Positions 1 to 57,402 of a stretch of DNA of 57,402 bases are shown here, one piece after another. The DNA is taken from positions 1 through 57,402 of IMG/VR virus record IMGVR_UViG_3300033150_001005. One strand, given 5' to 3'. The position numbers were made by a program, and so were the translations under genes. This stretch comes from a virus. The notes beneath the pieces are model-generated. The model did not search any database. It was not told the DNA's origin and saw nothing but the letters and a program-made list of their open reading frames with translations. The number at the start of each line of letters is the position of its first letter. Position 1 is the first letter of the stretch.

Positions 1-114
1 CCACTACCAGGAACTGTGACAGCTAAGACGTGCCAGGTTTCGGTCTCGATAGTCTCGGCAAAATAGCAATAGTTTTCGCTATTGAGATAGATTAGTGGCT
101 TGCTCTGATTACCC
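1..114. repeat. Terminal direct repeat, left copy (circular closure)
   Basis: Identical base for base to 57289-57402. Because a coding frame continues uninterrupted across the join, this is best read as the overlap of a circular assembly (circular or circularly permuted DNA), not a biological terminal repeat. Unique genome length is therefore about 57,288 bp. Confidence 0.93.
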
Positions 115-1442
115 CAGTCGTCTGGCGACCTTGCGTAGACCGCCGGGCGCGAATCTGTAGCAGACCAACCAATCACAGGCTCGCCATCTGTAGCATCATG
201 CATCCGTAGTACAGCAATGACGGTAAAAGCACCCGGCTTCAATGCGGACTCACCAGGCAAAGCAACGTAATCATCCACCCCATCAAACGTCGCCCCTTGC
301 ACCAGGTTCTCCTCGGCCGGGTTGGTGTAGGCGGTTGCGGTGGAGCCGGTTTCGAGCTGCACATCCATGAATGTGATCGCGCCGAAAGCGCTGCTGTTCG
401 GATCGCGCAAGCCAAGATCCCAAGCATTGCCGTCGCCAGTGAATGTCGTGCTGTAGCGAGTTGGGGTTGCCGTCACCGTCAGATTGGCCGTGCTGCCGCC
501 CTTCACCCACTGGAGCGATGTGTTTCCGGCGGAGCTGATGGTGGCCGACAGAACGTAGTCCGCGCCATCTGTCGTCGTGAAGCTCTGCACCACCTGCCCA
601 TTCTGTGCCGTTGGCGTGAACGTAGTTGCCGTAGTGCTTGCGTCCGTCGCAGTCCAATTGCTGTCCGTCAAATCCTCCGTGCTCCCCGGTGCCAGGAGGT
701 TCCTGCTGCTCGGCGTCAACTCCGGGTCGTTGGTGTCCTCGTTCTCGCTGGAGCCGCGCGTTGCAGTGTTCCCATTGCCCGACCAGTCATGAAAGGTTTG
801 CTGGGCTTCGGTTTTTTGGTAGAGCGCGGCGCATTCGGCAGCAGTGTAAGTGCCGGGGATGACCATCCAACCGGTAATCTCCAACTGGCGATCTCCCTCA
901 CCACCGTCTTGGTCAAGGAAACCGAAACCGACATCTCCCCCACCAGACCGTCCAGACACGGTGACAGCATACCGAGTAGGGCCGCTCTGGGGCGTCAGCG
1001 GCGTATAATTACCGCTCGCAGAATCGAAGTGACAATAGTAGGGAGTAATCCCTTCACCGAGGCCGTCAAGCACGAAGGAAAGCGTATATTGCTGCCCTTC
1101 CACAGTTGGTATAGGTTGCCTGACCCACGCCCAATCGCCACCCTTAAAGGTTATATGAGTGGCGTCATCCTTGGTCACGTACCAGCTCCACCACTTACTT
1201 TTCGTCAAATCCTCCGACCACAGCAGCAAATTCCGCCCCACCCAAAACCACCGCGCACCGGGCACCAGCGTGGGGTCAGGGCCGAAGGTGTAGAGGGCCT
1301 TTAGGCCGTTCCGCGGCAAGCCGAATGCGAGCCTCGGATCAATCACCGACACCGGCCCGCCAAGATCATTCACGCGCACCACTTGCGCCAGTCCGGCGAC
1401 AAGCGCCAGCGAAGTAAACAAAATTGCAGCAAATTGTTTCAT
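1..1442 (-). CDS. Exported LamG-like tail fibre/adhesin, N-terminal part (cut by window edge)
   Basis: The frame is open from the ATG at 1442 to base 1 and continues in phase through the 114-bp overlap to the stop at 56916, giving about 604 residues in the circular genome. Residues 1-20 form a Sec-type signal peptide (MKQFAAILFTSLALVAGLAQ). Two beta-rich modules follow, with NLLLWSEDLT-like and NLLAPGSTEDLT-like starts typical of carbohydrate-binding modules in phage fibres. From about residue 380 a concanavalin A/LamG-type domain begins (GATFDGVDDYVALPG). Probable role: receptor or polysaccharide binding at the tail tip or capsid surface. It is last in a run of fibre-like genes after the tail hub. 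A cleavable export signal on a virion protein is unusual. An internal ATG start would remove the signal, but none is as well placed. Confidence 0.85.
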   Translation of the reverse strand, partial: MKQFAAILFTSLALVAGLAQVVRVNDLGGPVSVIDPRLAFGLPRNGLKALYTFGPDPTLVPGARWFWVGRNLLLWSEDLTKSKWWSWYVTKDDATHITFKGGDWAWVRQPIPTVEGQQYTLSFVLDGLGEGITPYYCHFDSASGNYTPLTPQSGPTRYAVTVSGRSGGGDVGFGFLDQDGGEGDRQLEITGWMVIPGTYTAAECAALYQKTEAQQTFHDWSGNGNTATRGSSENEDTNDPELTPSSRNLLAPGSTEDLTDSNWTATDASTTATTFTPTAQNGQVVQSFTTTDGADYVLSATISSAGNTSLQWVKGGSTANLTVTATPTRYSTTFTGDGNAWDLGLRDPNSSAFGAITFMDVQLETGSTATAYTNPAEENLVQGATFDGVDDYVALPGESALKPGAFTVIAVLRMHDATDGEPVIGWSATDSRPAVYARSPDDWGNQSKPLIYLNSENYCYFAETIETETWHVLAVTVPGS

Positions 1443-1543
1443 CTCGCAATACCCTCAAGGCAGCCGTGGGGGGAGGTATCCGGCTGAAACGCTCCCGGCG
1501 TTCCCTTACCTCCTAGTATTCGTGTCCAAAAATTCATGTCTCT

Positions 1544-2665
1544 CTATGGTATTGAAGCCAGCGGATACCAGGCGTAGGTGTCACTGGAATTCTTTGCGCA
1601 TACTTCCAGCTTGTCGGCAACTCCTGCGCCGCCCTCTTCACGCCAGATGTAGCCACGAGTACTCGCGCCACAAGTCGGCTTGGTGCCCATGTCGTAGATC
1701 TTAAGGCCGCTGGAATTGACAGCCATAGCATTGCCATTGCTCGGAGCGGTCGTAACCACGAAGTTTGTAGCTGAGTTTCCAGAACGATCAATGATCAAAG
1801 CGTCGCTGCTAGCAGTATAAGCGTCATTCGTCGTCTGGATGTAGAGCTTGCCCCCGTTGGCGTAGATTCGCCAGCGCTTCTCGTCCGTCCCAGCATCCGT
1901 CTCATTTGTGGTGTAAGCGGGTCCCGCGTCTTGAAGCTCGAATCGGAGGCCATAAAAAACACCCACTCCGGGAGTCGTCCCGCCCCGGTCAAAATACAGC
2001 ATCGCCTCCTGGTTGGCGTAGGAGTCATCGAGTAGCCACAGCCGCAACGCCCCCTGATCGGCCACCAGATTCCAGTACTTCTCGTCCGTATCTGCGTTGG
2101 TGTCGTAATACGTGATCCGCGGGACAGTACTGTGGTAGACTGCGTGATCCTGCTCCAAACCAGCGTAACCACTGTCATCAGCCAGTCGAACATCGATAGC
2201 AGTTCCATTACGCTTCAGTGCCGGATAGGACGATGAGGTCCCGCCGAATCGTAGCATTGTCCCGATGTGGGAGGAACCCAGCAACGAGTTTTCAATCGCC
2301 TTCAATTCGTCCTTCAACCCGTTGTGGTGAGCAGCAACGATATAGCCATAAACCGCGGTGCCGTCATCATGGGGAACAGCCGAGGTGCCCCCATAGCCCC
2401 GTGTGCAACCGGAGAAGGTAAAGCCGGCGAAGCTTGCACAGAAAATCTGCTCATCGTCGATCACCACAACCATATTGCTTGCGAAGTTCGAAGCGCCAAC
2501 CACGTCAAACGCAGTCGCTGTATCACTGATAGCCCCATTTAGGGTTGATGAGGCCTTATCCCGGGCAACGAGCAAATCCGCGTCAGTCGCCACACCGCCC
2601 GGGAACACTTGGCTCCATGACAAGCCAGCAAGTAGGCTCAATGCAACGAGTAATCTTGTTCTCAT
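1544..2665 (-). CDS. Exported tail-fibre-like structural protein
   Basis: 373 residues beginning with a signal peptide (MRTRLLVALSLLAGLSWS, likely cut before QVFPGG). The next part (GAISDTATAFDVVGASNFASN... VVIDDEQIF) resembles the short beta modules seen in phage fibres, followed by repeated beta segments with TYYDTNADTDEKYWNL and TTNETDAGTDEKRWRI, a clear internal duplication at roughly residues 190-280. The C-terminus (YAWYPLASIP) is like a fibre tip. The ATG overlaps the stop of the upstream gene by four bases (ATGA), so it is translationally coupled. Function as a fibre is inferred from position and composition. Confidence 0.75.
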   Translation of the reverse strand: MRTRLLVALSLLAGLSWSQVFPGGVATDADLLVARDKASSTLNGAISDTATAFDVVGASNFASNMVVVIDDEQIFCASFAGFTFSGCTRGYGGTSAVPHDDGTAVYGYIVAAHHNGLKDELKAIENSLLGSSHIGTMLRFGGTSSSYPALKRNGTAIDVRLADDSGYAGLEQDHAVYHSTVPRITYYDTNADTDEKYWNLVADQGALRLWLLDDSYANQEAMLYFDRGGTTPGVGVFYGLRFELQDAGPAYTTNETDAGTDEKRWRIYANGGKLYIQTTNDAYTASSDALIIDRSGNSATNFVVTTAPSNGNAMAVNSSGLKIYDMGTKPTCGASTRGYIWREEGGAGVADKLEVCAKNSSDTYAWYPLASIP

Positions 2666-2871
2666 GTGGCATCCTCCTCAGTATGTTCGCATCGCAAGCC
2701 TGAACCACCCGGAAGCAATTGAATATTGCCGCGCATGCCCTGCTGTCGCGCAATCAGCAGCAACGCGTTATTCAGCATCTGCTGTGCTTGGGCCACCGCA
2801 ACGCGCAGCTCGTTGATGTGCTGCTTCTCGGCGTCAGTGAATTGGTATTGATTTACCTTCGATTCACTCAT
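2662..2871 (-). CDS. Small coiled-coil protein of the fibre operon
   Basis: About 69 residues from MSESKVNQYQ; an ATG two codons earlier (2877) is equally possible. The middle (AEKQHINELRVAVAQAQQMLNNALLLIARQQ) is a predicted amphipathic helix or coiled coil. The start overlaps the stop of the upstream gene and its own stop overlaps the next ATG. Similar short helical proteins accompany fibre genes in many siphophages, but no family is recognised, so function is unknown. Confidence 0.6.
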   Translation of the reverse strand: MSESKVNQYQFTDAEKQHINELRVAVAQAQQMLNNALLLIARQQGMRGNIQLLPGGSGLRCEHTEEDAT

Positions 2872-3412
2872 TGGCATCCTCCGTAGGCGCAGCAACCCAT
2901 TGAAATTCAATCGTCCAAGTAGTCTCGATATGCACGAGTTGGCCGGTTTCATTCAGCCAAACCGCGTGCTTGAATTTCAAACAGTTGTCCGGCCCAACCA
3001 ATACGCCCCGTTTGAAGCGCCGGTCGAATTCGGTTGTGTGCGCCCGAAGCCCGTCCACTCCAAGCTGCCGGTACAAAATCACGTCCTCCGTGCAATAGTC
3101 ACAGGGTGCCCAAGGGTTTTTGCCACCCCATAGCGTTCGGTGAATCCCTACGAGGACGCCAGCCTTGCCGTAGCTCCAGTTGCGCGTCCAGGCCAGGAGA
3201 TCACCGCTGATTGACAGCAGTTTGACGGCGCAGCCGTCGGGCGGATGAAAGCGAAGCTCGTGATACGCCACGCCAGCCGTGCCCCAGGTTCCAGGACGCG
3301 TATCCGGCGTGCCGATCAGATCATCGGCGAAGTTGCCACTGACAACACGGATCTCCGAAGGGCACTCTCCGAACAGCGTGCTTGCAAGAACAAGAATCAG
3401 AATCAATCTCAT
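2864..3412 (-). CDS. Exported protein of the tail-tip region
   Basis: 182 residues with an N-terminal hydrophobic signal (MRLILILVLASTLFGECPSE). The mature part has several cysteines (CPSE, DGCAV, APCDYCTED, DNCLKF), fitting a disulfide-bonded exported protein. It directly follows the hub/fibre gene with a four-base overlap. No family recognised. The combination of an export signal and a tail-operon position is the notable point. Confidence 0.65.
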   Translation of the reverse strand: MRLILILVLASTLFGECPSEIRVVSGNFADDLIGTPDTRPGTWGTAGVAYHELRFHPPDGCAVKLLSISGDLLAWTRNWSYGKAGVLVGIHRTLWGGKNPWAPCDYCTEDVILYRQLGVDGLRAHTTEFDRRFKRGVLVGPDNCLKFKHAVWLNETGQLVHIETTWTIEFQWVAAPTEDANE

Positions 3413-5583
3413 GCAATGCTCGTGATGATGCCGCCCCGGACCGTAACCGTCTTACCGTCGTTGGTGGTAAAGGTGGTCGGCCCCGTGACACCGTAGTACC
3501 AACCGCTTTGGTAGATGTTGAACCCGGAGCCACCAATGCCGGAGCTTGGGCAGGCTACCCCTCCGCCGACGAATTGTTTGGAGGAGTTGATGACTTCAGT
3601 TCCGTTTACCTTGAAACCAGAGGCCCCATCGACGACTCCAGATGTATCCACTCCACCTTGACCGATAAACTTTGCCGAGGAATCAATAGCCTGATAGGCA
3701 CCCCCAGATCCTACGTAGATTCCCGTATAACCAGTGACTGCCGAATAGGACGTAAGAGAGTTTGCAGTCAAGTTCCCACTGCTGTCAATTGAGAAGTTCG
3801 TTCCCTGAAACTGGTCTCCAGTGATTATTCCTCCAGTTATGGACCCGGACCCCGCGTCAATCGCCGAAGGCCAAAGTTTGGCTGCATTGTCTATCACCTT
3901 AGTTGAACCAATGTAGAACCCCAATCCTCCAGAAGATACACGAACGTACGAGGAAACGTCAATATAGTTGGGGAACGAAACAGCACCAGTTATGCTTCCA
4001 CCGTCAAGTTCAATCGTCGCACCGGCCATCGACAGTTTGCGGCTGGCGGAAATCGTCACATCTCCTCCAGTTACAGACAACCCGCCAGCGGCGGTAATGC
4101 TCAAACCTCCGGCACTGGAAATCGTAAACGTGCCGGTACCACTATAGGTAATCCCGGCGTCGATGTTTACCGACTCACCACTGAACACCAAATTACTAAC
4201 GTGTATGGTACCGATGTGGCTGTCGTTGATGACTACGCTGGTAACTTGGCCGAAGGTAATCGTATTGATCTGGTTGGCCTGGATTAGACCGGTGATCTGT
4301 CCGGCAGTTATGGAGTCAATCTGCCCGGCTGTGATCTGGCCCGTGATCGACGAAGCGTTCACTGAACTGATGTCGTTGGCCGTGATGTTGATTGGATCTG
4401 TCGTACGGTCCAGCTTCGCGTCGCCAACCGAGTTGTTAGACGGAATTGCGATAGGGGCGGTTCCTGCATCGTGGGCTAGATCAATGAGTTTGCGGAGCGT
4501 CGCTATTTCATTCGGGCGATAATCCCCAAATTCAATCTCATAAAGCGTGCGGGATGCAGTCTCCCACGTCATCCGCATACGCAGAATTCGGTAATCGCCG
4601 CTCGCATCAAGCGATGGGGCCTCAAGTGTCAATAATTCGTCCACGTGCAGCCCGTCGTAGATGAAGGCCAACGAGCCGTGCCCGGATGGATACGCATCCC
4701 GCAGGACCTCGGTCTTCGCGCGTAATTGCGCCTCCGCGCTTGACTGGACAGAGCGATCAACGATTACGCGTTTGAACGTACGGCCGTACTCTGCCTGAGA
4801 AGCCGTATCTTGATAGGTCCCGCTCACTGGCGTTGAACCATCGCCGAGCACGCCGACAACAGTGCAGTGATTACAGGGAGAGTGGAAATCCTTCGTGAAG
4901 GTAAAGCTATCCCGGCGAAAAGGAAAGCTTGTGGCGTAGTTCGGCGATTCGGATAGCGAAAAAGCTGCCGGCTTTGCCGTCCTTGAATGATAGTGCAGGA
5001 TCTTGTCAGCATCCAACCACCATTCAGCGGCCGCTTCGCTCGCAATTGATTCGAGCGCTTGACGGAGATTCTGATGTTCAATGTCGATTGAAATCGAGGC
5101 AACGGCCTCCACGCCGGCCGTTGATACTTCCGGGAGGTATGTATCAATTAGCGCCTTGACGATCACATCATCAGACGTATTCGAATAGGAGGCCGACGAA
5201 ATGCACGCGGTCTCCAAGAGGATGCCGTAACCTCGGGCGGTAATGTGCCAAGCGGTAATTTTGTCAGCCTCGACGCGTATGGGTTCTGGCTCGATGGATG
5301 TGACATATCCACCGAATTGAGTTTCTCCCCTCTCCGATATCGCGCCGCCAAAGACAGCTTCGCCGAACAGTGTGGCTCCCGGCGTTGCACCGGGGGCCGG
5401 AGGTTGGCTCTCATAAACGTTTACCTCATCCCAAAGCGAAGCCGGCACACCCGATTCCGGATCAGACAAGATTGTCAGATTGCAGACAGAGGCATGATTC
5501 TGTTGGTCATGCTCTATGGAAAAATCCGCGATCCGGACAGATGAGGTAACATCCTCCCCGGCAATTGTGACTATGGGCGTCAT
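3409..5583 (-). CDS. Tail hub (gpD-like) fused to a beta-repeat fibre
   Basis: 724 residues. The first ~380 (TIAGEDVTSSVRIADFSIEH ... YEIEFGDYRPNE) look like a baseplate-hub protein of the gpD/gp27 type that caps the tail tube below the tape measure. The rest is a low-complexity beta region: short ITAGQI/ITGQI repeats at about residues 405-445, then glycine/serine-rich stretches, as in trimeric fibres or a central tail tip. It comes right after the tape measure, with a four-base overlap at the start, which is the usual hub position in siphophages. Role inferred from order and repeats. Confidence 0.7.
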   Translation of the reverse strand: MTPIVTIAGEDVTSSVRIADFSIEHDQQNHASVCNLTILSDPESGVPASLWDEVNVYESQPPAPGATPGATLFGEAVFGGAISERGETQFGGYVTSIEPEPIRVEADKITAWHITARGYGILLETACISSASYSNTSDDVIVKALIDTYLPEVSTAGVEAVASISIDIEHQNLRQALESIASEAAAEWWLDADKILHYHSRTAKPAAFSLSESPNYATSFPFRRDSFTFTKDFHSPCNHCTVVGVLGDGSTPVSGTYQDTASQAEYGRTFKRVIVDRSVQSSAEAQLRAKTEVLRDAYPSGHGSLAFIYDGLHVDELLTLEAPSLDASGDYRILRMRMTWETASRTLYEIEFGDYRPNEIATLRKLIDLAHDAGTAPIAIPSNNSVGDAKLDRTTDPINITANDISSVNASSITGQITAGQIDSITAGQITGLIQANQINTITFGQVTSVVINDSHIGTIHVSNLVFSGESVNIDAGITYSGTGTFTISSAGGLSITAAGGLSVTGGDVTISASRKLSMAGATIELDGGSITGAVSFPNYIDVSSYVRVSSGGLGFYIGSTKVIDNAAKLWPSAIDAGSGSITGGIITGDQFQGTNFSIDSSGNLTANSLTSYSAVTGYTGIYVGSGGAYQAIDSSAKFIGQGGVDTSGVVDGASGFKVNGTEVINSSKQFVGGGVACPSSGIGGSGFNIYQSGWYYGVTGPTTFTTNDGKTVTVRGGIITSIA

Positions 5584-8500
5584 CGTCCAAACGCTACCCC
5601 GACGTGCCGAAGCTCCGTCGCAATTTTGTTGGCAACGTCAATGTTGCCGCCGTTGACATTGATTGTGATGTTTTGCAACCGGTTGTTGATCGATTGCACC
5701 GGGGTCAAAATGTCATTCAGCTTACCCTTGATATCCCAGAGCGTGGACTTCATGTTGTCGGTGTTCGGCACGAGGTAGCCGTTCGGCCCCAGGCTGTCGC
5801 GGATCTGCCAGAGCGTCGTCTTGATGTTGTCCGTGTTTCCGACCACGTAGCCGACCTGCTCCAACGTCTTCAGGCTGGCGGTCATGATTCCGCCATCGGC
5901 CCTGTCGCCGAGATACTGAGTGCCGCGACGCGTGTTTTCCTCGATTGCGTTGAGCGTGTTTTCGCGCCGTGCGCCTTGGAGCAGGCCAACAACACCGGTT
6001 GCAGCGCTGATACCGCCAAAGATGGTACCCAGCACTCCGGACGCGCCGCCGCCCACCGCACCACCTCCGCCGGTTGCGGCACCACCTGCACCCGCAGCAC
6101 CAGCCGCTGCGCCGCCCCCGCCGCCAAACACGCGGCCAAGGGCTTTGCCGATCGAGTTGATTGCGCTCAGGAGGCCGCCGTCGCCAGTGAGCTTGTCAAT
6201 CAGCCCTTGGAAGATACTTTCCAGGCCGGCTCTCGCCAGCGCTTCCCCCATGTCGAGCAGCATCCCAGAGAAAGCATCCTTGACTCGGTTGAAGATGGAC
6301 TGCCCCTTCTTATCCTTGTCGATCTGGTCTAGTTTGTCGCTGACGTCATCAACGAAAGCCTCCCACTTGCCGCGCTCTTCATCCAGAGCGGCTTGCAAGT
6401 CTGCCGTTTGCTGATCGAGCTTTTCTTTCGCGGCAGTTTTGAGGTTCTCTAATTCAGTTGCAGCATCCTGCTGATATTGCTGCCAGTCCGCCGTGGAATC
6501 TTGCAGCTTCTTCGCGGTCTCTGCCTTGAAGGACTCCAGCGCTGCTTCGCGCTGCGCCAGGCTATCCTTCAGGTCTGTGATTTGCTGGTCGAGTTGCTGG
6601 GCGGCCGAGGCGGTGATCTCTTCTTGCTTGGTCTTGTTCTCTTCAACGTACTCCTCATAGTCGCGCTTCCGCCGCTCCATCGACTTTGCGATGTCGGCCT
6701 CAATGTCATGGAGGCGGCGGTTGTGGTCCCGGACAAACTCAGCGAGGTCTTCCGTTTTCCGCTGGATGTACCGCTCGTGATCCTCGGTCCGCCGCTCGAT
6801 GCTCAGCCGGAGATCACGGACCTCCTGCGAATTGGCGTCCTTGCCCTTTTGGAGCAGCCGCCGGATCTGCCGCTCTTTATCCTCGACGTAGCGCTTATAG
6901 CGCCGCTCCTCATCATCCAAGGAACGCTGGATGTCTCGCTTCTTGTCGCGGATGGCCTCCTTGTTGTCACGAACCGCCCGCTTCAGCCGCGTCTTGTCAT
7001 CCTGCATCGCATCGCGGTAGCGCTCCGTCGCATCCCGCAACTGCTCGCGCAGATCGCCCAATCGCTTGGCAAGCTCCTCCTTGTTTTTCTCCGTGATCTC
7101 TTCGATTTTAGTGAAGACTTCGGCTTTATACTCCTCGAAGTCTGCGGCCTTCTGAATGAGGCTATCCCGGAGGTTCCGTTGGTCCTCCTCGTACTGTTGC
7201 CGACGCGATTCGAGCGATTCAGCATACCTGCGCTCAGCCTCCGCAATGGAATCCTGATAATCCTGCTGCGCCTGTTGGAGCCGGTCGGCGATATCTTGCT
7301 GATACTTCTCCCACTCACTCCGCCGCTGTTCGAGCGATTGACGAAGCTCCGCCTCTTGCTGCCTCAGACTCTCAAGTTGCCGAGAATCGAAGATTGAGAA
7401 AAAGCGGTCAGTGATGTTCTTGCCAAGGTCGGTCAGGATGGTTGATACCTGACGGCCGAAGCTGCCCCATTCCTCCCTTGACTTCTGCGCAGCCTGCCCA
7501 AGCGCCTCCCCAGCCTTCCGGGCGGCCTCCGGCAGTTCCACATCAAAGCCTTCCAAGAGCGGCGGCACGCTGTCCTGAGAAAGCGCGTCAATCTCTTTCC
7601 GAACTCTCTCCGCCTCTTCCGCGATCGCCCCGCTTTCCCACGCGCGATTCCAATCTTCCGTTGCTTTGCGCGCCGCCTCCAAGGCTTGCTTCGCCGCCTG
7701 CATATCGCGTTCCCACTCGGCGTATGCCGGGTCGAAGTCGCGGATAGCGTAGCCATGCTCTTCGAGTGCTTCGTTCTGCTTTTCGAGTTTGGCGGTTAAC
7801 GCGGCTGTCGTCTGCGCCAGTTCCTTCTTGGCTTTCTCTTGCGCTAACGCAGCATCCCTAGCTGCCCATGCTTTTGCCGCCTCGGCCTCCATCGCGGCGT
7901 CTGCTTTACGCGCTACCTCATCAGCACGCCTGCGGTGCTCATCGATCACCGTGTCCATGTCAAGAAAGGACTTCTTGACCGCATAGGCCGCCGCCACGAC
8001 CCCAACCCCGAGAAGCGCAATCAGACCCACCGGACCGGTCAGGACTCCAATCAGTCCGGTTACCGCCAGCTTGGTTCCAGCCAAGACAGCAGGCAGCGTG
8101 GCCATGGCAACGCGCATACCAGCAAACATGTGGATTGCCTTGCCGCCCGCCAGGGTCAGCGGAGCCAGCGCGGCAGTAAAAGCGCCAATTCCAACAATCG
8201 CCTTTTGGGTCGTGGGGGACAGCTCAGCAAACCAATTGGCGAGATCTCCGAGGCGATCCAGTAGCGGACGGAGCGCATCCAGCGCATCACTGAGTGCTGG
8301 CGCGAGCGCATCACCGAATTTCTGCGCCAGAACCTCAGCCTTGGCCGCCACTTGCTTCATCGTGAAGCCTGCCTTATTGATGCCGTTCGTCTGCTCCTCA
8401 AATGCTGCCTGAGTTGCACCCGCGGCATCATTCATTGCGGCGAGTTTGCTGTTGAAGGTATCGGCTTGATTGCCCGTGAGAGCGAAAACCGCGTTAAGAG

Positions 8501-9395
8501 CCTCAGCGCGCCCGAACAGCTTGCCCACCGATTCCACGGTTCCATCGGTGGTACCGATCAGCGCAGTCAGGGCCTTTTGCATCCCGAGCTGCTGGACCAT
8601 CGTCTCCGCACTGTCATAGCCAAGCTGCGCCACGGCCTTTGACATGTCCGTGGTCGGCTTCATCATCGCGCGAAGCACGGCGGCAAGCTGCGTGCTCACT
8701 TCGGCTGTGTCGCCCGTCACGCCGGTCAGGGTGGCGAATCCGGCGAATAGCTCCTGCTGGGAGACGTGCAGCTTCGCTGCGATGGGAACGACGCGACCAA
8801 TTGCGGCGGACAATTCAGGAAAAGTCGTTTGTCCCAAGCGCACCGTTTGAAATGCTAGGTCGGAAGCCTGCTGTGCAGCCTCGGCAGAAGTGTCGCCGTA
8901 GCCCTTCATCACCGCTGACAGCAAATTGACTGCGTCGGTCGTCGTGGAGAGTCCCGCCGCAGACGCCACAGCGGCCGTTTGGAGGATTTGCGCCGAGTCA
9001 GCCGAATCACCGAATGCGGAGACGACCTGATATAGCCCCGCAGCCAATTCGCCCGTGCGCTTACCGACATCCACCGCCATATCCTGCACGGCGGATTTCA
9101 GCTCCTGGACCCGCTGAGTATTCCCGGGGATCAGGGTGGCGACATTCGCCATTGATTCATTGAAGTCGGTGGCGAACTTAACTGCGGCGGCCCCGGCCCC
9201 CGCAAGCGGAACAGTCAGCCCAACCGTCAGACTCTTGCCGACATTCGCCAATGTGCCACCAAGCCGGTTAAATCCGCTGACACTTCGATTGGCGTTGGTG
9301 AGGGCTTTGTTGAGTTGAGTGTTTGCTTTGGCTAGGCCCTGCTCGAAGTTCTTGGCATCGAGACCGAGCTTGACAAGCAAGGACGAAAGGATCAT
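5580..9395 (-). CDS. Tail tape measure protein
   Basis: 1271 residues, the longest gene. The N-terminal ~470 residues carry the typical TMP domain (GFNRLGGTLANVGKSLTVGLTVPLAG, then FNESMANVATLIPG and TTDAVNLLSAVMKGYG) and a hydrophobic segment (LAVTGLIGVLTGPVGLIALLGVGVVAAAYAV). Residues ~680-1070 are an almost unbroken charged coiled coil rich in E, R, K, Q and D. A glycine/alanine-rich patch (~1110-1150) precedes the C-terminus. It sets tail length and probably helps DNA cross the envelope. Its length predicts a tail of roughly 190 nm by the usual ~0.15 nm per residue rule (inference). The start lies just after the chaperone extension stop. Confidence 0.95.
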   Translation of the reverse strand: MILSSLLVKLGLDAKNFEQGLAKANTQLNKALTNANRSVSGFNRLGGTLANVGKSLTVGLTVPLAGAGAAAVKFATDFNESMANVATLIPGNTQRVQELKSAVQDMAVDVGKRTGELAAGLYQVVSAFGDSADSAQILQTAAVASAAGLSTTTDAVNLLSAVMKGYGDTSAEAAQQASDLAFQTVRLGQTTFPELSAAIGRVVPIAAKLHVSQQELFAGFATLTGVTGDTAEVSTQLAAVLRAMMKPTTDMSKAVAQLGYDSAETMVQQLGMQKALTALIGTTDGTVESVGKLFGRAEALNAVFALTGNQADTFNSKLAAMNDAAGATQAAFEEQTNGINKAGFTMKQVAAKAEVLAQKFGDALAPALSDALDALRPLLDRLGDLANWFAELSPTTQKAIVGIGAFTAALAPLTLAGGKAIHMFAGMRVAMATLPAVLAGTKLAVTGLIGVLTGPVGLIALLGVGVVAAAYAVKKSFLDMDTVIDEHRRRADEVARKADAAMEAEAAKAWAARDAALAQEKAKKELAQTTAALTAKLEKQNEALEEHGYAIRDFDPAYAEWERDMQAAKQALEAARKATEDWNRAWESGAIAEEAERVRKEIDALSQDSVPPLLEGFDVELPEAARKAGEALGQAAQKSREEWGSFGRQVSTILTDLGKNITDRFFSIFDSRQLESLRQQEAELRQSLEQRRSEWEKYQQDIADRLQQAQQDYQDSIAEAERRYAESLESRRQQYEEDQRNLRDSLIQKAADFEEYKAEVFTKIEEITEKNKEELAKRLGDLREQLRDATERYRDAMQDDKTRLKRAVRDNKEAIRDKKRDIQRSLDDEERRYKRYVEDKERQIRRLLQKGKDANSQEVRDLRLSIERRTEDHERYIQRKTEDLAEFVRDHNRRLHDIEADIAKSMERRKRDYEEYVEENKTKQEEITASAAQQLDQQITDLKDSLAQREAALESFKAETAKKLQDSTADWQQYQQDAATELENLKTAAKEKLDQQTADLQAALDEERGKWEAFVDDVSDKLDQIDKDKKGQSIFNRVKDAFSGMLLDMGEALARAGLESIFQGLIDKLTGDGGLLSAINSIGKALGRVFGGGGGAAAGAAGAGGAATGGGGAVGGGASGVLGTIFGGISAATGVVGLLQGARRENTLNAIEENTRRGTQYLGDRADGGIMTASLKTLEQVGYVVGNTDNIKTTLWQIRDSLGPNGYLVPNTDNMKSTLWDIKGKLNDILTPVQSINNRLQNITINVNGGNIDVANKIATELRHVGVAFGR

Positions 9396-9398
9396 TTA

Positions 9399-9674
9399 TT
9401 AGTCCTTCAAAAGCAGGAAGTCTTTGAGTTTCTTCCTGGATTTGCGCTTGGCAGGAATGCTGGCGTAGATCCAGCTACAAATGTGTGCAGTGAGGGCATC
9501 CAGAAAGCCGTACTCCTCGCGCCGGGCACGATGCAGCGCGCCCAGTTCGCGCGGCGTGAGCGACCAGAATTCATCCGGGTCCTTTAACCCGAGTGAAATG
9601 CGCGCCGTGGCCCACAGGCTCAGCCAATCTGTTCGACCGGCTGAGCCTCGGGAGGGCGGGCATCCGCTTTGTCG
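9399..9674 (-). CDS. Tail assembly chaperone extension, probably made by -1 frameshift
   Basis: An open frame with no usable ATG, GTG or TTG, overlapping the end of the upstream chaperone gene and lying in its -1 frame. It is open from a TGA at 9675-9677 to the TAA at 9399. Its product contains LWATARISLGLKDPDEFWSL then TPRELGALHRARREEYGF, a motif typical of the second chaperone segment (lambda T-like or gp14-like) in siphophages. It sits exactly between the first chaperone and the tape measure, where lambda G/GT lies. No canonical slippery heptamer is evident in the ~55-base window where the shift must occur, so the mechanism is uncertain; a CTG start is an alternative. Confidence 0.65.
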   Translation of the reverse strand, partial: RQSGCPPSRGSAGRTDWLSLWATARISLGLKDPDEFWSLTPRELGALHRARREEYGFLDALTAHICSWIYASIPAKRKSRKKLKDFLLLKD

Positions 9675-10042
9675 TCAGCAGCCTCGGCACTGGCCCCAAT
9701 GATCGTGCCGAAGATCTCACCCAGCTTCTCCACGGTAAGCATTCCGGCGACATCTTCAAGCGTCAGATCATCATCGGGAATCCAGCGCCACGGCTTCTCG
9801 TCATCGTAGCGGCCTAGCGCGCACCAGACGAGGGCGGCAACATGGCGCGGCGAGATCCTGGAGAGCACATCCCCCACAAGATCAACGTCGGCCCCCTGCT
9901 TCATGAAGGACAACAGGGGCTTCAAGGCCGCAACCATGTTGACGCCCGTGGCTTCCTCAAACCGGAATTGCGCCAGCAGGTTATATTGAAGCTGGCGCTT
10001 CCGGTCCAGTTCTACTTCAAAGGTTCTTGCGGTAGGTCTCAT
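9620..10042 (-). CDS. Tail assembly chaperone, first frame
   Basis: 140 residues, acidic C-terminus (ASAEAADDKADARPPEAQPV). It lies after the tail tube genes and before the tape measure and overlaps the chaperone extension frame, the arrangement of lambda gpG/gpGT. FRFEEATGVNMVAALK and DLTLEDVAGMLTVEKLGEIF fit helical tail-chaperone proteins. Expected role: binds the tape measure and recruits tube subunits during tail assembly. It is not part of the mature virion in known systems. Confidence 0.72.
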   Translation of the reverse strand: MRPTARTFEVELDRKRQLQYNLLAQFRFEEATGVNMVAALKPLLSFMKQGADVDLVGDVLSRISPRHVAALVWCALGRYDDEKPWRWIPDDDLTLEDVAGMLTVEKLGEIFGTIIGASAEAADDKADARPPEAQPVEQIG

Positions 10043-10051
10043 CGGTCCTCA

Positions 10052-10459
10052 TTACGAGGTGCTGCGGCTGAGATCACCAGCAGGCCCGAACTCAGCAGTG
10101 CAGGTCAGCTTGTCGCCAACGCTGCCTGAAATCGGGTTGTAGCTGGTGAGTAGGGCTGTGCCACCGAAGGATGGATTCGTCGCGCTGGTGGCGCTCGACG
10201 TGGGCTTAATAGCGACAGTCGTTGTTGAGCCCACGAGGCTGAATAGCGTTGCATCGACCTTGCCGGATGCGAAATCCTGCGAGAATTCGATGCTCAGGCT
10301 CCAATTCTTCAGCCCCCCGAGGTTGATATGGGTGCTGTCGCCCATATTAGTATCTTCAACCGCGTCGGCCTCATAGGTTAGGTCGACACTGATGACGTGA
10401 TCCGAAAGATCAACGGAATTGATTTCGACGGACGCATCCGTCAGAACGAAAGTGGCCAC
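10052..10459 (-). CDS. Phage tail tube protein (second, smaller tube-like protein)
   Basis: 135 residues of alternating beta strands: MATFVLTDASVEINSVDLSD, then WSLSIEFSQDF and ATLFSLVGSTTTVAIKPTSSA. This matches the compact beta-barrel of siphophage major tail proteins, which form the hexameric tube rings. It ends 9 bases before the chaperone. A second tube-like gene precedes it, so which of the two forms the tube is not certain. Confidence 0.72.
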   Translation of the reverse strand: MATFVLTDASVEINSVDLSDHVISVDLTYEADAVEDTNMGDSTHINLGGLKNWSLSIEFSQDFASGKVDATLFSLVGSTTTVAIKPTSSATSATNPSFGGTALLTSYNPISGSVGDKLTCTAEFGPAGDLSRSTS

Positions 10460-10570
10460 TTTCTCACCTCCCCTGTCTCACGACAGTGCAGTTTTTAGTT
10501 GCCCTTCCGGGCCGGTGCGCCATTCCGGGCCGGCGCTGCCACACTTCACCAGCCGTCGCCGGTGAAACTC

Positions 10571-11296
10571 TTAACGAATCCCGAATACGACGACGAAAGT
10601 AAACGACGGACTGGAGCCGCCAATGGTGTAGCTCACCCGCCAATAGCTGTCGGAGATTGCGCCGGATGCGGACTTCCACTCGGCACCGACAGCCGATGCT
10701 TGCGAGAACGTGATGCGGTCTGTAGGAGAGCCGAACGAGGAATCCCCGTCGCTTTGAACAACAACATCAAGCGTGGGCGAGCCGCCGGAAGCCACGATCA
10801 CATGAAGTGCTGCATACGCCTTTTGGCTAGATGAGACATCACCCACATAGGTGATGGTCCCCGTCCCGCTGGTGGTTCGAGCCGTTGCGGGATGCAAAAC
10901 CACGCCGCGGACGATGCGCGCAGCGGCGGCACCACCAGACGCAGATAGCGCGAACATATCCCCGATGCTTGCCGCCGGCTCATAGTGCGCCATGAGGACC
11001 TGGCCGGTGTAAGCCACGTCGCCGTCACTGCCGTCCGTACATCCAATGCTGATGATTTTGGATGCTCCAACCCCGGAATATAGGACGTCGTCGATGTTGT
11101 CGTCGCCGCCCTCCCAGAGGCCATTCATGGAAGCCTCGAAAGCCTCCAGTCCCGGCGCCATCTTGTGCGTATCGCTGCCGAGCGTTGTTGCTTCGACAGC
11201 ATCAATGTTGATCCCGAGTGCAATCTCGGTAAGATTGGGACTCAGGTCGTAGCCGTCGTAATACATTTTTTGGTCTTTTACGATTAGCGTGCTCAT
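10571..11296 (-). CDS. Tail tube/major tail-like protein
   Basis: 241 residues. The N-terminal half has the tail-tube style (MYYDGYDLSPNLTEIALGIN, HKMAPGLEAFEASMNGLWEGG, GQVLMAHYEPAASIGDMFAL). The C-terminal half is beta-rich (TLDVVVQSDGDSSFGSPTD and YWRVSYTIGGSS), like an added Ig-like or accessory domain. It is in the expected major tail position. With the smaller tube-like gene downstream it may make a two-protein tube or a terminator plus tube pair. The ~110 bases after it (10460-10570) hold no gene; the RBS of the downstream gene (GGGGAGGTGAGA) is there. Confidence 0.7.
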   Translation of the reverse strand: MSTLIVKDQKMYYDGYDLSPNLTEIALGINIDAVEATTLGSDTHKMAPGLEAFEASMNGLWEGGDDNIDDVLYSGVGASKIISIGCTDGSDGDVAYTGQVLMAHYEPAASIGDMFALSASGGAAAARIVRGVVLHPATARTTSGTGTITYVGDVSSSQKAYAALHVIVASGGSPTLDVVVQSDGDSSFGSPTDRITFSQASAVGAEWKSASGAISDSYWRVSYTIGGSSPSFTFVVVFGIR

Positions 11297-11496
11297 CCCT
11301 CAAACTCCTCTCCGCAGTCCTTGCAACGATAGCGGACATGCCCCATCGTCGAGCCGGGAACCGGCTCCCGGTTGGTGTGCGGGCAAGCGTTTAGCCGGAC
11401 GCCTCCGGCCTCCAGCATCGCCAGAATGGTGTCGCATTGACTGCGAATCCCCATCACAGCCAACACAATTGCTTCGGTGTTCACTCCTTGTGCCAT
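11293..11496 (-). CDS. Small zinc-binding protein
   Basis: About 67 residues from the ATG at 11496 (MAQGVNTEAI), or 63 from a GTG at 11484 that overlaps the previous stop. The C-terminus holds CPHTN...CKDCGEEF, a plausible zinc site. It overlaps neighbours on both sides within the neck/tail block. Function unknown. Confidence 0.6.
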   Translation of the reverse strand: MAQGVNTEAIVLAVMGIRSQCDTILAMLEAGGVRLNACPHTNREPVPGSTMGHVRYRCKDCGEEFEG

Positions 11497-11876
11497 ATCC
11501 GGTATTGCTGCAACCATCCGAAGGCCTCGCCGGTGGCGTCATAGCCTCTGGCGTATTCGTTCTCGATGAACGCTCGTTGGATGGTCACCCCTCCGCTTGT
11601 TCCTGAGTAGTCCTGTAGTGCCCCCCGGACCTGTTCAATTACGTCCCGGGCACCGCTATTCGTGTCGTCCCACGCTTGCACTTGAACGACAGATGCCACA
11701 TCCCCGGTATCGCTGCCCATCGCGTGCACCCGCACAGTGCTGATCACCTGAAATGTCACCAGCGGAAACGTTGGATTTTGCGGCGCTTGCAACGGATAAA
11801 TCCTGGTCGAGACGAGATCCGTCAGCCCGCTATATGCGGCAAGCCGGGCATACACAGCCTTCTCGATGTCAGCCAT
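11481..11876 (-). CDS. Tail completion/terminator protein (DUF3168-type)
   Basis: 131 residues: MADIEKAVYARLAAYSGLTD, RIYPLQAPQNPTFPLVTFQV, VQVQAWDDTNSGARDVIEQV and FGWLQQYRIWH. This is the pattern of the DUF3168/gp17-like tail completion family, which caps the head-proximal end of the tail and joins it to the neck. Order gp6 connector, head closure, gp10-like, DUF3168, tube is classical, except for the glycan cassette inserted earlier. Confidence 0.85.
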   Translation of the reverse strand: MADIEKAVYARLAAYSGLTDLVSTRIYPLQAPQNPTFPLVTFQVISTVRVHAMGSDTGDVASVVQVQAWDDTNSGARDVIEQVRGALQDYSGTSGGVTIQRAFIENEYARGYDATGEAFGWLQQYRIWHKE

Positions 11877-12411
11877 TGATCTTCACCGGTGGCTTGGTCA
11901 GCGGGCGAACCCGCGAGCGGACCGCCTTTGCGATGGATGACTGAAGCGCATGGCGCACCGCAGATTGACCAGCGCCCGCCACCGATTCCACCGCCGGACG
12001 GAAAAACGGGCGCGCCGGCATATTTACGGTGCCGAATTCGATAAAGTGCCAGTGCGGCGCGATGTTCGGGTTGATGCCAGCGAGGGCCGAGGGTTGCCAC
12101 TTGTCGTGGAACGGATGCCGCGTATCGGCAAATGGCGAGCGCTCCAAGCTGCCCGTCTTCGGCTCCGTCACGCTGGCGATGTTGCGCTTGGTTTGGTCCC
12201 GTGCCATCACCGCCCAGCGATTGATGGCGTCCACAACGTCCTGAGAATATGGAACCCCGGTCAATGACCTCAGCTTCTCCGCCAGCTCTTTCTGTCCCTC
12301 AATACTGGTGGCCTTCCTGATGCCGCGTTTCCAGGCGCGATAATACTTCTGCTTCTCCGCACTGATTGCGGTTCCGCGCAAGCCACGTATTGTCCCTGTC
12401 CACGTCGGCAT
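11869..12411 (-). CDS. Neck protein, HK97 gp10-like
   Basis: 180 residues. Features of HK97 gp10-like neck/tail-completion proteins: a helical N-terminus (GQKELAEKLRSLTGVPYSQD), WAVMARDQTKRNIASVT, then PHWHFIEFGTVNMPARPFFR, the conserved HFIEFGT..MPARPFFRPA signature. The C-terminus is basic. Bounded by short overlaps with the DUF3168 gene and the head-closure gene. Confidence 0.85.
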   Translation of the reverse strand: MPTWTGTIRGLRGTAISAEKQKYYRAWKRGIRKATSIEGQKELAEKLRSLTGVPYSQDVVDAINRWAVMARDQTKRNIASVTEPKTGSLERSPFADTRHPFHDKWQPSALAGINPNIAPHWHFIEFGTVNMPARPFFRPAVESVAGAGQSAVRHALQSSIAKAVRSRVRPLTKPPVKING

Positions 12412-12737
12412 CAGGCTTGCCTCTCAACACAGTAGAGCCGCAGTTCACCTTCCCTTCGGCGAGAGTCGTCAACGGCCTCAATGTCGAACGTTTTGCTCTT
12501 CCATACCGCCCGCATCTTCGGCGTGACGCCGGAGCGGTAGCGCATCCGGATTCGCCAATTCAGCATTGAGTTGATGCTCGTGCGGTCTAATAGCTCGGTG
12601 CCCCGCAGGAATGTAACCTGAGCCGGAACCGACGAGTACAGCGTGCTCCAAGTGCTCGTGACCTCACCGGTAGCCCCCTGGCTTTCGGTCGGCTTCTCAA
12701 TGTCCACGTGCTCAGATAGGAATGCTGCGAGATTCAT
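12411..12737 (-). CDS. Head closure protein (SPP1 gp16-like head-tail joining)
   Basis: 108 residues: HVDIEKPTESQGATGEVTST, WSTLYSSVPAQVTFLRGTEL, WRIRMRYRSGVTPKMRAVWK, FDIEAVDDSRRREGELRLYC. This is the Phage_H_T_join pattern. It seals the DNA-filled head and docks the tail. In most HK97-like phages it directly follows the gp6/gp8-like connector; here nine glycan-type genes separate them. Confidence 0.87.
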   Translation of the reverse strand: MNLAAFLSEHVDIEKPTESQGATGEVTSTWSTLYSSVPAQVTFLRGTELLDRTSINSMLNWRIRMRYRSGVTPKMRAVWKSKTFDIEAVDDSRRREGELRLYCVERQA

Positions 12738-13597
12738 GCCACTCCAAACAAATCAAGCCCGGCGAATTTGCTTCGCCCATGCTCCGCTACCAATCGGCGC
12801 ACCTCCGCTTCCTGCCAAGGCTCTCGGTCAACATGCAGATGGCGTAGCAGCTCGAGGTACGGCTGCCACCAGTCCAGCGGCACCGGCGCTGTCCGCAGTC
12901 CTGTTTCATCCGGCGCCATTGAGTACAGCCGATCAATCAGCCCCACATCGCGGTCTGGCCACCGAAGCCGCTCATTGACCTTGTAGAGCGCGTGCTTGGC
13001 GACCAGCCGCCGGCGGCTCACGAATTGCAAATGCATCAGCCCGCCATCACGCCCCCGAACCGGAATTGCCGCAATCCGCGAGCCGAACGGCGCACGGGCA
13101 TGATGATCATAGCCCTCATGGGTGCGCCAACAGACCTTCCCGTCATCCCGGAACGCAACGCAGCATCGCTGCTGAAACTGGATGCCGAACGCGCTGGGGT
13201 CTGACCGATACTGGTCAATACTGCCCCACAAGCACGGCAGGGGCGTCACCAGTACGCCGGCGGGCGTTAGCTCTTCGATCCAACGGCGTACCCGTGGTAA
13301 GAGGTTGCCCGTCAACACCTCATCGGCGTCGATGGTCGCAATGTGCGTAGCGCCCGCAGATCGGGCCGTCTCCAGAAGGCGCTGCCGATGGGCCATCTCG
13401 TGCCAAACAGGATCATTCTCCTCGATGATCTGAACTCGCCCTGTTTCCTTGGCAATCTCGGCGAGAATCGCTGCCGTCTTATCGGTCGAGCAATGGTTCA
13501 GCACCACCGCCGCGTCGCACCACATCAGTAGCGCCCGCAACGACAATCCCAGCACCCAGTCCTCGTTGCGGACCGGCATGACCGCTACCAGCTTCAT
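12734..13597 (-). CDS. Family 2-type glycosyltransferase
   Basis: 287 residues, GT-A fold. N-terminus KLVAVMPVRNEDWVLGLSLR and AVVLNHCSTDKTAAILAEIA is a nucleotide-sugar binding start; THIATIDADEVL supplies the metal-binding DxD; a QRCCVAFRDDGKVCWRTHEG region follows. It probably transfers a sugar from a nucleotide-sugar donor. No membrane segment, so cytoplasmic. It overlaps the head-closure start by four bases, so it is co-translated with virion genes. Substrate unknown: capsid or tail protein, a glycan intermediate or DNA are all possible. Confidence 0.85.
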   Translation of the reverse strand: MKLVAVMPVRNEDWVLGLSLRALLMWCDAAVVLNHCSTDKTAAILAEIAKETGRVQIIEENDPVWHEMAHRQRLLETARSAGATHIATIDADEVLTGNLLPRVRRWIEELTPAGVLVTPLPCLWGSIDQYRSDPSAFGIQFQQRCCVAFRDDGKVCWRTHEGYDHHARAPFGSRIAAIPVRGRDGGLMHLQFVSRRRLVAKHALYKVNERLRWPDRDVGLIDRLYSMAPDETGLRTAPVPLDWWQPYLELLRHLHVDREPWQEAEVRRLVAEHGRSKFAGLDLFGVA

Positions 13598-14106
13598 GCG
13601 AGATATTTACGGTTTCCATCCCTGGGTGCTAGCTTGCGCGCCCACCCCTGCCAGTCAAAACGTTGCGGGTCCAATCCCAAAAGTCGAATGATCCACGCTA
13701 GATATTCCGCCCCCTCTTCGGCCAGCCCTTCGTAACTGACGAATTGGACGGGCCCCCTCCAGGCCGCCAGATCCGCCCACATCTGCTCCGATGCTCGCCG
13801 GCGATCAGCGCGACTTGGATCAACGTCAAAGAATCCGCGCCGCACATTTGACCGCGTTGAACATGTCCGGTCCCGCATCGCCACGAGGACCGGCGCCGTC
13901 TTGTCGGTGATGCTTCGGCAGTCGCTGTATTCTCTGCCGGGCTCCCCGTATTCGATCAGCCGCAAGTAGGGCGACCCCCGCCAGTCAACCGGATAACTCT
14001 GATGCAAGACGCGCGAGATGTCCGGATGGTAGCCCAGGGTCCAAGTCAACCATTGGCTGCCGCTGCCCTCGTGTCCGAGTACGCAGACGACCTCAATACG
14101 CCCCAT
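13594..14106 (-). CDS. Sulfotransferase-like P-loop protein
   Basis: About 170 residues from MGRIEVVCVLGHEGSGSQWL. The GHEGSGSQWLTWTL segment is a PAPS-type 5'-phosphosulfate loop (P-loop variant, GxxGSGS), and SYEGLAEEGAEYLAWIIRLL plus LDPQRFDWQGWARK fit the C-terminal half of small sulfotransferases. VLVAMRDRTCSTRSN could be the 3'-phosphate binding segment. Could also be a divergent nucleotide kinase. The start overlaps the upstream gene by 14 bases. Confidence 0.6.
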   Translation of the reverse strand: MGRIEVVCVLGHEGSGSQWLTWTLGYHPDISRVLHQSYPVDWRGSPYLRLIEYGEPGREYSDCRSITDKTAPVLVAMRDRTCSTRSNVRRGFFDVDPSRADRRRASEQMWADLAAWRGPVQFVSYEGLAEEGAEYLAWIIRLLGLDPQRFDWQGWARKLAPRDGNRKYLA

Positions 14107-14761
14107 CAACAATGAGCAATGTATCCGCCGTCTCACCGCCGCGATAGGCGATGATCTTTGGCGGGTCGGTCAGCTTCCACCCGTGCCGCCACACCAGCAC
14201 CCCGAGCGCCGTCTGATCATGCCGGTGCCCCCGGACCCGCGGATCATTACTTGCTTCCCCGTTGCGATTGGTCCATGGGCCGCGAAACGCCGTACCGTCC
14301 ATCGCAAGCTGGAACCACTCGCGGAATAGCCCCATAGCATCAGGATCAGCGAGGTTCAGCCCGAACGCAGTGGCAACCGGATGGGGAATCCCCCAGCTTT
14401 GCTCCCTTGTAATCCCTAGCGGCTTTAAGGCGCTGTCCGCGCACCATTCGCCGGTGGTGAAGCCGTTGTTCGAGACCCAGTAGCCATTGCGTTCAATGCA
14501 CTCAAATAGTGGATCGAGCGGCCTGGCTGGCAACACGGAAGCATCGGCCCATAGCACTACGCTCGCACCGCGCCTCCAGGCATCCGCGATAGCAAATGCC
14601 TTGAAAGCATAGGGTGTTTCCTGGTGCGATGGGCTGCCTGGCGGCCATTGGTCGCGGAAGAACGCCCGCATTCCGTCGAAACCTACAGCATCCAGCGCCC
14701 GGCGTAAGCGCTCCTGCCCGCGCACAAAACGCCCCGTCGCCACATTTACGACAGCTCTCAT
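14093..14761 (-). CDS. GT-A-like glycosyltransferase
   Basis: 222 residues. YAFKAFAIADAWRRGASVVL followed by WADASVLPARPLDPLF looks like the donor-binding core with a DxS in place of DxD. The end, HRHDQTALGVLVWRHGWKL, resembles the catalytic/aspartate-Gln segment of GT8-like or DUF-type glycosyltransferases that act on small glycans. No transmembrane segment. Assignment is by motif style and by its neighbours, which are all sugar- or methyl-transfer genes. Confidence 0.6.
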   Translation of the reverse strand: MRAVVNVATGRFVRGQERLRRALDAVGFDGMRAFFRDQWPPGSPSHQETPYAFKAFAIADAWRRGASVVLWADASVLPARPLDPLFECIERNGYWVSNNGFTTGEWCADSALKPLGITREQSWGIPHPVATAFGLNLADPDAMGLFREWFQLAMDGTAFRGPWTNRNGEASNDPRVRGHRHDQTALGVLVWRHGWKLTDPPKIIAYRGGETADTLLIVDGAY

Positions 14762-15339
14762 TGCCCCAGAATCAAATTTGTGCTATTGACGTCCAGCACG
14801 CGGTAGTCATACTTCCGCGCCCGCTCCGTGGCCTCGACAATGCGGTTATCATGCTCGACACAGATCAGCGACGGCTGCGCATGCGCCAGCAGGACAAACA
14901 ACAAGTCAACGGATGTGCCTTCCGTGTCGATATTGACAAAATCCGCGCCGCCGAATTGGTTCAGGATGTCGCCCCACGTTACCGTCGGACAATAGAACTG
15001 CCCCGTGTACTTCGTCGCCTTGCGCCAGGTCTCGTAATGATCCGGCTGCGACGTGCTAACGGCGTCGGGCGTGTTATAAAAGTAGATCAGTCCACGATCA
15101 ATCGCCAGCGCCGCATGGATCAACGTCATCTTCGGGTTGGCACCGTGGGTTTTCAGCAGCCCCAACATTCCCTCCAATGAGGGTTCCAGCAGCAGCCCCG
15201 ACCATCCGCGCTCCGCCAGCGCATACGTGTTCGAGAATGTCTTCCCGTCCCAAGCCCCCACGTCGATGAAGCGACCATCCGTCTTATCCCCGAAATACTG
15301 GAGAATCACTGCCTCCTCGCCAAACTGCGAGTACATCAA
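14758..15339 (-). CDS. FkbM-family methyltransferase
   Basis: 193 residues. SQFGEEAVILQYFG, GRFIDVGAWDGKTFSNTYAL (SAM-binding motif I, DVGAxDG), GLLLEPS, then ADFVNIDTEGTSVDLLFVLL (NIDTEG is the FkbM hallmark) and LICVEHDNR. FkbM enzymes commonly O-methylate sugars in glycan clusters. Four-base overlaps on both sides. Likely substrate: a sugar laid down by the neighbouring glycosyltransferases (inference). Confidence 0.9.
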   Translation of the reverse strand: MMYSQFGEEAVILQYFGDKTDGRFIDVGAWDGKTFSNTYALAERGWSGLLLEPSLEGMLGLLKTHGANPKMTLIHAALAIDRGLIYFYNTPDAVSTSQPDHYETWRKATKYTGQFYCPTVTWGDILNQFGGADFVNIDTEGTSVDLLFVLLAHAQPSLICVEHDNRIVEATERARKYDYRVLDVNSTNLILGQ

Positions 15340-16043
15340 GCCTCCTTCTCTAACGGGAGCATCTGCGCCATTTGCCGCCGGGCATTCACAAAGTCCAGCC
15401 GTGGATCGGGCTGATGGTTCGGCGGCTCAAACGCTCCGCGCCAGCACACACACAGCATGTGCGGCGTGTTGTAGACGCGGAACCGGAAGCCGCAGTCAAT
15501 CAGGTACTTAGCGGCCTTCCATGTCGGGCTTGCACTGAAATCGTGAATCACCACGGCTCCCGGCGTCAGCAACAGCCGCTCGGCCCCGATCGCGTCATTC
15601 AGCGGTGCCGGCGGCTCATGATCGCCGTCAATCACCACGCCGCAGAATTGTTTCCGCTCAACCGTGTCGAAGAATTCCTCGGACGTCCCCGCGAAGAGCG
15701 AAACATCCTCCAGCACGTTCACGTTAGCCAGATTCTCCTCGGTGCGCGCCCGGAACTTATGGTCCGCGTACATCGGATCTACCGCTACAACCGCGTCGCT
15801 CGCCGCTGCGAGATGAGCCGCCGTCCAGCCTGTATGACCGCCAATGTCCAGCCAAGTCCCCCAGAGCTGCGAGGCAATGTGATACAGGATCGCCGCTTCA
15901 TCATGCGTGAAAAAGCCGCAATCGGGAAAATGTTCCCGGTCGCTGATCACGTCATGCCCGCGCGAATGGGGCATTGGGCGCGAGATCGTATGCCTGAAGA
16001 ACGGTTGGAGATCCGGCGCATTCAGGTTCGAGCGATAGATCAT
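15336..16043 (-). CDS. Class I SAM-dependent methyltransferase
   Basis: About 235 residues from MIYRSNLNAP; the ATG overlaps the stop of the sulfotransferase-like gene (ATGA). WGTWLDIGGHTGWTAAHLAA is motif I, DAVVAVDPMY motif II, CGVVIDGDHEPPAPLNDAIG and LTPGAVVIHDF complete a Methyltransf_24-like core. The IDGDH...HDF pattern is common in sugar O-methyltransferases that bind a metal. Cytoplasmic. Probably modifies the same glycan as the FkbM enzyme. Confidence 0.85.
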   Translation of the reverse strand: MIYRSNLNAPDLQPFFRHTISRPMPHSRGHDVISDREHFPDCGFFTHDEAAILYHIASQLWGTWLDIGGHTGWTAAHLAAASDAVVAVDPMYADHKFRARTEENLANVNVLEDVSLFAGTSEEFFDTVERKQFCGVVIDGDHEPPAPLNDAIGAERLLLTPGAVVIHDFSASPTWKAAKYLIDCGFRFRVYNTPHMLCVCWRGAFEPPNHQPDPRLDFVNARRQMAQMLPLEKEA

Positions 16044-16621
16044 GCGTTGTATCCCAGCAGCCCGAAGTCCTGCCAAGAGTGCCGGCGCACCGCTGTCCGG
16101 AACTCCGCGCCAAAATCGTAGTCTGTCCGGTGAATCGTCGCGCCAACAATTGGCAACGGGTGCCACTTGCAAACGAAAGGCAATGCCTGAAGATCCGCCT
16201 TAAGCCGTTCGTATCCAATGAGTTGTATCTGCTCATAGGGCACCGTCGCCCGCTGAAGCGTCGTAGTCAGCGGCGCCCAATTGGCCCTGTCGCTGTGCTC
16301 CGCGCACCAGTCCACGAATTCCGCCGGCGTCATATCCGCCCTCATGCCCTGCTGCGCCCACCCCCGCCCCTCATCCGTGTTGGCAAGGTAACCGGTGCTC
16401 CAAAATTCCTGTTTCATCAACCGGTAAAGGCTCGCTAGCCGAGAGTAGGGGTTCCGGACAACGGCAAATACCAACTTCTTGCGATACCCTGGCGGAATCT
16501 CAACGGAGTGATGATCACCGCCCGGATTGACCCCGGAGTAATAGTCCCGCAACCAGTGATCAATCGCCCGGCTCGCTGTCCGCGGCATCGCCAGGAACAC
16601 ATACTCCGGCCCGATCACCAT
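16040..16621 (-). CDS. Sulfotransferase family protein
   Basis: 193 residues. YVFLAMPRTASRAIDHWL is the 5'-phosphosulfate-binding loop (PRTASR) and KLVFAVVRNPYSRLASLYRL the 3'-phosphate-binding motif (RNPYSRxxS), both at the right spacing for the PAPS-dependent carbohydrate sulfotransferase family (Sulfotransfer_2). It would transfer sulfate from PAPS to a hydroxyl, usually of a sugar. Phage-encoded sulfotransferases are rare. Confidence 0.83.
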   Translation of the reverse strand: MVIGPEYVFLAMPRTASRAIDHWLRDYYSGVNPGGDHHSVEIPPGYRKKLVFAVVRNPYSRLASLYRLMKQEFWSTGYLANTDEGRGWAQQGMRADMTPAEFVDWCAEHSDRANWAPLTTTLQRATVPYEQIQLIGYERLKADLQALPFVCKWHPLPIVGATIHRTDYDFGAEFRTAVRRHSWQDFGLLGYNA

Positions 16622-16626
16622 GTGCG

Positions 16627-16902
16627 TCAGAGCAGATATGCCGCCAACCCGCCGCGCCCACTAAGCGTATCCGGCGCCTTTGCTGGTCCCCACCCGAGCT
16701 GACGGCGGTTCCAGGGAAAGTCTTCAGTCTTCCCGCACACCCGGCAGGTCCGCGCTAGATACTTTGGAACCAACCCACCATCCGGAGTGTAAACTCTGTG
16801 CCACACCCACATGTGGTCATCGTGCATCCGCCAGTCTGCACAATGGCCACGGTGACAAGCTTGCGCCATCCAGAAAAAGAACAGAGTCAGCGCCTTTCTC
16901 AT
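16627..16902 (-). CDS. Small exported(?) protein with zinc site
   Basis: 91 residues. The hydrophobic N-terminus (MRKALTLFFFWMAQACHRGHC) could be a signal peptide, and CRVCGKTEDFPW with upstream Cys/His suggests a zinc site or disulfides. It lies between two transferase genes with gaps of only 5-8 bases. No family recognised. Confidence 0.55.
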   Translation of the reverse strand: MRKALTLFFFWMAQACHRGHCADWRMHDDHMWVWHRVYTPDGGLVPKYLARTCRVCGKTEDFPWNRRQLGWGPAKAPDTLSGRGGLAAYLL

Positions 16903-16910
16903 TGATTTCC

Positions 16911-17567
16911 TTATACCCCAATCGGCTCATGCCCGGGAAACCCGGCTTGCTTGCGGTCCATGAATAGATTGCGGTGCGCTCGAAGCGTCCAGTTCTTGTC
17001 TTTCAGGTGCTCCGGCTCCGGCTCATGCTCTCGCACCCAGTGCCGGTGATAATGGGTCAGATCCGGGCGTTGCCACAGTACACCGAGCGCCTTGGCGACC
17101 TCGTATAGCTCCTCATCCACATACATGTGCCACCAGCCAGGCCAGAACGGTCCTTCGCCGCCATACATCCGCTGGCAGAATTCCAGTCCAAGCCACGGGG
17201 AGCCGCAGACGTGCTCCGAGTAGACGTGCTGCCCGCTGCCCCATCGGTCCCCCGTGGGCTGCATCACGCCAAACGTTCCGCTGAAATGCTTGGTACACTC
17301 CTCGGCAATCTCCAGCGGTGCCCTCTGGTCCGGTTCGATATCATCGCCACCCGTGACAATCCACGTCACATCGGCATCTGCGTAGCGGACCTCCCGGCAT
17401 AGTGCGTTAACAGCCTTCGCATAGCCCGGATATTCGCCCACGAGAACCAGCTCCGCCGGGATTTCGTCTGTATCCCGCCAGACGGCGATCCGATAGCCTT
17501 TCTCCCTCCATAGTGGGATTGTGCCGCCATTAGGCCGGGCGGATGGGACAGCAAGCCAGACGCTCAT
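16911..17567 (-). CDS. Probable glycosyltransferase
   Basis: 218 residues from MSVWLAVPSARPNGGTIPLW; the ATG overlaps the stop of the upstream glycosyltransferase. VWLAVPSARPNG, YPGYAKAVNALCREVRYADA and VTWIVTGGDDIEPDQ give a GT-A-type nucleotide-sugar site with a GGDD metal motif. The part after residue 120 is rich in Trp, Tyr and His (GEGPFWPGWWHMYVDEELYE). Substrate unknown. Confidence 0.68.
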   Translation of the reverse strand: MSVWLAVPSARPNGGTIPLWREKGYRIAVWRDTDEIPAELVLVGEYPGYAKAVNALCREVRYADADVTWIVTGGDDIEPDQRAPLEIAEECTKHFSGTFGVMQPTGDRWGSGQHVYSEHVCGSPWLGLEFCQRMYGGEGPFWPGWWHMYVDEELYEVAKALGVLWQRPDLTHYHRHWVREHEPEPEHLKDKNWTLRAHRNLFMDRKQAGFPGHEPIGV

Positions 17568-18175
17568 ACTATACGACGCCAACACGGCGCAGTCACGCGC
17601 TTGCTGCTCGTGTTTCCGGCGTGAATTCTCGCCACAATGTGATTGCCGCCGGGCACCACAATAGCCTTCGCTCCACGCTGGAATTCGCCGTCCTCGCTCT
17701 CGTTTAAGTCCGGGAATGGGCGGCGGCGCCAATAGTCACGCCAATACATCAGCGTCACGCCAGGCGCATAGTGTGGATCATTGCTGATGTACAACCAGCG
17801 CTGTCCGCGCTCATCCTCGAAGACCAGCGGGCAGTAACCAGTCATCTGCGTATCAGTCCTGGCCAACCGCGCCACCTGATCCGCAATCCGGTCTGGCGCG
17901 TACATATCGTCGGAGTCCCAATGGCAGATGATGTCGCCGTGAGCGATGGAGCACGCCAGATTCCGCTTCGCGCCAATGCTCATTCGCGGCGCCCGCTCGT
18001 AGATGATGCCTGCCCCCCGCGGCGGCGTGATGAATGACGGCTCCAGCCGGTCATCTACAATCACGATCTCCCGCACTGGGTAGGACTGTCGCCGCCACAT
18101 CTCGACCGCTTCGGCGGCCATGCGGCAGCGTCCCCTTGTCGGCATGATCGCCGAAACGAGCAATTCAGAACGCAT
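17564..18175 (-). CDS. Family 2 glycosyltransferase
   Basis: 203 residues, first gene of the cassette. LLVSAIMPTRGRCRMAAEAV and VREIVIVDDRLEPS are the GT2 N-terminus; HGDIICHWDSDDMYAPDRIA holds the DSDD metal/nucleotide motif after the typical IGAKRNLA. Length is short but complete for a minimal GT2. Its start overlaps the end of the gp6/gp8-like connector by 11 bases, so it shares the late messenger. Confidence 0.88.
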   Translation of the reverse strand: MRSELLVSAIMPTRGRCRMAAEAVEMWRRQSYPVREIVIVDDRLEPSFITPPRGAGIIYERAPRMSIGAKRNLACSIAHGDIICHWDSDDMYAPDRIADQVARLARTDTQMTGYCPLVFEDERGQRWLYISNDPHYAPGVTLMYWRDYWRRRPFPDLNESEDGEFQRGAKAIVVPGGNHIVARIHAGNTSSKRVTAPCWRRIV

Positions 18176-18776
18176 AACTGACGGTTCGGGCCTCCAGCAG
18201 CATCTGTAGCCCGAAATCTAACGTCGGCGAGATTTTACCGTCTTGCAACCAACCCGCGCGATTCTCGAATAGGGCCGCCGCAATCAACAGAATCGGTGCC
18301 TTGTCGTCATCGCGGGCTTCCGTTATCGGACTCGTTGTCTCGATCCCCGCCTTGTAGCGGATCTTGATCGGTGATGCCGGATAAAGCGTCGCGCTCGGCC
18401 ACGATTTGCTGTACCCCAGCACGAGCTTGCCCGGCAATGAGTCCGTGTCGGCGATGTAATTACTTGAGTCCCAGGTGGTTGTGTCCCCGTCGCTGTCGGT
18501 ATATTTCAGGCTCACGATTGAAATGAGCGGCGTTGCTCGCGGCAATTCCACCTCATCCTCGCCCGGGAACTCATCGAGCACGATCTCCCACTCGGTCTCA
18601 TGTACGGTGCGCCCGGTCCGACGCTCGTAATACTGTCGAGCGGCCACCCGGCAGATTTCGAGCTGGTTATCCCATGAGGAATCATCACCCGCAATCCCAA
18701 GTTGCCGCTTGAGTTCAGCGATAGATATAGCTTCCGTGGTCGGTGCCGTAATGAGATTCGGCGTAATCGTCGCCAT
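18165..18776 (-). CDS. Head-tail connector (phage gp6 / phiE125 gp8-like)
   Basis: 203 residues. SIAELKRQLGIAGDDSSWDN, LEICRVAARQYYERRTGRTV, YKAGIETT and AALFENRAG are signatures of this adaptor family, which binds the portal ring. It would normally be followed by the head-closure gene, now 5.4 kb further on. The ATG follows the previous stop with a one-base overlap. Confidence 0.87.
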   Translation of the reverse strand: MATITPNLITAPTTEAISIAELKRQLGIAGDDSSWDNQLEICRVAARQYYERRTGRTVHETEWEIVLDEFPGEDEVELPRATPLISIVSLKYTDSDGDTTTWDSSNYIADTDSLPGKLVLGYSKSWPSATLYPASPIKIRYKAGIETTSPITEARDDDKAPILLIAAALFENRAGWLQDGKISPTLDFGLQMLLEARTVSYAF

Positions 18777-19246
18777 CAGTACTCGCGCCAGCGGACGTTG
18801 ACCAGCAGCTTTGAAACGGTCGCCGATTCGGTCCTGATCGTCAGAGCTTCGCCAGCGGCCAGTGACACATCCTCAAGGGAAACACTCAGCGTGGTATAAC
18901 CAACCACTTCGTACTTGTGCAAGACGGTCGTCCCGGAAATCGAGGTGCCGTATGTCGCAAGTGCCGTGTTCGCCGCATCTCCAGTGTGGGTCTTGTTGAC
19001 CGTGAGCGATGTGCCGGAACTGTAGGTCCCGTCACGCTCCACGGTGATCTCGACGTCATCAGACGAATAGACCGAAACACGGAAGCCCCCGGCCGTCACC
19101 GCAGTGCCGGAAGGAAGGCGTACCGTGACAACTTCAGCGGACGAGCTGAGTGATGCCTCCCGCTGTACAACGTAGGTCCCGCGTTGCGCCCACGCCGCCG
19201 GTGCAGCGAGCGCGACAGCAAGCAGTGCGATAAGGAATCTTTTCAT
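18776..19246 (-). CDS. Exported beta-rich protein of the head operon
   Basis: 156 residues from MKRFLIALLAVALAAPAAWA, a textbook Sec signal peptide with an AxA cleavage site. The mature part (TYVVQREASLSSSAEVVTVR, VTAGGFRVSVYSSDDVEITV) is an immunoglobulin-like or jelly-roll beta protein. It lies between capsid and connector genes, where decoration proteins often lie, yet a cleavable export signal would send it to the periplasm. Role unknown. Confidence 0.7.
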   Translation of the reverse strand: MKRFLIALLAVALAAPAAWAQRGTYVVQREASLSSSAEVVTVRLPSGTAVTAGGFRVSVYSSDDVEITVERDGTYSSGTSLTVNKTHTGDAANTALATYGTSISGTTVLHKYEVVGYTTLSVSLEDVSLAAGEALTIRTESATVSKLLVNVRWREY

Positions 19247-19548
19247 TCGCTTTTCCCCCGGCAATGCAATCGTGCCTCGCGTGCGCTGGGACACATCACC
19301 CCGCAAACACGGCAAGGTGTCGGTTTCGGCGGACGGCCTCGCTTGTGCTCCTGCGGCAGAAAGGCTTTCACTGAATATTGAGTGATCGCCTTCGGCTCCA
19401 CGACGGGCGGGTAATACTTCTCCGCCAGCCCGCGGCGCATCAGGCTCTCCGCAACGTGAGGCGGTGCCTCGAAGATCTGCCCCGGTGCAACGTGGCCATA
19501 GAAATCCGCATTGGTAAGCGGGCGATTAGCCCGTAGTTGGATCGGCAT
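19243..19548 (-). CDS. Small protein with C-terminal zinc-finger-like motif
   Basis: 101 residues. The first half (MPIQLRANRPLTNADFYGHV, APGQIFEAPPHVAESLMRRG) resembles short head-region proteins that follow capsid genes. The end, CRVCGVMCPSAREARLHCRG, is C2HC-like. RBS GGAG lies 8 bases before the ATG, immediately after repeat array 2. Function unknown. Confidence 0.7.
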   Translation of the reverse strand: MPIQLRANRPLTNADFYGHVAPGQIFEAPPHVAESLMRRGLAEKYYPPVVEPKAITQYSVKAFLPQEHKRGRPPKPTPCRVCGVMCPSAREARLHCRGKSE

Positions 19549-19575
19549 GGTTGATTCTCCGAAAGAAGGGGAAGG

Positions 19576-19677
19576 AGAGGCGCTCGCTGTGCTTGGTGCT
19601 CTCGACTACTTTGGCTCGCTCCAGCGGTTTGGTGCTCTCTTGATGTATGGCTCGCCTTACGGTTTGAGCGCCTCTCC
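19576..19677. repeat. Array 2 of alternating 10-bp cores with exact 18-bp period
   Basis: On the plus strand 10-bp cores TGGTGCTCTC (19594, 19630) and TGGCTCGCTC (19612; variant TGGCTCGCCT at 19648) alternate, each separated by a different 8-bp spacer. The outer positions (AGAGGCGCTC at 19576 and GAGCGCCTCT at 19666) are degenerate units that form a perfect 12-bp inverted repeat, GGAGAGGCGCTC / GAGCGCCTCTCC, around the array. It fills the gap between the capsid stop and the next gene. The same motif pair and period occur in array 1 at 46932-47121. Confidence 0.9.
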
Positions 19678-19691
19678 CTTTATTTTAGCGC

Positions 19692-20903
19692 CTAAAAGCT
19701 GGACGCGTAAATTACAGCATCGCTCCGATAGGTGGTGAGCGCCAGCCGCTCTTCGGCTCGGATCGCCACGAGGTTCTTAGTGAAATAATCCGAGTGCTCG
19801 GTGCTGATTACCACCTGAGCCTGCTGACGGTCCCAGAGCGCAACGTGGGTAGCAAAAGCGCCCACAAGCGCAGTGCCAGCGGTCATTGCGGTAGTCGTCG
19901 CTACTGGCAGTCCCCACAGGGTAGGCTCAGCAACACCCTGCGGCCCGCCAAGCAGATACCGGCCAGTGCCCGCGGCGCGCTCCTCCGTCTTCAAGGTCTG
20001 AATCAATCGCCAATCGGTAGGGTGCATCACGACACCGGTAGCCGTCAGGTTCGCAGCCTCGATCTGTTCGATCATCCGGGCAACCTTATCGATCTTAGTA
20101 TCGTTGGTTTGCCCATATGTGGAGCTATCGTAGGCCGTCGCCTCATTGGTCAAGCCGCTGAGGTTTTGCCCCGTGGCATCGCCGGACAGGATCTGTTTGT
20201 CTTCCTCGTCCATCAGGCCGTCGATGAGCCGCTGGTTAATATAGGCTTGCAAACCCTGGAAGTCATCCAGGATTTGCCGGGATGCCGGAATCCAGTGTGC
20301 GATGGTGCGAACGTTCTCGTAATCGATCGTAAAAGTGAGCGCGGATTCCTCCTTGGCCGAAGCCTCGACCTGCGGCGAAGCGTTGCTCGTGAAGACGTTC
20401 TCCTTCACGAATTCCACCGCATTATTGCTCGTGGTGAATCGCGGAATCAGATCCCGCATACGGTTGCGCCGCACGCCCGGCTTGACGATTCCCGGCACGC
20501 GTGCAGGTACCAGAATGCCCGGCGTCGAGCTACCGACCGCCGAACTCGTGATCGTGGTCTTGAAATCCCCCGGAAAGAACGTCTTGACCGGCACCTCCAG
20601 CGAAATACCGCGGATGTGACCATCACTCCGAACGTGCCCAGCGAACTCCTTGAAGGCATCGTTCTCGATGATCACCTCACCAATGGACCTCGTTTCAGCG
20701 ACAGTGTTCGGCGCGATGTTGCGCTGTTGTGCCGCCTCAAGTTCATCCAGGCGGCGCAAAGCCCTTTCCGCCTTTTCCAATGCCGGCTTGGCCGGTGCAC
20801 CCAGCGCCTTCAGCTCCTCGTAGTGCTGCTTCCACATCTCGCGCTGGGCTTCAATTGCTTGCATGACGTCATTCTTGACGTCTTCCAACGTATGTTCAGG
20901 CAT
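19692..20903 (-). CDS. Major capsid protein (HK97 fold)
   Basis: 403 residues. The N-terminal ~75 are helical and charged (VKNDVMQAIEAQREMWKQHY), matching the delta scaffolding domain removed by the protease. The HK97 body starts near GSSTPGILVPARVPGIVKPG, with VEFVKENVFTSNASPQVEAS, TIAHWIPASRQILDDFQGLQ and TGVVMHPTDWRLIQTLK. Strong RBS (GAGGAGGG). It follows the protease gene by 10 bases. Confidence 0.96.
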   Translation of the reverse strand: MPEHTLEDVKNDVMQAIEAQREMWKQHYEELKALGAPAKPALEKAERALRRLDELEAAQQRNIAPNTVAETRSIGEVIIENDAFKEFAGHVRSDGHIRGISLEVPVKTFFPGDFKTTITSSAVGSSTPGILVPARVPGIVKPGVRRNRMRDLIPRFTTSNNAVEFVKENVFTSNASPQVEASAKEESALTFTIDYENVRTIAHWIPASRQILDDFQGLQAYINQRLIDGLMDEEDKQILSGDATGQNLSGLTNEATAYDSSTYGQTNDTKIDKVARMIEQIEAANLTATGVVMHPTDWRLIQTLKTEERAAGTGRYLLGGPQGVAEPTLWGLPVATTTAMTAGTALVGAFATHVALWDRQQAQVVISTEHSDYFTKNLVAIRAEERLALTTYRSDAVIYASSF

Positions 20904-20913
20904 AATGCCCTCC

Positions 20914-22179
20914 TCAGAATGGATTTTCCGTGATGGCCTTTACCAAGGCATCGCGGAATTGCTTCAACTGCTCCGAGTGGAGGGCATCTTCCTCCGGCTC
21001 GTCGCTCTTGTGTTCGTCGGCTCCCTCTGAAGTGGTGGCGGCTTTACTCGAAGTGCCACCGGCTTCACCCAAGAGTGACTTCAAATCTTCAATGACTCGC
21101 TCAATTGCTTCACGGGCAGCGGGCTTGAAGCCGCGCCCGTCTGCGGCGGCCTCCTTATGCGCCAGCCGCATCTCGTCAAACTCTTCCATCGCTACTGCGA
21201 AATTCGCCCGGAATTCATCGAGCAGCGCATCAACCCGGTCCTCTTTCGCGGGCTGGTTTGCTGCCTTATCGAGCAACGTTTCCAACAGCTTGCTTGCCAG
21301 AGCTTCAACCTGCGAAAACGGCAGCATCAGGGCATTGCGGACAGCGAACTCATTGTCCAGTTCGCTCTTCACATCCGTCACCTGAGCCCGCTCGTTGGCC
21401 GGGAACGTAACAAGCGCCACCTCCCACAGCTTGATTTCCTTGAGGTGACGGTAGCCGTCCTCGGAATCCTCCGGTTCAACCGCCTTGACCGTTGTGAATC
21501 CGATGGACAGCCCGCGAACCAAGCCTTTCTTTAGCCGGATGTAGGCCGTCTTAGCATTCGGCAGTTCCAGTTCCAGCTTGCCGGTGATCTCCAGGCCCTG
21601 CTTGGTGTCTTTGAGCGTCCCCAGCCCAATCGGCTCCCGGTAATCGTGCTGCCAGGTGATGATAATCTGCTTGCCATTCTCGCGGATGGTCTTGCGGAAA
21701 GCACCCGGCTCCACCACGTCGCCGTAGGAGTCCACATTGCCGTAGGTCGAGGCGAGCCCGACAAAGGTTCCATCTTCCTTGAGGGATTTGCACTCGAAAT
21801 TGAGCGTCTTTTCCTCGCGCTCGTCCGGCTTCTCCTTCAGCGTCGGCGGCTCCATCCCAGCGTCTCGAAGGTGTGCGGCAAGATGGTTGTAGACCCCGCG
21901 ACGGTCGCCCGCCGGAATCGTGGTCCCACCGCGCGCGCCATTCAGCACAGCGATGCCCGCAGAGCAGGCGACAGTACTGGCTGCTTGCGGCGTGCCGTCC
22001 TGGCTGACGAAATGATGGATGAACCGGTAGGCACTCTTCTGATCGCTCTCCGGGTCCCGCCAAGCGTAGATCTTGGCGTAATAACTCCTGTCCTCGTCGC
22101 TGCGGACTCGTTTCTTCATCGCGGCCGCATCCCACGACGCATCGGATGTAGCCGTGCTATGTGATTTGATTGCGGGCAT
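20914..22179 (-). CDS. HK97 prohead protease (S78 type) with N-terminal extension
   Basis: 421 residues from MPAIKSHSTATSD, with AGGGGGTGG upstream. Protease core at ~140-290: GDVVEPGAFRKTIRENGKQI, catalytic His in WQHDYREPIGLG, catalytic Ser in VRGLSIGFTT and WEVALVTFPAN. The first 130 residues (RSYYAKIYAWRDPESDQKSA, FVSQDGTPQAASTVACSAG) form a separate module sometimes attached to phage maturation proteases. The C-terminal third is helical and charged, probably a fused scaffold. It matures the prohead by cutting the capsid delta domain. Confidence 0.92.
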   Translation of the reverse strand: MPAIKSHSTATSDASWDAAAMKKRVRSDEDRSYYAKIYAWRDPESDQKSAYRFIHHFVSQDGTPQAASTVACSAGIAVLNGARGGTTIPAGDRRGVYNHLAAHLRDAGMEPPTLKEKPDEREEKTLNFECKSLKEDGTFVGLASTYGNVDSYGDVVEPGAFRKTIRENGKQIIITWQHDYREPIGLGTLKDTKQGLEITGKLELELPNAKTAYIRLKKGLVRGLSIGFTTVKAVEPEDSEDGYRHLKEIKLWEVALVTFPANERAQVTDVKSELDNEFAVRNALMLPFSQVEALASKLLETLLDKAANQPAKEDRVDALLDEFRANFAVAMEEFDEMRLAHKEAAADGRGFKPAAREAIERVIEDLKSLLGEAGGTSSKAATTSEGADEHKSDEPEEDALHSEQLKQFRDALVKAITENPF

Positions 22180-23506
22180 TTCCACCCCCTCCGAATGCTG
22201 TTTTTGCGGCTTCCTGGGCCGCGCCGGCGACAGCCTGCATGTTGAGCTGGACATAATGCTCATCGCCGCCATCTACCGGGTTAAGGTTCAGCCATCGGCG
22301 AACCTCGTTGATGCTATAGACTCCCTTTTCAAGTAGCTTGGCGAACGCCTCCGCTTGGCCGCGAAAGTCGCCACGGAGGAAGGCTTCCAAATCGTGCTCC
22401 GCGTAAAGCCGGTCCTCCAATTGTTCATCGCGGCTTAGAAGACAGCGGAAAACCGTCTCCTTCCATCGCCGCCGCCACGGGCTGAGCGTCTGTGTCAGGT
22501 AGTCAATGTTCTCCGCCTCGATGGAGTTGTAGTTGACGCGCTCCAAGTCCGCCAATTTGTGCGGCTTCATGCGGAACAACCGGCAGACCTCCAGGATCTG
22601 AAACTTTCGTTGCTCCACTAGTTGCGCCTTGTCGTTGTCCGGCGTCAAGGGAGTGATATCGGCGCCGGAATGGAGAATGGCCGGCTCGTGCGATCGATCC
22701 ACACCCTGAAACCACTCCTTCCACTTCTCCTTGAATGCCTTAGCAGACTCGGGGCTGAGAGCATTGGGGAACTTGACAACAACGCCGGGCGTCGCATTGT
22801 GCGCGAAGAACTTGCTTGCGTATTTGTTCGCGGCCAACGTCAGCCCAATCACCTGCCGCGCCCGCTGCATGATATCGTCACCCTGAGTGCCGGTTACTGT
22901 AAACCCCTTCAGGTGGAATACATCGTCGGCGCGGTACTCCTTCTCTTTGCCGTCCTCGTTGTGGAAGTAGATGATCCGCCCTTTGCGGTCTTGCTCCTGC
23001 CTGACCGTGTACGGCATCCAGGGCCACAACCAAACCAGCCCTTTCTTCTCCCGTGACCGCTCCTTCCAGGCATAGCCGTTGCCTGTCAGCGCCGCGTGCG
23101 CCGTCAGCGTCTCAACAAACTCGCCGGCGGAAATGTCCGGATTCGGCAGATTCTTCAACAAGGGAAATAGCGGATGGTCAATCGCCTTCTCAGTCGCGCT
23201 CCGATCCGCTGATCGCCGATAGAGCACAAACGGCAGGCTTCCCATATCCTCGGCAATGATCTTCACGCAGGCATACACCGCCGAGGCTTCAAGCGCCGTC
23301 TCCGCATTAACGCTGATGCCCGCATCTGAGGAGCCAGTGCCGATGCCGGAAAAGTAATAGCCGTTGCGCGCGTACCAATCCGAGAGAACCGTTCCTGCAG
23401 TAACAGTGTTGAATGCTGCCAGCGTCCCCTTCTTGCTGAGTTCGAGCAATGCCGGCTTATGGCGGTGCCACCAGATCTCGAACTTCAGCGAATTCAACAA
23501 CCGCAT
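22157..23506 (-). CDS. Portal protein (HK97/SPP1-like)
   Basis: 449 residues. VNAETALEASAVYACVKIIA, EDMGSLPFVLYRR, HPLFPLLKNLPNPDISAGEF, TGNGYAWKERS, VFHLKGFTVTGTQGDDIMQR and NYNSIEAENIDYLTQTLSPW are all conserved portal segments. Forms the dodecameric DNA entry ring. The ATG overlaps the stop of the terminase; its end overlaps the protease start by 23 bases. Confidence 0.95.
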   Translation of the reverse strand: MRLLNSLKFEIWWHRHKPALLELSKKGTLAAFNTVTAGTVLSDWYARNGYYFSGIGTGSSDAGISVNAETALEASAVYACVKIIAEDMGSLPFVLYRRSADRSATEKAIDHPLFPLLKNLPNPDISAGEFVETLTAHAALTGNGYAWKERSREKKGLVWLWPWMPYTVRQEQDRKGRIIYFHNEDGKEKEYRADDVFHLKGFTVTGTQGDDIMQRARQVIGLTLAANKYASKFFAHNATPGVVVKFPNALSPESAKAFKEKWKEWFQGVDRSHEPAILHSGADITPLTPDNDKAQLVEQRKFQILEVCRLFRMKPHKLADLERVNYNSIEAENIDYLTQTLSPWRRRWKETVFRCLLSRDEQLEDRLYAEHDLEAFLRGDFRGQAEAFAKLLEKGVYSINEVRRWLNLNPVDGGDEHYVQLNMQAVAGAAQEAAKTAFGGGGNARNQIT

Positions 23507-25188
23507 CAGACGTACACCGTCGCCGGATCAGCATAGCCCCACTCCGGCTCCTTGGCGCTCAGTGCGCGCGACAACGCCATCATCGCCGCCACCGGCCCAT
23601 CGATCTTGTTTTCCCGCCGCTCCTTCCGCGGATAGACGTTGCCCTTCACGTCTTCCTTTGCCACCACATTCCCCAGCATCCAACTGAGCACCGGGTCCCC
23701 ATCGTGCCGAATCGATCCATCAAGGATCATGGCGCCCAGGGCCTTCATCGGCTCAGAGATATGCAGGGTGTTCATCGGAATTTCGACCATCGGCAGCCCC
23801 TCCTGTGACATACGTGTGGCAAGTTCTGTCGCCTGATATGGGTCGTAGCAGATCTCTTTCGGATTCACCCGGCGCGCCCAATCGGCCAGATCGCGTTCGA
23901 TGAAGGCGAAATCGATGATCGGACCGGGCGTCAGCGTCATTCGCCCTTGTTGCGCCCAGCCGGCGTAGAGATCGTAGTTTGGCTTTCCCTTCTCCACGGC
24001 ATCTTCCGGCAAGTAGTAGTCGCCGAAAACCGCCCAATGGTCTTCGGCGCGGTAGATGCGCATGAAGGCGGCCACGTCCCACTTGCTTGCCAAGTCCAGC
24101 CCAAACCAACAGGGGTAGCCCTCATAATCGGACTCGGCAATGTTCCGCTTGCAACGGCCCCAAGCCAGCATATTGAAGTAGCTTTGCCCGCCGGAAAGCC
24201 AGATGTTGAGCCGCTTTGTCTGAAAGTTCGCTTGCGCCAGCGGATTGATTTGAGCCTGCTTGCAAAGCGTCTCAATATCATCCCGAAGAACCGATACCCC
24301 GTAGTTGGGATTGGCCTTTCGCCACGATTTCGGCGATAACCAGTCATCCTCCGGGTCTAGCGTGTAAATGATGCCGAAATAGCGGTCAGCCTCAACACGC
24401 CCCTCTAGCATCTGCGTTACAAACTCTCGCTGCTCGTAACAGATACCCTCCTTGTTCGTGCCAGCCGTGGTGATGATCCACTTCAGCGGCTGTTGCCGTG
24501 ATCCGGTCGAGGTATCAATCGCGTCAAATACTTCCCGCCCCTTGTGCGCGTGTAGTTCGTCAATGATTGCACAATGAATGTTTAGCCCATCGAGCGAGTC
24601 CGCATCCGAGGCCAACGGGCGAAAAACCCCGGCACTCTGCGGGACGTAGAGGTGGTGGTTGAACACCTCGACGCCTTGGCTTGCCCGTAGCCCCGGCGTG
24701 CGCAATGCCATCTGCCGCGCGATCTCGAAAACGATCCGCGCCTGATCCCGCGTAACCGCCGCGGAGTAAACTTCGGGTCCGGGCTCACGGTCGGCGGTGA
24801 GCATGTAGAGTCCGATAGCGGCACAAAGGCTTGATTTGCCGTTCTTCCGCGGCACCTCAACATACGCGGTCCGGAAGCGTCGCAAGTCATCGGTCTTGCC
24901 GACCCAGCCGAAAACCGTGGCGAGCAGGAAGCATTCCCAATCCTCAAGCTGGAGCGTCCGGCTACTCCAGCGCCCCTTGATGTGGGGCAATAGCTCGACA
25001 AATCGGCAGACCCGGTTGCCGAGATCGCGTTCGAATTTGAACGGGAACTGCGGGTCTTTCTCGCGCTCGCGGTCCTTGAGCTGGCGCTCGCAGGCGAGCT
25101 TGACCCAACGGCACGCCGGGATCTTGCCATTGAGTACCGCCCGAGCATAGCGTTCAGCCCGGTCGCAGTAATCATTCCGCTTGCCCAC
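23506..25188 (-). CDS. terL: Terminase large subunit
   Basis: About 560 residues from the GTG at 25188 (VGKRNDYCDRAERYARAVLN), one base after the small-subunit stop; a start further upstream is possible but would overlap. Walker A is YVEVPRKNGKSS, Walker B/DE is IHCAIIDELHAHKG, coupling motif ITTAGTNKEGICYEQ. The C-terminal RNase H-like nuclease contains WFGLDLASKWDVAAFMRIYR and ICYDPYQATELATRMSQEG. HK97-type; packages DNA through the portal. Confidence 0.95.
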   Translation of the reverse strand: MGKRNDYCDRAERYARAVLNGKIPACRWVKLACERQLKDREREKDPQFPFKFERDLGNRVCRFVELLPHIKGRWSSRTLQLEDWECFLLATVFGWVGKTDDLRRFRTAYVEVPRKNGKSSLCAAIGLYMLTADREPGPEVYSAAVTRDQARIVFEIARQMALRTPGLRASQGVEVFNHHLYVPQSAGVFRPLASDADSLDGLNIHCAIIDELHAHKGREVFDAIDTSTGSRQQPLKWIITTAGTNKEGICYEQREFVTQMLEGRVEADRYFGIIYTLDPEDDWLSPKSWRKANPNYGVSVLRDDIETLCKQAQINPLAQANFQTKRLNIWLSGGQSYFNMLAWGRCKRNIAESDYEGYPCWFGLDLASKWDVAAFMRIYRAEDHWAVFGDYYLPEDAVEKGKPNYDLYAGWAQQGRMTLTPGPIIDFAFIERDLADWARRVNPKEICYDPYQATELATRMSQEGLPMVEIPMNTLHISEPMKALGAMILDGSIRHDGDPVLSWMLGNVVAKEDVKGNVYPRKERRENKIDGPVAAMMALSRALSAKEPEWGYADPATVYV

Positions 25189-25189
25189 A

Positions 25190-25654
25190 TCAGAACTTTG
25201 CCCAGGGATCGTCCTCCGGGCCAGCATCCGGAGTCTTCAAAGTCGCCCGTGAGGCAGGCGTGAACCCGAAGTCTCGATAGCCGCGCCACAGATGCCCCAG
25301 AATCTCCTTCATCTCCCGGACCGCCGGGTTGATATGGACCACGCCACTCCGCTTATTGGCGATGAGGAATCCCGCCTTCCGCACCAGGTCCGCCATCTCC
25401 TGAAAACGGGCCTCCAAGTAAGCGATCTTCTCCAGTGGTCGCCCGTCCGCCTCCGTCAGCACTCGCATGTGCTCGGTGAGCGTCAGGAGGTCGCCGTAGT
25501 GCTTCTTCGCCAGTTCATCCTCGGCGAGCAGCCCGGTCTCGTCCGGTCGTCGCTCAGCCGGTTTCGGCTCCCGCTTGTTGATTGGCCGGTGCTGCGGATT
25601 GCCTGCACGAATCCTGATCGGCGTCGGTGTCGGTGCTGGTCCTCGAAGTCCCAT
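25190..25654 (-). CDS. terS: Terminase small subunit (P27 family)
   Basis: 154 residues with the P27-family N-terminus MGLRGPAPTPTPIRIRAGNP, then TLTEHMRVLTEADGRPLEKI and VHINPAVREMKEILGHLW. Recognises phage DNA and loads the large subunit. The ATG overlaps the stop of the radical SAM gene (TGATG). Such phages usually cut at cos sites; none is identified here. Confidence 0.93.
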   Translation of the reverse strand: MGLRGPAPTPTPIRIRAGNPQHRPINKREPKPAERRPDETGLLAEDELAKKHYGDLLTLTEHMRVLTEADGRPLEKIAYLEARFQEMADLVRKAGFLIANKRSGVVHINPAVREMKEILGHLWRGYRDFGFTPASRATLKTPDAGPEDDPWAKF

Positions 25655-27003
25655 CAGCTTGCCTTCTTCAATGCCCGCAGATCACACTTGCGCTTGGTCA
25701 TTTGCACGATCTTCCACGGCTTTGCCTTCGGGGCACCACAGTAACGATCCGGTCCGCCAAATTGTCGCAGCCCTTCAATGACTGCGCGCTTGTCGGTCAC
25801 AGTCACTCGCCCGTCGTGAACCCTGTAGGCCTTCCGGCGCCTCCACTCGCCGATGATGTCCACAGCCTCAAGCCCCGCGCGAAGTGAAACCATTGACATT
25901 ACCCGCATTTCCGGAGAGTAAACGCGGGTCCGCTCAGCCATCTTGACCGGCCAACTCCGCTCATCACCGCGTCCAAAAAACTCCACCCACTTGCCTCGAT
26001 AATCTCGTTCCCAGTGGACGACGGCATCCTCCATCACGGTATGAGGAGTGGGCATAAACACCGACGGTGACGGTTTGAGCAGGAAATCGCTAGCCCCCGG
26101 CAGTTCCGAGATTTTCATGAGCGTCTCGCGGAACTCTGCCCAGTCGTCCTCAGTCTCGCCCGGCAGGTCCAGGATGAGATACATGAATAATCCCTTCCGC
26201 TTCAGAGCAATCGCCTTACGAGCGGCCTCCACCACTTGCTCATTCGTGTACGGTTTGCGCACCGACTGGCGGAGCCTTTCAGACAGACCTTCAACGCCAA
26301 CCCGCGGAACGCTATCGCTGCGCTTTTCGATTCGATCAAGCCTTACATCCGAGTCAACCCGGATCTTGCCCATTCGGTGGCATATTGCCGTTAGCTCATC
26401 GTCCGCCTTGTGCATCGTCGGTTCCGGAGCAAATAGCGAAACCCGCTTGCCCTTGGTTGACCAGAGCAGCTTCCGCGCCTCGTCGAGCGGCAGTTCACGA
26501 TACGGCTTCAACTGCGCCACAGCACAGAACGTGCAAGGCATCCGGCAGCCCCTGGCTACCTCGATACGAGCAATGCCATTGGTCTCATGGAGAAACGGCG
26601 GCAGTTGCTCGGCATTTCCCCAGCGGACAGATCGCTGGTCCTCAGACGTCAACACGTACGGACTCTCGCGGCCCTCGACGGCATCTTCAATCGCAACCTC
26701 CCCATCGCCCACCACGACCGCGTCAGCGAAAGGCAAGAATACAACTGGGTTGAACGCGTTGAAGCCGCCAACAACAATCCGCGGGCGCGGCTGACGATCC
26801 TTGCGGATACCGGCCTTCTGCAAAAAATCAGCTAGCGCATACAGGTGTTCCCACCAGAAGCAGGAGAAAACCAGCGTGTCAACGTATCGGGCCGTCCTCG
26901 GGGTAACCCGGAAAACCTCATGCTTGCCTCTGAGCACGTGCAGGCAAAGCGCCAACCCATATGCCAGATCATCGCGCCCGAAAGTCAGATACCCGATTCT
27001 CAC
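25654..27003 (-). CDS. Radical SAM enzyme with B12-binding-like N-terminus
   Basis: 449 residues from a GTG at 27003 overlapping the ParB-like stop (GTGA). An N-terminal Rossmann-like part (RIGYLTFGRDDLAYGLALCL, DTLVFSCFWWEHLYALADFL, RIVVGGFNAFNP, ADAVVVGDGEVAIEDAVEG) resembles the cobalamin-binding region of B12-dependent radical SAM proteins but lacks an obvious DxHxxG. The cluster motif is ARGCRMPCTFCAVAQ (Cx3Cx2C), followed by YLILDLPGETEDDWAEFRET. It would cleave SAM at a 4Fe-4S cluster to start a radical reaction; substrate unknown. Its overlap with ParB-like and terminase genes is unusual and suggests a nucleic-acid or virion substrate (inference). Confidence 0.9.
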   Translation of the reverse strand: MRIGYLTFGRDDLAYGLALCLHVLRGKHEVFRVTPRTARYVDTLVFSCFWWEHLYALADFLQKAGIRKDRQPRPRIVVGGFNAFNPVVFLPFADAVVVGDGEVAIEDAVEGRESPYVLTSEDQRSVRWGNAEQLPPFLHETNGIARIEVARGCRMPCTFCAVAQLKPYRELPLDEARKLLWSTKGKRVSLFAPEPTMHKADDELTAICHRMGKIRVDSDVRLDRIEKRSDSVPRVGVEGLSERLRQSVRKPYTNEQVVEAARKAIALKRKGLFMYLILDLPGETEDDWAEFRETLMKISELPGASDFLLKPSPSVFMPTPHTVMEDAVVHWERDYRGKWVEFFGRGDERSWPVKMAERTRVYSPEMRVMSMVSLRAGLEAVDIIGEWRRRKAYRVHDGRVTVTDKRAVIEGLRQFGGPDRYCGAPKAKPWKIVQMTKRKCDLRALKKAS

Positions 27004-27590
27004 TCCTGCACCTTGTATTTGCACTCATAGGTCTTGACCATCTGCTCAAGCACTCGAGTGATCTCCTGCCGCTTTGCAAGCCATATGCCAGGATGAAAGG
27101 TCATGCCCACCTTTACGCCAGGCTCGACCTCCGGGACATCGACAGGGAGATCCGCGTCCGCGTCTCCGATGCCCTGTTCACCGCGAATCAGATCCTCCAC
27201 CGCCGATGAGTCAACCTGTCCGATATCCGCAACTAGACCGGAGAGAATCTCTTCGTCCGGAACGGCCATGGCGCCCAGCGGATCGAATGTCGCAATAATC
27301 AGCTTTTCCTCGTCTTCGTCCAGATCAACATAGGTAACCGGAACCTTCTCCCCACGCGAAATCGCCATGGCGACGCGCGCGTGACCGTCGATGACGTAGC
27401 CGGTGCGTTTATTGACGATCACCCGTTGCACCCAACCAACCTGATCCAAGACGCCCGCCAGCGCATCTTGCTGGGCCTTCGGGTGAATGCGCCAGTTATG
27501 CGGGTTCGCCAACAATTGATCGGCGTCAACCTCGTCCTGACCGACTATCCGGTTTTGCCACTGCCGGGGTTGTGCTTTCTTACGGGCCAT
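27000..27590 (-). CDS. ParB/Srx-like nuclease-fold protein
   Basis: 196 residues from MARKKAQPRQWQNR. VDADQLLANPHNWRIHPKAQ, GWVQRVIVNKRTGYVIDGHA, RVAMAISRGEKVPVTYVDLD is the ParB N-terminal (Srx fold) pattern with the GHxR box (DGHARV). Phage copies often sit beside methyltransferases or terminases. No helix-turn-helix segment typical of partition ParB is present, so a nucleotide-dependent enzyme role is more likely than partition. The preceding gap (27594-27701) holds no gene, only GC-rich short repeats. Confidence 0.83.
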   Translation of the reverse strand: MARKKAQPRQWQNRIVGQDEVDADQLLANPHNWRIHPKAQQDALAGVLDQVGWVQRVIVNKRTGYVIDGHARVAMAISRGEKVPVTYVDLDEDEEKLIIATFDPLGAMAVPDEEILSGLVADIGQVDSSAVEDLIRGEQGIGDADADLPVDVPEVEPGVKVGMTFHPGIWLAKRQEITRVLEQMVKTYECKYKVQE

Positions 27591-27701
27591 CAAGCGAGCA
27601 TCCCCTTAAAAACCTGCGCGCGCATAAAATTGACTCGTCGCACGGTCTCGCGCCGCACTGCGCAGATTTTGCGCCGTGCCCCTCCCTTTACTTTCAACAA
27701 C

Positions 27702-28076
27702 TTAGCGCCGCTTGCTGCGATACCAACCCCGCTCCGGCTCAATCTCGTCATGGCACTGGCGGCACAGCGGCATCAGGTTCGCCGGATCGTAGGCTAGCCC
27801 CGGTGCCTCCCGGACGGGGCGGACGTGATGAACTTCTGTCGCCAATCGCGTTCGCCCGGCCTCCTTGCAGCGCTGGCACAACGGATGTTTGGCGAGTACG
27901 ATTCGCCGCACTTTCCGCCATCGGGCATCGTAGCCTCGTTGTGCTGCGCTTCCGCGCACTTCATCGGCTGCTTTCGCATCAGCTCGCTTATGTCGCGGGC
28001 AGTAGCCGCCCGTTCCGGCCCGGACCAGTTCAGTGCAACCGGGCTTGCGGCATGGACGGAGCGGAGCTTGTGCCAT
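27702..28076 (-). CDS. HNH endonuclease
   Basis: 124 residues from MAQAPLRPCRKPGC. Two zinc pairs (CRKPGC, CQRC/CRQC) and the HNH core TEVHHVRPVREAPGLAYDPA, NLMPLCRQCHDEIE. HNH proteins of this kind lie just upstream of terminase genes in many HK97-like phages and assist DNA cleavage in packaging. Stop-to-start distance with the upstream gene is one base. Confidence 0.9.
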   Translation of the reverse strand: MAQAPLRPCRKPGCTELVRAGTGGYCPRHKRADAKAADEVRGSAAQRGYDARWRKVRRIVLAKHPLCQRCKEAGRTRLATEVHHVRPVREAPGLAYDPANLMPLCRQCHDEIEPERGWYRSKRR

Positions 28077-28077
28077 G

Positions 28078-28389
28078 TCAGCCCAGATTGCGGGGGATAT
28101 TGAGGACCGGGAAGTCCACACCGGGCCAAGTTCTATGGACTCCGCCTTGCCGGTCAGAGGCTCCACCCAGCCGCTCCACCGAGTAATAGAGCACGTTGCC
28201 GCCGCTATCCGCGATCAGTTGCCAGCGATTGGATTGCTTGTCAACGAACTCCAATCGGTAATAGGTTGTAGTGCCATAGCGCAGCGCGGCAAGAAAATCA
28301 ACATGCGATGCAATCACCGCATGGTCGGCGTGCTTGTCCAGAATCCTGGTCCCCTTCGGGGAGCCGTCCGAATCGACGTGTGGAAACAT
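28078..28389 (-). CDS. Unknown phage protein
   Basis: 103 residues from MFPHVDSDGSPKGTRILDKH; a start ten codons upstream is possible but lies beyond a good AAGGA site. VDFLAALRYGTTTYYRLEFV and WQLIADSGGNVLYYSVERLG suggest a mixed alpha/beta protein. Not recognised. It is co-directional with and adjacent to the HNH gene. Confidence 0.6.
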   Translation of the reverse strand: MFPHVDSDGSPKGTRILDKHADHAVIASHVDFLAALRYGTTTYYRLEFVDKQSNRWQLIADSGGNVLYYSVERLGGASDRQGGVHRTWPGVDFPVLNIPRNLG

Positions 28390-28595
28390 ATATTCCTTGT
28401 GCGACAGTAGCGGCGCCACCCGCTGGCTTAAGGCGGGTGCTTGCTACACCCTGACGGCTTGCGCCGCCCCACGCGCTGCCGCGACCACGTGGCCCACTAT
28501 AACCCGCCGGAGGGACCTTTCAGCCGCGAATCCGGAAGCGACCGGTCCATGTCCGGCGGGCAGTAAGGCGATCCCAAAGGACCGCCGGAGAAGAC
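28390..28595. other. 206-bp gap with a hairpin
   Basis: No convincing gene on either strand. A 7-bp inverted repeat (CACCCGC / GCGGGTG on the minus strand, loop 9) lies near 28413-28435, just upstream of the next minus gene. Several short GCCGG/CCGGC repeats occur. Possible leader or cos region; nothing decisive. Confidence 0.35.
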
Positions 28596-28868
28596 CTACG
28601 CCCGGAATGTGCCGGGGTCAGTCTTCAATTCTTTGAACGCACGCCGCAATCTTCGCATCTCCGCATCCACGTCGATACCGTGATGCTGCGCCCAGCGCTT
28701 GCCCAATGTGTGTACCGCTTCCCGATACGGCCACTGGTGATGCTCCCGGCACAGCGGAATTGCTTGACTGTCGGGAGCCTTGCGCCCAAAGGCTCGCGGC
28801 CCGTAGTGGTGCGCTTCAACCGGGCGCTTGCCGCAGATCAGACAGGGCTGCTGGCGAATCCATTCCAT
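28596..28868 (-). CDS. HNH-type endonuclease (small, RecA-dependent-nuclease-like core)
   Basis: 90 residues from MEWIRQQPCLICGKRPVEAH. The frame is open upstream but that part is the tRNA-Gln gene, so this ATG, 14 bases after the tRNA 3' end, is the start. CLICGK, VEAHHYGPRAFGRKAPDSQA, IPLCREHHQWPY form the Cys/His HNH metal core. WAQHHGIDVDAEMRRLRRAF is a helical tail. Possibly linked to packaging or homing; the tRNA next to it may be part of a mobile unit. Confidence 0.85.
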   Translation of the reverse strand: MEWIRQQPCLICGKRPVEAHHYGPRAFGRKAPDSQAIPLCREHHQWPYREAVHTLGKRWAQHHGIDVDAEMRRLRRAFKELKTDPGTFRA

Positions 28869-28882
28869 GTACTTCCGGTCTC

Positions 28883-28956
28883 TGGCTGGAGCGCGGGGGC
28901 TCGAACCCCGATCCCCGGAATCAAAGCCCGGTATCCTCCCATTGGACGACGCTCCA
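28883..28956 (-). tRNA. tRNA-Gln (anticodon TTG)
   Basis: Full cloverleaf on the minus strand: acceptor TGGAGCG/CGCTCCA (7 pairs), D arm GTCC/GGAT, anticodon arm CCGGG-CTTTGAT-TCCGG with anticodon TTG, short variable loop, T arm CGGGG-TTCGAGC-CCCCG, discriminator G and an encoded CCA. About 74 nt. It is embedded in the late minus-strand transcript, seven bases after an unknown gene. It may supply CAA decoding or be a relic/target of integration. Confidence 0.93.
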
Positions 28957-28963
28957 TGGCTGA

Positions 28964-29143
28964 TCATCGCCACGGCGGCGGCTCGCCATGCTTGGAGCCC
29001 ATCTGATAGCGCCAGACGGCAATGGCTTCCTCCTCGCTGTCGAAGCCCGCTATTTCCCAGAGGGGAGCGGTGGCGGGGGGCAAATCCGCCTGGATTCCTT
29101 CAATGTCCAAACCTTCAGCCCGTTGTCGAGTCTCTGCTGCCAT
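28964..29143 (-). CDS. Small unknown protein
   Basis: 59 residues: MAAETRQRAEGLDIEGIQAD, LPPATAPLWEIAGFDSEEEA, IAVWRYQMGSKHGEPPPWR. The ATG has no strong RBS. The codon pattern is good and the C-terminus (Trp/Tyr, GEPPPW) is phage-like. It overlaps the 3' part of the gene above by ~94 bases and is followed by the tRNA. Confidence 0.6.
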   Translation of the reverse strand: MAAETRQRAEGLDIEGIQADLPPATAPLWEIAGFDSEEEAIAVWRYQMGSKHGEPPPWR

Positions 29144-29388
29144 GAATATCTCGTGCCGGCCAGTTGCCCCAGCGTGATCGGTGGTGGATCAAATGGCCGG
29201 CGATAGCGGATCGCCCGCACGGGCTTTCCCTTCCGGGTCCGCACCACCCGCACCATGCCGGCGGCTTCCATCCGCTTGATCTTCGCCAGACTCCACCAGC
29301 CCAGCAACTCGCCGTCATAGCGGTACAACCGAATTAGATTCGCCGACAAATCGCCTATGTGCTTTATCCGCCGCCACATAGCGGCCAT
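29050..29388 (-). CDS. Unknown basic protein
   Basis: 112 residues. SLAKIKRMEAAGMVRVVRTR resembles a winged-helix recognition part, and the protein is strongly basic. The last ~30 residues lie in the overlap with the 59-residue gene and look less protein-like, so the true C-terminus may have changed by a frameshift. Function unknown. Confidence 0.5.
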   Translation of the reverse strand: MAAMWRRIKHIGDLSANLIRLYRYDGELLGWWSLAKIKRMEAAGMVRVVRTRKGKPVRAIRYRRPFDPPPITLGQLAGTRYSWQQRLDNGLKVWTLKESRRICPPPPLPSGK

Positions 29389-29425
29389 GCGGGAGATGGA
29401 TTAACGACCGTCCCGGCGGTCGATG

Positions 29426-29692
29426 CTAGCTGGCGGTCACAAGCCGCGCATACTCGGCCCTTGCTTGCGCTCTGATCTCGCGCTTGCCTTGGCGTGAAAC
29501 CACATCTATGGTTCGGAAGTACTTCGATCTGCGCATCGGCACCCACTCATAGAGGCGATCAGCTTGACTTGCCACCAGGGGGTCAACCATCCTACTCTCC
29601 TCCTCTTCGCGCCCGCACTCCCAACATTGGTTGATCAGACCGGGCTTCCCGGGGTCTGGGGTGAACTCTTCGCCACACACCGCGCAGATCAT
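29426..29692 (-). CDS. Zinc-ribbon protein
   Basis: 88 residues. MICAVCGEEFTPDPGKPGLI, NQCWECGREEEES gives two CxxC knuckles about 20 residues apart, a short zinc ribbon; the rest is helical (REIRAQARAEYARLVTAS). Could be a small regulator. It is co-directional with the split sigma genes upstream. Confidence 0.65.
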   Translation of the reverse strand: MICAVCGEEFTPDPGKPGLINQCWECGREEEESRMVDPLVASQADRLYEWVPMRRSKYFRTIDVVSRQGKREIRAQARAEYARLVTAS

Positions 29693-29747
29693 GATGTATT
29701 CTTCCCCTCATCCGGGTAGTAGAACAGCGATGGCGAATTTTACGCCT

Positions 29748-29969
29748 TCAGGACAGGATTTTTTTGATTTTGTGCCGCGCTTGCTTTCGTAGATCCGAGA
29801 TCCATTGTTGGCCGACGCCAACAATCCGGGCCGCCTCCGCCTGTGTAAAACCCAGCACGTCGCAATACAGAAAGGCATCCCGCTCCTTCGGGGGGAGCTG
29901 TTTCATTGCCGCCCGGAGCGATAGTCGGGCGATGATCGCATCCTCAGAATTTCTCACGGTGGTTCTCAT
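29748..29969 (-). CDS. Sigma-factor region 4-like protein (half of a split sigma)
   Basis: 73 residues from ATG 29969 (a TTG one codon earlier is possible). ALKQ-type start AAMKQLPPKERDAFLYCDVL then GFTQAEAARIVGVGQQWISD, LRKQARHKIKKIL is a sigma-70 region 4 helix-turn-helix, which reads the -35 element. It has no region 2; that is encoded just upstream in a different frame overlapping by ~26 bases. Expected partner of RNA polymerase for late transcription. Confidence 0.85.
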   Translation of the reverse strand: MRTTVRNSEDAIIARLSLRAAMKQLPPKERDAFLYCDVLGFTQAEAARIVGVGQQWISDLRKQARHKIKKILS

Positions 29970-30264
29970 CAAACATTTCTCTCCAGGGTTTACGCTTGCG
30001 CCAATGGCGTACCTCGCCGCGAATTGAGCGTTTCATCCGCTGCTTGGCATTGCAAAGGATATGCGTCAGTTTGGTCCGCCCCCACGCCAAATCCAGCACG
30101 AGCGAGTAATTCCCCACGGCAACCAGCTCGTCTCGCTCTACCGTGGGCCGCTGCCCTGCCCGGATCATCCGATTCGCCAGACGCCGAATGTACGGCATGT
30201 ATTCCCGCACCAGGCGGTCTCTCTCTTCGATTGTCATGGCGGATCGTTTGGACGACTGGGGCAT
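29944..30264 (-). CDS. Sigma-factor region 2-like protein (half of a split sigma)
   Basis: 106 residues. DRLVREYMPYIRRLANRMIR, VERDELVAVGNYSLVLDLAW, HILCNAKQRMKRSIRGEVRH, WRKRK matches sigma-70 region 2, which binds the beta' coiled coil and melts the -10 element. It stops at 29944 inside the start of the region 4 gene, which is in the +1 frame. The stop context (TTCTGAG) is not a strong programmed shift site, so two polypeptides made by coupled translation are more likely than one fused protein. An internal start at MTIEERDRL is possible. It is the first gene of the minus-strand late block. Confidence 0.82.
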   Translation of the reverse strand: MPQSSKRSAMTIEERDRLVREYMPYIRRLANRMIRAGQRPTVERDELVAVGNYSLVLDLAWGRTKLTHILCNAKQRMKRSIRGEVRHWRKRKPWREMFDENHREKF

Positions 30265-30436
30265 GGCGAGACAGTTAGACCTTCAATCTCCCCAGTCACC
30301 GGCCCGCGTGGGGGGCGCCAGACCGGCTACACTTTCATTCTGCCACATCATAAAGCAATTTGCAACAGAAATGTTTTTGCGCCCCAATGTACACTGGAGC
30401 ACAAAGGAGTCGCTGCTGCAAAGCGGCAAGCGGGCA

Positions 30437-30471
30437 TTGCCTAACAGACCTGTAAGATGTACAATGGGGGC
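30437..30471 (+). promoter_or_regulatory. Promoter for the plus-strand block, likely leaderless transcript
   Basis: TTGCCT (-35, 30437-30442), 17-bp spacer, TACAAT (-10, 30460-30465). Transcription would begin at about 30472, exactly the ATG of the downstream gene, so the messenger may be leaderless. The 170-base stretch between this and the sigma gene start at 30264 is AT-richer and carries no gene on either strand; it is the divergent control region of both blocks. Confidence 0.6.
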
Positions 30472-30699
30472 ATGAGCGGCAGTGCGCCCTCACAAAAAGA
30501 TCCTACTGCCATCGCCCGGGGGCGGCTCGGGGGATTGGCCGCCGCCCGCAACATGACCGCCGCACAGCGCTCGGAGCGGGCGCGCAAGGCTGGACACGGG
30601 CGGAAGCTGAAATGCACCTGCGGGCACTGCCCCACCTGCTACCAGCGCGAGTATCACCGCCGCTGGCGCGCCGCCCGCAGGCGAACAAACGGCGAATAA
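30472..30699 (+). CDS. Small basic zinc-finger protein
   Basis: 75 residues from MSGSAPSQKDPTAIARGRLG; an ATG 5 codons earlier overlaps the -10 element and is unlikely. GRLGGLAAARNMTAAQRSER resembles plasmid/phage 'GGxAAA' DNA-binding helices; the end has CTCGHCPTCYQREYHRRWRA, a CxCxxCxxC zinc site, and is highly basic. Possibly a regulator of the plus-strand block. Confidence 0.72.
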   Translation: MSGSAPSQKDPTAIARGRLGGLAAARNMTAAQRSERARKAGHGRKLKCTCGHCPTCYQREYHRRWRAARRRTNGE

Positions 30700-30739
30700 A
30701 AAAAGTGAAAAAAAATTGAACTTTCGCCTTCTCTTCGCC

Positions 30740-30768
30740 TTGACAACTTAGAGCAGACCTGCGAAAAT
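30740..30768 (+). promoter_or_regulatory. Weak promoter candidate upstream of the HNH gene
   Basis: A perfect -35 hexamer TTGACA at 30740-30745 follows a run of A. The best -10 options 17-19 bases on (GAAAAT or AAATAT) are poor. The intergenic stretch 30700-30774 is otherwise AT-rich with CTTCGCCTT repeats. Confidence 0.35.
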
Positions 30769-30774
30769 ATAAGC

Positions 30775-31200
30775 ATGATGAGGCGGACAGAATCTAGGGC
30801 AGCCCGGAACAGGAACGACGCCTGGACGGGCATGAACTGGATTCGCCGCGAGAAGCGGCTCGCCATCTATCTCCGCGATGGGCTGGCGTGCTGCTACTGC
30901 GGCGCCTCGGTCGAGGACGGCGCCAAGCTGACCCTCGACCACCTCACGCCGGATAGCCGGGGCGGCGGGAACGAGGCGAGCAACCTTGTGACCTGCTGCC
31001 ACCGGTGCAATTCGGCTCGCGGCAATCGCCCGTGGCGGAAATTCGCTGGGGCGGTCGCCGAGTACCTCAACCACGGGATCGCGGCGGATGACATCATCCG
31101 CCACATCCAAAATACCCGCCGCCGGGCACTGGATGTCCAGGCGGCGAAGGAACTGATCGCGCGCCGCGGCGGATTCACCGCGGCGCTGAAAGGAAAATGA
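30775..31200 (+). CDS. HNH endonuclease
   Basis: 141 residues. RREKRLAIYLRDGLACCYCG, KLTLDHLTPDSRGGGNEASN, LVTCCHRCNSARGNRPW is a canonical HNH domain (CxxC, DH, N, CxxC). The helical C-terminus ends TAALKGK. Free-standing HNH of the homing or restriction type in a plus-strand island. It is the second member of a block with shared junction sequences (see repeats). Confidence 0.9.
   Translation: MMRRTESRAARNRNDAWTGMNWIRREKRLAIYLRDGLACCYCGASVEDGAKLTLDHLTPDSRGGGNEASNLVTCCHRCNSARGNRPWRKFAGAVAEYLNHGIAADDIIRHIQNTRRRALDVQAAKELIARRGGFTAALKGK
31178..31200 (+). repeat. 23-bp gene-junction repeat, copy 1
   Basis: Covers the last codons, RBS (AAAGGA) and ATGA junction of one gene with the next. The same 23 bases with one change recur at 31435-31457 at the next gene junction. 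This indicates duplicated gene ends, as if gene units were added in cassette form. Confidence 0.8.
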
Positions 31201-31457
31201 AAATGAAACACCGCTGCGGTCATCAAGCGGTGCTGCCGCCCTATATGGGGCGGGGCGCAGCTCGGCAGAGGCGGATCGCCGCCTATCTGGAGCGGGTATG
31301 CCCGCGATGCGCCGTCGAAGCCGCCCGGCGCCAATGCATGGCGCTGACAAACCTTGATGGTTCGCCAGCGCCGCTTGCATACCGCGAGCGGAAGCTGGCG
31401 GATCGACTTGCGGCGCTGCGGCGGATCTACGGAGCCGCGGCGCTGAAAGGAGAATGA
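31197..31457 (+). CDS. Small cysteine-containing protein
   Basis: 86 residues (or 84 from the second ATG). CGHQAVLPPYMGRGAARQRR, VCPRCAVEAARRQCMALTN contains a Cys/His metal site. The ATG overlaps the HNH stop (ATGA). Its last codons (AALKGE) and RBS duplicate the end of the HNH gene. Function unknown. Confidence 0.65.
   Translation: MKMKHRCGHQAVLPPYMGRGAARQRRIAAYLERVCPRCAVEAARRQCMALTNLDGSPAPLAYRERKLADRLAALRRIYGAAALKGE
31435..31457 (+). repeat. 23-bp gene-junction repeat, copy 2
   Basis: Second copy of the junction found at 31178-31200; one base differs, within the Shine-Dalgarno (GGAG for GGAA). Confidence 0.8.
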
Positions 31458-31460
31458 CAA

Positions 31461-31628
31461 ATGATAGTAATCGAGCAAAGTATTGAGATCCTGGAGGAGA
31501 CCCATGACGGCGATGATCTGACGCCGCAGGACCTGCGGCTCGTTGAAGCCGCTGTCAACGGGTGGTTGAGCGAGACTGGTAAGGTTGCATTCGACGAGCT
31601 GTACCGTCGCGTACAGCGCGGGAGGTGA
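31461..31628 (+). CDS. Small acidic protein
   Basis: 55 residues: MIVIEQSIEILEETHDGDDL, TPQDLRLVEAAVNGWLSETG, KVAFDELYRRVQRGR. RBS AAAGGAGAA lies 8-10 bases before. Helical and acidic; no family recognised. Confidence 0.62.
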   Translation: MIVIEQSIEILEETHDGDDLTPQDLRLVEAAVNGWLSETGKVAFDELYRRVQRGR

Positions 31629-31631
31629 ACC

Positions 31632-31835
31632 GTGGCTGAAATCATCAAGCGAATCAAAGCCTTCGGCGTGCCCTGCACGCTGTGGGCGTCCAAAGATCCC
31701 GAGGGGCGGCGTGTCTACGCCGTCAGCCGCGACCGGGGCGGCGTCGCCGTCGAGCCGCAGGGCGGCTGGCGGTACACCCAGCGCCTCACCCGGCTCGCGG
31801 GCGAGGATGCGACCAAGGCGGAGACGGATGACTGA
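31632..31835 (+). CDS. Small unknown protein
   Basis: 67 residues from a GTG with GGGAGG just upstream, overlapping region of the previous stop. AEIIKRIKAFGVPCTLWASK, DPEGRRVYAVSRDRGGVAVE looks like a small beta protein. The following 70 bases (31836-31905) hold a GGGCG-type hairpin (CGCCCC/GGGGCG) ahead of the next RBS. Confidence 0.62.
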   Translation: MAEIIKRIKAFGVPCTLWASKDPEGRRVYAVSRDRGGVAVEPQGGWRYTQRLTRLAGEDATKAETDD

Positions 31836-31905
31836 TTAAGCCCGCCTCCTCCCCTGATGAGCGCGGGCCGAAACGCCCCACCCGGGGCGTCGGGAGGATA
31901 AAGAC

Positions 31906-32193
31906 ATGAGACTCAGGACCCCTAGCGACATTCAGCAATCGATCGCCCAGTGGCCTGGCTACTGGGCAGCGATGGACCTTCAACCATCCGGCGAGGTCCG
32001 GATTCGCTACTACGACGGCGGCGAGGCAAGCGCCGTCTTCACGCGGCGCGACGCCAATGACTACTACCTATGGAGCGAGACCCGACAGGTCCGGCTCCAG
32101 AACTGGAAGCGGGCGGATGAAATGTGGGAGTTCGTCCGCGAAGTCCTGGACCGCGGACCGGACCGTTACGGGCTCGCGCAGCTCCCCCTCTGA
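31906..32193 (+). CDS. Small unknown protein
   Basis: 95 residues; MRLRTPSDIQQSIAQWPGYW, AAMDLQPSGEVRIRYYDGGE then beta/alpha segments. RBS GGGAGGATAAAG precedes. Not recognised; one of a series of similar-sized proteins in this block. Confidence 0.65.
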   Translation: MRLRTPSDIQQSIAQWPGYWAAMDLQPSGEVRIRYYDGGEASAVFTRRDANDYYLWSETRQVRLQNWKRADEMWEFVREVLDRGPDRYGLAQLPL

Positions 32194-32258
32194 CCCCTCA
32201 CCCCGGCTCACTCACGAAGCGGGCCAGGGTAGGCGGTTAGCCTGAGAAAGGAGAAGCA
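32191..32258 (+). repeat. Intergenic leader repeat, copy 1
   Basis: The whole gap from the stop codon to the RBS resembles the gap at 32571-32641: CTGACC-CTCAC, GCTC-CTCAC, then GCGGTTAGCC-GAG-AAGGAGAA. Inverted segments suggest a hairpin (CCCCGG...). Shared leaders on successive small genes suggest a common RNA-level control or recent gene duplication. Confidence 0.7.
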
Positions 32259-32573
32259 ATGAAGTATATAGTCGATTACGATCCTCCAGAGGGACAGAGC
32301 AGCAGAGTCCCCGGATTCCCGACGCCCCATGAGTTCGCCACGTTAAAAGAGGCTCGCCGGTACATCCGACAGCAACTGGGAGTCCGGCGGCTCCACCCAA
32401 GCCGGCGATGGGACCCCGACATTTACGAGAGCCGGGAAGATTCGACGCTCGTCAGCACCGAAGCGTATTACGAGACGCCTGACGAGGGATGCGGGTCGTA
32501 CTACATCCTTCGGCGCGAAGCTCCTGAGAAGCACTACGATCTCCGGCTGAGGTCTCAGTATGACGTGCTCTGA
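32259..32573 (+). CDS. Small unknown protein
   Basis: 104 residues. YIVDYDPPEGQSSRVPGFPT and YETPDEGCGSYYILRREAPE are Tyr-rich beta segments. Good RBS AAAGGAGAAG. Not recognised. Confidence 0.65.
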   Translation: MKYIVDYDPPEGQSSRVPGFPTPHEFATLKEARRYIRQQLGVRRLHPSRRWDPDIYESREDSTLVSTEAYYETPDEGCGSYYILRREAPEKHYDLRLRSQYDVL

Positions 32574-32641
32574 CCTCTCACGCCAGCTCGCTCACTGAGT
32601 GCGGCTGGCGCGGGCGGTTAGCCCGAGGAAGGAGAAAGGAC
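32571..32641 (+). repeat. Intergenic leader repeat, copy 2
   Basis: Aligned with 32191-32258 over its full length. It contains a clear hairpin: CGCCAGC near 32580 pairs with GCTGGCG near 32603, enclosing TCACTGAGTG. The RBS is AGGAAGGAGAAAGG. Confidence 0.7.
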
Positions 32642-32959
32642 GTGAATGGAAGAGAAATCAGGGAAATCCTGATGCAGCCCGCTGTCAGCCGTGCGATGAT
32701 GCTCGGCACCGAGAATCCGGCTTTGACCAAGCTCGTCAAGGCAAGAAAAATCCGCCGCGGCATCCTGCGCGCGAAGCGGAATCTCCAGCAGGATGTGGCG
32801 CGGCATTACAGTCCCCGGATGGACGCTGGCGAATGGTACGACGCTGGACTCAGCCTTGGCCCGCATCCGGCCCAGGAGCTGGCCATGCAGCGGTTGATTC
32901 GGGAAGCGTTCGAGGACCCGACGCTGCCGCCGGAGCTGCGGAAGAATGCGGCGCAGTAA
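32642..32959 (+). CDS. Small helical protein
   Basis: 105 residues from a GTG. EILMQPAVSRAMMLGTENPA, KLVKARKIRRGILRAKRNLQ gives basic helices; QRLIREAFEDPTLPPELRKN is a helical tail. Possibly DNA-binding; no family recognised. Confidence 0.65.
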   Translation: MNGREIREILMQPAVSRAMMLGTENPALTKLVKARKIRRGILRAKRNLQQDVARHYSPRMDAGEWYDAGLSLGPHPAQELAMQRLIREAFEDPTLPPELRKNAAQ

Positions 32960-32983
32960 GCCAGAGTGGAAAGGAGAACAGGA

Positions 32984-33445
32984 ATGAACTTGAAACTTGT
33001 CCGGGCTGTCTACAGAACAGCCCTTGAAGCCAAATGGGGGGGCGAAGCAAACGCGGCGGCCCTCCACTACGGCATTCCGGAGATGCAAGTCCCTCCGCCC
33101 TACCCGGTCGCCGTATATGACGGCGAGAGGAAATACTTGGGATACTATCTCCGCGACTACCCTCGCGATACCGACCGGCGAACCCTGACGCTGGCGGAGG
33201 CTGCCGGCCCGGAGCTGCCGGTCTACCGCGACATTCGCGGGGTGTTCCGCCATGCCCTGATTGTCCGCTTGCCAAATGGCGGCTGGCTCCTAGAAGAGGT
33301 GGACGGGCCCGGCACCCGGTATGTACGGGACTTGCCCGAGATCGTGAGGTCTCAGCAGGTGTACGAGGAAATCCTCGCCACCATGCCGCCCGGCTTGACA
33401 CCCGGATTACCTGGCGAGATCCGGGCCCGCAGGCTGTGGGCGTGA
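32984..33445 (+). CDS. Unknown protein, last of plus-strand block
   Basis: 153 residues from MNLKLVRAVYRTALEAKWGG with RBS AAAGGAGAA. A central Tyr-rich region (YPVAVYDGERKYLGYYLRDY) precedes helices. It ends 24 bases before the stop of the convergent DnaB gene, with no clear terminator hairpin between. Confidence 0.65.
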   Translation: MNLKLVRAVYRTALEAKWGGEANAAALHYGIPEMQVPPPYPVAVYDGERKYLGYYLRDYPRDTDRRTLTLAEAAGPELPVYRDIRGVFRHALIVRLPNGGWLLEEVDGPGTRYVRDLPEIVRSQQVYEEILATMPPGLTPGLPGEIRARRLWA

Positions 33446-33468
33446 GGCGGCAGTGAAAGATCGCCGCG

Positions 33469-34794
33469 CTAGTCATCCCTATCATCCTCTAGCCTCAGAT
33501 ATCGCGGCTGGAATAGCAGTTTCGCCGCGCCTATCGGCCCGTTGCGTTGCTTCTCCACGCTGATCCGCGTTGGCACAGGATTCCCCGCCTCCATTGCCTC
33601 CTCGCGTGCTTTCCGCCGCTGCCAGATCACCAGAACAATATCGGCATCCTGCTCAATTGTCCCGCTCTCCCGGAGCATTGACAGCGATGGCGGCTTCTCG
33701 TCTTCATCTTGGTAGCGCCGGATTTGCGACAGTGCAATGACGGGAATTTGATGCTCGGCCGCCAACAGCTTCAGGTCCCGCGTCATCTGCGAGACCTCCT
33801 GCACCCGGTTTTCGGTCCGGTCGGCACCGCGGAGCAATTGCAGGTAGTCGATCACCATGTAGTCCGCCCGCCGCCCCGCGGCCTTGTGTCGCTGGAGCGC
33901 CGCGTGCAGCGAAAGAACCGTCCGGCTGGGCTGGTCCGAAACGTAGACCGGGAGCTCGGCAAGCTCTCGCGCAGCTTCCGCAACTTCTCGCCGCTCCAGG
34001 TTGCTTAGCCGGCCCTTGCGCCAGTGCTGCATACTGACTTGCGCCGCCGCTGCGATCATCCGCCGCCAGATCTCGGCCTTGCCCATCTCCAGCGACGCAA
34101 GTAGCCCGTGTCGCCCACATTTCCCGGCGTAGTGGCAGATGGCACCAGCGACAGCGCTTTTGCCGTGCGATGGTCGCCCAGCGATGATCACTAGTTCGCC
34201 ACGCCGAAACCCACCACCAAGAATCGCATTCAGATGCTGCCAGGGAAGCGGGAGCACCGGCTTCATCCGCGCCGGATTGAGGAAGTCCTCAAGTGGCGAC
34301 TCACGCTCCAGGTATTCCGTGAGCGATAAGAAATCCCCATCCGTCCGCTTGCCGCCAATGCCCCGGAGCTGCTGCTCGGCCCGTTCAAGCAGTTCCGTTG
34401 CCGTTCCGGCCCCTTCCGCTGCTTCGTTGGCTATCGCACGTGCCGCGTGGATGAGCCGCCGGCGCATCGCCGCCTCTTGGACGGTCCGGATGTATGATTC
34501 CAGGCCATACAACTGCGGCAACCCGTCATCCAGGCTCACCAGGTAGCTCAGTCCGTCGATTCTGCGGAGGTCGCCCGTCTCCTCCAGCCGATGCGCCAGC
34601 GTCACCCGGTCCACCGATTGCCCCTGCGCGTGCAGTTCCCGCATCGCCGTGAAAATAAGCTGGTGCTTGCGGAGCGAGAAATCGAGCGGTTGAAGTGAGG
34701 AAAGCATAGCAAGGAGGGCCTTGGCGTCGGTCATCGCGGCGCCGAGGATCAGCCGCTCAATATCGACCGCCGCCGGGAGCGTAGCCGCCGCCAT
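33469..34794 (-). CDS. dnaB: Replicative DNA helicase, DnaB family
   Basis: 441 residues, usual DnaB length. N-terminal domain DIERLILGAAMTDAKALLAM and DFSLRKHQLIFTAMRELHAQ; linker helix; RecA core with Walker A IIAGRPSHGKSAVAGA, Walker B YMVIDYLQLLRG, then PVIALSQIRRYQDEDEKPP and LRESGTIEQDADIVLVIWQR. Unwinds DNA at the phage fork. It follows the initiator and one small gene, the lambda O-P style layout. Last gene of the early minus-strand operon. Confidence 0.95.
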   Translation of the reverse strand: MAAATLPAAVDIERLILGAAMTDAKALLAMLSSLQPLDFSLRKHQLIFTAMRELHAQGQSVDRVTLAHRLEETGDLRRIDGLSYLVSLDDGLPQLYGLESYIRTVQEAAMRRRLIHAARAIANEAAEGAGTATELLERAEQQLRGIGGKRTDGDFLSLTEYLERESPLEDFLNPARMKPVLPLPWQHLNAILGGGFRRGELVIIAGRPSHGKSAVAGAICHYAGKCGRHGLLASLEMGKAEIWRRMIAAAAQVSMQHWRKGRLSNLERREVAEAARELAELPVYVSDQPSRTVLSLHAALQRHKAAGRRADYMVIDYLQLLRGADRTENRVQEVSQMTRDLKLLAAEHQIPVIALSQIRRYQDEDEKPPSLSMLRESGTIEQDADIVLVIWQRRKAREEAMEAGNPVPTRISVEKQRNGPIGAAKLLFQPRYLRLEDDRDD

Positions 34795-35004
34795 TTAGTC
34801 ACCCTTCAGCCAGCGTCGGAACCGCCCTCTTGACTTGTTGTCCGGATCATGCCAACTTACGCCGTAGATCCGCCGGCTGAAATCGCCCCAAAGTTTCTCT
34901 ATCTCTCGACGGTTGAGACCGCAGCATTCCGGGACGTACCAGTCAAGCCACTGCACGTCGAGCTCGTGTATCGGGTTAGCTACGTCATTCCTTGCTTTCG
35001 TCAT
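34795..35004 (-). CDS. Small protein between initiator and helicase
   Basis: 69 residues from MTKARNDVANPIHELDVQWL; the ATG lies inside the last codons of the initiator (20-base overlap). Trp-rich (DWYVPECCGLNRREIEKLWG). By position it could be a helicase-loading or accessory protein, but no family is recognised. Confidence 0.6.
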   Translation of the reverse strand: MTKARNDVANPIHELDVQWLDWYVPECCGLNRREIEKLWGDFSRRIYGVSWHDPDNKSRGRFRRWLKGD

Positions 35005-35968
35005 ACAGCCTCCCGAATGGATCTTCCGGCTCCGGAATTTTGTCCAGATCGCGCTTTTCCCGGAGCCACCGGTGCAACGCTGGCCAGTAGCGCGGCTCAA
35101 TGCCTTCGGCTAAGACGTGCTCCACCCATGCCTCGTGCCGTTTGTCAATCCGGGCTGCAGCTTCCGAATGCTGCGAATCGGGGAACTCACTCAATCTCTC
35201 TGCCCATGCTTGCTCAGCGAGAATTCGGCCGTCCTTCTTCGCGTGGCGTTCGTAGATCCGCTCAAATCTCTTCAAGCGATCTTCAGACACACACACCTCT
35301 GAGTCTTGCCGCGTTCCGCCAGACGGTGTTACCGTTACGATACGTTCGGTGTGTGTTGGCTCTGGCTTAGGCTCTGGCTCTGGTAGTAGAGTTTCTGTTG
35401 AATTTCTGTTGAATTTCTGTTGAATATCGGGGTTAACCACCAATGTTTTGTTAGACTTAGCCGATACACCGCGTATTGTGTGGCGCTGGTCTGTTGGGTT
35501 TCCGTTGAATCTTCGTTGAATCTTCGTTGAGTCTCTGTTGAGTTTCTGTTGAATTTCCGTTGAGTTTCTGTTGAGTTTCTGTACTGGTCTGCCGCGCGAT
35601 GGGTGGCGTGGATCGGAACCGTCCCACCATGTCAGCCCAGCCCGAGAGAGCGCGGTACGCCAAGTATTGTCCGCGTGCTCGGCAACGTCATGGATAACCA
35701 GCCGATGCGGCTCCGGCGCCGAGTCTACCCAACCCGTCTCAATGAGCAACTCGATCAGCTTGCCTTTCTCGCCAGTCCAGCCCAGCGCCGTCTCGATGAC
35801 GGCATCCGGCCACTTCCCGATGTCGCCCTGGATGGCGTACTTCGACGCCCAATGCCACAGTGACTCTAATATCCCTACAGCTAGCGTCTTGGGCATTCCT
35901 AGACCCGCCTCGCTGAGCCGATCAGCGAGCAGTTGGATCTTAGGGTGTTCAGGGGTTCCGCGTTTCAT
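34985..35968 (-). CDS. Replication initiator (lambda O-like) containing iterons
   Basis: About 327 residues from MKRGTPEHPKIQLLADRLSE (a TTG four codons earlier is possible). Residues ~1-120 look like a winged-helix DNA-binding domain (ESLWHWASKYAIQGDIGKWP, AVIETALGWTGEKGKLIELL). Residues ~130-195 are asparagine/glutamine/threonine-rich, repeating QKLNRNSTEIQ-like units because the underlying DNA is a tandem 11-bp repeat. The C-terminal third is helical and charged, plausibly the helicase-recruiting part. Role as initiator inferred from the iterons and adjacent DnaB. Confidence 0.75.
   Translation of the reverse strand: MKRGTPEHPKIQLLADRLSEAGLGMPKTLAVGILESLWHWASKYAIQGDIGKWPDAVIETALGWTGEKGKLIELLIETGWVDSAPEPHRLVIHDVAEHADNTWRTALSRAGLTWWDGSDPRHPSRGRPVQKLNRNSTEIQQKLNRDSTKIQRRFNGNPTDQRHTIRGVSAKSNKTLVVNPDIQQKFNRNSTETLLPEPEPKPEPTHTERIVTVTPSGGTRQDSEVCVSEDRLKRFERIYERHAKKDGRILAEQAWAERLSEFPDSQHSEAAARIDKRHEAWVEHVLAEGIEPRYWPALHRWLREKRDLDKIPEPEDPFGRLYDESKE
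35395..35427. repeat. Iteron block A (three 11-bp units)
   Basis: Three tandem units, CTGTTGAATTT, CTGTTGAATTT, CTGTTGAATAT (plus strand), inside the initiator gene. Same consensus as block B, 63 bp away. Part of the likely origin. Confidence 0.88.
35428..35490. other. Spacer between iteron blocks, candidate unwinding region
   Basis: 63 bp between the two iteron blocks containing GGTTAACC (a perfect 8-bp palindrome) and the T-rich stretch CAATGTTTTGTTAGAC. It is AT-richer than the surrounding gene. Possible melting site; coding for the initiator as well. Confidence 0.4.
35491..35578. repeat. Iteron block B (eight 11-bp units)
   Basis: Eight exact-length tandem units on the plus strand with consensus YYGTTGARTYT: starting at 35491, 35502, 35513, 35524, 35535, 35546, 35557 and 35568. 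The 11-bp step is close to one helical turn, so bound initiators would stack on one face. Located within the initiator gene, as the iterons of lambda ori lie within gene O. Confidence 0.92.
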
Positions 35969-35980
35969 GGTCCGTCTCAA

Positions 35981-36310
35981 TCATGACTGCTCAAACCCGG
36001 CAATGATCTCCCTGCCGATTTCGACGTATGAGCGCATCCACTGCGCCAAGGTTTTCGCGTCCTCGCCCGAAGCACGCTCAGCAAGATCACGTAGCGCCTC
36101 GCCCAGGCGGCCGTGGAAAGCAACTGAGTTCAAGTATTCCTTGCCTGTATTCTTACCCCTCGCCGCCACCGTTCGCTTGGAAATAGTGAGACACAGATCA
36201 TTTCGGGTGAGCACAAAGCCGTTTTGCGTCTCGTATAACACTCGCTCTTCGGCGGTTTTGCATTGACGCCCCAATGGCTTTGTGGTTTTCAGAATGGTTT
36301 TATTCAACAT
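35981..36310 (-). CDS. Unknown early protein
   Basis: 109 residues. RNDLCLTISKRTVAARGKNT, GKEYLNSVAFHGRLGEALRD, LAERASGEDAKTLAQWMRSY. Strand-helix pattern of small phage replication-module proteins, but no family is recognised. Its stop directly precedes the initiator start. Confidence 0.65.
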   Translation of the reverse strand: MLNKTILKTTKPLGRQCKTAEERVLYETQNGFVLTRNDLCLTISKRTVAARGKNTGKEYLNSVAFHGRLGEALRDLAERASGEDAKTLAQWMRSYVEIGREIIAGFEQS

Positions 36311-36316
36311 TGTTCC

Positions 36317-37285
36317 TTATGCCTCTCGTAGCGCAAGGCGCTCTTGGTCTGTCGCTGGTGTCTCCAGCTCCGCAAGGTTCCTCAGCGCTTGCCGGTAGTA
36401 GGTTGGCTTTAGCTCAATCCCAATTGCTTTCCGTCCGGCTTTTACCGCTCCGTACACCTCGCTTCCCACGCCCATGAAGGGAGATAATACCGCTTCCCCT
36501 GAGTTGCTCCAAAGCACAAGACACCGCTCGATCACATCAAGCTGAAGCGGGTGAATATGCCTCTCGTCTTCTTGGTCGCGTGCGGGTTTGTACGGCAGAA
36601 CATTGGTAAGCCGTATGTCATCCCAGAAGGCTGAAGCGTATTGTCGCCAGATCCAGTGAGAATAGCGATTTTCCGTCTGCTTGCCTTTCCAGTTGCGGTA
36701 TGGCAGCAGTTCCTGCGGAATAGGCCTCGCGCCAGCGTAGCTCTGCAATCCGTGCGGGTGAGCGATGGGGATCTTGTTTTCCCCCTTCTTCCTCATGACA
36801 AGGAGATAATCCGCACTAGCGACGCCGCAACGCGAGGAGTCCTCGACGATTGTTTTGTGTGCCAAACATTTTGCCATGGTCCGATTGCGGACGGTGAGCG
36901 GCTCCTTCCAGACATGGTATCTGGCGACGTAGCGGAACCCGATCTTATCATGCAACCGGATGATGTCACCTGGAAAATCTATCAGGTAATCATTACGCCC
37001 ATTATTGCTACGCGGTATGTCCATGCAGTGAACGCAAGTCATCCGACCCGGAAGTGTTAACCGAAAGATCTCCCGGATTATGAACTCATAATGCCTGAAA
37101 AACTCGTCGTAGTCTCGGCTGTTTGACAGATCCCTTGGACTGGAGGAATAATGATAAAGCCCAGCGAATGGCGGTGAGTAGATAGACAGGTGGATACTAT
37201 TATCCGGAAGCGTTGGTAGTACTTCCATTGCATCGCCGTTGTATACCGCGTAGCGCTCTGTGAGTTTCTGCTCGATTATAGCCAT
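36317..37285 (-). CDS. DNA methyltransferase (beta class, SPPF motif)
   Basis: 322 residues. Catalytic motif IV is YSPPFAGLYHY near residue 36; motif I lies at the C-terminal side, LSPFMGVGSEVYGAVKAGRK, AIGIELKPTYYRQA. This circular order and the SPPF signature mark an N4-cytosine or N6-adenine DNA methyltransferase. The target-recognition segment lies between (IPRSNNGRNDYLIDFPGDII). Acts on phage DNA, likely protecting it from host restriction. No cognate nuclease is visible. Its start overlaps the SNF2-like helicase end by ten bases. Confidence 0.9.
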   Translation of the reverse strand: MAIIEQKLTERYAVYNGDAMEVLPTLPDNSIHLSIYSPPFAGLYHYSSSPRDLSNSRDYDEFFRHYEFIIREIFRLTLPGRMTCVHCMDIPRSNNGRNDYLIDFPGDIIRLHDKIGFRYVARYHVWKEPLTVRNRTMAKCLAHKTIVEDSSRCGVASADYLLVMRKKGENKIPIAHPHGLQSYAGARPIPQELLPYRNWKGKQTENRYSHWIWRQYASAFWDDIRLTNVLPYKPARDQEDERHIHPLQLDVIERCLVLWSNSGEAVLSPFMGVGSEVYGAVKAGRKAIGIELKPTYYRQALRNLAELETPATDQERLALREA

Positions 37286-38820
37286 GATGGTACCTGGACG
37301 TCGGTATTGTAGTTCTGCTCTCGCTCGATATGTAGCTCCTCGTTCATGTGGGACACCAGGGCTGAGAACATCCGGTCGGCCGCCTCTGATTTCCGGCGGA
37401 GGTTCTCTTTTGCCCCGCGCTCACCCTCCGTGACAACTAGGTCAACACGCACCGGGCGCGTCTGACCAAAACGCCAACAGCGCCGGACTGCCTGATAATA
37501 TTGCTCGTAGCTGTGAGACGCGAACGTTACAACGTGAGCGCAATGCTGCCAATTCAACCCCCAGGCGCCGATTTTGGGCTTGGTGATGATAACTCGAAGC
37601 TGGCCGGAGCCGAATGCCTCGTAAGTCTCCTCCTTCTCTTCGTCCGGGGTTGAACCGGCAACTTCACGCGCATCGGGAATGAGCCGGCTGAGCAGCCTGC
37701 CCTCATCATTAAGGTGGCACCAGATCACCGCAGGCTCACTGGTGTTAGAGACGAGCTCGGCGACGGCCTCGCATCGCTCAGGAATTGTTCTGCGCCGTTC
37801 TTCTCGCTCCTCCCTCATATTCGTAGCCGGCATAGCGAAAAGGGCACCGGGCGCGAGAGTACGGGTTTCAATCACGTGCTCGCGTTCGTGCAATGGTGGC
37901 AGGATAAAGCCGTCATCCTCAAAGCCGAGATCTGATGGCTTGCGCAGCGCCCTTGCCCATGAGCACACCCAACGCCAAAACGGCCGCTGAGCATGACCCT
38001 TAAAGCGCCAGCGCTGGCCGGCGTGGCGGCCCCCAAATGCCGCCCCCTTGACATCCACCGTGCTGTTGTCGCTCCGGAAAAACCTAGTCAGCATGTCCAT
38101 ATGTCCCATCTCACCCAACGCCTCAGCAGAAGTGCCCAGCTCGGTATAATCGTTTGGTGCCGCAGTCGCTGTGCAAAGCAGCCGATACGGGAGCGTCCGC
38201 ATAAACTCGGTTATCTGTCCGCGCCGCTTCCCATCAAACGATTTCAATATGCTTGATTCGTCGCAGACGACGCCAGCGAAGTCGTCCGGATTAAAATGAT
38301 GTAGCTTCTCATAGTTCGCCACGGCGATCTTTGCCGTCGCGGGGCTTCCCGCGCTGCACCGTTCGCACTCGATGCCGAACTTCTGACCTTCTTTGATTGT
38401 CTGTTGTGCCACGGCCAGGGGCGTGAGGATGAGCACCGGTTTGTTCGTTTTCCTGACGACGTTTTCGGCCCACACCAACTGCATCGGCGTTTTTCCAAGA
38501 CCGCAGTCTGCAAAGATAGCCGCCTTACCCTTACGCAAAGCCCAGTCCACCAAGACGCGCTGGAAACCAAAGAGAAAATCTGGCATCCAAATCGGATCAA
38601 AGCCGGAATACGATCCATACTGTTCCTTCTGCCGCAGAAATTCCCTATAGTCGGTGTGGTCCACCAATATGATTGCTTCCTCCATCAAGTTGTCTTCCGC
38701 GCCACGTTTCGCGCCTTCAACGTCAAGCAACCACTCCGGATAGCGCCCGGCGGAGCGAATATAGTCCCCGGCTCGCCGCTGGTTGGCGCGGGCAACGGAT
38801 AGCGCTTGCTCAAGATTCAT
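37276..38820 (-). CDS. SNF2-family helicase/ATPase
   Basis: 514 residues. FGFQRVLVDWALRKGKAAIF, ADCGLGKTPMQLVWAENVVR is motif I (GLGKT); VLILTPLAVAQQTIKEGQKF Ia; VVCDESSILKSFDG motif II (DESS); LLCTATAAPND motif III; the second RecA lobe ends QYYQAVRRCWRFGQTRPVRV (motif VI, QxxxRxxRxGQ). Translocates on duplex DNA. Pairing with a methyltransferase is common in siphophages and suggests modification or remodelling during replication or packaging. Confidence 0.92.
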   Translation of the reverse strand: MNLEQALSVARANQRRAGDYIRSAGRYPEWLLDVEGAKRGAEDNLMEEAIILVDHTDYREFLRQKEQYGSYSGFDPIWMPDFLFGFQRVLVDWALRKGKAAIFADCGLGKTPMQLVWAENVVRKTNKPVLILTPLAVAQQTIKEGQKFGIECERCSAGSPATAKIAVANYEKLHHFNPDDFAGVVCDESSILKSFDGKRRGQITEFMRTLPYRLLCTATAAPNDYTELGTSAEALGEMGHMDMLTRFFRSDNSTVDVKGAAFGGRHAGQRWRFKGHAQRPFWRWVCSWARALRKPSDLGFEDDGFILPPLHEREHVIETRTLAPGALFAMPATNMREEREERRRTIPERCEAVAELVSNTSEPAVIWCHLNDEGRLLSRLIPDAREVAGSTPDEEKEETYEAFGSGQLRVIITKPKIGAWGLNWQHCAHVVTFASHSYEQYYQAVRRCWRFGQTRPVRVDLVVTEGERGAKENLRRKSEAADRMFSALVSHMNEELHIEREQNYNTDVQVPSWL

Positions 38821-39115
38821 TGGTTACCGGTATCTTTCGCGCGCTGAGCTTTAGCTCGTAGCCCAGCTCGTAGAGCATGGCAGCGAGATCCCAAAGGGAA
38901 ATTTCACCGTCACTAAACAGGCGGCGCACGATCCGCATACTCTCTGATGTCTGAACGTTGCAGCCCTTGCTCAGTTCGCTCCCGAGCCACTCTGGGCTGC
39001 GCGCCTGTTCTCCTAGCAGTCGTGCTACTAGCTCTGCAGCATCAATGCCAGCACCATGTACATAGTAAAGTCGGCGGTACGTTGGGCTCCGCATGAGCTT
39101 TTCGTGTCTAGTCAT
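38810..39115 (-). CDS. XRE-like small regulator (tentative)
   Basis: 101 residues. The C-terminal half, GEISLWDLAAMLYELGYELK, LSARK, matches the end of XRE/HigA-like helix-turn-helix proteins; the middle (LGSELSKGCNVQTSESMRIV) could be the recognition part. No toxin partner seen. Overlaps the SNF2 start by 11 bases. Confidence 0.55.
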   Translation of the reverse strand: MTRHEKLMRSPTYRRLYYVHGAGIDAAELVARLLGEQARSPEWLGSELSKGCNVQTSESMRIVRRLFSDGEISLWDLAAMLYELGYELKLSARKIPVTNES

Positions 39116-39477
39116 TCTAGCCTCCGTTTCTGATAATTCAGTTCAACGTCGAACACTTCGTCCGAGATGCCTGCGAGCTCTTGGAGTTCCAGAAGCACAT
39201 CGCCGAGCTGATACCAGGGGCAACACGTAAAATGCCGCCCGAAAACACCTGGCTTGCGGTACGGGCCGCAAGTGCACGGGTATCGCTCCTGAAGTATCCG
39301 AACAAGACGAGCCACCAGTACCCCCGAATCGCCACCTGCAAGTTCGGCTGCAAGCTTTAACAAGTCTTGTACGGCGAAGTCCGAAGCGGGCACCTTCGTT
39401 CGGAACCTCTCGGGTGGGCCGTAGTAGACCTTTTCCCATACCTGATGAAGCCTTTGAGCTAACTCCCCGTACGTCAT
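39112..39477 (-). CDS. Unknown early protein with Cys cluster
   Basis: 121 residues. YPCTCGPYRKPGVFGRHFTC, CPWYQLGDVLLELQELAGIS has CxC...CC and a helical end. Overlaps both neighbours by four bases. Not recognised. Confidence 0.65.
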   Translation of the reverse strand: MTYGELAQRLHQVWEKVYYGPPERFRTKVPASDFAVQDLLKLAAELAGGDSGVLVARLVRILQERYPCTCGPYRKPGVFGRHFTCCPWYQLGDVLLELQELAGISDEVFDVELNYQKRRLE

Positions 39478-39740
39478 TCGCTTTCCCCCAACCTCTCTCT
39501 GATTTTCCGTAGTAGCTCAGCGTGCGTCATTGGATGGCAAAAGAAGAATGGCGGGTCGGATTTCTCCTTTGCCATAAGATCTGTATCAGTTTTAATGAGC
39601 CTGTCTAGCAAGATACTTAGTACTTTCATGTCAGTAGGCGCTGGTACTAGCCGTCCGTTGCGATCCCGCCACGCCCGGACGACAAACGCGCCGACTATGT
39701 GGCAAAGAGCTTTTATGGTATTATTATCAATGGGTTTCAT
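39474..39740 (-). CDS. Unknown small early protein
   Basis: 88 residues, helical (IKALCHIVGAFVVRAWRDRN, MKVLSILLDRLIKTDTDLMA). AT-rich codon use compared with neighbours. Not recognised. Confidence 0.6.
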   Translation of the reverse strand: MKPIDNNTIKALCHIVGAFVVRAWRDRNGRLVPAPTDMKVLSILLDRLIKTDTDLMAKEKSDPPFFFCHPMTHAELLRKIRERLGESE

Positions 39741-39761
39741 TTTATTGGCCTCATTCCTTCC

Positions 39762-40109
39762 CTAGAGGTATTCGCTCGCATCGTCTAGCCCTTCTTGCAG
39801 CAATTGCACGCCTTCGCGGAATGCACCACCAGCTTGACGCTCATTCTGCTTCCTCCATGCCGCAAGGAGAACTGCGGCGTCGCCTGTTTCGGTGTATTGC
39901 ACCCAGGCATTCCTGTCCCTGATGGGCGGCCAAGGAATCGGCCAGTACGGATACACGGCGTCGCGCGTGTCCTCCACCAGGTAGCCGTCCTGCTCCCTGA
40001 CGCCGTGCTTTTCCAGGTTCTCGCGGAGCAGCCCGCGCAGCAGTTCTTCTGGCGATCCGTCAAACTCGTCAATCCATGTGTCTAGGCTCATCCGTTTTCC
40101 GGTTAACAA
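39762..40109 (-). CDS. Unknown early protein
   Basis: 115 residues, or 109 from MSLDTWIDEFDGSPEELLRG, which may be the true start. LLRENLEKHGVREQDGYLVE, then a Trp/Pro-rich middle (YWPIPWPPIRDRNAW). First gene after the attachment site; not recognised. Confidence 0.6.
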   Translation of the reverse strand: MLTGKRMSLDTWIDEFDGSPEELLRGLLRENLEKHGVREQDGYLVEDTRDAVYPYWPIPWPPIRDRNAWVQYTETGDAAVLLAAWRKQNERQAGGAFREGVQLLQEGLDDASEYL

Positions 40110-40209
40110 TTGCTCATCAAAACTTGAGCATCGGTGCTCGAAAAGCCGGTGCTCAGGCGCACGGGTAGCCTGTGTGATTCTCGTAACTTGTTGATTTCGC
40201 TAGGTGGTG

Positions 40210-40264
40210 TGGCAGGCGCGGCAGGACTCGAACCTGCGACCCTCGGCTTAGAAGGCCGATGCTC
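40210..40264 (-). other. attP core: 3' 55 nt of tRNA-Arg (anticodon TCT)
   Basis: On the minus strand this reads as the 3' part of a tRNA: D-stem 3' side GAGC, anticodon arm TCGGC-CTTCTAA-GCCGA (anticodon TCT, Arg), T arm GCAGG-TTCGAGT-CCTGC, acceptor strand CGCGCCT, discriminator G, CCA. The 5' acceptor and D-arm half are missing. It lies 22 bases downstream of the integrase stop. This is the usual form of an attP that regenerates the host tRNA gene on integration. Attachment into a host tRNA-Arg(UCU) gene is inferred. Confidence 0.88.
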
Positions 40265-40286
40265 GCAAATTCCGTGGTAACGCATG

Positions 40287-41486
40287 TCACTGAATGCTTT
40301 GGACTTGCCCGCCAGCATCCTCATCGCATGTATCAAATGCACCACAAAACCATCCCAATTCGCCCAGAATCGCCTCCGGAATCGCCCGGCGCCGCTCCAC
40401 GTCTTGGACGCTGTAGTACAACGTCATGCTCGCGTCACGATGCCCCATCGTCCGCTGCCGATCTTCCAACGGAATCCCTGGAATCTGGCCGGCTAGCGCC
40501 GAGTGTGCACGCCGAAAGCCGTACCACGTCACCGGGAATCCGAGCGTGTCGGCTAGCTTGCGGAATTGCCGGTTGGCGATGTTGTGCGAGTCAACCGGGG
40601 TTCCCCGGCGGCTCTGGAACAGCGGCGCCTCCGGGTCCTGGCGCTTGGAACGTTCAACCAGCGCCGCCAGCATCCCGGCCAGCTCCGGCGTCAAGCCCTC
40701 GATCCGTTCCCTGGCCGATGTCTTCAAGCTGCCATACTCGCCGCGGTAGTAATTCTCGCGGACGGCTACTGAGTAGGGCGCTAGCATGATTCCGTCCACC
40801 TGCACAGGTTGGGGCGTGAAGTTGCAATTCCGCAGACGGAGTCCACACAATTCCGCCGGCCCCATCGAAGTAGCTACCGATAAAAGTGCCATCTCGCGTG
40901 CTGGCGGCGTGAGCCGTAAGAGCACCAGGCGCAATTGTTCCACCGTGTACGTAGGGCGCCGCTCGTGCCGCACCGCGGGCAAGCTCACCAACCGTGCCGG
41001 ATTCTCCGCCTGGTACAATCGCAGTCTCCGCGCGTGCTCAAAGATGGCGGACAGGCAGTGCTTCGCGTGCAACACCGTCTGCACACTGTAGCCTCGCTCG
41101 AATAGCTGCCGCACAATGCCCTCAATGGTGCCCGCGTCCACATCTGACAGCCTGCACCCGCCCACCAGCGGTTCCAGCATCCGCCACCGGGTGGCATAGT
41201 GCGTTCGCCCGGCCTTTTTCAGCCGCCACACCACCTGTGGCTCAAATTGCGACGCCCAAAACTCGCTGAGTGTCGTGCTGCTGGAGGGGCGGCAGTTGCG
41301 GAGATTGATAGCCGCCATGAACTCTCGGCGCTTCCGCTCGGCCTCCCGGACGCCGACATCTTTCTTGGAACCGATGTACTCGTACCGCCACCTCCAATTC
41401 CCTTCCGCGTCGTACTCCCGGTATTGCACCGTCCAGGTGCTGCGAGACTTCACCCATCTACCCTTCTGACTTCTCGGTCGTGCCAT
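40287..41486 (-). CDS. int: Tyrosine recombinase (integrase)
   Basis: 399 residues from MARPRSQKGRWVKSRSTWTV; an in-frame ATG 17 codons earlier is less likely. N-terminal arm-binding region, core-binding helices (QFEPQVVWRLKKAGRTHYAT), then a catalytic domain. Visible catalytic parts: lysine in GSLKTSARERIEGL, arginine II in WYGFRRAHSALAGQ, MGHRDASMTLYYS with the nucleophile Tyr. The first catalytic arginine position (SMGPAELCGL, normally TGxRxxEL) is Gly, and the usual His of HxxR is Tyr. So it is a divergent clade, or RI is supplied elsewhere. Gene end adjoins attP. Confidence 0.9.
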   Translation of the reverse strand: MARPRSQKGRWVKSRSTWTVQYREYDAEGNWRWRYEYIGSKKDVGVREAERKRREFMAAINLRNCRPSSSTTLSEFWASQFEPQVVWRLKKAGRTHYATRWRMLEPLVGGCRLSDVDAGTIEGIVRQLFERGYSVQTVLHAKHCLSAIFEHARRLRLYQAENPARLVSLPAVRHERRPTYTVEQLRLVLLRLTPPAREMALLSVATSMGPAELCGLRLRNCNFTPQPVQVDGIMLAPYSVAVRENYYRGEYGSLKTSARERIEGLTPELAGMLAALVERSKRQDPEAPLFQSRRGTPVDSHNIANRQFRKLADTLGFPVTWYGFRRAHSALAGQIPGIPLEDRQRTMGHRDASMTLYYSVQDVERRRAIPEAILGELGWFCGAFDTCDEDAGGQVQSIQ

Positions 41487-41533
41487 CGTTGCCTCCATGG
41501 GCATTGTGGCACAAACGGGATTGGGCATCATTC

Positions 41534-41776
41534 TCATCTCAGCGCTTCAGATTCGAGCCGCGGCTCCGCCATCTGTTCGTTGTGCACCTCACGTAAGCCG
41601 AGCTGGCTAGATTCACCAGCCACAGCCATCAGACCCTCAACGCTGAAGCCGTGATGGCGGCACAGACGCCAGGCAGCTTTAGGCTGATTATATGGCGGGA
41701 GGGCTAACGCGGAAATAGCCATTGCGAACCCCTGATAGAAGCCCCGCTCCCAATCGCTCAGCTTTTTTCGTGCCAT
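41534..41776 (-). CDS. Small unknown protein
   Basis: 80 residues: RKKLSDWERGFYQGFAMAIS, then AWRLCRHHGFSVEGLMAVAG. It resembles small phage proteins with one amphipathic helix. Co-oriented with integrase and 47 bases upstream of its likely start. Confidence 0.6.
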   Translation of the reverse strand: MARKKLSDWERGFYQGFAMAISALALPPYNQPKAAWRLCRHHGFSVEGLMAVAGESSQLGLREVHNEQMAEPRLESEALR

Positions 41777-41970
41777 GTCGCATCTTCTTGCTGGCGCTGC
41801 TTCAGCTCTTCCAGTTCCCGTAAGGCGCTCTTATAGTCACGGAGCAGCCTCTCCCACTGTGGGAGCCTCCACCTTGCTAAGCGTTCAGCCGCAGCATGAC
41901 AGGTTGCGACCTCGCACCGAAAACCATCAAGTACCCCGCGATAATAGGCTGGGCTCTCGCGTTCTTTCAT
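41758..41970 (-). CDS. Small helical protein
   Basis: 70 residues; YYRGVLDGFRCEVATCHAAA, LLRDYKSALRELEELKQRQQ is a long helix, probably coiled coil. Overlaps the next gene by 19 bases. The opening 'ERGFYQGF/YYRGVLDGF' of this and the next gene are alike, hinting at paralogy. Confidence 0.6.
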   Translation of the reverse strand: MKERESPAYYRGVLDGFRCEVATCHAAAERLARWRLPQWERLLRDYKSALRELEELKQRQQEDATWHEKS

Positions 41971-42173
41971 CGCTCCTCCTTCTGATCTTTGCGTGGCTGA
42001 AAGCAGTCGCAGTCGTCCTCTCCAAATTCATTCAAATAAACAATGCCTATCGAGGGAATTTCCTCCTGCGGGGCAAAACAGTAACCCCAGTTTGCTCTGA
42101 CGTGCTCGCACCTCCCTGACTTGCAAATCGCTGGGCTATTCGTCGAACGGGATTTTCCTGCCGTGCTTCGCAA
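41967..42173 (-). CDS. Small cysteine-rich protein, start uncertain
   Basis: About 68 residues if it starts at a TTG (42173) with GGGAAG before it, inside the end of the upstream gene. The conserved part is ICKSGRCEHVRANWGYCFAP, then IGIVYLNEFGEDDCDCFQPR, with five cysteines that could bind metal. A longer frame upstream lies over another gene and looks unreal. Confidence 0.45.
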   Translation of the reverse strand: MRSTAGKSRSTNSPAICKSGRCEHVRANWGYCFAPQEEIPSIGIVYLNEFGEDDCDCFQPRKDQKEER

Positions 42174-42486
42174 GTTGCTTCCCATCAATGTCCCCACTGC
42201 ACAGTCCATCAATGATTTCCAGCAGTGTCTCCACATCTCGCTGGTAGTGGGTGGCATATTCCAACAAGATCTTCAACCGCTCCTTGTCGCGTTCCGACAC
42301 TAATGGATCAATTTTGAAGCTCGCCCAGAGGTGATCCGGCGGCAGTTCGTAGTGGTTGGCAATCACGTAATCACAGCCGCCCTTGCAAATCGATGCGAAC
42401 GTTGGGATGGAGCAATCCTTACACCGCCCCTGAATCGATCTGAGCAAATGCTGCACCGCTCGGATTCCGTCAGCTTGTATGTTCAT
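42136..42486 (-). CDS. Unknown early protein
   Basis: 116 residues from MNIQADGIRAVQHLLRSIQG. Several Cys (CKDCSIPTFASICKGGCDY) then long helices (RDKERLKILLEYATHYQRDV, ETLLEIIDGLC). Zinc-binding N-terminus likely. Function unknown. Confidence 0.65.
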   Translation of the reverse strand: MNIQADGIRAVQHLLRSIQGRCKDCSIPTFASICKGGCDYVIANHYELPPDHLWASFKIDPLVSERDKERLKILLEYATHYQRDVETLLEIIDGLCSGDIDGKQLAKHGRKIPFDE

Positions 42487-42683
42487 CGCTTGCCTCCGTA
42501 CTTGCGCTCCCACTCGCGGAGCACCTTTGCCACCAGGTGTCGCATCGGGCGGGTGTCGGTGTCAGTGCATTGCGACAGCGTGTCCATGCAATAGTCGCCG
42601 GTTATAACAAAGATCGGGCAGGCCTCGTGGCAAAGGTGTGATTCCATGGTTTCAAGTTTCCTCTTCAGTTCCTGGTTATTCAC
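42483..42683 (-). CDS. Small Cys-containing protein
   Basis: 66 residues from a GTG that overlaps the resolvase stop (GTGA). HLCHEACPIFVITGDYCMDT, LSQCTDTDTRPMRHLVAKVL. Cysteines could bind metal. No family recognised. Confidence 0.62.
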   Translation of the reverse strand: MNNQELKRKLETMESHLCHEACPIFVITGDYCMDTLSQCTDTDTRPMRHLVAKVLREWERKYGGKR

Positions 42684-43252
42684 TGCATTACCCCCGCTCC
42701 CGCAAACGCCTCCAGCTCCTTGCGGTACTTCTTGGCAATGCGGCTCAAAACTTTCCGCTGGAATTCCGTCAATCCATCCAGCTCGCCCACCAGCGCCCGG
42801 CCGATCTGCGCAAGCACCACGGCATCGGCTTGATTGTTATCTGCCGCTTCAACCCTCCATCGCCGCCAAACCTCGCGGAGGATCAGTGCCTTGTCGGCTT
42901 TAGTGCTCCCTGTTGCAAATTGCTTGAGCTGAACGGGGGCGACAAGAACGTACGGGATTTCGGCCTTATCCAATAAGATCCTTGCCTGCCAGTGCAGCCA
43001 GCCAATCTGAAGGAATGTCGCTGATTTGGAGCCGTAGCTCGGCGATTCAATGACAGCCAGCTTGCCCGCTGGACCGTATGAGGTTACCATCTGCACCGCC
43101 AGCTGCTTCCACAACCACGAGAGCCGATCAGTACCGCTCCTGTCCCCGGTAGAAATCGTGCCAAACCGGTCATACCAGTCGCCAGCCTGGTCCTTGATGC
43201 ACCAGCACCAGCCGGTTGCGGTGAGCGAGAGATCGAGTCCGAGAATCGTCAT
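42680..43252 (-). CDS. RuvC-like Holliday junction resolvase
   Basis: 190 residues from MTILGLDLSLTATGWCWCIK. The RNase H-fold start LGLDLSLTATGW carries the first catalytic Asp; LAVIESPSYGS the Glu; KADKALILREVWRRW and NNQADAVVLAQIGRALVG the last acidic residues. Resolves branched DNA before packaging. A stretch upstream in frame is open but overlaps two small genes and lacks homology. Confidence 0.87.
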   Translation of the reverse strand: MTILGLDLSLTATGWCWCIKDQAGDWYDRFGTISTGDRSGTDRLSWLWKQLAVQMVTSYGPAGKLAVIESPSYGSKSATFLQIGWLHWQARILLDKAEIPYVLVAPVQLKQFATGSTKADKALILREVWRRWRVEAADNNQADAVVLAQIGRALVGELDGLTEFQRKVLSRIAKKYRKELEAFAGAGVMQ

Positions 43253-43350
43253 CAATCCCCCTTGTTGAATAACCAGTCCAGCAGAATGATCAATACGGAG
43301 CCGGCAAGCACCGCGCCGGCGACGAAACCTAGCGCTTCTAGCGGAGTCAT
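43252..43350 (-). CDS. Tiny membrane protein (pair member 1)
   Basis: 32 residues: MTPLEALGFVAGAVLAGSVL then IILLDWLFNKGD. A single transmembrane helix. Start overlaps the preceding gene by four bases and its stop overlaps the resolvase ATG by one base. Clearly paralogous with the next gene upstream (same MTxxEALxFV start). Confidence 0.6.
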   Translation of the reverse strand: MTPLEALGFVAGAVLAGSVLIILLDWLFNKGD

Positions 43351-43457
43351 CGGTTCCTCCTGTCAATCAAGTCATCGAGGAGAATAATTATGATCCCTCC
43401 AATAATGCACCCAAGCGTCCAGGCACAGACAAAAGCTAGCGCTTCTGACAGAGTCAT
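43347..43457 (-). CDS. Tiny membrane protein (pair member 2)
   Basis: 36 residues: MTLSEALAFVCAWTLGCIIG then GIIIILLDDLIDRRNR. One transmembrane helix with a charged end. ATGA overlap with the next gene. Such tiny proteins can modulate membrane events, but the role here is unknown. Confidence 0.6.
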   Translation of the reverse strand: MTLSEALAFVCAWTLGCIIGGIIIILLDDLIDRRNR

Positions 43458-43603
43458 CAGCTCTCCTCGCGGCGATACCGCCGCCGCTGCGCTGCGCTCA
43501 TGCGCCGGCGGGCTTCTTCGCTCACCTCACGGCGCTTGCGCCGCCAAGGAATCGTCAGAATGATTCGGATGTCGCGGTAGCGACGTTCAATCCGCAGCTT
43601 CAT
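43457..43603 (-). CDS. Tiny arginine-rich protein
   Basis: 48 residues: MKLRIERRYRDIRIILTIPW then RRKRREVSEEARRRMSAAQR, RRRYRREES. Strongly basic. Stop overlaps the following ATG by one base. Could bind nucleic acid. Confidence 0.55.
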   Translation of the reverse strand: MKLRIERRYRDIRIILTIPWRRKRREVSEEARRRMSAAQRRRYRREES

Positions 43604-44747
43604 GTTTCACCTCCGGTTCAAGCTGGAAATCCTCACCCGCTTCGCTCGAAGCCTCGCCGGCCGCCTCGCTCTTGCGCCTCGGCATGGCGATTTCATTGGA
43701 ATCAGGTTCCGCTTGCCAGTCCGTCTCCTCTTCCGGCTCCTCATCCTCCGGGTAGAATTCGGCTTCCATGCGTGCGGCTTCTTGCGCTTCCGGGAGTTGC
43801 GGGGATTGCTGGGGGGCACTGGCAAGAGCGACACGCCGGAATTCCTCGCCAGCCTCGATAGCCTTGCGGTAAAGTTCAACTGCATCGCTTGCACGAAGTT
43901 GCAGGCTCACGGCGTACTGAGTTGTCGGCTTGCCTTGGTGTGACGCGCGATAGGGCCGCAGTGTGAGCAACAGCGGGATGCCTGCCACTGTGCCCTGTTC
44001 AGCATTTCCCCTTCCAGTCACGGTGCGAATTCGATGAATGCTTGAGGCGAGATCCGCTGCACTGCGAAACCCCGTGCTGTCAAAGGTGCAGGTCCCGCCG
44101 AGCATGGGGGCATACGCTAGCTGGAAGTTCAAACGGCTGTGCGGCTTACAGACGCGCTTCTCGCCGCGAGCGAGCGGACAGCCCTTGATGTAGCATCTGC
44201 CAACCAGCGGAAAGAACTGCTCGCCTGCCGCCTCTGCTTCAGCCGCAAGCCGCCTTTCCTCCTCGTTTTGAGCGGCGGTGATCCGGCGCCGCGCATTGAT
44301 GCCGTCGCCCTCGCACTTGAGTTCTGCCGCAGTCCACCATTGATATGCGAGTTCGAGCGGCTGATCCGTCAAGAAGACGATGCCGATCTCTGTCGGCACT
44401 GGACCGTGGCGCTCTATCGCTTCCCAATCGGGGTAATAGGAGCCGTCAATACCGATGCGGTGAAAGGTGAAGTAGGGGAACTTGCCCGGATGGCCCCTCA
44501 ATGGTGCCTTGCGCCGCTGCTCGTTGTACGCCTTTTCGGCTTCCACCCGCGAGTCGAACCGCAGCCGCTTCGTGTCCTTGCCAACACCAACCTCAACAAC
44601 CCACTTTTGCGCCCTGTCAATGTAGACGTGGACGGCTGGCCCCTTCGGGTAGCCGATGCCTACCTTGAGGATGCGGACTTCGCGCGTCAATGGCGTGCCA
44701 TCCGGTGAGTGCGTCACACCATAGAGTTTGGTTCTATCGAGCTCCAT
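43587..44747 (-). CDS. gp3-like protein (recombination-directionality-factor family, tentative)
   Basis: 386 residues; RBS AGGAGGTAGC before ATG 44747. VGRCYIKGCPLARGEKRVCK, YAPMLGGTCTFDSTGFRSAA, DLASSIHRIRTVTGRGN and GIPLLLTLRPYRASHQGKPT resemble the gp3/RDF-like family, whose members include excision factors of serine integrases and many phage proteins of unknown role. The C-terminus (EAEFYPEDEEPEEETDWQAE) is acidic and disordered. The integrase here is a tyrosine enzyme, so excision control is not assured. Confidence 0.65.
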   Translation of the reverse strand: MELDRTKLYGVTHSPDGTPLTREVRILKVGIGYPKGPAVHVYIDRAQKWVVEVGVGKDTKRLRFDSRVEAEKAYNEQRRKAPLRGHPGKFPYFTFHRIGIDGSYYPDWEAIERHGPVPTEIGIVFLTDQPLELAYQWWTAAELKCEGDGINARRRITAAQNEEERRLAAEAEAAGEQFFPLVGRCYIKGCPLARGEKRVCKPHSRLNFQLAYAPMLGGTCTFDSTGFRSAADLASSIHRIRTVTGRGNAEQGTVAGIPLLLTLRPYRASHQGKPTTQYAVSLQLRASDAVELYRKAIEAGEEFRRVALASAPQQSPQLPEAQEAARMEAEFYPEDEEPEEETDWQAEPDSNEIAMPRRKSEAAGEASSEAGEDFQLEPEVKHEAAD

Positions 44748-44748
44748 G

Positions 44749-45210
44749 CTACCTCCTGTCGGTGTCGCTTCCCTGGCTATTCTCCACCGGCGCATCCGGC
44801 TGCTTTGCCTTGCCGGGATCACCGAGTTCCGCTTCCAGCCAATCAGCGAACGGACCGGTCGAAACTTCGATCTTATAATCCATTGTTTTTCCGTCCGTGA
44901 CGCGGAATGTCGTAATGCCATATAGGTCGATCCCCGCCTTGTCGCCGTATTTGGTCGGCACACGCTCAAGCATGATGTCGGGCTTCGGATTATCTGGACT
45001 GACAACCTGGAAATCCCAAAGCCGGTGAATGGCAGGCGGCACTGGTTTATCGTGTTCCAGATGCTCCGCAGCCTGCCGCAAGATTAACACTTGGAAGTTT
45101 CGGATGGCTCTTATGGGATCGTCCGTTGCAACGTCGCAACCAGCCACGGAAGGAACGACGACTCTCCATTTGTCCCCGTTTCGCATCATCTTGATTCGGA
45201 TCTGATTCAT
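44749..45210 (-). CDS. Unknown early protein
   Basis: 153 residues from MNQIRIKMMRNGDKWRVVVP. Beta-rich (VPSVAGCDVATDDPIRAIRN, IDLYGITTFRVTDGKTMDYK) with an acidic end. Between the gp3-like and coiled-coil genes; probably part of the recombination group. Not recognised. Confidence 0.6.
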   Translation of the reverse strand: MNQIRIKMMRNGDKWRVVVPSVAGCDVATDDPIRAIRNFQVLILRQAAEHLEHDKPVPPAIHRLWDFQVVSPDNPKPDIMLERVPTKYGDKAGIDLYGITTFRVTDGKTMDYKIEVSTGPFADWLEAELGDPGKAKQPDAPVENSQGSDTDRR

Positions 45211-45902
45211 GCCTGCCTCCTGCCGGCACGAACAACCTGCTCGGCGATAACCCTGACTCCCGGCAGTTGCGCTGATCCCCTCGTGGCCCGCGCCCACTGG
45301 TTCAGTGCCTTCATGTTCGGCTCAATGAGAGCGGGCGGAACGGTGCCGTTGACGACGCCGCCAGCCAGTGCCTTCAGGTCAGTCACCTCCGCGCGAAAAA
45401 CGGTTACCGTCGAGATCCCTTTCGTCTTTGGGGGCTCTGGCGGCTTTGAAACAGGCAAAGGCTGCCGTCCCGCTTCCTGAAGGATCGCCTCAACCTCAGC
45501 GGCCGCTGCTCCCTCTTTCTCGGCTTCAATAGCGGCACGTAGCGCCTGCTCTTCCGCTCGCCGCCTTGCTTCTTCCTCGGCCTTGCGCCTGGCCTCCTCA
45601 GCCTCTCGCTGCCTCTTGAGCCGGTAGTCCCTCGTGCGTTGCTTGATCACGGCTTCCGCCTGTCGGAGCGGCTCCAACATGCGTTTCTCGGCGGCGACGA
45701 CGGCCTTCCACGCCTCATGCGCCTTCCGCTTGATTGGACCATGGTGTGCCGTGATCTCTTTCTCCAGATCCTTGATGCCGAGCAGCATTTCATCCGCCTG
45801 CATCAAGGCTTCATCGCTAGTGATCTGAAGCGCTTGCGCCCGCTCCGGCCACGTCATGGCCTGCTGCTCCAGTTCCCTGGGTGCTACCGCCGCTTCAGCC
45901 AT
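45207..45902 (-). CDS. Coiled-coil protein of the recombination module
   Basis: 231 residues; residues ~60-150 are a charged helix (REAEEARRKAEEEARRRAEE). The end, FRAEVTDLKALAGGVVNGTV and MKALNQWARATRGSAQLPGV, RVIAEQ is typical of phage proteins that follow a PD-(D/E)XK nuclease and precede a single-strand annealing or gp3-like gene. May be a nuclease or SSB partner. Overlaps the nuclease by eight bases. Confidence 0.72.
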   Translation of the reverse strand: MAEAAVAPRELEQQAMTWPERAQALQITSDEALMQADEMLLGIKDLEKEITAHHGPIKRKAHEAWKAVVAAEKRMLEPLRQAEAVIKQRTRDYRLKRQREAEEARRKAEEEARRRAEEQALRAAIEAEKEGAAAAEVEAILQEAGRQPLPVSKPPEPPKTKGISTVTVFRAEVTDLKALAGGVVNGTVPPALIEPNMKALNQWARATRGSAQLPGVRVIAEQVVRAGRRQA

Positions 45903-46494
45903 TCGTCCTGCTCCTTTCCTGCTTTGCCCTCATCACCGTCAGGGCGGCGAGGAAGATGTTGAAGTCCTCCTGCCACTGCTTGCTTGAGAACTCTTGCACC
46001 TGATAGGCGCCGTCTGATTTGAGCGCCACCGCCATGCGGCGGTAGCTTCGCGGCTCCTCGAAGAACGCTGCGTAAGCCGCAAGCTGGATGCTCACCCACC
46101 ACGGCATGGCGCCCGTCTTGATATCAATGATCCACTTGTCGCCGGCCGGAAATGCACCCAGCCGGTCCAGCGTGCCAGCGTAGCCATACGTCGGATTGTA
46201 GCCGCGATGCTCGATCAATTCGGGCTTGAATTGTGTCTCCTGCCGGAAGCGCCGCCATGCCTCAACGTAGCCGCGCAGCGAGGCGTCAAGGGTGTTCCAG
46301 TCCAGGTCGTTCTCGTCGTCATACCGGGTGGCCTCGTGCACAGCAATGCCCCGGCGCAGCGCGCGATCCCGAACGTCCCAGGCAAGGTGAGAGTAGTCCG
46401 AGATGCCTACGCCTTCCAGGATGGAAGTGACGTTCGGGACGACCGTGCCGCCGACACGGTACGTATGAGTGTCTGAATCGAATTCAAGCGCCAT
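45895..46494 (-). CDS. PD-(D/E)XK nuclease (RecB/Cas4-like)
   Basis: 199 residues from MALEFDSDTHTYRVGG. The core is YAGTLDRLGAFPAGDKWIID, IKTGAMPWWVSIQLAAYAAF: G-x-LDR, the catalytic Asp, and IDIKTG (DxK), followed by QLAAYA (QxxxY). Probable exonuclease that makes 3' single-strand ends for recombination. RBS AGGAG precedes. Confidence 0.87.
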   Translation of the reverse strand: MALEFDSDTHTYRVGGTVVPNVTSILEGVGISDYSHLAWDVRDRALRRGIAVHEATRYDDENDLDWNTLDASLRGYVEAWRRFRQETQFKPELIEHRGYNPTYGYAGTLDRLGAFPAGDKWIIDIKTGAMPWWVSIQLAAYAAFFEEPRSYRRMAVALKSDGAYQVQEFSSKQWQEDFNIFLAALTVMRAKQERSRTNG

Positions 46495-46505
46495 CGCAGC
46501 TCCTG

Positions 46506-46700
46506 TCAGGAATACCAACGCGGAATCGCCCGGAAGAGTCTCGGAATCTCTGGATCAATCTTGGCTAGCACCGCAAGCAGGGCTTCATCGGCCCTAATGT
46601 GGGCTACTTCAATTTCATCATCCGACTCCGCATATTCCCTGCATTCTTTGAGTTTCGCCTTCAGGTTTTTAATGTCCTCCGGCGTTATTAGCATGTCCAT
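46506..46700 (-). CDS. Small acidic protein
   Basis: 64 residues; LKAKLKECREYAESDDEIEV, AHIRADEALLAVLAKIDPEI. Helical. Start ATG 46700 or 46694. Function unknown. Confidence 0.6.
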   Translation of the reverse strand: MDMLITPEDIKNLKAKLKECREYAESDDEIEVAHIRADEALLAVLAKIDPEIPRLFRAIPRWYS

Positions 46701-46712
46701 TGTTCTTCCCCT

Positions 46713-46931
46713 CTATTCACGTCGTAATCCTTGATTTTGGTCCGCCCATCTTTCGCAGACCCCCCTCGCCAACTCATCAACCATGTCCCGCAGCTTATCC
46801 AGAGCCGCCATTGCCACGACAACACGGTCGGCTATCTTTCCGAGGTCATTATTAAGCGCCTTAAGTTGGTTCAGGATCGCTGCGGATTGGTGCAACTCCT
46901 TCACTGTTTGCTCGTCGTTAAATGCGGTCAT
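46713..46931 (-). CDS. Small helical protein directly behind array 1
   Basis: 72 residues from MTAFNDEQTVKELHQSAAIL; helical coiled-coil (LNQLKALNNDLGKIADRVVV, LDKLRDMVDELARGV). Its ATG abuts the first core of the 18-bp repeat array, whose last spacer and core supply the Shine-Dalgarno (GGAGGAG). The frame is open through the array (Arg-x-Pro...Ser-Glu-Pro repeats) but the strong RBS supports this start. First gene of the early operon after the array. Confidence 0.65.
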   Translation of the reverse strand: MTAFNDEQTVKELHQSAAILNQLKALNNDLGKIADRVVVAMAALDKLRDMVDELARGVCERWADQNQGLRRE

Positions 46932-47121
46932 TTGTTCGCTCCTCCCGGTTGGCGCTCTCAACCTATATGGCTCGCTCTTACCTCCTGGCACTCTCTGTTT
47001 CACTGGCTCGCTCGCGTGGCTTGGTGTTCTCTCGTCGTTTGGCTCGCTCCCCCTATTTGGTGCTCTCGGCAAGGTTGGCTCGCTCAGGTTTTTTGGTGCT
47101 CTCGCCGCCGCTGGCTTGATG
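46932..47121. repeat. Array 1 of alternating 10-bp cores with exact 18-bp period
   Basis: Eleven cores at exact 18-bp steps from 46932 to 47112. Plus-strand cores TGGCTCGCTC (46968, 47004, 47040, 47076) alternate with TGGYRYTCTC forms (46950, 46986, 47022, 47058, 47094); the end units are degenerate (TTGTTCGCTC, TGGCTTGATG). The 8-bp spacers are all different. It fills the space between a terminator and the early gene start. Same design as array 2 (19576-19677), 27 kb away. Confidence 0.92.
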
Positions 47122-47126
47122 CTTTC

Positions 47127-47161
47127 GCAAAAAGCGGGGAGCAGCGCCGCCACCGCTCCCC
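47127..47161 (-). terminator. Rho-independent-like terminator
   Basis: On the minus strand GGGGAGC (47161-47155) pairs with GCTCCCC (47142-47136), loop 12, followed by GCTTTTTGC (47135-47127). It closes the small-gene operon that ends at 47187, just before array 1. Confidence 0.65.
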
Positions 47162-47186
47162 GGATCGCAGGAGGGAGGAAAAGGCA

Positions 47187-47399
47187 TCATGACCGGTCCT
47201 CCAGCCACTTAGCGGCCAGCGCAAAGGCCGCCGCCCGATCCCGCTCGATCTTCTGGCGCTCCGCCCATCGACGCAGCCGCCGCCGCTCGTCGGGTGAAAG
47301 CGGCTCGCCCTCATCATCGGCACCGGGCAGGAAATCGTCACCCTCCGGCAAGCGCTCCTCGTCTTGCAAGCGGAACAGGTGCTCTAGCGATTCGTGCAT
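47187..47399 (-). CDS. Small charged protein
   Basis: 70 residues; acidic start (RLQDEERLPEGDDFLPGADD) and basic helical end (RRRLRRWAERQKIERDRAAA). Last gene before the terminator. Not recognised. Confidence 0.65.
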   Translation of the reverse strand: MHESLEHLFRLQDEERLPEGDDFLPGADDEGEPLSPDERRRLRRWAERQKIERDRAAAFALAAKWLEDRS

Positions 47400-47680
47400 C
47401 AGACGGGAACCCCCTTCTGCCGCAAGCGCTCCGCCATGTCGCTGTCACGCCACGCCCTGAATGCTGCCACCTCTTCAGGGAAGCCGCGTGCCAATCGCTC
47501 CAGGTTCTCCGGATCGGCCAGGCGGATTGCCTCAAACAAAGCCGCCTTGAAGTCCCCAAGCATCCGGAACTGCCACATGATGATCAACGTCTCGCGCTTG
47601 CCGAATTCATGGCGCCGCAATGCCTCGTGCAAGCGCTCCCACGTGAAGGTGGATGCTAAGGGATCAACTGCCGTAGCCAT
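47399..47680 (-). CDS. Small helical protein
   Basis: 93 residues; FTWERLHEALRRHEFGKRET, LADPENLERLARGFPEEVAA, FRAWRDSDMAERLRQKG. Overlaps its neighbours by 17 and one bases. Unknown function. Confidence 0.65.
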   Translation of the reverse strand: MATAVDPLASTFTWERLHEALRRHEFGKRETLIIMWQFRMLGDFKAALFEAIRLADPENLERLARGFPEEVAAFRAWRDSDMAERLRQKGVPV

Positions 47681-47855
47681 CGCTCTTCGCCTCCATTCTC
47701 TTCCGGAGCCGCTGCTCCGTCTGTGCCATCAGCTCCTTAATCTCCTTCACTGTGCGCAGGGAGCAGTCGACCTCCACATGGCGGCCATGCTCGTAGCCAG
47801 CCCAAAATCCCGTGGCGCCAACGAGCAGAAAGAGCGCTAATTCTATGAGCATCAT
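47664..47855 (-). CDS. Small membrane protein
   Basis: 63 residues from MMLIELALFLLVGATGFWAG (one transmembrane helix), then YEHGRHVEVDC and a charged helix (KELMAQTEQRLRKRMEAKSD). Topology N-in or N-out not decided. Unknown role; early operon. Confidence 0.6.
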   Translation of the reverse strand: MMLIELALFLLVGATGFWAGYEHGRHVEVDCSLRTVKEIKELMAQTEQRLRKRMEAKSDGYGS

Positions 47856-48025
47856 CTCAACCACCCCACCGCCGCGACGATAGTCATGACCATCAGCGCA
47901 CCGTAGGTCCACTTCCAGCGGCGGTACCACCGTGTGCCCCATTGTCGCCAGATCTCAGCGTTCTCTTGCTGTACTCTGAGGGCGTGGAGAAGGCTGGCAA
48001 AACGCTGGGACTGTGTCTCGGTCAT
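47852..48025 (-). CDS. Small membrane protein
   Basis: 57 residues: MTETQSQRFASLLHALRVQQ, ENAEIWRQWGTRWYRRWKWT, then transmembrane helix YGALMVMTIVAAVGWLR. Four-base overlaps with both neighbours. Amphipathic/aromatic interfacial helix plus one C-terminal TM. Confidence 0.62.
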   Translation of the reverse strand: MTETQSQRFASLLHALRVQQENAEIWRQWGTRWYRRWKWTYGALMVMTIVAAVGWLR

Positions 48026-48231
48026 CGGATAAAGAGCCTCCGGAGGGACGCTTTCGGATAGTTGCCGAGGGCGTCGTAGTGCCCCAAGTCGGGGCGGCGT
48101 GACTTTCGGAAAGGCACAGGGTCCGGCCCGAGATCCCGCATCCGCTCGTGGATGCGATCAAGCCGAAGCTCGCCTACGGGTCTCGGTGCAACCGGGTTGC
48201 TGCACCATGGCGTCAGGCTAACGATTCTCAT
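48022..48231 (-). CDS. Unknown small protein
   Basis: 69 residues; LRLDRIHERMRDLGPDPVPF, then RKSRRPDLGHYDALGNYPKA. ATGA overlaps with both neighbours support it. Not recognised. Confidence 0.58.
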   Translation of the reverse strand: MRIVSLTPWCSNPVAPRPVGELRLDRIHERMRDLGPDPVPFRKSRRPDLGHYDALGNYPKASLRRLFIR

Positions 48232-48557
48232 GCAGCCTCCTCTTCAAGATCCCGCCGCGTGGCATTCACGTGCGAGATGGTGTTCATGATGCCATTGCGC
48301 CACCGGCTGTTCTCGACGAGCAGTCGGCGGAAGAATTGATTGACAACAACCTCCACCACGAGCACGGGAACACCAACGGTGTCCGACACTTCCTGCGGAA
48401 TGTGCTTCTGGACGGTTCCCTGATGGAGCAGTCTTGCGGCGTGCCCCTCGATGAGATCGTGGAGGGGGCGAGAAATCCTTGCAGAATCATAGATTTGCGC
48501 CCGCCCGGCTGGCTTTCTCGGGGCTTTCGGGGCATGATTGGAGCTATGATTGCTCAT
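48228..48557 (-). CDS. Unknown protein following the RHH regulator
   Basis: 109 residues; SDTVGVPVLVVEVVVNQFFR, RLLVENSRWRNGIMNTISHV, NATRRDLEEEAA. Four-base overlap with the RHH regulator; probably functions with it (operon partner). Not recognised. Confidence 0.6.
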   Translation of the reverse strand: MSNHSSNHAPKAPRKPAGRAQIYDSARISRPLHDLIEGHAARLLHQGTVQKHIPQEVSDTVGVPVLVVEVVVNQFFRRLLVENSRWRNGIMNTISHVNATRRDLEEEAA

Positions 48558-48745
48558 GACTTTTTGATCCTCGCATCAGCATCCAGCTTTGCCGCGATCG
48601 CCTCGGCGACGTAGCGGCGCAATTCAATCCCCCGGAGCGCAGCCGCGGCCTTTGCTCTGCGGTGAAGATCCTCGGGGATATCAATGCTGATGCGCTTGAG
48701 CTTTGATAGCTCTGAGATCTGTGATATGCTGCCTGCGTGTGGCAT
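48554..48745 (-). CDS. Ribbon-helix-helix regulator
   Basis: 63 residues. LKRISIDIPEDLHRRAKAAA, ALRGIELRRYVAEAIAAKLD is an Arc/CopG-type RHH fold: beta strand (KRISIDI) then two helices. It starts at or next to the transcription start, so the messenger may be leaderless. By position it is the early repressor/regulator and may bind the TTTGGACA repeats in its own promoter. Confidence 0.8.
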   Translation of the reverse strand: MPHAGSISQISELSKLKRISIDIPEDLHRRAKAAAALRGIELRRYVAEAIAAKLDADARIKKS

Positions 48746-48752
48746 CAATTAC

Positions 48753-48781
48753 AGTCTAGTCCAAATGTCCAAATGTGTCAA
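48753..48781 (-). promoter_or_regulatory. Early minus-strand promoter with tandem operator
   Basis: On the minus strand TTGACA (48781-48776), a 17-bp spacer, TAGACT (48758-48753). The spacer is CATTTGGACATTTGGAC, two direct copies of CATTTGGA, the kind of tandem site bound by RHH regulators. Predicted start about 48746, one base before the ATG. The reverse direction of this gap serves the plus-strand gene at 48807. Confidence 0.72.
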
Positions 48782-48806
48782 GGTGTATTTTCACAAAAGG
48801 GCATGA

Positions 48807-49157
48807 GTGAACACGATGGTGTGGGATAAGTACATCAAGATCGGCGTCACCGAGGACGAACACAAGCAGATCAAAACCAAGCTCGGTGCCGCGGGACTCT
48901 CGTTTCAAGATGTGGGCTATCGCCTTTGGATTGATTGGCTTAAGCGGGGTATGGAGCGTGCGGGACCTGATCCGCCGCAGCCGAATCGCTCCCGTTATCT
49001 GCCGGAGAACGAGGAGTTCCATGATCTGTTGGAGAAGATCTTGGTAGGGGGCAAGCCCGGGGAGCGTGCAGGACTCCTGCTGCTGCTCCGAAACACGGCC
49101 GGCGACTCCCGGCCGTCGCCCCGGGCTTCTAGGAAACACCACGTCTCTGGAGGGTAA
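48807..49157 (+). CDS. Small plus-strand protein, possible regulator
   Basis: 116 residues from a GTG (AAAGGG 7 bases before) or 113 from MVWDKYIKIGVTEDEHKQIK. IKIGVTEDEHKQIKTKLGAA then GLSFQDVGYRLWIDWLKRG is strand-helix-helix, RHH-like, diverging from the minus-strand RHH gene. Basic end. Could be the opposing lysogeny regulator. Confidence 0.65.
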   Translation: MNTMVWDKYIKIGVTEDEHKQIKTKLGAAGLSFQDVGYRLWIDWLKRGMERAGPDPPQPNRSRYLPENEEFHDLLEKILVGGKPGERAGLLLLLRNTAGDSRPSPRASRKHHVSGG

Positions 49158-49196
49158 CGGATCGGAACGGGGAACGAGATTATTGGAGGTGATGCC

Positions 49197-49616
49197 ATGA
49201 GGGTAGCAATGTCTGTTTTGCTCGGGCTGGTGCTCGCCGACGCGTGCTGGGGCGGATCGTTTGACGTGCAGCTTCTAACCCGGAGCGGCGAGAAGACCAA
49301 GCAGGTCAAGACGCGATTAGTTATTGCAGACGACGGGGTGCGGATCGAGACGCGCAAGGGCGCTGAGCTAATGGGATTTCGGTTCGACGAGATCAAGCGG
49401 ATTTCCTACGAGCGATCAACGCACCCGCGTTGGAAGACGGCGGTCTTCCTCTCGCCATTTGCGCTGCTCAGCAAGAGCAAGCACCACTGGTTGAACATCC
49501 AGTCGGCCGGCGGGCAGTCGGCAATCCTGCGGCTGAGGAAGCACGACTACCAGATCATCAGGAATCAACTAGAGGCGAAGTGGGGACATGAGATAACAGT
49601 GCTGACGCCGGAATAG
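49197..49616 (+). CDS. Exported protein, possible lysogenic-conversion or exclusion factor
   Basis: 139 residues, very strong RBS (GGAGGTGAT). Signal peptide MRVAMSVLLGLVLADACWGG. The mature part (VKTRLVIADDGVRIETRKGA, FRFDEIKRISYERSTHPRWK, AVFLSPFALLSKSKHHWLNI) has strands and one hydrophobic stretch. Plus-strand next to a regulator, opposite to the late genes, so it may be made from the prophage. Surface role such as superinfection exclusion is inference. Confidence 0.7.
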   Translation: MRVAMSVLLGLVLADACWGGSFDVQLLTRSGEKTKQVKTRLVIADDGVRIETRKGAELMGFRFDEIKRISYERSTHPRWKTAVFLSPFALLSKSKHHWLNIQSAGGQSAILRLRKHDYQIIRNQLEAKWGHEITVLTPE

Positions 49617-49626
49617 GTCCTGAGCG

Positions 49627-49848
49627 CTAAGGCGGCAACTGGCGGTAATACCGGGTGACAAGGCGATCAACACGCTTCCAGGCCTGCCGCGTCGCCTGCC
49701 ACGCCGGGATCTCACGTGCATCCAGCACGCCACGGCGGCGGGCCCCCACCCAAAGTTCAACCCAATGATTCCAGCATCGCGGAAATTCCTCGCCGGGATC
49801 GGGCGCAGCTTTCCCGACCAACATCAATAGCAAGAACCTCCGCGTCAT
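49627..49848 (-). CDS. Small protein at the end of the late operon
   Basis: 73 residues; MTRRFLLLMLVGKAAPDPGE, WVELWVGARRRGVLDAREIP, TRYYRQLPP. It lies 10 bases from the convergent plus-strand gene; no terminator hairpin clear. Not recognised. Confidence 0.55.
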   Translation of the reverse strand: MTRRFLLLMLVGKAAPDPGEEFPRCWNHWVELWVGARRRGVLDAREIPAWQATRQAWKRVDRLVTRYYRQLPP

Positions 49849-49872
49849 ACTGCATCCCGATCCGCGCCGTGC

Positions 49873-50250
49873 TCATGCAGCAAACCCGTCCGGCTGATCC
49901 ACGGCGTCCTCGACGGCGAATTCCGCAAGGCGTGCGGAATCCTGCGGCCATTCAAACACTGGAATGCTGCGCTTTTTGGCGGCGTAGTGCTCGACAGTAG
50001 CACCCGGAGATTTCTGCCAGCCGGGCAGCATCACCACCAGATCGCAGCGCGCAAGGATCTGCTCATCGCCTTGCAGGAAGGTAGAGTCAGGCACCACGCC
50101 GCCCATGAAGGCAGTGTTGCAATGCGGACAGATCACCGCGTAGCCCATCTGCCAGAGTTGTACGGCAACCTGCCGGGCGTGCCAGATGTTCTCCGCCACG
50201 TCAGACTCCGAGGCGCCGCGATACAGCCCCGACACGTAGGCTATCTTCAT
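49873..50250 (-). CDS. DUF4406-like (nucleoside 2-deoxyribosyltransferase-like) protein
   Basis: 125 residues. MKIAYVSGLYRGASESDVAE, NIWHARQVAVQLWQMGYAVI, CPHCNTAF, DEQILARCDLVVMLPGWQKS, PGATVEHYAAKKRSIPVF match the Rossmann-like fold with SGxYRG, CDLVVMLPGWxxSxG and E-x-x-x-A. Such proteins in phages may salvage or modify nucleosides. Catalytic function not shown. Confidence 0.82.
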   Translation of the reverse strand: MKIAYVSGLYRGASESDVAENIWHARQVAVQLWQMGYAVICPHCNTAFMGGVVPDSTFLQGDEQILARCDLVVMLPGWQKSPGATVEHYAAKKRSIPVFEWPQDSARLAEFAVEDAVDQPDGFAA

Positions 50251-50537
50251 TGTTCCCTCGGAAGCGATAGCTTCGCGCCGCAGCGGCAGATGAATTCTCG
50301 TCGCTCATCGTCGTGGGCCGTTACCTCAAACCAGTCGTGCTCATGCTTCAGTTTCGGGTCGCCAACGATCTCGATATCACTTCCGCCCTTTGCCAGGTAA
50401 ACAACGAACTGCCCCTCATAAGCCACGCTAAGGTCAAAGACGACTCGTTCTATCGGGAGTTGCAAATCACGCCCGGTCTCCGCATCAACGAGCGTCGTGC
50501 CGGACGGACTACCATCACTGACTAGTTTCAATCGCAT
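50247..50537 (-). CDS. Unknown protein with C-terminal Cys/His motif
   Basis: 96 residues; a beta region (RDLQLPIERVVFDLSVAYEG, QFVVYLAKGGSDIEIVG) then HEHDWFEVTA..REFICRCGAKL, a H-x-H...CxC possible zinc site. Overlaps the DUF4406-like start by four bases. Confidence 0.62.
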   Translation of the reverse strand: MRLKLVSDGSPSGTTLVDAETGRDLQLPIERVVFDLSVAYEGQFVVYLAKGGSDIEIVGDPKLKHEHDWFEVTAHDDERREFICRCGAKLSLPREQ

Positions 50538-50565
50538 TGTGGATATGGTTTCCTTTCTGGCGACG

Positions 50566-50910
50566 TTACAATAATTCCTTCAATCTCTCCGCTCGCCGCC
50601 ATAGCCGGAAGGAATCAGCAAGCAGAGCAGTCAGCTCTGCGCGGGCAGCATCGTTCATGGCGCGGCTGAATAGAATGGCGCCCCAACCGGGAATGTCCGC
50701 AATCTCCTCCATGATTTCATCGAGAAGTTCCGCCGGTGGCCGGTCGAACGACCGATCACCATAGTCCCGCGCGCCCTTGCGCAACCTGTCCTTGATGGTC
50801 CGTTGGAAGCGCCAGAACTGCGCCTGCCCCCCGTTCCCATCGACGCCGGAAGCGCGATAGAGGCCCCAGGCAAACTCGTCGTATTGGCGCATCAATGATC
50901 TGCTGTTCAT
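50566..50910 (-). CDS. Unknown protein
   Basis: 114 residues from MNSRSLMRQYDEFAWGLYRA. FQRTIKDRLRKGARDYGDRS, FDRPPAELLDEIMEEIADIP, GWGAILFSRAM suggest a MazG-like or HD-like helical fold, but key metal residues are not clear. ATGA overlap with the JAMM gene. Confidence 0.6.
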   Translation of the reverse strand: MNSRSLMRQYDEFAWGLYRASGVDGNGGQAQFWRFQRTIKDRLRKGARDYGDRSFDRPPAELLDEIMEEIADIPGWGAILFSRAMNDAARAELTALLADSFRLWRRAERLKELL

Positions 50911-51365
50911 CGGAGAATCACTGTGTCTGTCACCGGTCCGGACGCCCAAAACCGGCAGCGGGTCTGGAGCTTACCGCCCGGAAGTCTGGTGATACTCATG
51001 ATGCCCTGGATGTAGGCCCGCTCGAAGCGCTCTAGGTCGATCTGAGACGGAGCGCAGTCAGTCACCGGGCCCTTCCCTTTGTAGCAGTGGGAGTGCAGAT
51101 CGCCGACGACCTCCAGCCCCTGCCAGTTGGCTGTCAGGCGAGCTGCAACCCAGGCGCCCTCGGTGACGCGTACAAACTCCGGCGTCGATTCGATCTCGGA
51201 TTGCGTTGGGAAGTACAGATCCTCGATTGTTATCTGTCGGCCATCGCGGCTCCCGAGCAGGATGGCGTATGCTTCGCGCGGGAATGCACGCTTGGCGCGG
51301 CGGCGGAAACGGGAGACAAGATGCGCGGGGATTGCGACAGTGAGTCGCTGACGCTTGGGGATCAT
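50907..51365 (-). CDS. JAB/MPN (JAMM-type) metalloprotease-like protein
   Basis: 152 residues. REAYAILLGSRDGRQITIED (with an upstream Glu), then VVGDLHSHCYKGKGPVTDCA, PSQIDLERF: HSH followed by S-x-x-D, the JAMM zinc pattern, though the H-to-S gap is longer than the usual seven. JAMM domains cleave isopeptide or Cys-based modifiers; in tailed phages a JAMM domain appears in lambda-K-like tail proteins. Here it is free-standing, far from the tail genes. Confidence 0.8.
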   Translation of the reverse strand: MIPKRQRLTVAIPAHLVSRFRRRAKRAFPREAYAILLGSRDGRQITIEDLYFPTQSEIESTPEFVRVTEGAWVAARLTANWQGLEVVGDLHSHCYKGKGPVTDCAPSQIDLERFERAYIQGIMSITRLPGGKLQTRCRFWASGPVTDTVILR

Positions 51366-51610
51366 TTCGGTGGCAGGATCTTGAAGGCGACCGTTCGGCG
51401 GAAGGTGCCACTGAGCGTTTCGATCACTTTCGGTGCACGTTGGAGCCGGTTCTCCCGTTGGGCCACATGCAGCAAATCGCGTACCTTTGCCACCCCGATG
51501 CCGAGACGGTCGGCTATCTCCCGAGTGGTCATTGCATCGGGATCGCCACGTTGTAGCCGCTCTAACTCGGTGAGATATTCGGCAATGGTAATGCTCGGTG
51601 GGCGCTTCAT
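51362..51610 (-). CDS. Helix-turn-helix protein
   Basis: 82 residues from MKRPPSITIAEYLTELERLQ. MTTREIADRLGIGVAKVRDL, LHVAQRENRLQ is a clear HTH. Short overlaps with both neighbours. Possible regulator of late or lysis genes. Confidence 0.72.
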   Translation of the reverse strand: MKRPPSITIAEYLTELERLQRGDPDAMTTREIADRLGIGVAKVRDLLHVAQRENRLQRAPKVIETLSGTFRRTVAFKILPPK

Positions 51611-52443
51611 TCGGCTCGGCTCCTCGTCAGGGGATAGATCTTTTCCCGCACGTAGATTTCTCCGCGCGCGACACGCACCAAAAGGGCACCAATTTGTGGA
51701 AGGCTTTGACGGCCACCGGGAACCTTCCAGGCAAACGGGGTTTTCAGTTGCCAGCCGGGCGTGACTGCGGCGATCGCCGCGCCATCGGCGGTAGGAATTC
51801 GGGTCTCGGTGAATCGGTGGCGGTGGGACCGGATGACGGCATTTGGCGGGTGCTGGCGCCAACGGGCGGCCTCGGCAAATGCTTCGACAAGTTCCTTGTG
51901 CACCGCGGTTGCCTCATAGGCTTGTGATCCTGTAACGCCGATGTGGTGGAGGAAGTGAACGAGCTTCTTCCGTCCGGCTAGCCACTTCCATAGCTCCCAC
52001 CGGGCGTACCGGCCGTCCTCGTCCGGGATCGCACCGAGGCGCTCTGCTAACTGCTCTTCCGCCTCGGCGCTCGGCCCTACATGCGCCTCTGTTCCGCGGA
52101 TCATGTAGAGCGGGTGACCCTCCACCACCGGAGCAAGCGCTTCGTAGGCTACTCGGGCCTGGTCTGCAAGGTTGCCCGCGAACTGAGTGACTGCGCCATG
52201 GTGACGCCCGTCCAACGTGTCACCGTTGACGACGATAGCGTAGGGTTCGCCGCGCGTCGCCTCGGGCACCCATTGCCGCCACAAGTCTTCCCAGCAGCGC
52301 CAGACCTTCCGCTGAAGCCGCGAGGGCGAATAAGAACCGCCTTCGTCAAGCCGGATGCGCTTTGGCGGACATAGCCCCAACTGGCAGCCGCAATGCGTAT
52401 CCGAGATGACGACGAGGTTGCAGAGGGCTATTTGAGTAGCCAT
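51607..52443 (-). CDS. Metallophosphoesterase
   Basis: 278 residues. LVVISDTHCGCQLG (motif DxH), IVVNGDTLDG (GDxxD), MIRGTEAHVG (GNHE replaced by GTEAH), HHIG and SHRHRFTE (late His motifs). Calcineurin-type two-metal phosphoesterase. Phage versions hydrolyse phosphodiesters or nucleotides. The GTEAH change keeps the His. Ends at the HTH gene, start overlapping the holin-like gene by 16 bases. Confidence 0.85.
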   Translation of the reverse strand: MATQIALCNLVVISDTHCGCQLGLCPPKRIRLDEGGSYSPSRLQRKVWRCWEDLWRQWVPEATRGEPYAIVVNGDTLDGRHHGAVTQFAGNLADQARVAYEALAPVVEGHPLYMIRGTEAHVGPSAEAEEQLAERLGAIPDEDGRYARWELWKWLAGRKKLVHFLHHIGVTGSQAYEATAVHKELVEAFAEAARWRQHPPNAVIRSHRHRFTETRIPTADGAAIAAVTPGWQLKTPFAWKVPGGRQSLPQIGALLVRVARGEIYVREKIYPLTRSRAE

Positions 52444-52727
52444 GCCCTCAATTGCCCGCCAACGCCGCCCATGACTGCGGCGACGGCCGCGATGAGACCC
52501 ACGGCGATCCAGCGGGAGCGCTCCAGGACGTTCAAGCGTGGTGCCGTGGCCCGCTCTTCCTGGCGTGCTTCCATCGCCGTAATTTTCGCGCTGAGATCCG
52601 CGGTCTTCGCCTCTAAGATCTGGACGCGCCCCGGCTGCCCGTCACCCAACAACTCGCGGTCTAGCCGCTCAAGAACGGTGCTCATGCGCACCAAGTCCTC
52701 GTGAAGCTGTTCGAGCGTGATCGGCAT
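52428..52727 (-). CDS. Coiled coil with C-terminal membrane helix (XhlA-like)
   Basis: 99 residues. Long charged helix (VRMSTVLERLDRELLGDGQP, AKTADLSAKITAMEARQEE) and C-terminal TM (WIAVGLIAAVAAVMGGVGGQ). Layout resembles the hemolysin XhlA/holin accessory family. Follows the holin with a one-base overlap, so probably part of the lysis set. Confidence 0.7.
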   Translation of the reverse strand: MPITLEQLHEDLVRMSTVLERLDRELLGDGQPGRVQILEAKTADLSAKITAMEARQEERATAPRLNVLERSRWIAVGLIAAVAAVMGGVGGQLRAWLLK

Positions 52728-52897
52728 TATTTCCCCCGCTCGATATGCTTTGCCGTGATGCCGAGGCCCGCCAGGCCGCCCGCGAGTACGAACTTTGCGA
52801 TGTCAACCGCAAGCGGCGGGAAATAATCCGGCGCGAAGGCAACGAATGCGGCAAGCGCTGAGATGATGCCAAATACGGTGGTCTTCCAGTCTCTCAC
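52727..52897 (-). CDS. Holin-like membrane protein
   Basis: 56 residues from a GTG: VRDWKTTVFGIISALAAFVA, FAPDYFPPLAVDIAKFVLAG, GLAGLGITAKHIERGK. RBS GGAGGG lies 7 bases before. Two transmembrane helices with a short charged end, the form of a class II holin. It lies between a small unknown gene and the XhlA-like gene. Confidence 0.78.
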   Translation of the reverse strand: MRDWKTTVFGIISALAAFVAFAPDYFPPLAVDIAKFVLAGGLAGLGITAKHIERGK

Positions 52898-52898
52898 C

Positions 52899-53318
52899 TT
52901 AGCCCTCCGGTAACACCACCGGTTCCAGGTCCTTTAGGAGCCGATAGGCAATGTCAATAGCGGCATAGAGCGTGGCATCGTCAATGGTGCGCAGTTCCGG
53001 GAACTGCTTCCGCGCAAGCGCGACGGCAGACGCCTTGAGCGCCGCCTTCTTCTGCTCGTCGCTCATCCCGGTAAAGGTTTTGATGCCTGCCCCCGCGGCC
53101 TGGACGAGCGCCACGATTTGATCATCGGTGCGATTCGGCGTCAGAGTTGCCACTAATTGCACCACCGGCAGCACCTTTTCAGCAATCTCAGCGAGTTGCT
53201 GTGCGGTTTCGGAAACACGGTCCATTGCATCATCAGAGACGATGAAGCGATAAGCCCGTTTGAAGGCACGTGCGAGCGCGCGCCCGAACTTCTTGAAGAA
53301 TGCTTTAACTCGATTCAT
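52899..53318 (-). CDS. Unknown helical protein in the lysis region
   Basis: 139 residues from MNRVKAFFKKFGRALARAFK. Amphipathic basic N-terminus that could bind membrane, then LVATLTPNRTDDQIVALVQA, ALARKQFPELRTIDDATLYA. RBS GAGGTGA. Function unknown. Confidence 0.65.
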   Translation of the reverse strand: MNRVKAFFKKFGRALARAFKRAYRFIVSDDAMDRVSETAQQLAEIAEKVLPVVQLVATLTPNRTDDQIVALVQAAGAGIKTFTGMSDEQKKAALKASAVALARKQFPELRTIDDATLYAAIDIAYRLLKDLEPVVLPEG

Positions 53319-53325
53319 GTTCACC

Positions 53326-54084
53326 TCATTTGGCCGGCGCAACCTCCGCCGGCTTGGAAACCATGGAACTGATTCCGATACGCCCGAGGACGAAGGGCGT
53401 GCTGATCTGTGCCGCTGGGACTGCAATTGCCAGGGGGACCTGTAGCCAGCGCGGTAGCGGCCGGAATGACTTTGACAGATTGCGCATGAATGCCGCGCTC
53501 TCGTTCGTGGTCCGCTCAGAATTCTCGGCAATGCGGCGCATGGAGGCTGATAGTTGCGGCGCTGTCTTTGCCAGCTCGCCGGCGGCGGCCTTGACGCTGC
53601 CTGTCAGTGCCAGCATCTGAGACTGAAGACAAGCGGGGTAGTGCTTGCAGTCCCACAGCCATTTCGTGTTTTCGGCCACGGATGCCGGGATACCTTGATA
53701 AGTCCCCAGCAAGTCAACCGCCGCGGATGAGACCGGATGAATCTCCCGCTTCACGTCATCCTGCATTGCGGCAAGCCGGGCGTCCATGCGCCATTGAAAC
53801 TCATCCAGTTGCCCCACAAGATCCTTGCGCGTCGCCGCGATCTCCTGCCGTGCCGCCTGGCGGGCCAAGTCCATTTGCTGTGCCAGATCCGCGCGGGCTT
53901 GATCGAGTTGCCCCGACAGCATTGAACGCATTGCGCTCATCTCGATCGCCACGCGGCGGTCTAGAACGTCTGGCAATTGGTTGATGGTCTTGCTGATCGA
54001 CCAGACAGCCCATGCCGACAGGCTCACAAGGATAGTCAGCGCTACAAGAAAAGCGCAGATCAAACTGTTGCGCAGCGTCGTCAT
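53326..54084 (-). CDS. Membrane-anchored coiled-coil protein (possible spanin-like)
   Basis: 252 residues. N-terminal TM (LICAFLVALTILVSLSAWAV), long coiled coil (residues ~60-115), pair of Cys (WDCKHYPACLQ), and a hydrophobic C-terminus (WLQVPLAIAVPAAQISTPFV). Size and layout suit an inner-membrane lysis accessory or spanin, but no outer-membrane lipoprotein partner is seen. Four-base overlap with the lysin. Confidence 0.68.
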   Translation of the reverse strand: MTTLRNSLICAFLVALTILVSLSAWAVWSISKTINQLPDVLDRRVAIEMSAMRSMLSGQLDQARADLAQQMDLARQAARQEIAATRKDLVGQLDEFQWRMDARLAAMQDDVKREIHPVSSAAVDLLGTYQGIPASVAENTKWLWDCKHYPACLQSQMLALTGSVKAAAGELAKTAPQLSASMRRIAENSERTTNESAAFMRNLSKSFRPLPRWLQVPLAIAVPAAQISTPFVLGRIGISSMVSKPAEVAPAK

Positions 54085-54497
54085 AACCTGTAGAACTCGA
54101 ATGCCCCGAGGCGGACAGTCCTGTGGGCATCATCAGCCCATTGCGGCTCGTCCCCCTCTGGGCAGGATTCGTAGTGGTTGGCGCCGCCGGTTGGGTCCGG
54201 GCCAGGATCGCCTGCGATGTGATAGCACCGCAACCATTCCGCGTCCGTCGGGCGTGGAAACTTGGTGGAATTGGGATCGCGCCGATTGAATGCCGAGAAC
54301 TGCTTCGGCTGCAAGATCACACCCACAGCATCATTGGGCCAGCGCGGATCTTTGAGCCGGTTGCGGATCACATGGCACACGCCGCGTTGCGCTTCTGGCG
54401 GCTGCCCCCGTGCCTCGCGCCACAGACACAAGGCTGTCATAAATTGCTCAGTGGCCCGAATGGCTTGCATGTCGGCTGATTTGTGTTCTCGCGCCAT
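54081..54497 (-). CDS. SleB-type cell-wall hydrolase (endolysin)
   Basis: 138 residues. LCLWREARGQPPEAQRGVCH, VIRNRLKDPRWPNDAVGVIL, KQFSAFNRRDPNSTKFPRPT, GDPGPDPTGGANHYESC fits the SleB/Hydrolase_2 fold, with catalytic Glu in WREARG. Cleaves peptidoglycan. No signal peptide, so it depends on the holin. The start overlaps the matrixin gene by 50 bases; an internal ATG (54470) is possible. Confidence 0.88.
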   Translation of the reverse strand: MAREHKSADMQAIRATEQFMTALCLWREARGQPPEAQRGVCHVIRNRLKDPRWPNDAVGVILQPKQFSAFNRRDPNSTKFPRPTDAEWLRCYHIAGDPGPDPTGGANHYESCPEGDEPQWADDAHRTVRLGAFEFYRL

Positions 54498-55032
54498 ACA
54501 AAGTCCTCAGTGCAATTAAATCACTTTGCAAAATAAAGTGCTCTCCGTAAGCGATGCTGTAATACATGATGGATCGCTCATCATCGCTATGCGCCAGTCC
54601 GAGAGCGTGCCCGATCTCATGCAGCAGGACCAGCCGGAGCAATCGCGGCTTCGCCACCCAGTCGCAAGTGGCGGAAATTGTGATCTCGCCCGCAGCGCTA
54701 TCTTCAGGGCATGGATAGTGAGCCTCGCCCAGCCTGCCGGGCGGCAGTCGCCCGAAGCGGATGACGATGCCGTCCTCGCCGGGCACGAACCGCAGCCCCG
54801 CTAGCCGCCCCCATGTCGCCAAAGCATACAACGCCTCGTTGCGCCAGCGGACGGGGACGCCCTCAACGTCGTAGGAGAGCGTCTGCCCCCAGCGCTTGCC
54901 CTTGTGCCAGCCGCACACAGTCGGCGTCAATTGAACGTCCCGCTGGCACGTGAATCCCTCCGCCGTGGCGGTAACCACATCCGTAACGGCTATATGGGCA
55001 CACAAAGCCACGGCAAGCACAAGGGTAAACAT
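54448..55032 (-). CDS. Matrixin-type (M10) secreted metalloprotease
   Basis: 194 residues. Signal peptide MFTLVLAVALCAHIAVTDVV. Zinc motif HEIGHALGLAH (HExxHxxGxxH, residues ~138-148) with Met-turn SIMYY at ~154-158, the metzincin hallmark. WHKGKRWGQTLSYDVEGVPV, RWRNEALYALATWGRLAGLR is the matrixin start. Cleaves proteins outside the cytoplasm. No propeptide switch (Cys) clear. Placed beside the lysin, suggesting envelope or surface-protein attack. Confidence 0.92.
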   Translation of the reverse strand: MFTLVLAVALCAHIAVTDVVTATAEGFTCQRDVQLTPTVCGWHKGKRWGQTLSYDVEGVPVRWRNEALYALATWGRLAGLRFVPGEDGIVIRFGRLPPGRLGEAHYPCPEDSAAGEITISATCDWVAKPRLLRLVLLHEIGHALGLAHSDDERSIMYYSIAYGEHFILQSDLIALRTLYGARTQISRHASHSGH

Positions 55033-55059
55033 GAAAAGTGCTAGCGGTTAGGGAGTGAG

Positions 55060-55428
55060 CTATTCTGGCGCAGCAAAAGATTCCAAGATCGGAATCCAGC
55101 CGCCCGCCCGCCGAATAGTGCGGGCCTTGTCGGCGAACACAATCCACCAAAGGCCGTGCTCGTAGGTCGCGTCCTCGATTTCCAAAGAGCCGTCCGGCAA
55201 GATCACGAGCTCGCAGTCATGATTGTTGACGCTCCACTCGAACTGGATTCCGCCTCGAACTGTCGGCACAACAACGACGTGCCGCAAGAGCGATTCAGGA
55301 AACCGCCGCATGAGCTTACGGGCCGTGCGCAGAGCGGCTCGCGTCGGCGGTTTGGCATTGTAGCTGTTCCAACCAGGCTTCAGCCCAGCAAGTTCATCGA
55401 GTTGAGCGAAAGCCTCAGTCCTGGTCAT
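55060..55428 (-). CDS. Unknown conserved phage-type protein
   Basis: 122 residues from MTRTEAFAQLDELAGLKPGW; GWNSYNAKPPTRAALRTARK, LMRRFPESLLRHVVVVPTVR, GGIQFEWSVNNHDCELVILP. GWNSY..P followed by GGIQFEW is a pattern of a small phage/bacterial protein family. Overlaps the gene above by 14 bases. Confidence 0.68.
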   Translation of the reverse strand: MTRTEAFAQLDELAGLKPGWNSYNAKPPTRAALRTARKLMRRFPESLLRHVVVVPTVRGGIQFEWSVNNHDCELVILPDGSLEIEDATYEHGLWWIVFADKARTIRRAGGWIPILESFAAPE

Positions 55429-55654
55429 GCTTTTTCCGATTCTGCCGAAACCCTCGGCGCATACCGACAAATGCTGAGGATTCCTGAATCTGCTCTTCCT
55501 CGTCCGCCGGCCGCCGCTTGGCCTCTCGCCACCATCGCGCACTGGCGCAAGCGGGACAGCCTCCGTGCGGGCGGCAAGCTGGATCGAATGCGCGCTTGCC
55601 GAAATAGGGGCGTCGCCAGTCCTTGCGGTGCGGGTAGGTGTTGTCAAAGCTCAT
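55415..55654 (-). CDS. Small Cys-containing protein
   Basis: 79 residues; FDPACRPHGGCPACASARWW, RREAKRRPADEEEQ. Three Cys in CxxC-like spacing could bind zinc. ATGA overlap with next gene. Unknown. Confidence 0.6.
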   Translation of the reverse strand: MSFDNTYPHRKDWRRPYFGKRAFDPACRPHGGCPACASARWWREAKRRPADEEEQIQESSAFVGMRRGFRQNRKKHDQD

Positions 55655-55914
55655 ATCGTGCCGCGTTCAAGCAGTTCCTCGAAGCGCTCCACAAACTGCC
55701 GATATTCCTCGTCGTAGTTTGGCGGCGGATTCAGTCCGCGATCCCTGCAAACCTTCGCTACCGTCTTCACGAGATCCCAAACAATCGGATCATTCGGGGC
55801 AACCCAGCCCGGCGGCTTCTTCTCGCATCGTAGCGACAGCATGTCCAGATGCTGCGCTAGATCCTTCCAGTTCCACGGCAGCACGTCAACCAGTTGCTGG
55901 AGTTTGGCGTTCAT
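55651..55914 (-). CDS. Small unknown protein
   Basis: 87 residues: LQQLVDVLPWNWKDLAQHLD, then YDEEYRQFVERFEELLERGT. Helical. Overlaps the next gene by 29 bases. Unknown. Confidence 0.6.
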   Translation of the reverse strand: MNAKLQQLVDVLPWNWKDLAQHLDMLSLRCEKKPPGWVAPNDPIVWDLVKTVAKVCRDRGLNPPPNYDEEYRQFVERFEELLERGTI

Positions 55915-56149
55915 TGGACAGTGTCAAAGGTTGCCGGGATTCTATTTCCGCGACCGCATCTTCGCAGAACTTACGAAGAACCGGATCAATGGCCCAGGCA
56001 AGCGTGTCGGCAATATCGTACAGCTCCTCATACGCTTCAGTGTCAGCATCGATTGCTGGCAATATGGCCACAATCTCGTCGTAGACGCGTTGGGCTTCTT
56101 CTCGGCTGAGTGTACCTGTGTCAACCCCCAGCAGTTCCTCGGTGTTCAT
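55886..56149 (-). CDS. Small acidic protein
   Basis: 87 residues: LSREEAQRVYDEIVAILPAI, DADTEAYEELYDIADTLAWA. Strongly acidic helical bundle. Unknown. Confidence 0.6.
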   Translation of the reverse strand: MNTEELLGVDTGTLSREEAQRVYDEIVAILPAIDADTEAYEELYDIADTLAWAIDPVLRKFCEDAVAEIESRQPLTLSNERQTPATG

Positions 56150-56158
56150 TGGACAGCC

Positions 56159-56365
56159 TCAAGGGTTCCGGACAAAGCATCTAGCCCCGCTGATCTCATC
56201 GCGGTGAAAGAATCCAATGTATCTGCCGCACTCCGGGCACAGGGCTTCATCGTTGCCCGGAAACTGCGCCTCCCAGGTGGCGCCGCAGGCTGGGCACGCT
56301 AGCCTCCAAATCGCAGCAGGGCGATAAAAGAATCTCGCGGTGCCCCAAGATAGTTCAGTGTTCAT
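56159..56365 (-). CDS. Zinc-ribbon protein
   Basis: 68 residues; CPACGATWEAQFPGNDEALC, PECGRYIGFFHRDEISG is a CxxC...CxxC zinc ribbon. Starts with MNTEL, as the two adjacent genes start with or contain MNTE, a shared leader. Function unknown. Confidence 0.68.
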   Translation of the reverse strand: MNTELSWGTARFFYRPAAIWRLACPACGATWEAQFPGNDEALCPECGRYIGFFHRDEISGARCFVRNP

Positions 56366-56912
56366 TGGTTTCCACCGCCTTCAGGCCCGCTGGCAGCCTT
56401 CGCACGAACCGCACATTGCCGCTGGCTTGGTCTAGCTCCCAGAATGCCCGCAGGAATCGCCGGTCCCGTCGGCCATCCTTGAAAGCCGGGGCACAGAGCT
56501 GTTTGGCCGCTTCGATCAAAGCCTTGCCGCGCACCAGGAGAATTCTATCCCCGCCGCTCTCGCTGATGATGTTGCCTTCGGCGTCCCGGACAACACGGTG
56601 CGGTGCGGCAAATGTCGGGTGACTGAACGCCGCCACGAGCCGCCCCTGAGGATCGCGGAACAGCGCCGGTGTCCCGAAAGCCAACCCTCGTCCGGCTGCA
56701 CAATAGCGCCGCAGTTGCCGGAGCCTCGTGGCAAGTTCGGTGGCGTCTGTCGGCCTGCGATAGGCGGTCCAGGCGCTGTCGGTTGCTGGGGCTTCTAGAG
56801 GCTTCAGTTCCTGCCCATGCAGTGTGGCAGCGGCCAAGGCGACCATGGTAAGCATAGCAACCCAAGACGCCGCTACCACAAACAGTTCGCACCAATGTCT
56901 ATCGTGTTTCAT
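56355..56912 (-). CDS. Exported protein
   Basis: 185 residues. Charged N-terminus then a hydrophobic segment (CELFVVAASWVAMLTMVALA, AATLHGQ), a signal peptide or anchor. Mature part LRQLRRYCAAGRGLAFGTPA, GNIISESGGDRILLVRGKAL. Directly follows the LamG fibre gene with a 3-base gap. No family recognised. Confidence 0.6.
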   Translation of the reverse strand: MKHDRHWCELFVVAASWVAMLTMVALAAATLHGQELKPLEAPATDSAWTAYRRPTDATELATRLRQLRRYCAAGRGLAFGTPALFRDPQGRLVAAFSHPTFAAPHRVVRDAEGNIISESGGDRILLVRGKALIEAAKQLCAPAFKDGRRDRRFLRAFWELDQASGNVRFVRRLPAGLKAVETNEH

Positions 56913-56915
56913 CTC

Positions 56916-57402
56916 TCACCTCCAAACCGGCACCAACCCTAGCTTCCTCGGCAGCATCGCTAGTGCCCAAGTGCCGTCGGGTTGCCAGGGCGCGAGGAGC
57001 TTGGCGTGCAGCGGCGGCGATTGGCAGTGCGATTCCCAGCCGCTTACGCAAATGCTCCTGTAGTCCCAGTAGAGGCGCGCAATGCTGCGGTAGGAGCGCT
57101 GGGTCTCGGCGGCGCTGAGGGGGCGGGAGTAGATGGCGACAAGGGCTTGATCCATATGACCGTAGTAGTCGCCAGCACGACCAAGCCAAGGCTGACCCTT
57201 GGACAATTGAGAGTCAGCACTATAAGCCGTGTCAATAGTCAAGGGCGTGCCGTCAAGGTAGAAAGCGGACTCTTCTATATCCGTCTGTCCACTACCAGGA
57301 ACTGTGACAGCTAAGACGTGCCAGGTTTCGGTCTCGATAGTCTCGGCAAAATAGCAATAGTTTTCGCTATTGAGATAGATTAGTGGCTTGCTCTGATTAC
57401 CC
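56916..57402 (-). CDS. LamG-like tail fibre/adhesin, C-terminal part (continues past window end)
   Basis: In phase with the N-terminal part at 1-1442 across the circular join. It contains the second half of the LamG fold (WLGRAGDYYGHMDQALVAIY, SRPLSAAETQRSYRSIARLY) and a Trp-rich tail ending LGLVPVWR. The two parts together give about 604 residues. Confidence 0.85.
   Translation of the reverse strand, partial: GNQSKPLIYLNSENYCYFAETIETETWHVLAVTVPGSGQTDIEESAFYLDGTPLTIDTAYSADSQLSKGQPWLGRAGDYYGHMDQALVAIYSRPLSAAETQRSYRSIARLYWDYRSICVSGWESHCQSPPLHAKLLAPWQPDGTWALAMLPRKLGLVPVWR
57289..57402. repeat. Terminal direct repeat, right copy
   Basis: Exact copy of bases 1-114. See the left copy. Confidence 0.93.

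Follow-up and report, generated by a model that had tools for sequence, protein, structure and literature searches.

The data showed that the DNA analyzed here, a stretch of 57,402 nt which is called the window below, almost certainly contains two TIGR (tandem interspaced guide RNA) arrays, both read from the minus strand, and that the guides of the shorter one, Array 2, are very probably directed against the major capsid genes of other phages. The window has TIGR arrays, while it does not have a complete TIGR-Tas system. The identity and orientation of the arrays, the absence of a tas gene, the conservation of Array 2 with exchange of its spacers, and the capsid matches are the parts of this account that can be read directly from the sequences compared.

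TIGR arrays were described as two alternating repeats of 8–12 nt with spacers of about 9 nt, giving 36-nt RNAs and truncated at both edges (PMC12045711). In the SpTIGR array of a Salicola phage the spacers are 8 nt long and the total spacer is 16 nt, and in the structure of TasR one 36-nt guide is bound by a Tas dimer via a pair of half-types (PMC12045711). A rho-independent terminator after the array was called "typical," not defining, and the natural targets and the purpose of TIGR-Tas were left open in this 2025 description (PMC12045711).

In the region of Array 1, cores of two types alternate in 18-bp steps without exception, with 8-nt spacers that are all different. The pattern TGGN4CTC-N8-TGGN4CTC, allowing at most one mismatch, was found 11 times in the window versus 0.4 expected, and none of the shuffled sequences gave 11 matches. 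This count bears out the alternating cores, strict 18-bp period, and unique 8-bp spacers which had been noticed in an earlier, sequence-only reading of this DNA; of the eleven cores that it counted, nine are complete (46950–47103), while the outer two are truncated copies, shortened forms of the TGGCTCGCTC type. When read on the minus strand, which is also the reading direction of the neighboring genes, each 36-nt unit consists of an edge repeat, an 8-nt spacer A, a loop repeat GAGAGYRCCA, and an 8-nt spacer B. The edge has a single form, GAGCGAGCCA, and the loops are GAGAGCACCA (twice), GAGAACACCA, GAGAGTGCCA, and GAGAGCGCCA. Hence, the window has two alternating repeats of 10 nt each (GAGCGAGCCA and GAGAGYRCCA or GAGAACACCA), unique spacers with the length known from SpTIGR, a 36-nt unit, and truncated edges in both arrays, as in the published TIGR arrays, while the adjacent Tas (Nop-domain) gene is missing. 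The 36-bp pair of two half-types, which the earlier reading had suggested as a possible binding unit for a dimer, corresponds to the pair through which the TasR dimer binds its 36-nt guide (PMC12045711).

The 3′-truncated edge of Array 1 together with spacer B5 likely forms the Shine–Dalgarno sequence GGGAGGAG of the 72-aa gene that follows. Because a terminator-like hairpin is located just 5′ of Array 1, its transcription would need read-through or a local promoter. The typical terminator 3′ of the array was not found, the only one being on the 5′ side. The predicted fold of the Array 1 RNA gave a z score of +0.65, and an Rfam search of the window returned tRNAs only and no other family.

To place the arrays among known systems, the skeleton TGGN4CTC-N8, repeated three times, was scanned in viral contigs, which gave at least 120 stretches. 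Many of the stretches listed hold long alternating arrays with unique spacers. Loss of the 18-bp period in relatives would have spoken against the earlier reading, but dozens of other phages retain it. A protein family of about 270 aa, corresponding to PHROG 4285, is encoded in 66 array loci among the matches listed. The profile of this array-linked family matched two Tas proteins of solved structure, TasH at E 7e-56 and TasR at E 5e-41; IS110-type transposases were matched weakly. Among the matches listed, the GAG..CCA reading was on the same strand as the tas gene in 164 of 165 arrays. Between the TasH protein of phage CGphi29 and the protein encoded next to the array in locus L059, the identity is 47.5% over 99%, and the CGphi29 array has the edge AAGCGAGCCA, the loop AAGACAACCA, 8-nt spacers, and 11 guides. 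The assignment of the window arrays to TIGR, and their orientation, rest on the agreement of the repeats, the spacers, the truncated ends, the co-orientation with Tas, and the likeness to CGphi29.

A CRISPR array, which the earlier reading had already discounted, is ruled out by two 10-nt repeats with 8-nt spacers instead of a single repeat of 25–36 nt with spacers of similar size. That reading was also right that this is not a simple tandem repeat, as two repeats alternate and the spacers are unique. Translation of the stretch as a repeat protein, which it had named as a possible refutation, is ruled out as well, because stops close all three sense frames in 12 of the 27 long arrays that relatives have among the matches listed.

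Several other loci with unusual gene arrangements were observed. The 709-aa Tas protein of L101 (102–2231, minus strand) has an apparent mid-protein intein, with splicing-like motifs recognized by eye at both ends of the insert. In an Acidobacteriota MAG, a 474-aa protein (L134, 366–1790, plus strand) joins a Tas-like N-terminal part to an apparent ParB-like domain; in the published work, tasParB and tasA are distinct genes of one operon (PMC12045711). In a MAG in which no tas was detected, a gene fusion of ParB-like and DNA-methyltransferase parts (L131, 3306–5009, plus strand) is located close to a TIGR array.

The second, shorter array has the same repeats and lies between the major capsid gene and the next gene (Table 1); it had been missed in the earlier reading. 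Its 8-nt spacers are all different, the steps are 18 nt, and the edges are truncated at both ends. The array is enclosed by an inverted repeat that can pair as a 14-bp stem, and as this stem has no T tract, it does not represent a rho-independent terminator. Despite the 14-bp stem, the overall fold of Array 2 is ordinary (z −1.0). In two sibling contigs, L179 and L180, Array 2 occupies the corresponding position; its repeats and the enclosing inverted repeat are kept, and its spacers differ. The terminase and the capsid protein of the window phage are 98% and 96% identical to those of L179, and 77% and 78% identical to those of L180. Both siblings are fragments of 12–14 kb, which could carry tas elsewhere, and no sibling contigs spanning Array 1 were found. 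In the virion gene region of the window, genes of a glycosyltransferase and of FkbM-type and other methyltransferases were also observed (12734–16172).

Table 1. Positions of the arrays, of their flanking features, and of the capsid gene sites matched by Array 2 guides in the window
Feature	Position	Strand	Description
TIGR Array 1	46932..47121	-	5 tigRNA units with 5 loops and 4 full edges; the edges at both ends are truncated
5′-truncated edge repeat, Array 1	47112..47121	-	catcAAGCCA
3′-truncated edge repeat, Array 1	46932..46941	-	GAGCGAacaa, runs into ATG 46929–46931
72-aa gene	46713..46931	-	Without family match; directly 3′ of Array 1
Intrinsic-terminator-like hairpin	47135..47162	-	Directly 5′ of Array 1
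TIGR Array 2	19580..19657	-	2 tigRNA units: TACATCAA/AACCGCTG and AAGTAGTC/AGCACAGC
Inverted repeat around Array 2, right arm	19574..19585	.	GGAGAGGCGCTC; overlaps 3′-truncated edge GAGCGC
Inverted repeat around Array 2, left arm	19666..19678	.	GAGCGCCTCTCCC on the plus strand
Major capsid (major head) protein gene	19692..20903	-	Directly 5′ of Array 2; PHROG 10, E 1.4e-63; matches annotated major capsid proteins
Capsid site S1 (YINQRL)	20227..20243	-	L179 guide 1 exact, 16/16; own guide 1 with 3 mismatches
Capsid site S2 (EHSDYF)	19783..19798	-	Own guide 2 with 5 mismatches here, exact in 9 other phages
Capsid site S3 (YDSSTY)	20116..20132	-	L180 guide 1 with 2 mismatches in the window and 3 in its own phage, L180

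The ends of the window form an exact direct repeat of 114 bp, and the phage genome is therefore taken as complete. The genes for integrase, terminase, portal, protease, capsid, tape measure, and DnaB point to a temperate tailed phage. The integrase gene (40287–41537) ends directly at a tRNA-Arg (tct) gene (40210–40287), which is possibly the attachment region. At 35392–35582, inside a putative replication initiation gene (34985–35980, minus strand) located by dnaB (33469–34794), there are runs of 11-bp direct repeats, TTTCTGTTGAA and TCTGTTGAGTT, in about 3 and about 8.5 copies, which resemble origin iterons within a lambda O-like gene.

Three kinds of searches did not detect Tas in the window. 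The family HMM used with filters off gave a best E value of 5.5, an alignment search returned nothing at E values up to 10, and hhalign of all ORFs of at least 110 aa gave a best probability of 2%, as compared with 100% for four divergent Tas proteins used as positives. Because the genome is complete and has no tas, the guides, if they are used, would have to be used by a Tas protein acting in trans. Among the matches listed, the pair of GAGCGAGCCA and GAGAGCACCA was found beside genes of the TasA type, which lack a nuclease, in 25 of the 66 tas loci, while HNH-type tas loci use the edge AAGCGAGCCA. Judging from these repeats, the likeliest partner would be TasA acting in trans. Since the exact repeat pair is otherwise found beside nuclease-less TasA genes, binding or blocking of the target is preferred over its cutting. 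When one candidate host phylum was searched for a donor of Tas in a sample of 396 genomes, a single genome with Tas was found, which was already known. The relatives of the terminase and capsid proteins in the sampled genomes were at most about 30% and about 47% identical, respectively, and synteny with the array phages L039 and L138 was negligible. Other array contigs of 29–89 kb without tas were also observed, none of the 10 checked having terminal repeats, so that they may be incomplete. Four of the records without tas and without terminal repeats (L027, L046, L098, and L102, in G010, G014, G028, and G030, respectively; 50–89 kb) have arrays that reach about 22 units.

In TIGR systems, spacer A pairs with one strand of the target DNA and spacer B with the other, at adjacent places between which a gap of 0–2 is tolerated, and the cut is made 5′ to the base that pairs with spacer base 5, which gives 8-nt 3′ overhangs (PMC12045711). 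From the published cut sites and the 3′ overhangs, we derived the target geometry as A + 0–2 nt + rc(B). The capsid matches of Array 2 read as A + 0 or 1 nt + rc(B), while none of the six guides from the three phages gave matches in the other three arrangements. Guide 1 of the window phage has one mismatch at the orthologous capsid site of L179 versus three in its own gene, and guide 2 has one mismatch in the L179 capsid gene versus five in its own. Guide 2 also matches exactly (16/16) the orthologous capsid site in L309, L317, L319, L320, L325, L329, L337, L339, and L343; these capsid genes were gathered via conserved peptides and hence were selected for TEHSDYF.

Codon compatibility with the capsid peptides YINQRL, EHSDYF, or YDSSTY was seen in five of the six guides of Array 2. 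In the controls, it was seen in 69 of 20,000 shuffled spacers and in 4 of 1,310 real pairs of spacers taken from other phages (about 0.3%). The exception is guide 2 of L179, whose best capsid match has two mismatches; it seems to represent this EHSDYF site as well, with two residues altered. The differences between the guides and the phages' own capsid genes are mostly synonymous. For example, guide 2 of L180 reads [G]AA CAT TCG GAC TAC TT and guide 2 of the window phage reads [G]AG CAC AGC GAC TAC TT, both of which encode EHSDYF, while in the window capsid gene this peptide is encoded by [G]AG CAC TCG GAT TAT TTC. All six guides have three to six mismatches, out of 16, at their own site. A sibling is matched better than the phage itself by four of the six, there is one tie at four mismatches, and guide 2 of L179 fits none of the three phages. 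The own-site mismatches miss the two TasR seed positions, as we infer them. None of the seven guides of Arrays 1 and 2 has a self-target in the window at one mismatch or less. Taken from the sequence matches, these data argue strongly that the targets of Array 2 are capsid genes of other phages.

The 17 stretches in viral contigs that match guide w2.1 exactly include none in capsid genes recognizable by tblastn. For the Array 1 guides, no convincing target was found in the window or in the viral contigs. Exact matches in the viral contigs were found for w1.3 (23 stretches) and w1.4 (13 stretches), mostly in unrelated genes, and the excess of w1.3 matches at gap 1 is explained by the common in-frame peptide ND[DE]AWL. 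Among the arrays of other phages, the targets in their own contigs were at the control level given by edge-centered pairs and wrong geometries, there was no excess of tas genes as targets, and the search for targeting between sibling pairs gave nothing. The 11 CGphi29 guides matched the CGphi29 genome at chance level. The pattern of capsid targets was found in one phage family.

Four other explanations were weighed. The arrays could act on their own genome, with the Tas–guide complex binding the mismatched sites in the phage's own capsid gene and tuning late expression. The position of Array 2 directly 3′ of the capsid gene and the homology of its guides to that gene are consistent with this explanation. 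On the other hand, if such autoregulation were under selection, the guides should track their own gene, while all six have three to six mismatches there and four of them fit another sibling better, which makes autoregulation improbable. We give about the same small weight to the arrays being functionless relics of a phage that has lost tas. A complete genome without tas would be expected from such a history, but a relic would first gather mutations in its repeats, and the repeats of Array 2 are intact in three phages whose capsid proteins diverge by at most about 22%. The inverted repeat around the array is also kept, and the changed spacers are still codon-compatible with capsid genes.

It is slightly less probable still that the phage encodes a Tas protein too divergent for the profiles, so that the window would contain an ordinary TIGR-Tas locus with unlinked parts. 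Several window proteins of 200–470 aa have no family match and could be candidates, but the profile reaches as far as TasH, TasR, and IS110 transposases, divergent Tas proteins scored 100% in hhalign versus at most 2% for the window ORFs, and in relatives tas usually adjoins the arrays. The earlier reading had proposed a site array for a phage regulator or partition protein, and a DNA operator, iteron, or partition-site array would explain the regular spacing, the intergenic place, and the nearby gene of an RHH-type repressor (48554–48748). We consider it very improbable, as the spacers are unique, two repeats alternate, the ends are truncated, and the 18-bp step is not a whole number of helical turns. 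Moreover, the arrays are co-oriented with Tas genes in relatives, they are near-identical to the experimentally processed array of CGphi29, and the guides have target matches. Hence, judged by its repeats, period, truncated ends, and the association with Tas in relatives, the sequence favors a guide array over an operator, iteron, or partition array. What had been suggested as a possible new regulatory element matches a system that was already described in 2025.

The comparison with the published systems showed both likeness and differences. As in the TIGR-TasH system of CGphi29 (PMC12045711), the spacers are 8 nt and the unit 36 nt long, the repeats end in CCA, and one array, here Array 2, lies 3′ of the major head protein gene; in CGphi29 (L393, 11895–17815), tasH and the array were observed directly 3′ of the annotated major head protein gene. 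In contrast, CGphi29 has tasH directly before an array of 11 guides, while the window has arrays of five and two guides and no tas. The edge repeats, AAGCGAGCCA in CGphi29 and GAGCGAGCCA in the window, differ by an A-to-G change at repeat position 1; among the matches listed, this change accompanies TasA and not TasH loci. The same pair of GAGCGAGCCA and GAGAGCACCA is found in the dual-repeat TIGR-TasA arrays, some of which have tasParB (PMC12045711; loci L007–L138). These loci have an adjacent effector gene, while the window is a complete genome without an effector. While the published TIGR work names no natural targets (PMC12045711), targets of Array 2 are proposed here; no later papers on natural TIGR targets were found in a literature search.

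The arrangement in the window also resembles the mini-CRISPR arrays of the viruses SPV1 and SPV2, described in 2019, which are short and effector-less, occupy the same place in siblings with different spacers, and show reciprocal targeting of siblings, with the own site mutated and the target near the array (PMC6858448). The absence of an effector, the targeting of siblings by each other, and the mutated self site were all found here, with the siblings read as fragments. The window differs from SPV1 and SPV2 (PMC6858448) in that it has TIGR arrays with split guides of 8 + 8 nt, both strands of the target DNA would be paired, there is no known adaptation machinery, and the targets are capsid codons.

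These observations suggest how the arrays might work. Array 2 would be transcribed with the late genes and Array 1 with the early genes, and both transcripts would be processed into 36-nt dual-spacer guide RNAs. The guides could then be loaded on a Tas protein from another replicon, such as a co-resident prophage, another phage, or the host. When a sibling or a more distant phage enters the cell, the loaded Tas might bind to its capsid gene and block it, while the phage's own capsid gene would escape through its mostly synonymous differences. The arrays would in this way serve as a device of superinfection exclusion or of competition between phages, a TIGR counterpart of the virus-borne mini-CRISPR. 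We regard as likely the joint proposal of minus-strand TIGR arrays that use a Tas in trans, by binding rather than cutting, with Array 2 directed against rival capsids for exclusion. When taken separately, the exclusion of competitors by Array 2 through a Tas in trans is the function towards which we lean, with somewhat less assurance.

The TIGR targets of Array 2 appear readable from sequence, namely as protein-conserved sites in the major capsid genes of sibling and unrelated phages. A complete phage that has guides and no effector separates the array from the Tas gene, as mini-CRISPR did for CRISPR. With moderate confidence, we propose that temperate phages with tas-less mini-TIGR arrays may borrow a foreign Tas, and that their changing guides against capsid codons may exclude rivals. 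If this is true, TIGR guides would for the first time have natural targets assigned to them, together with a function in nature.
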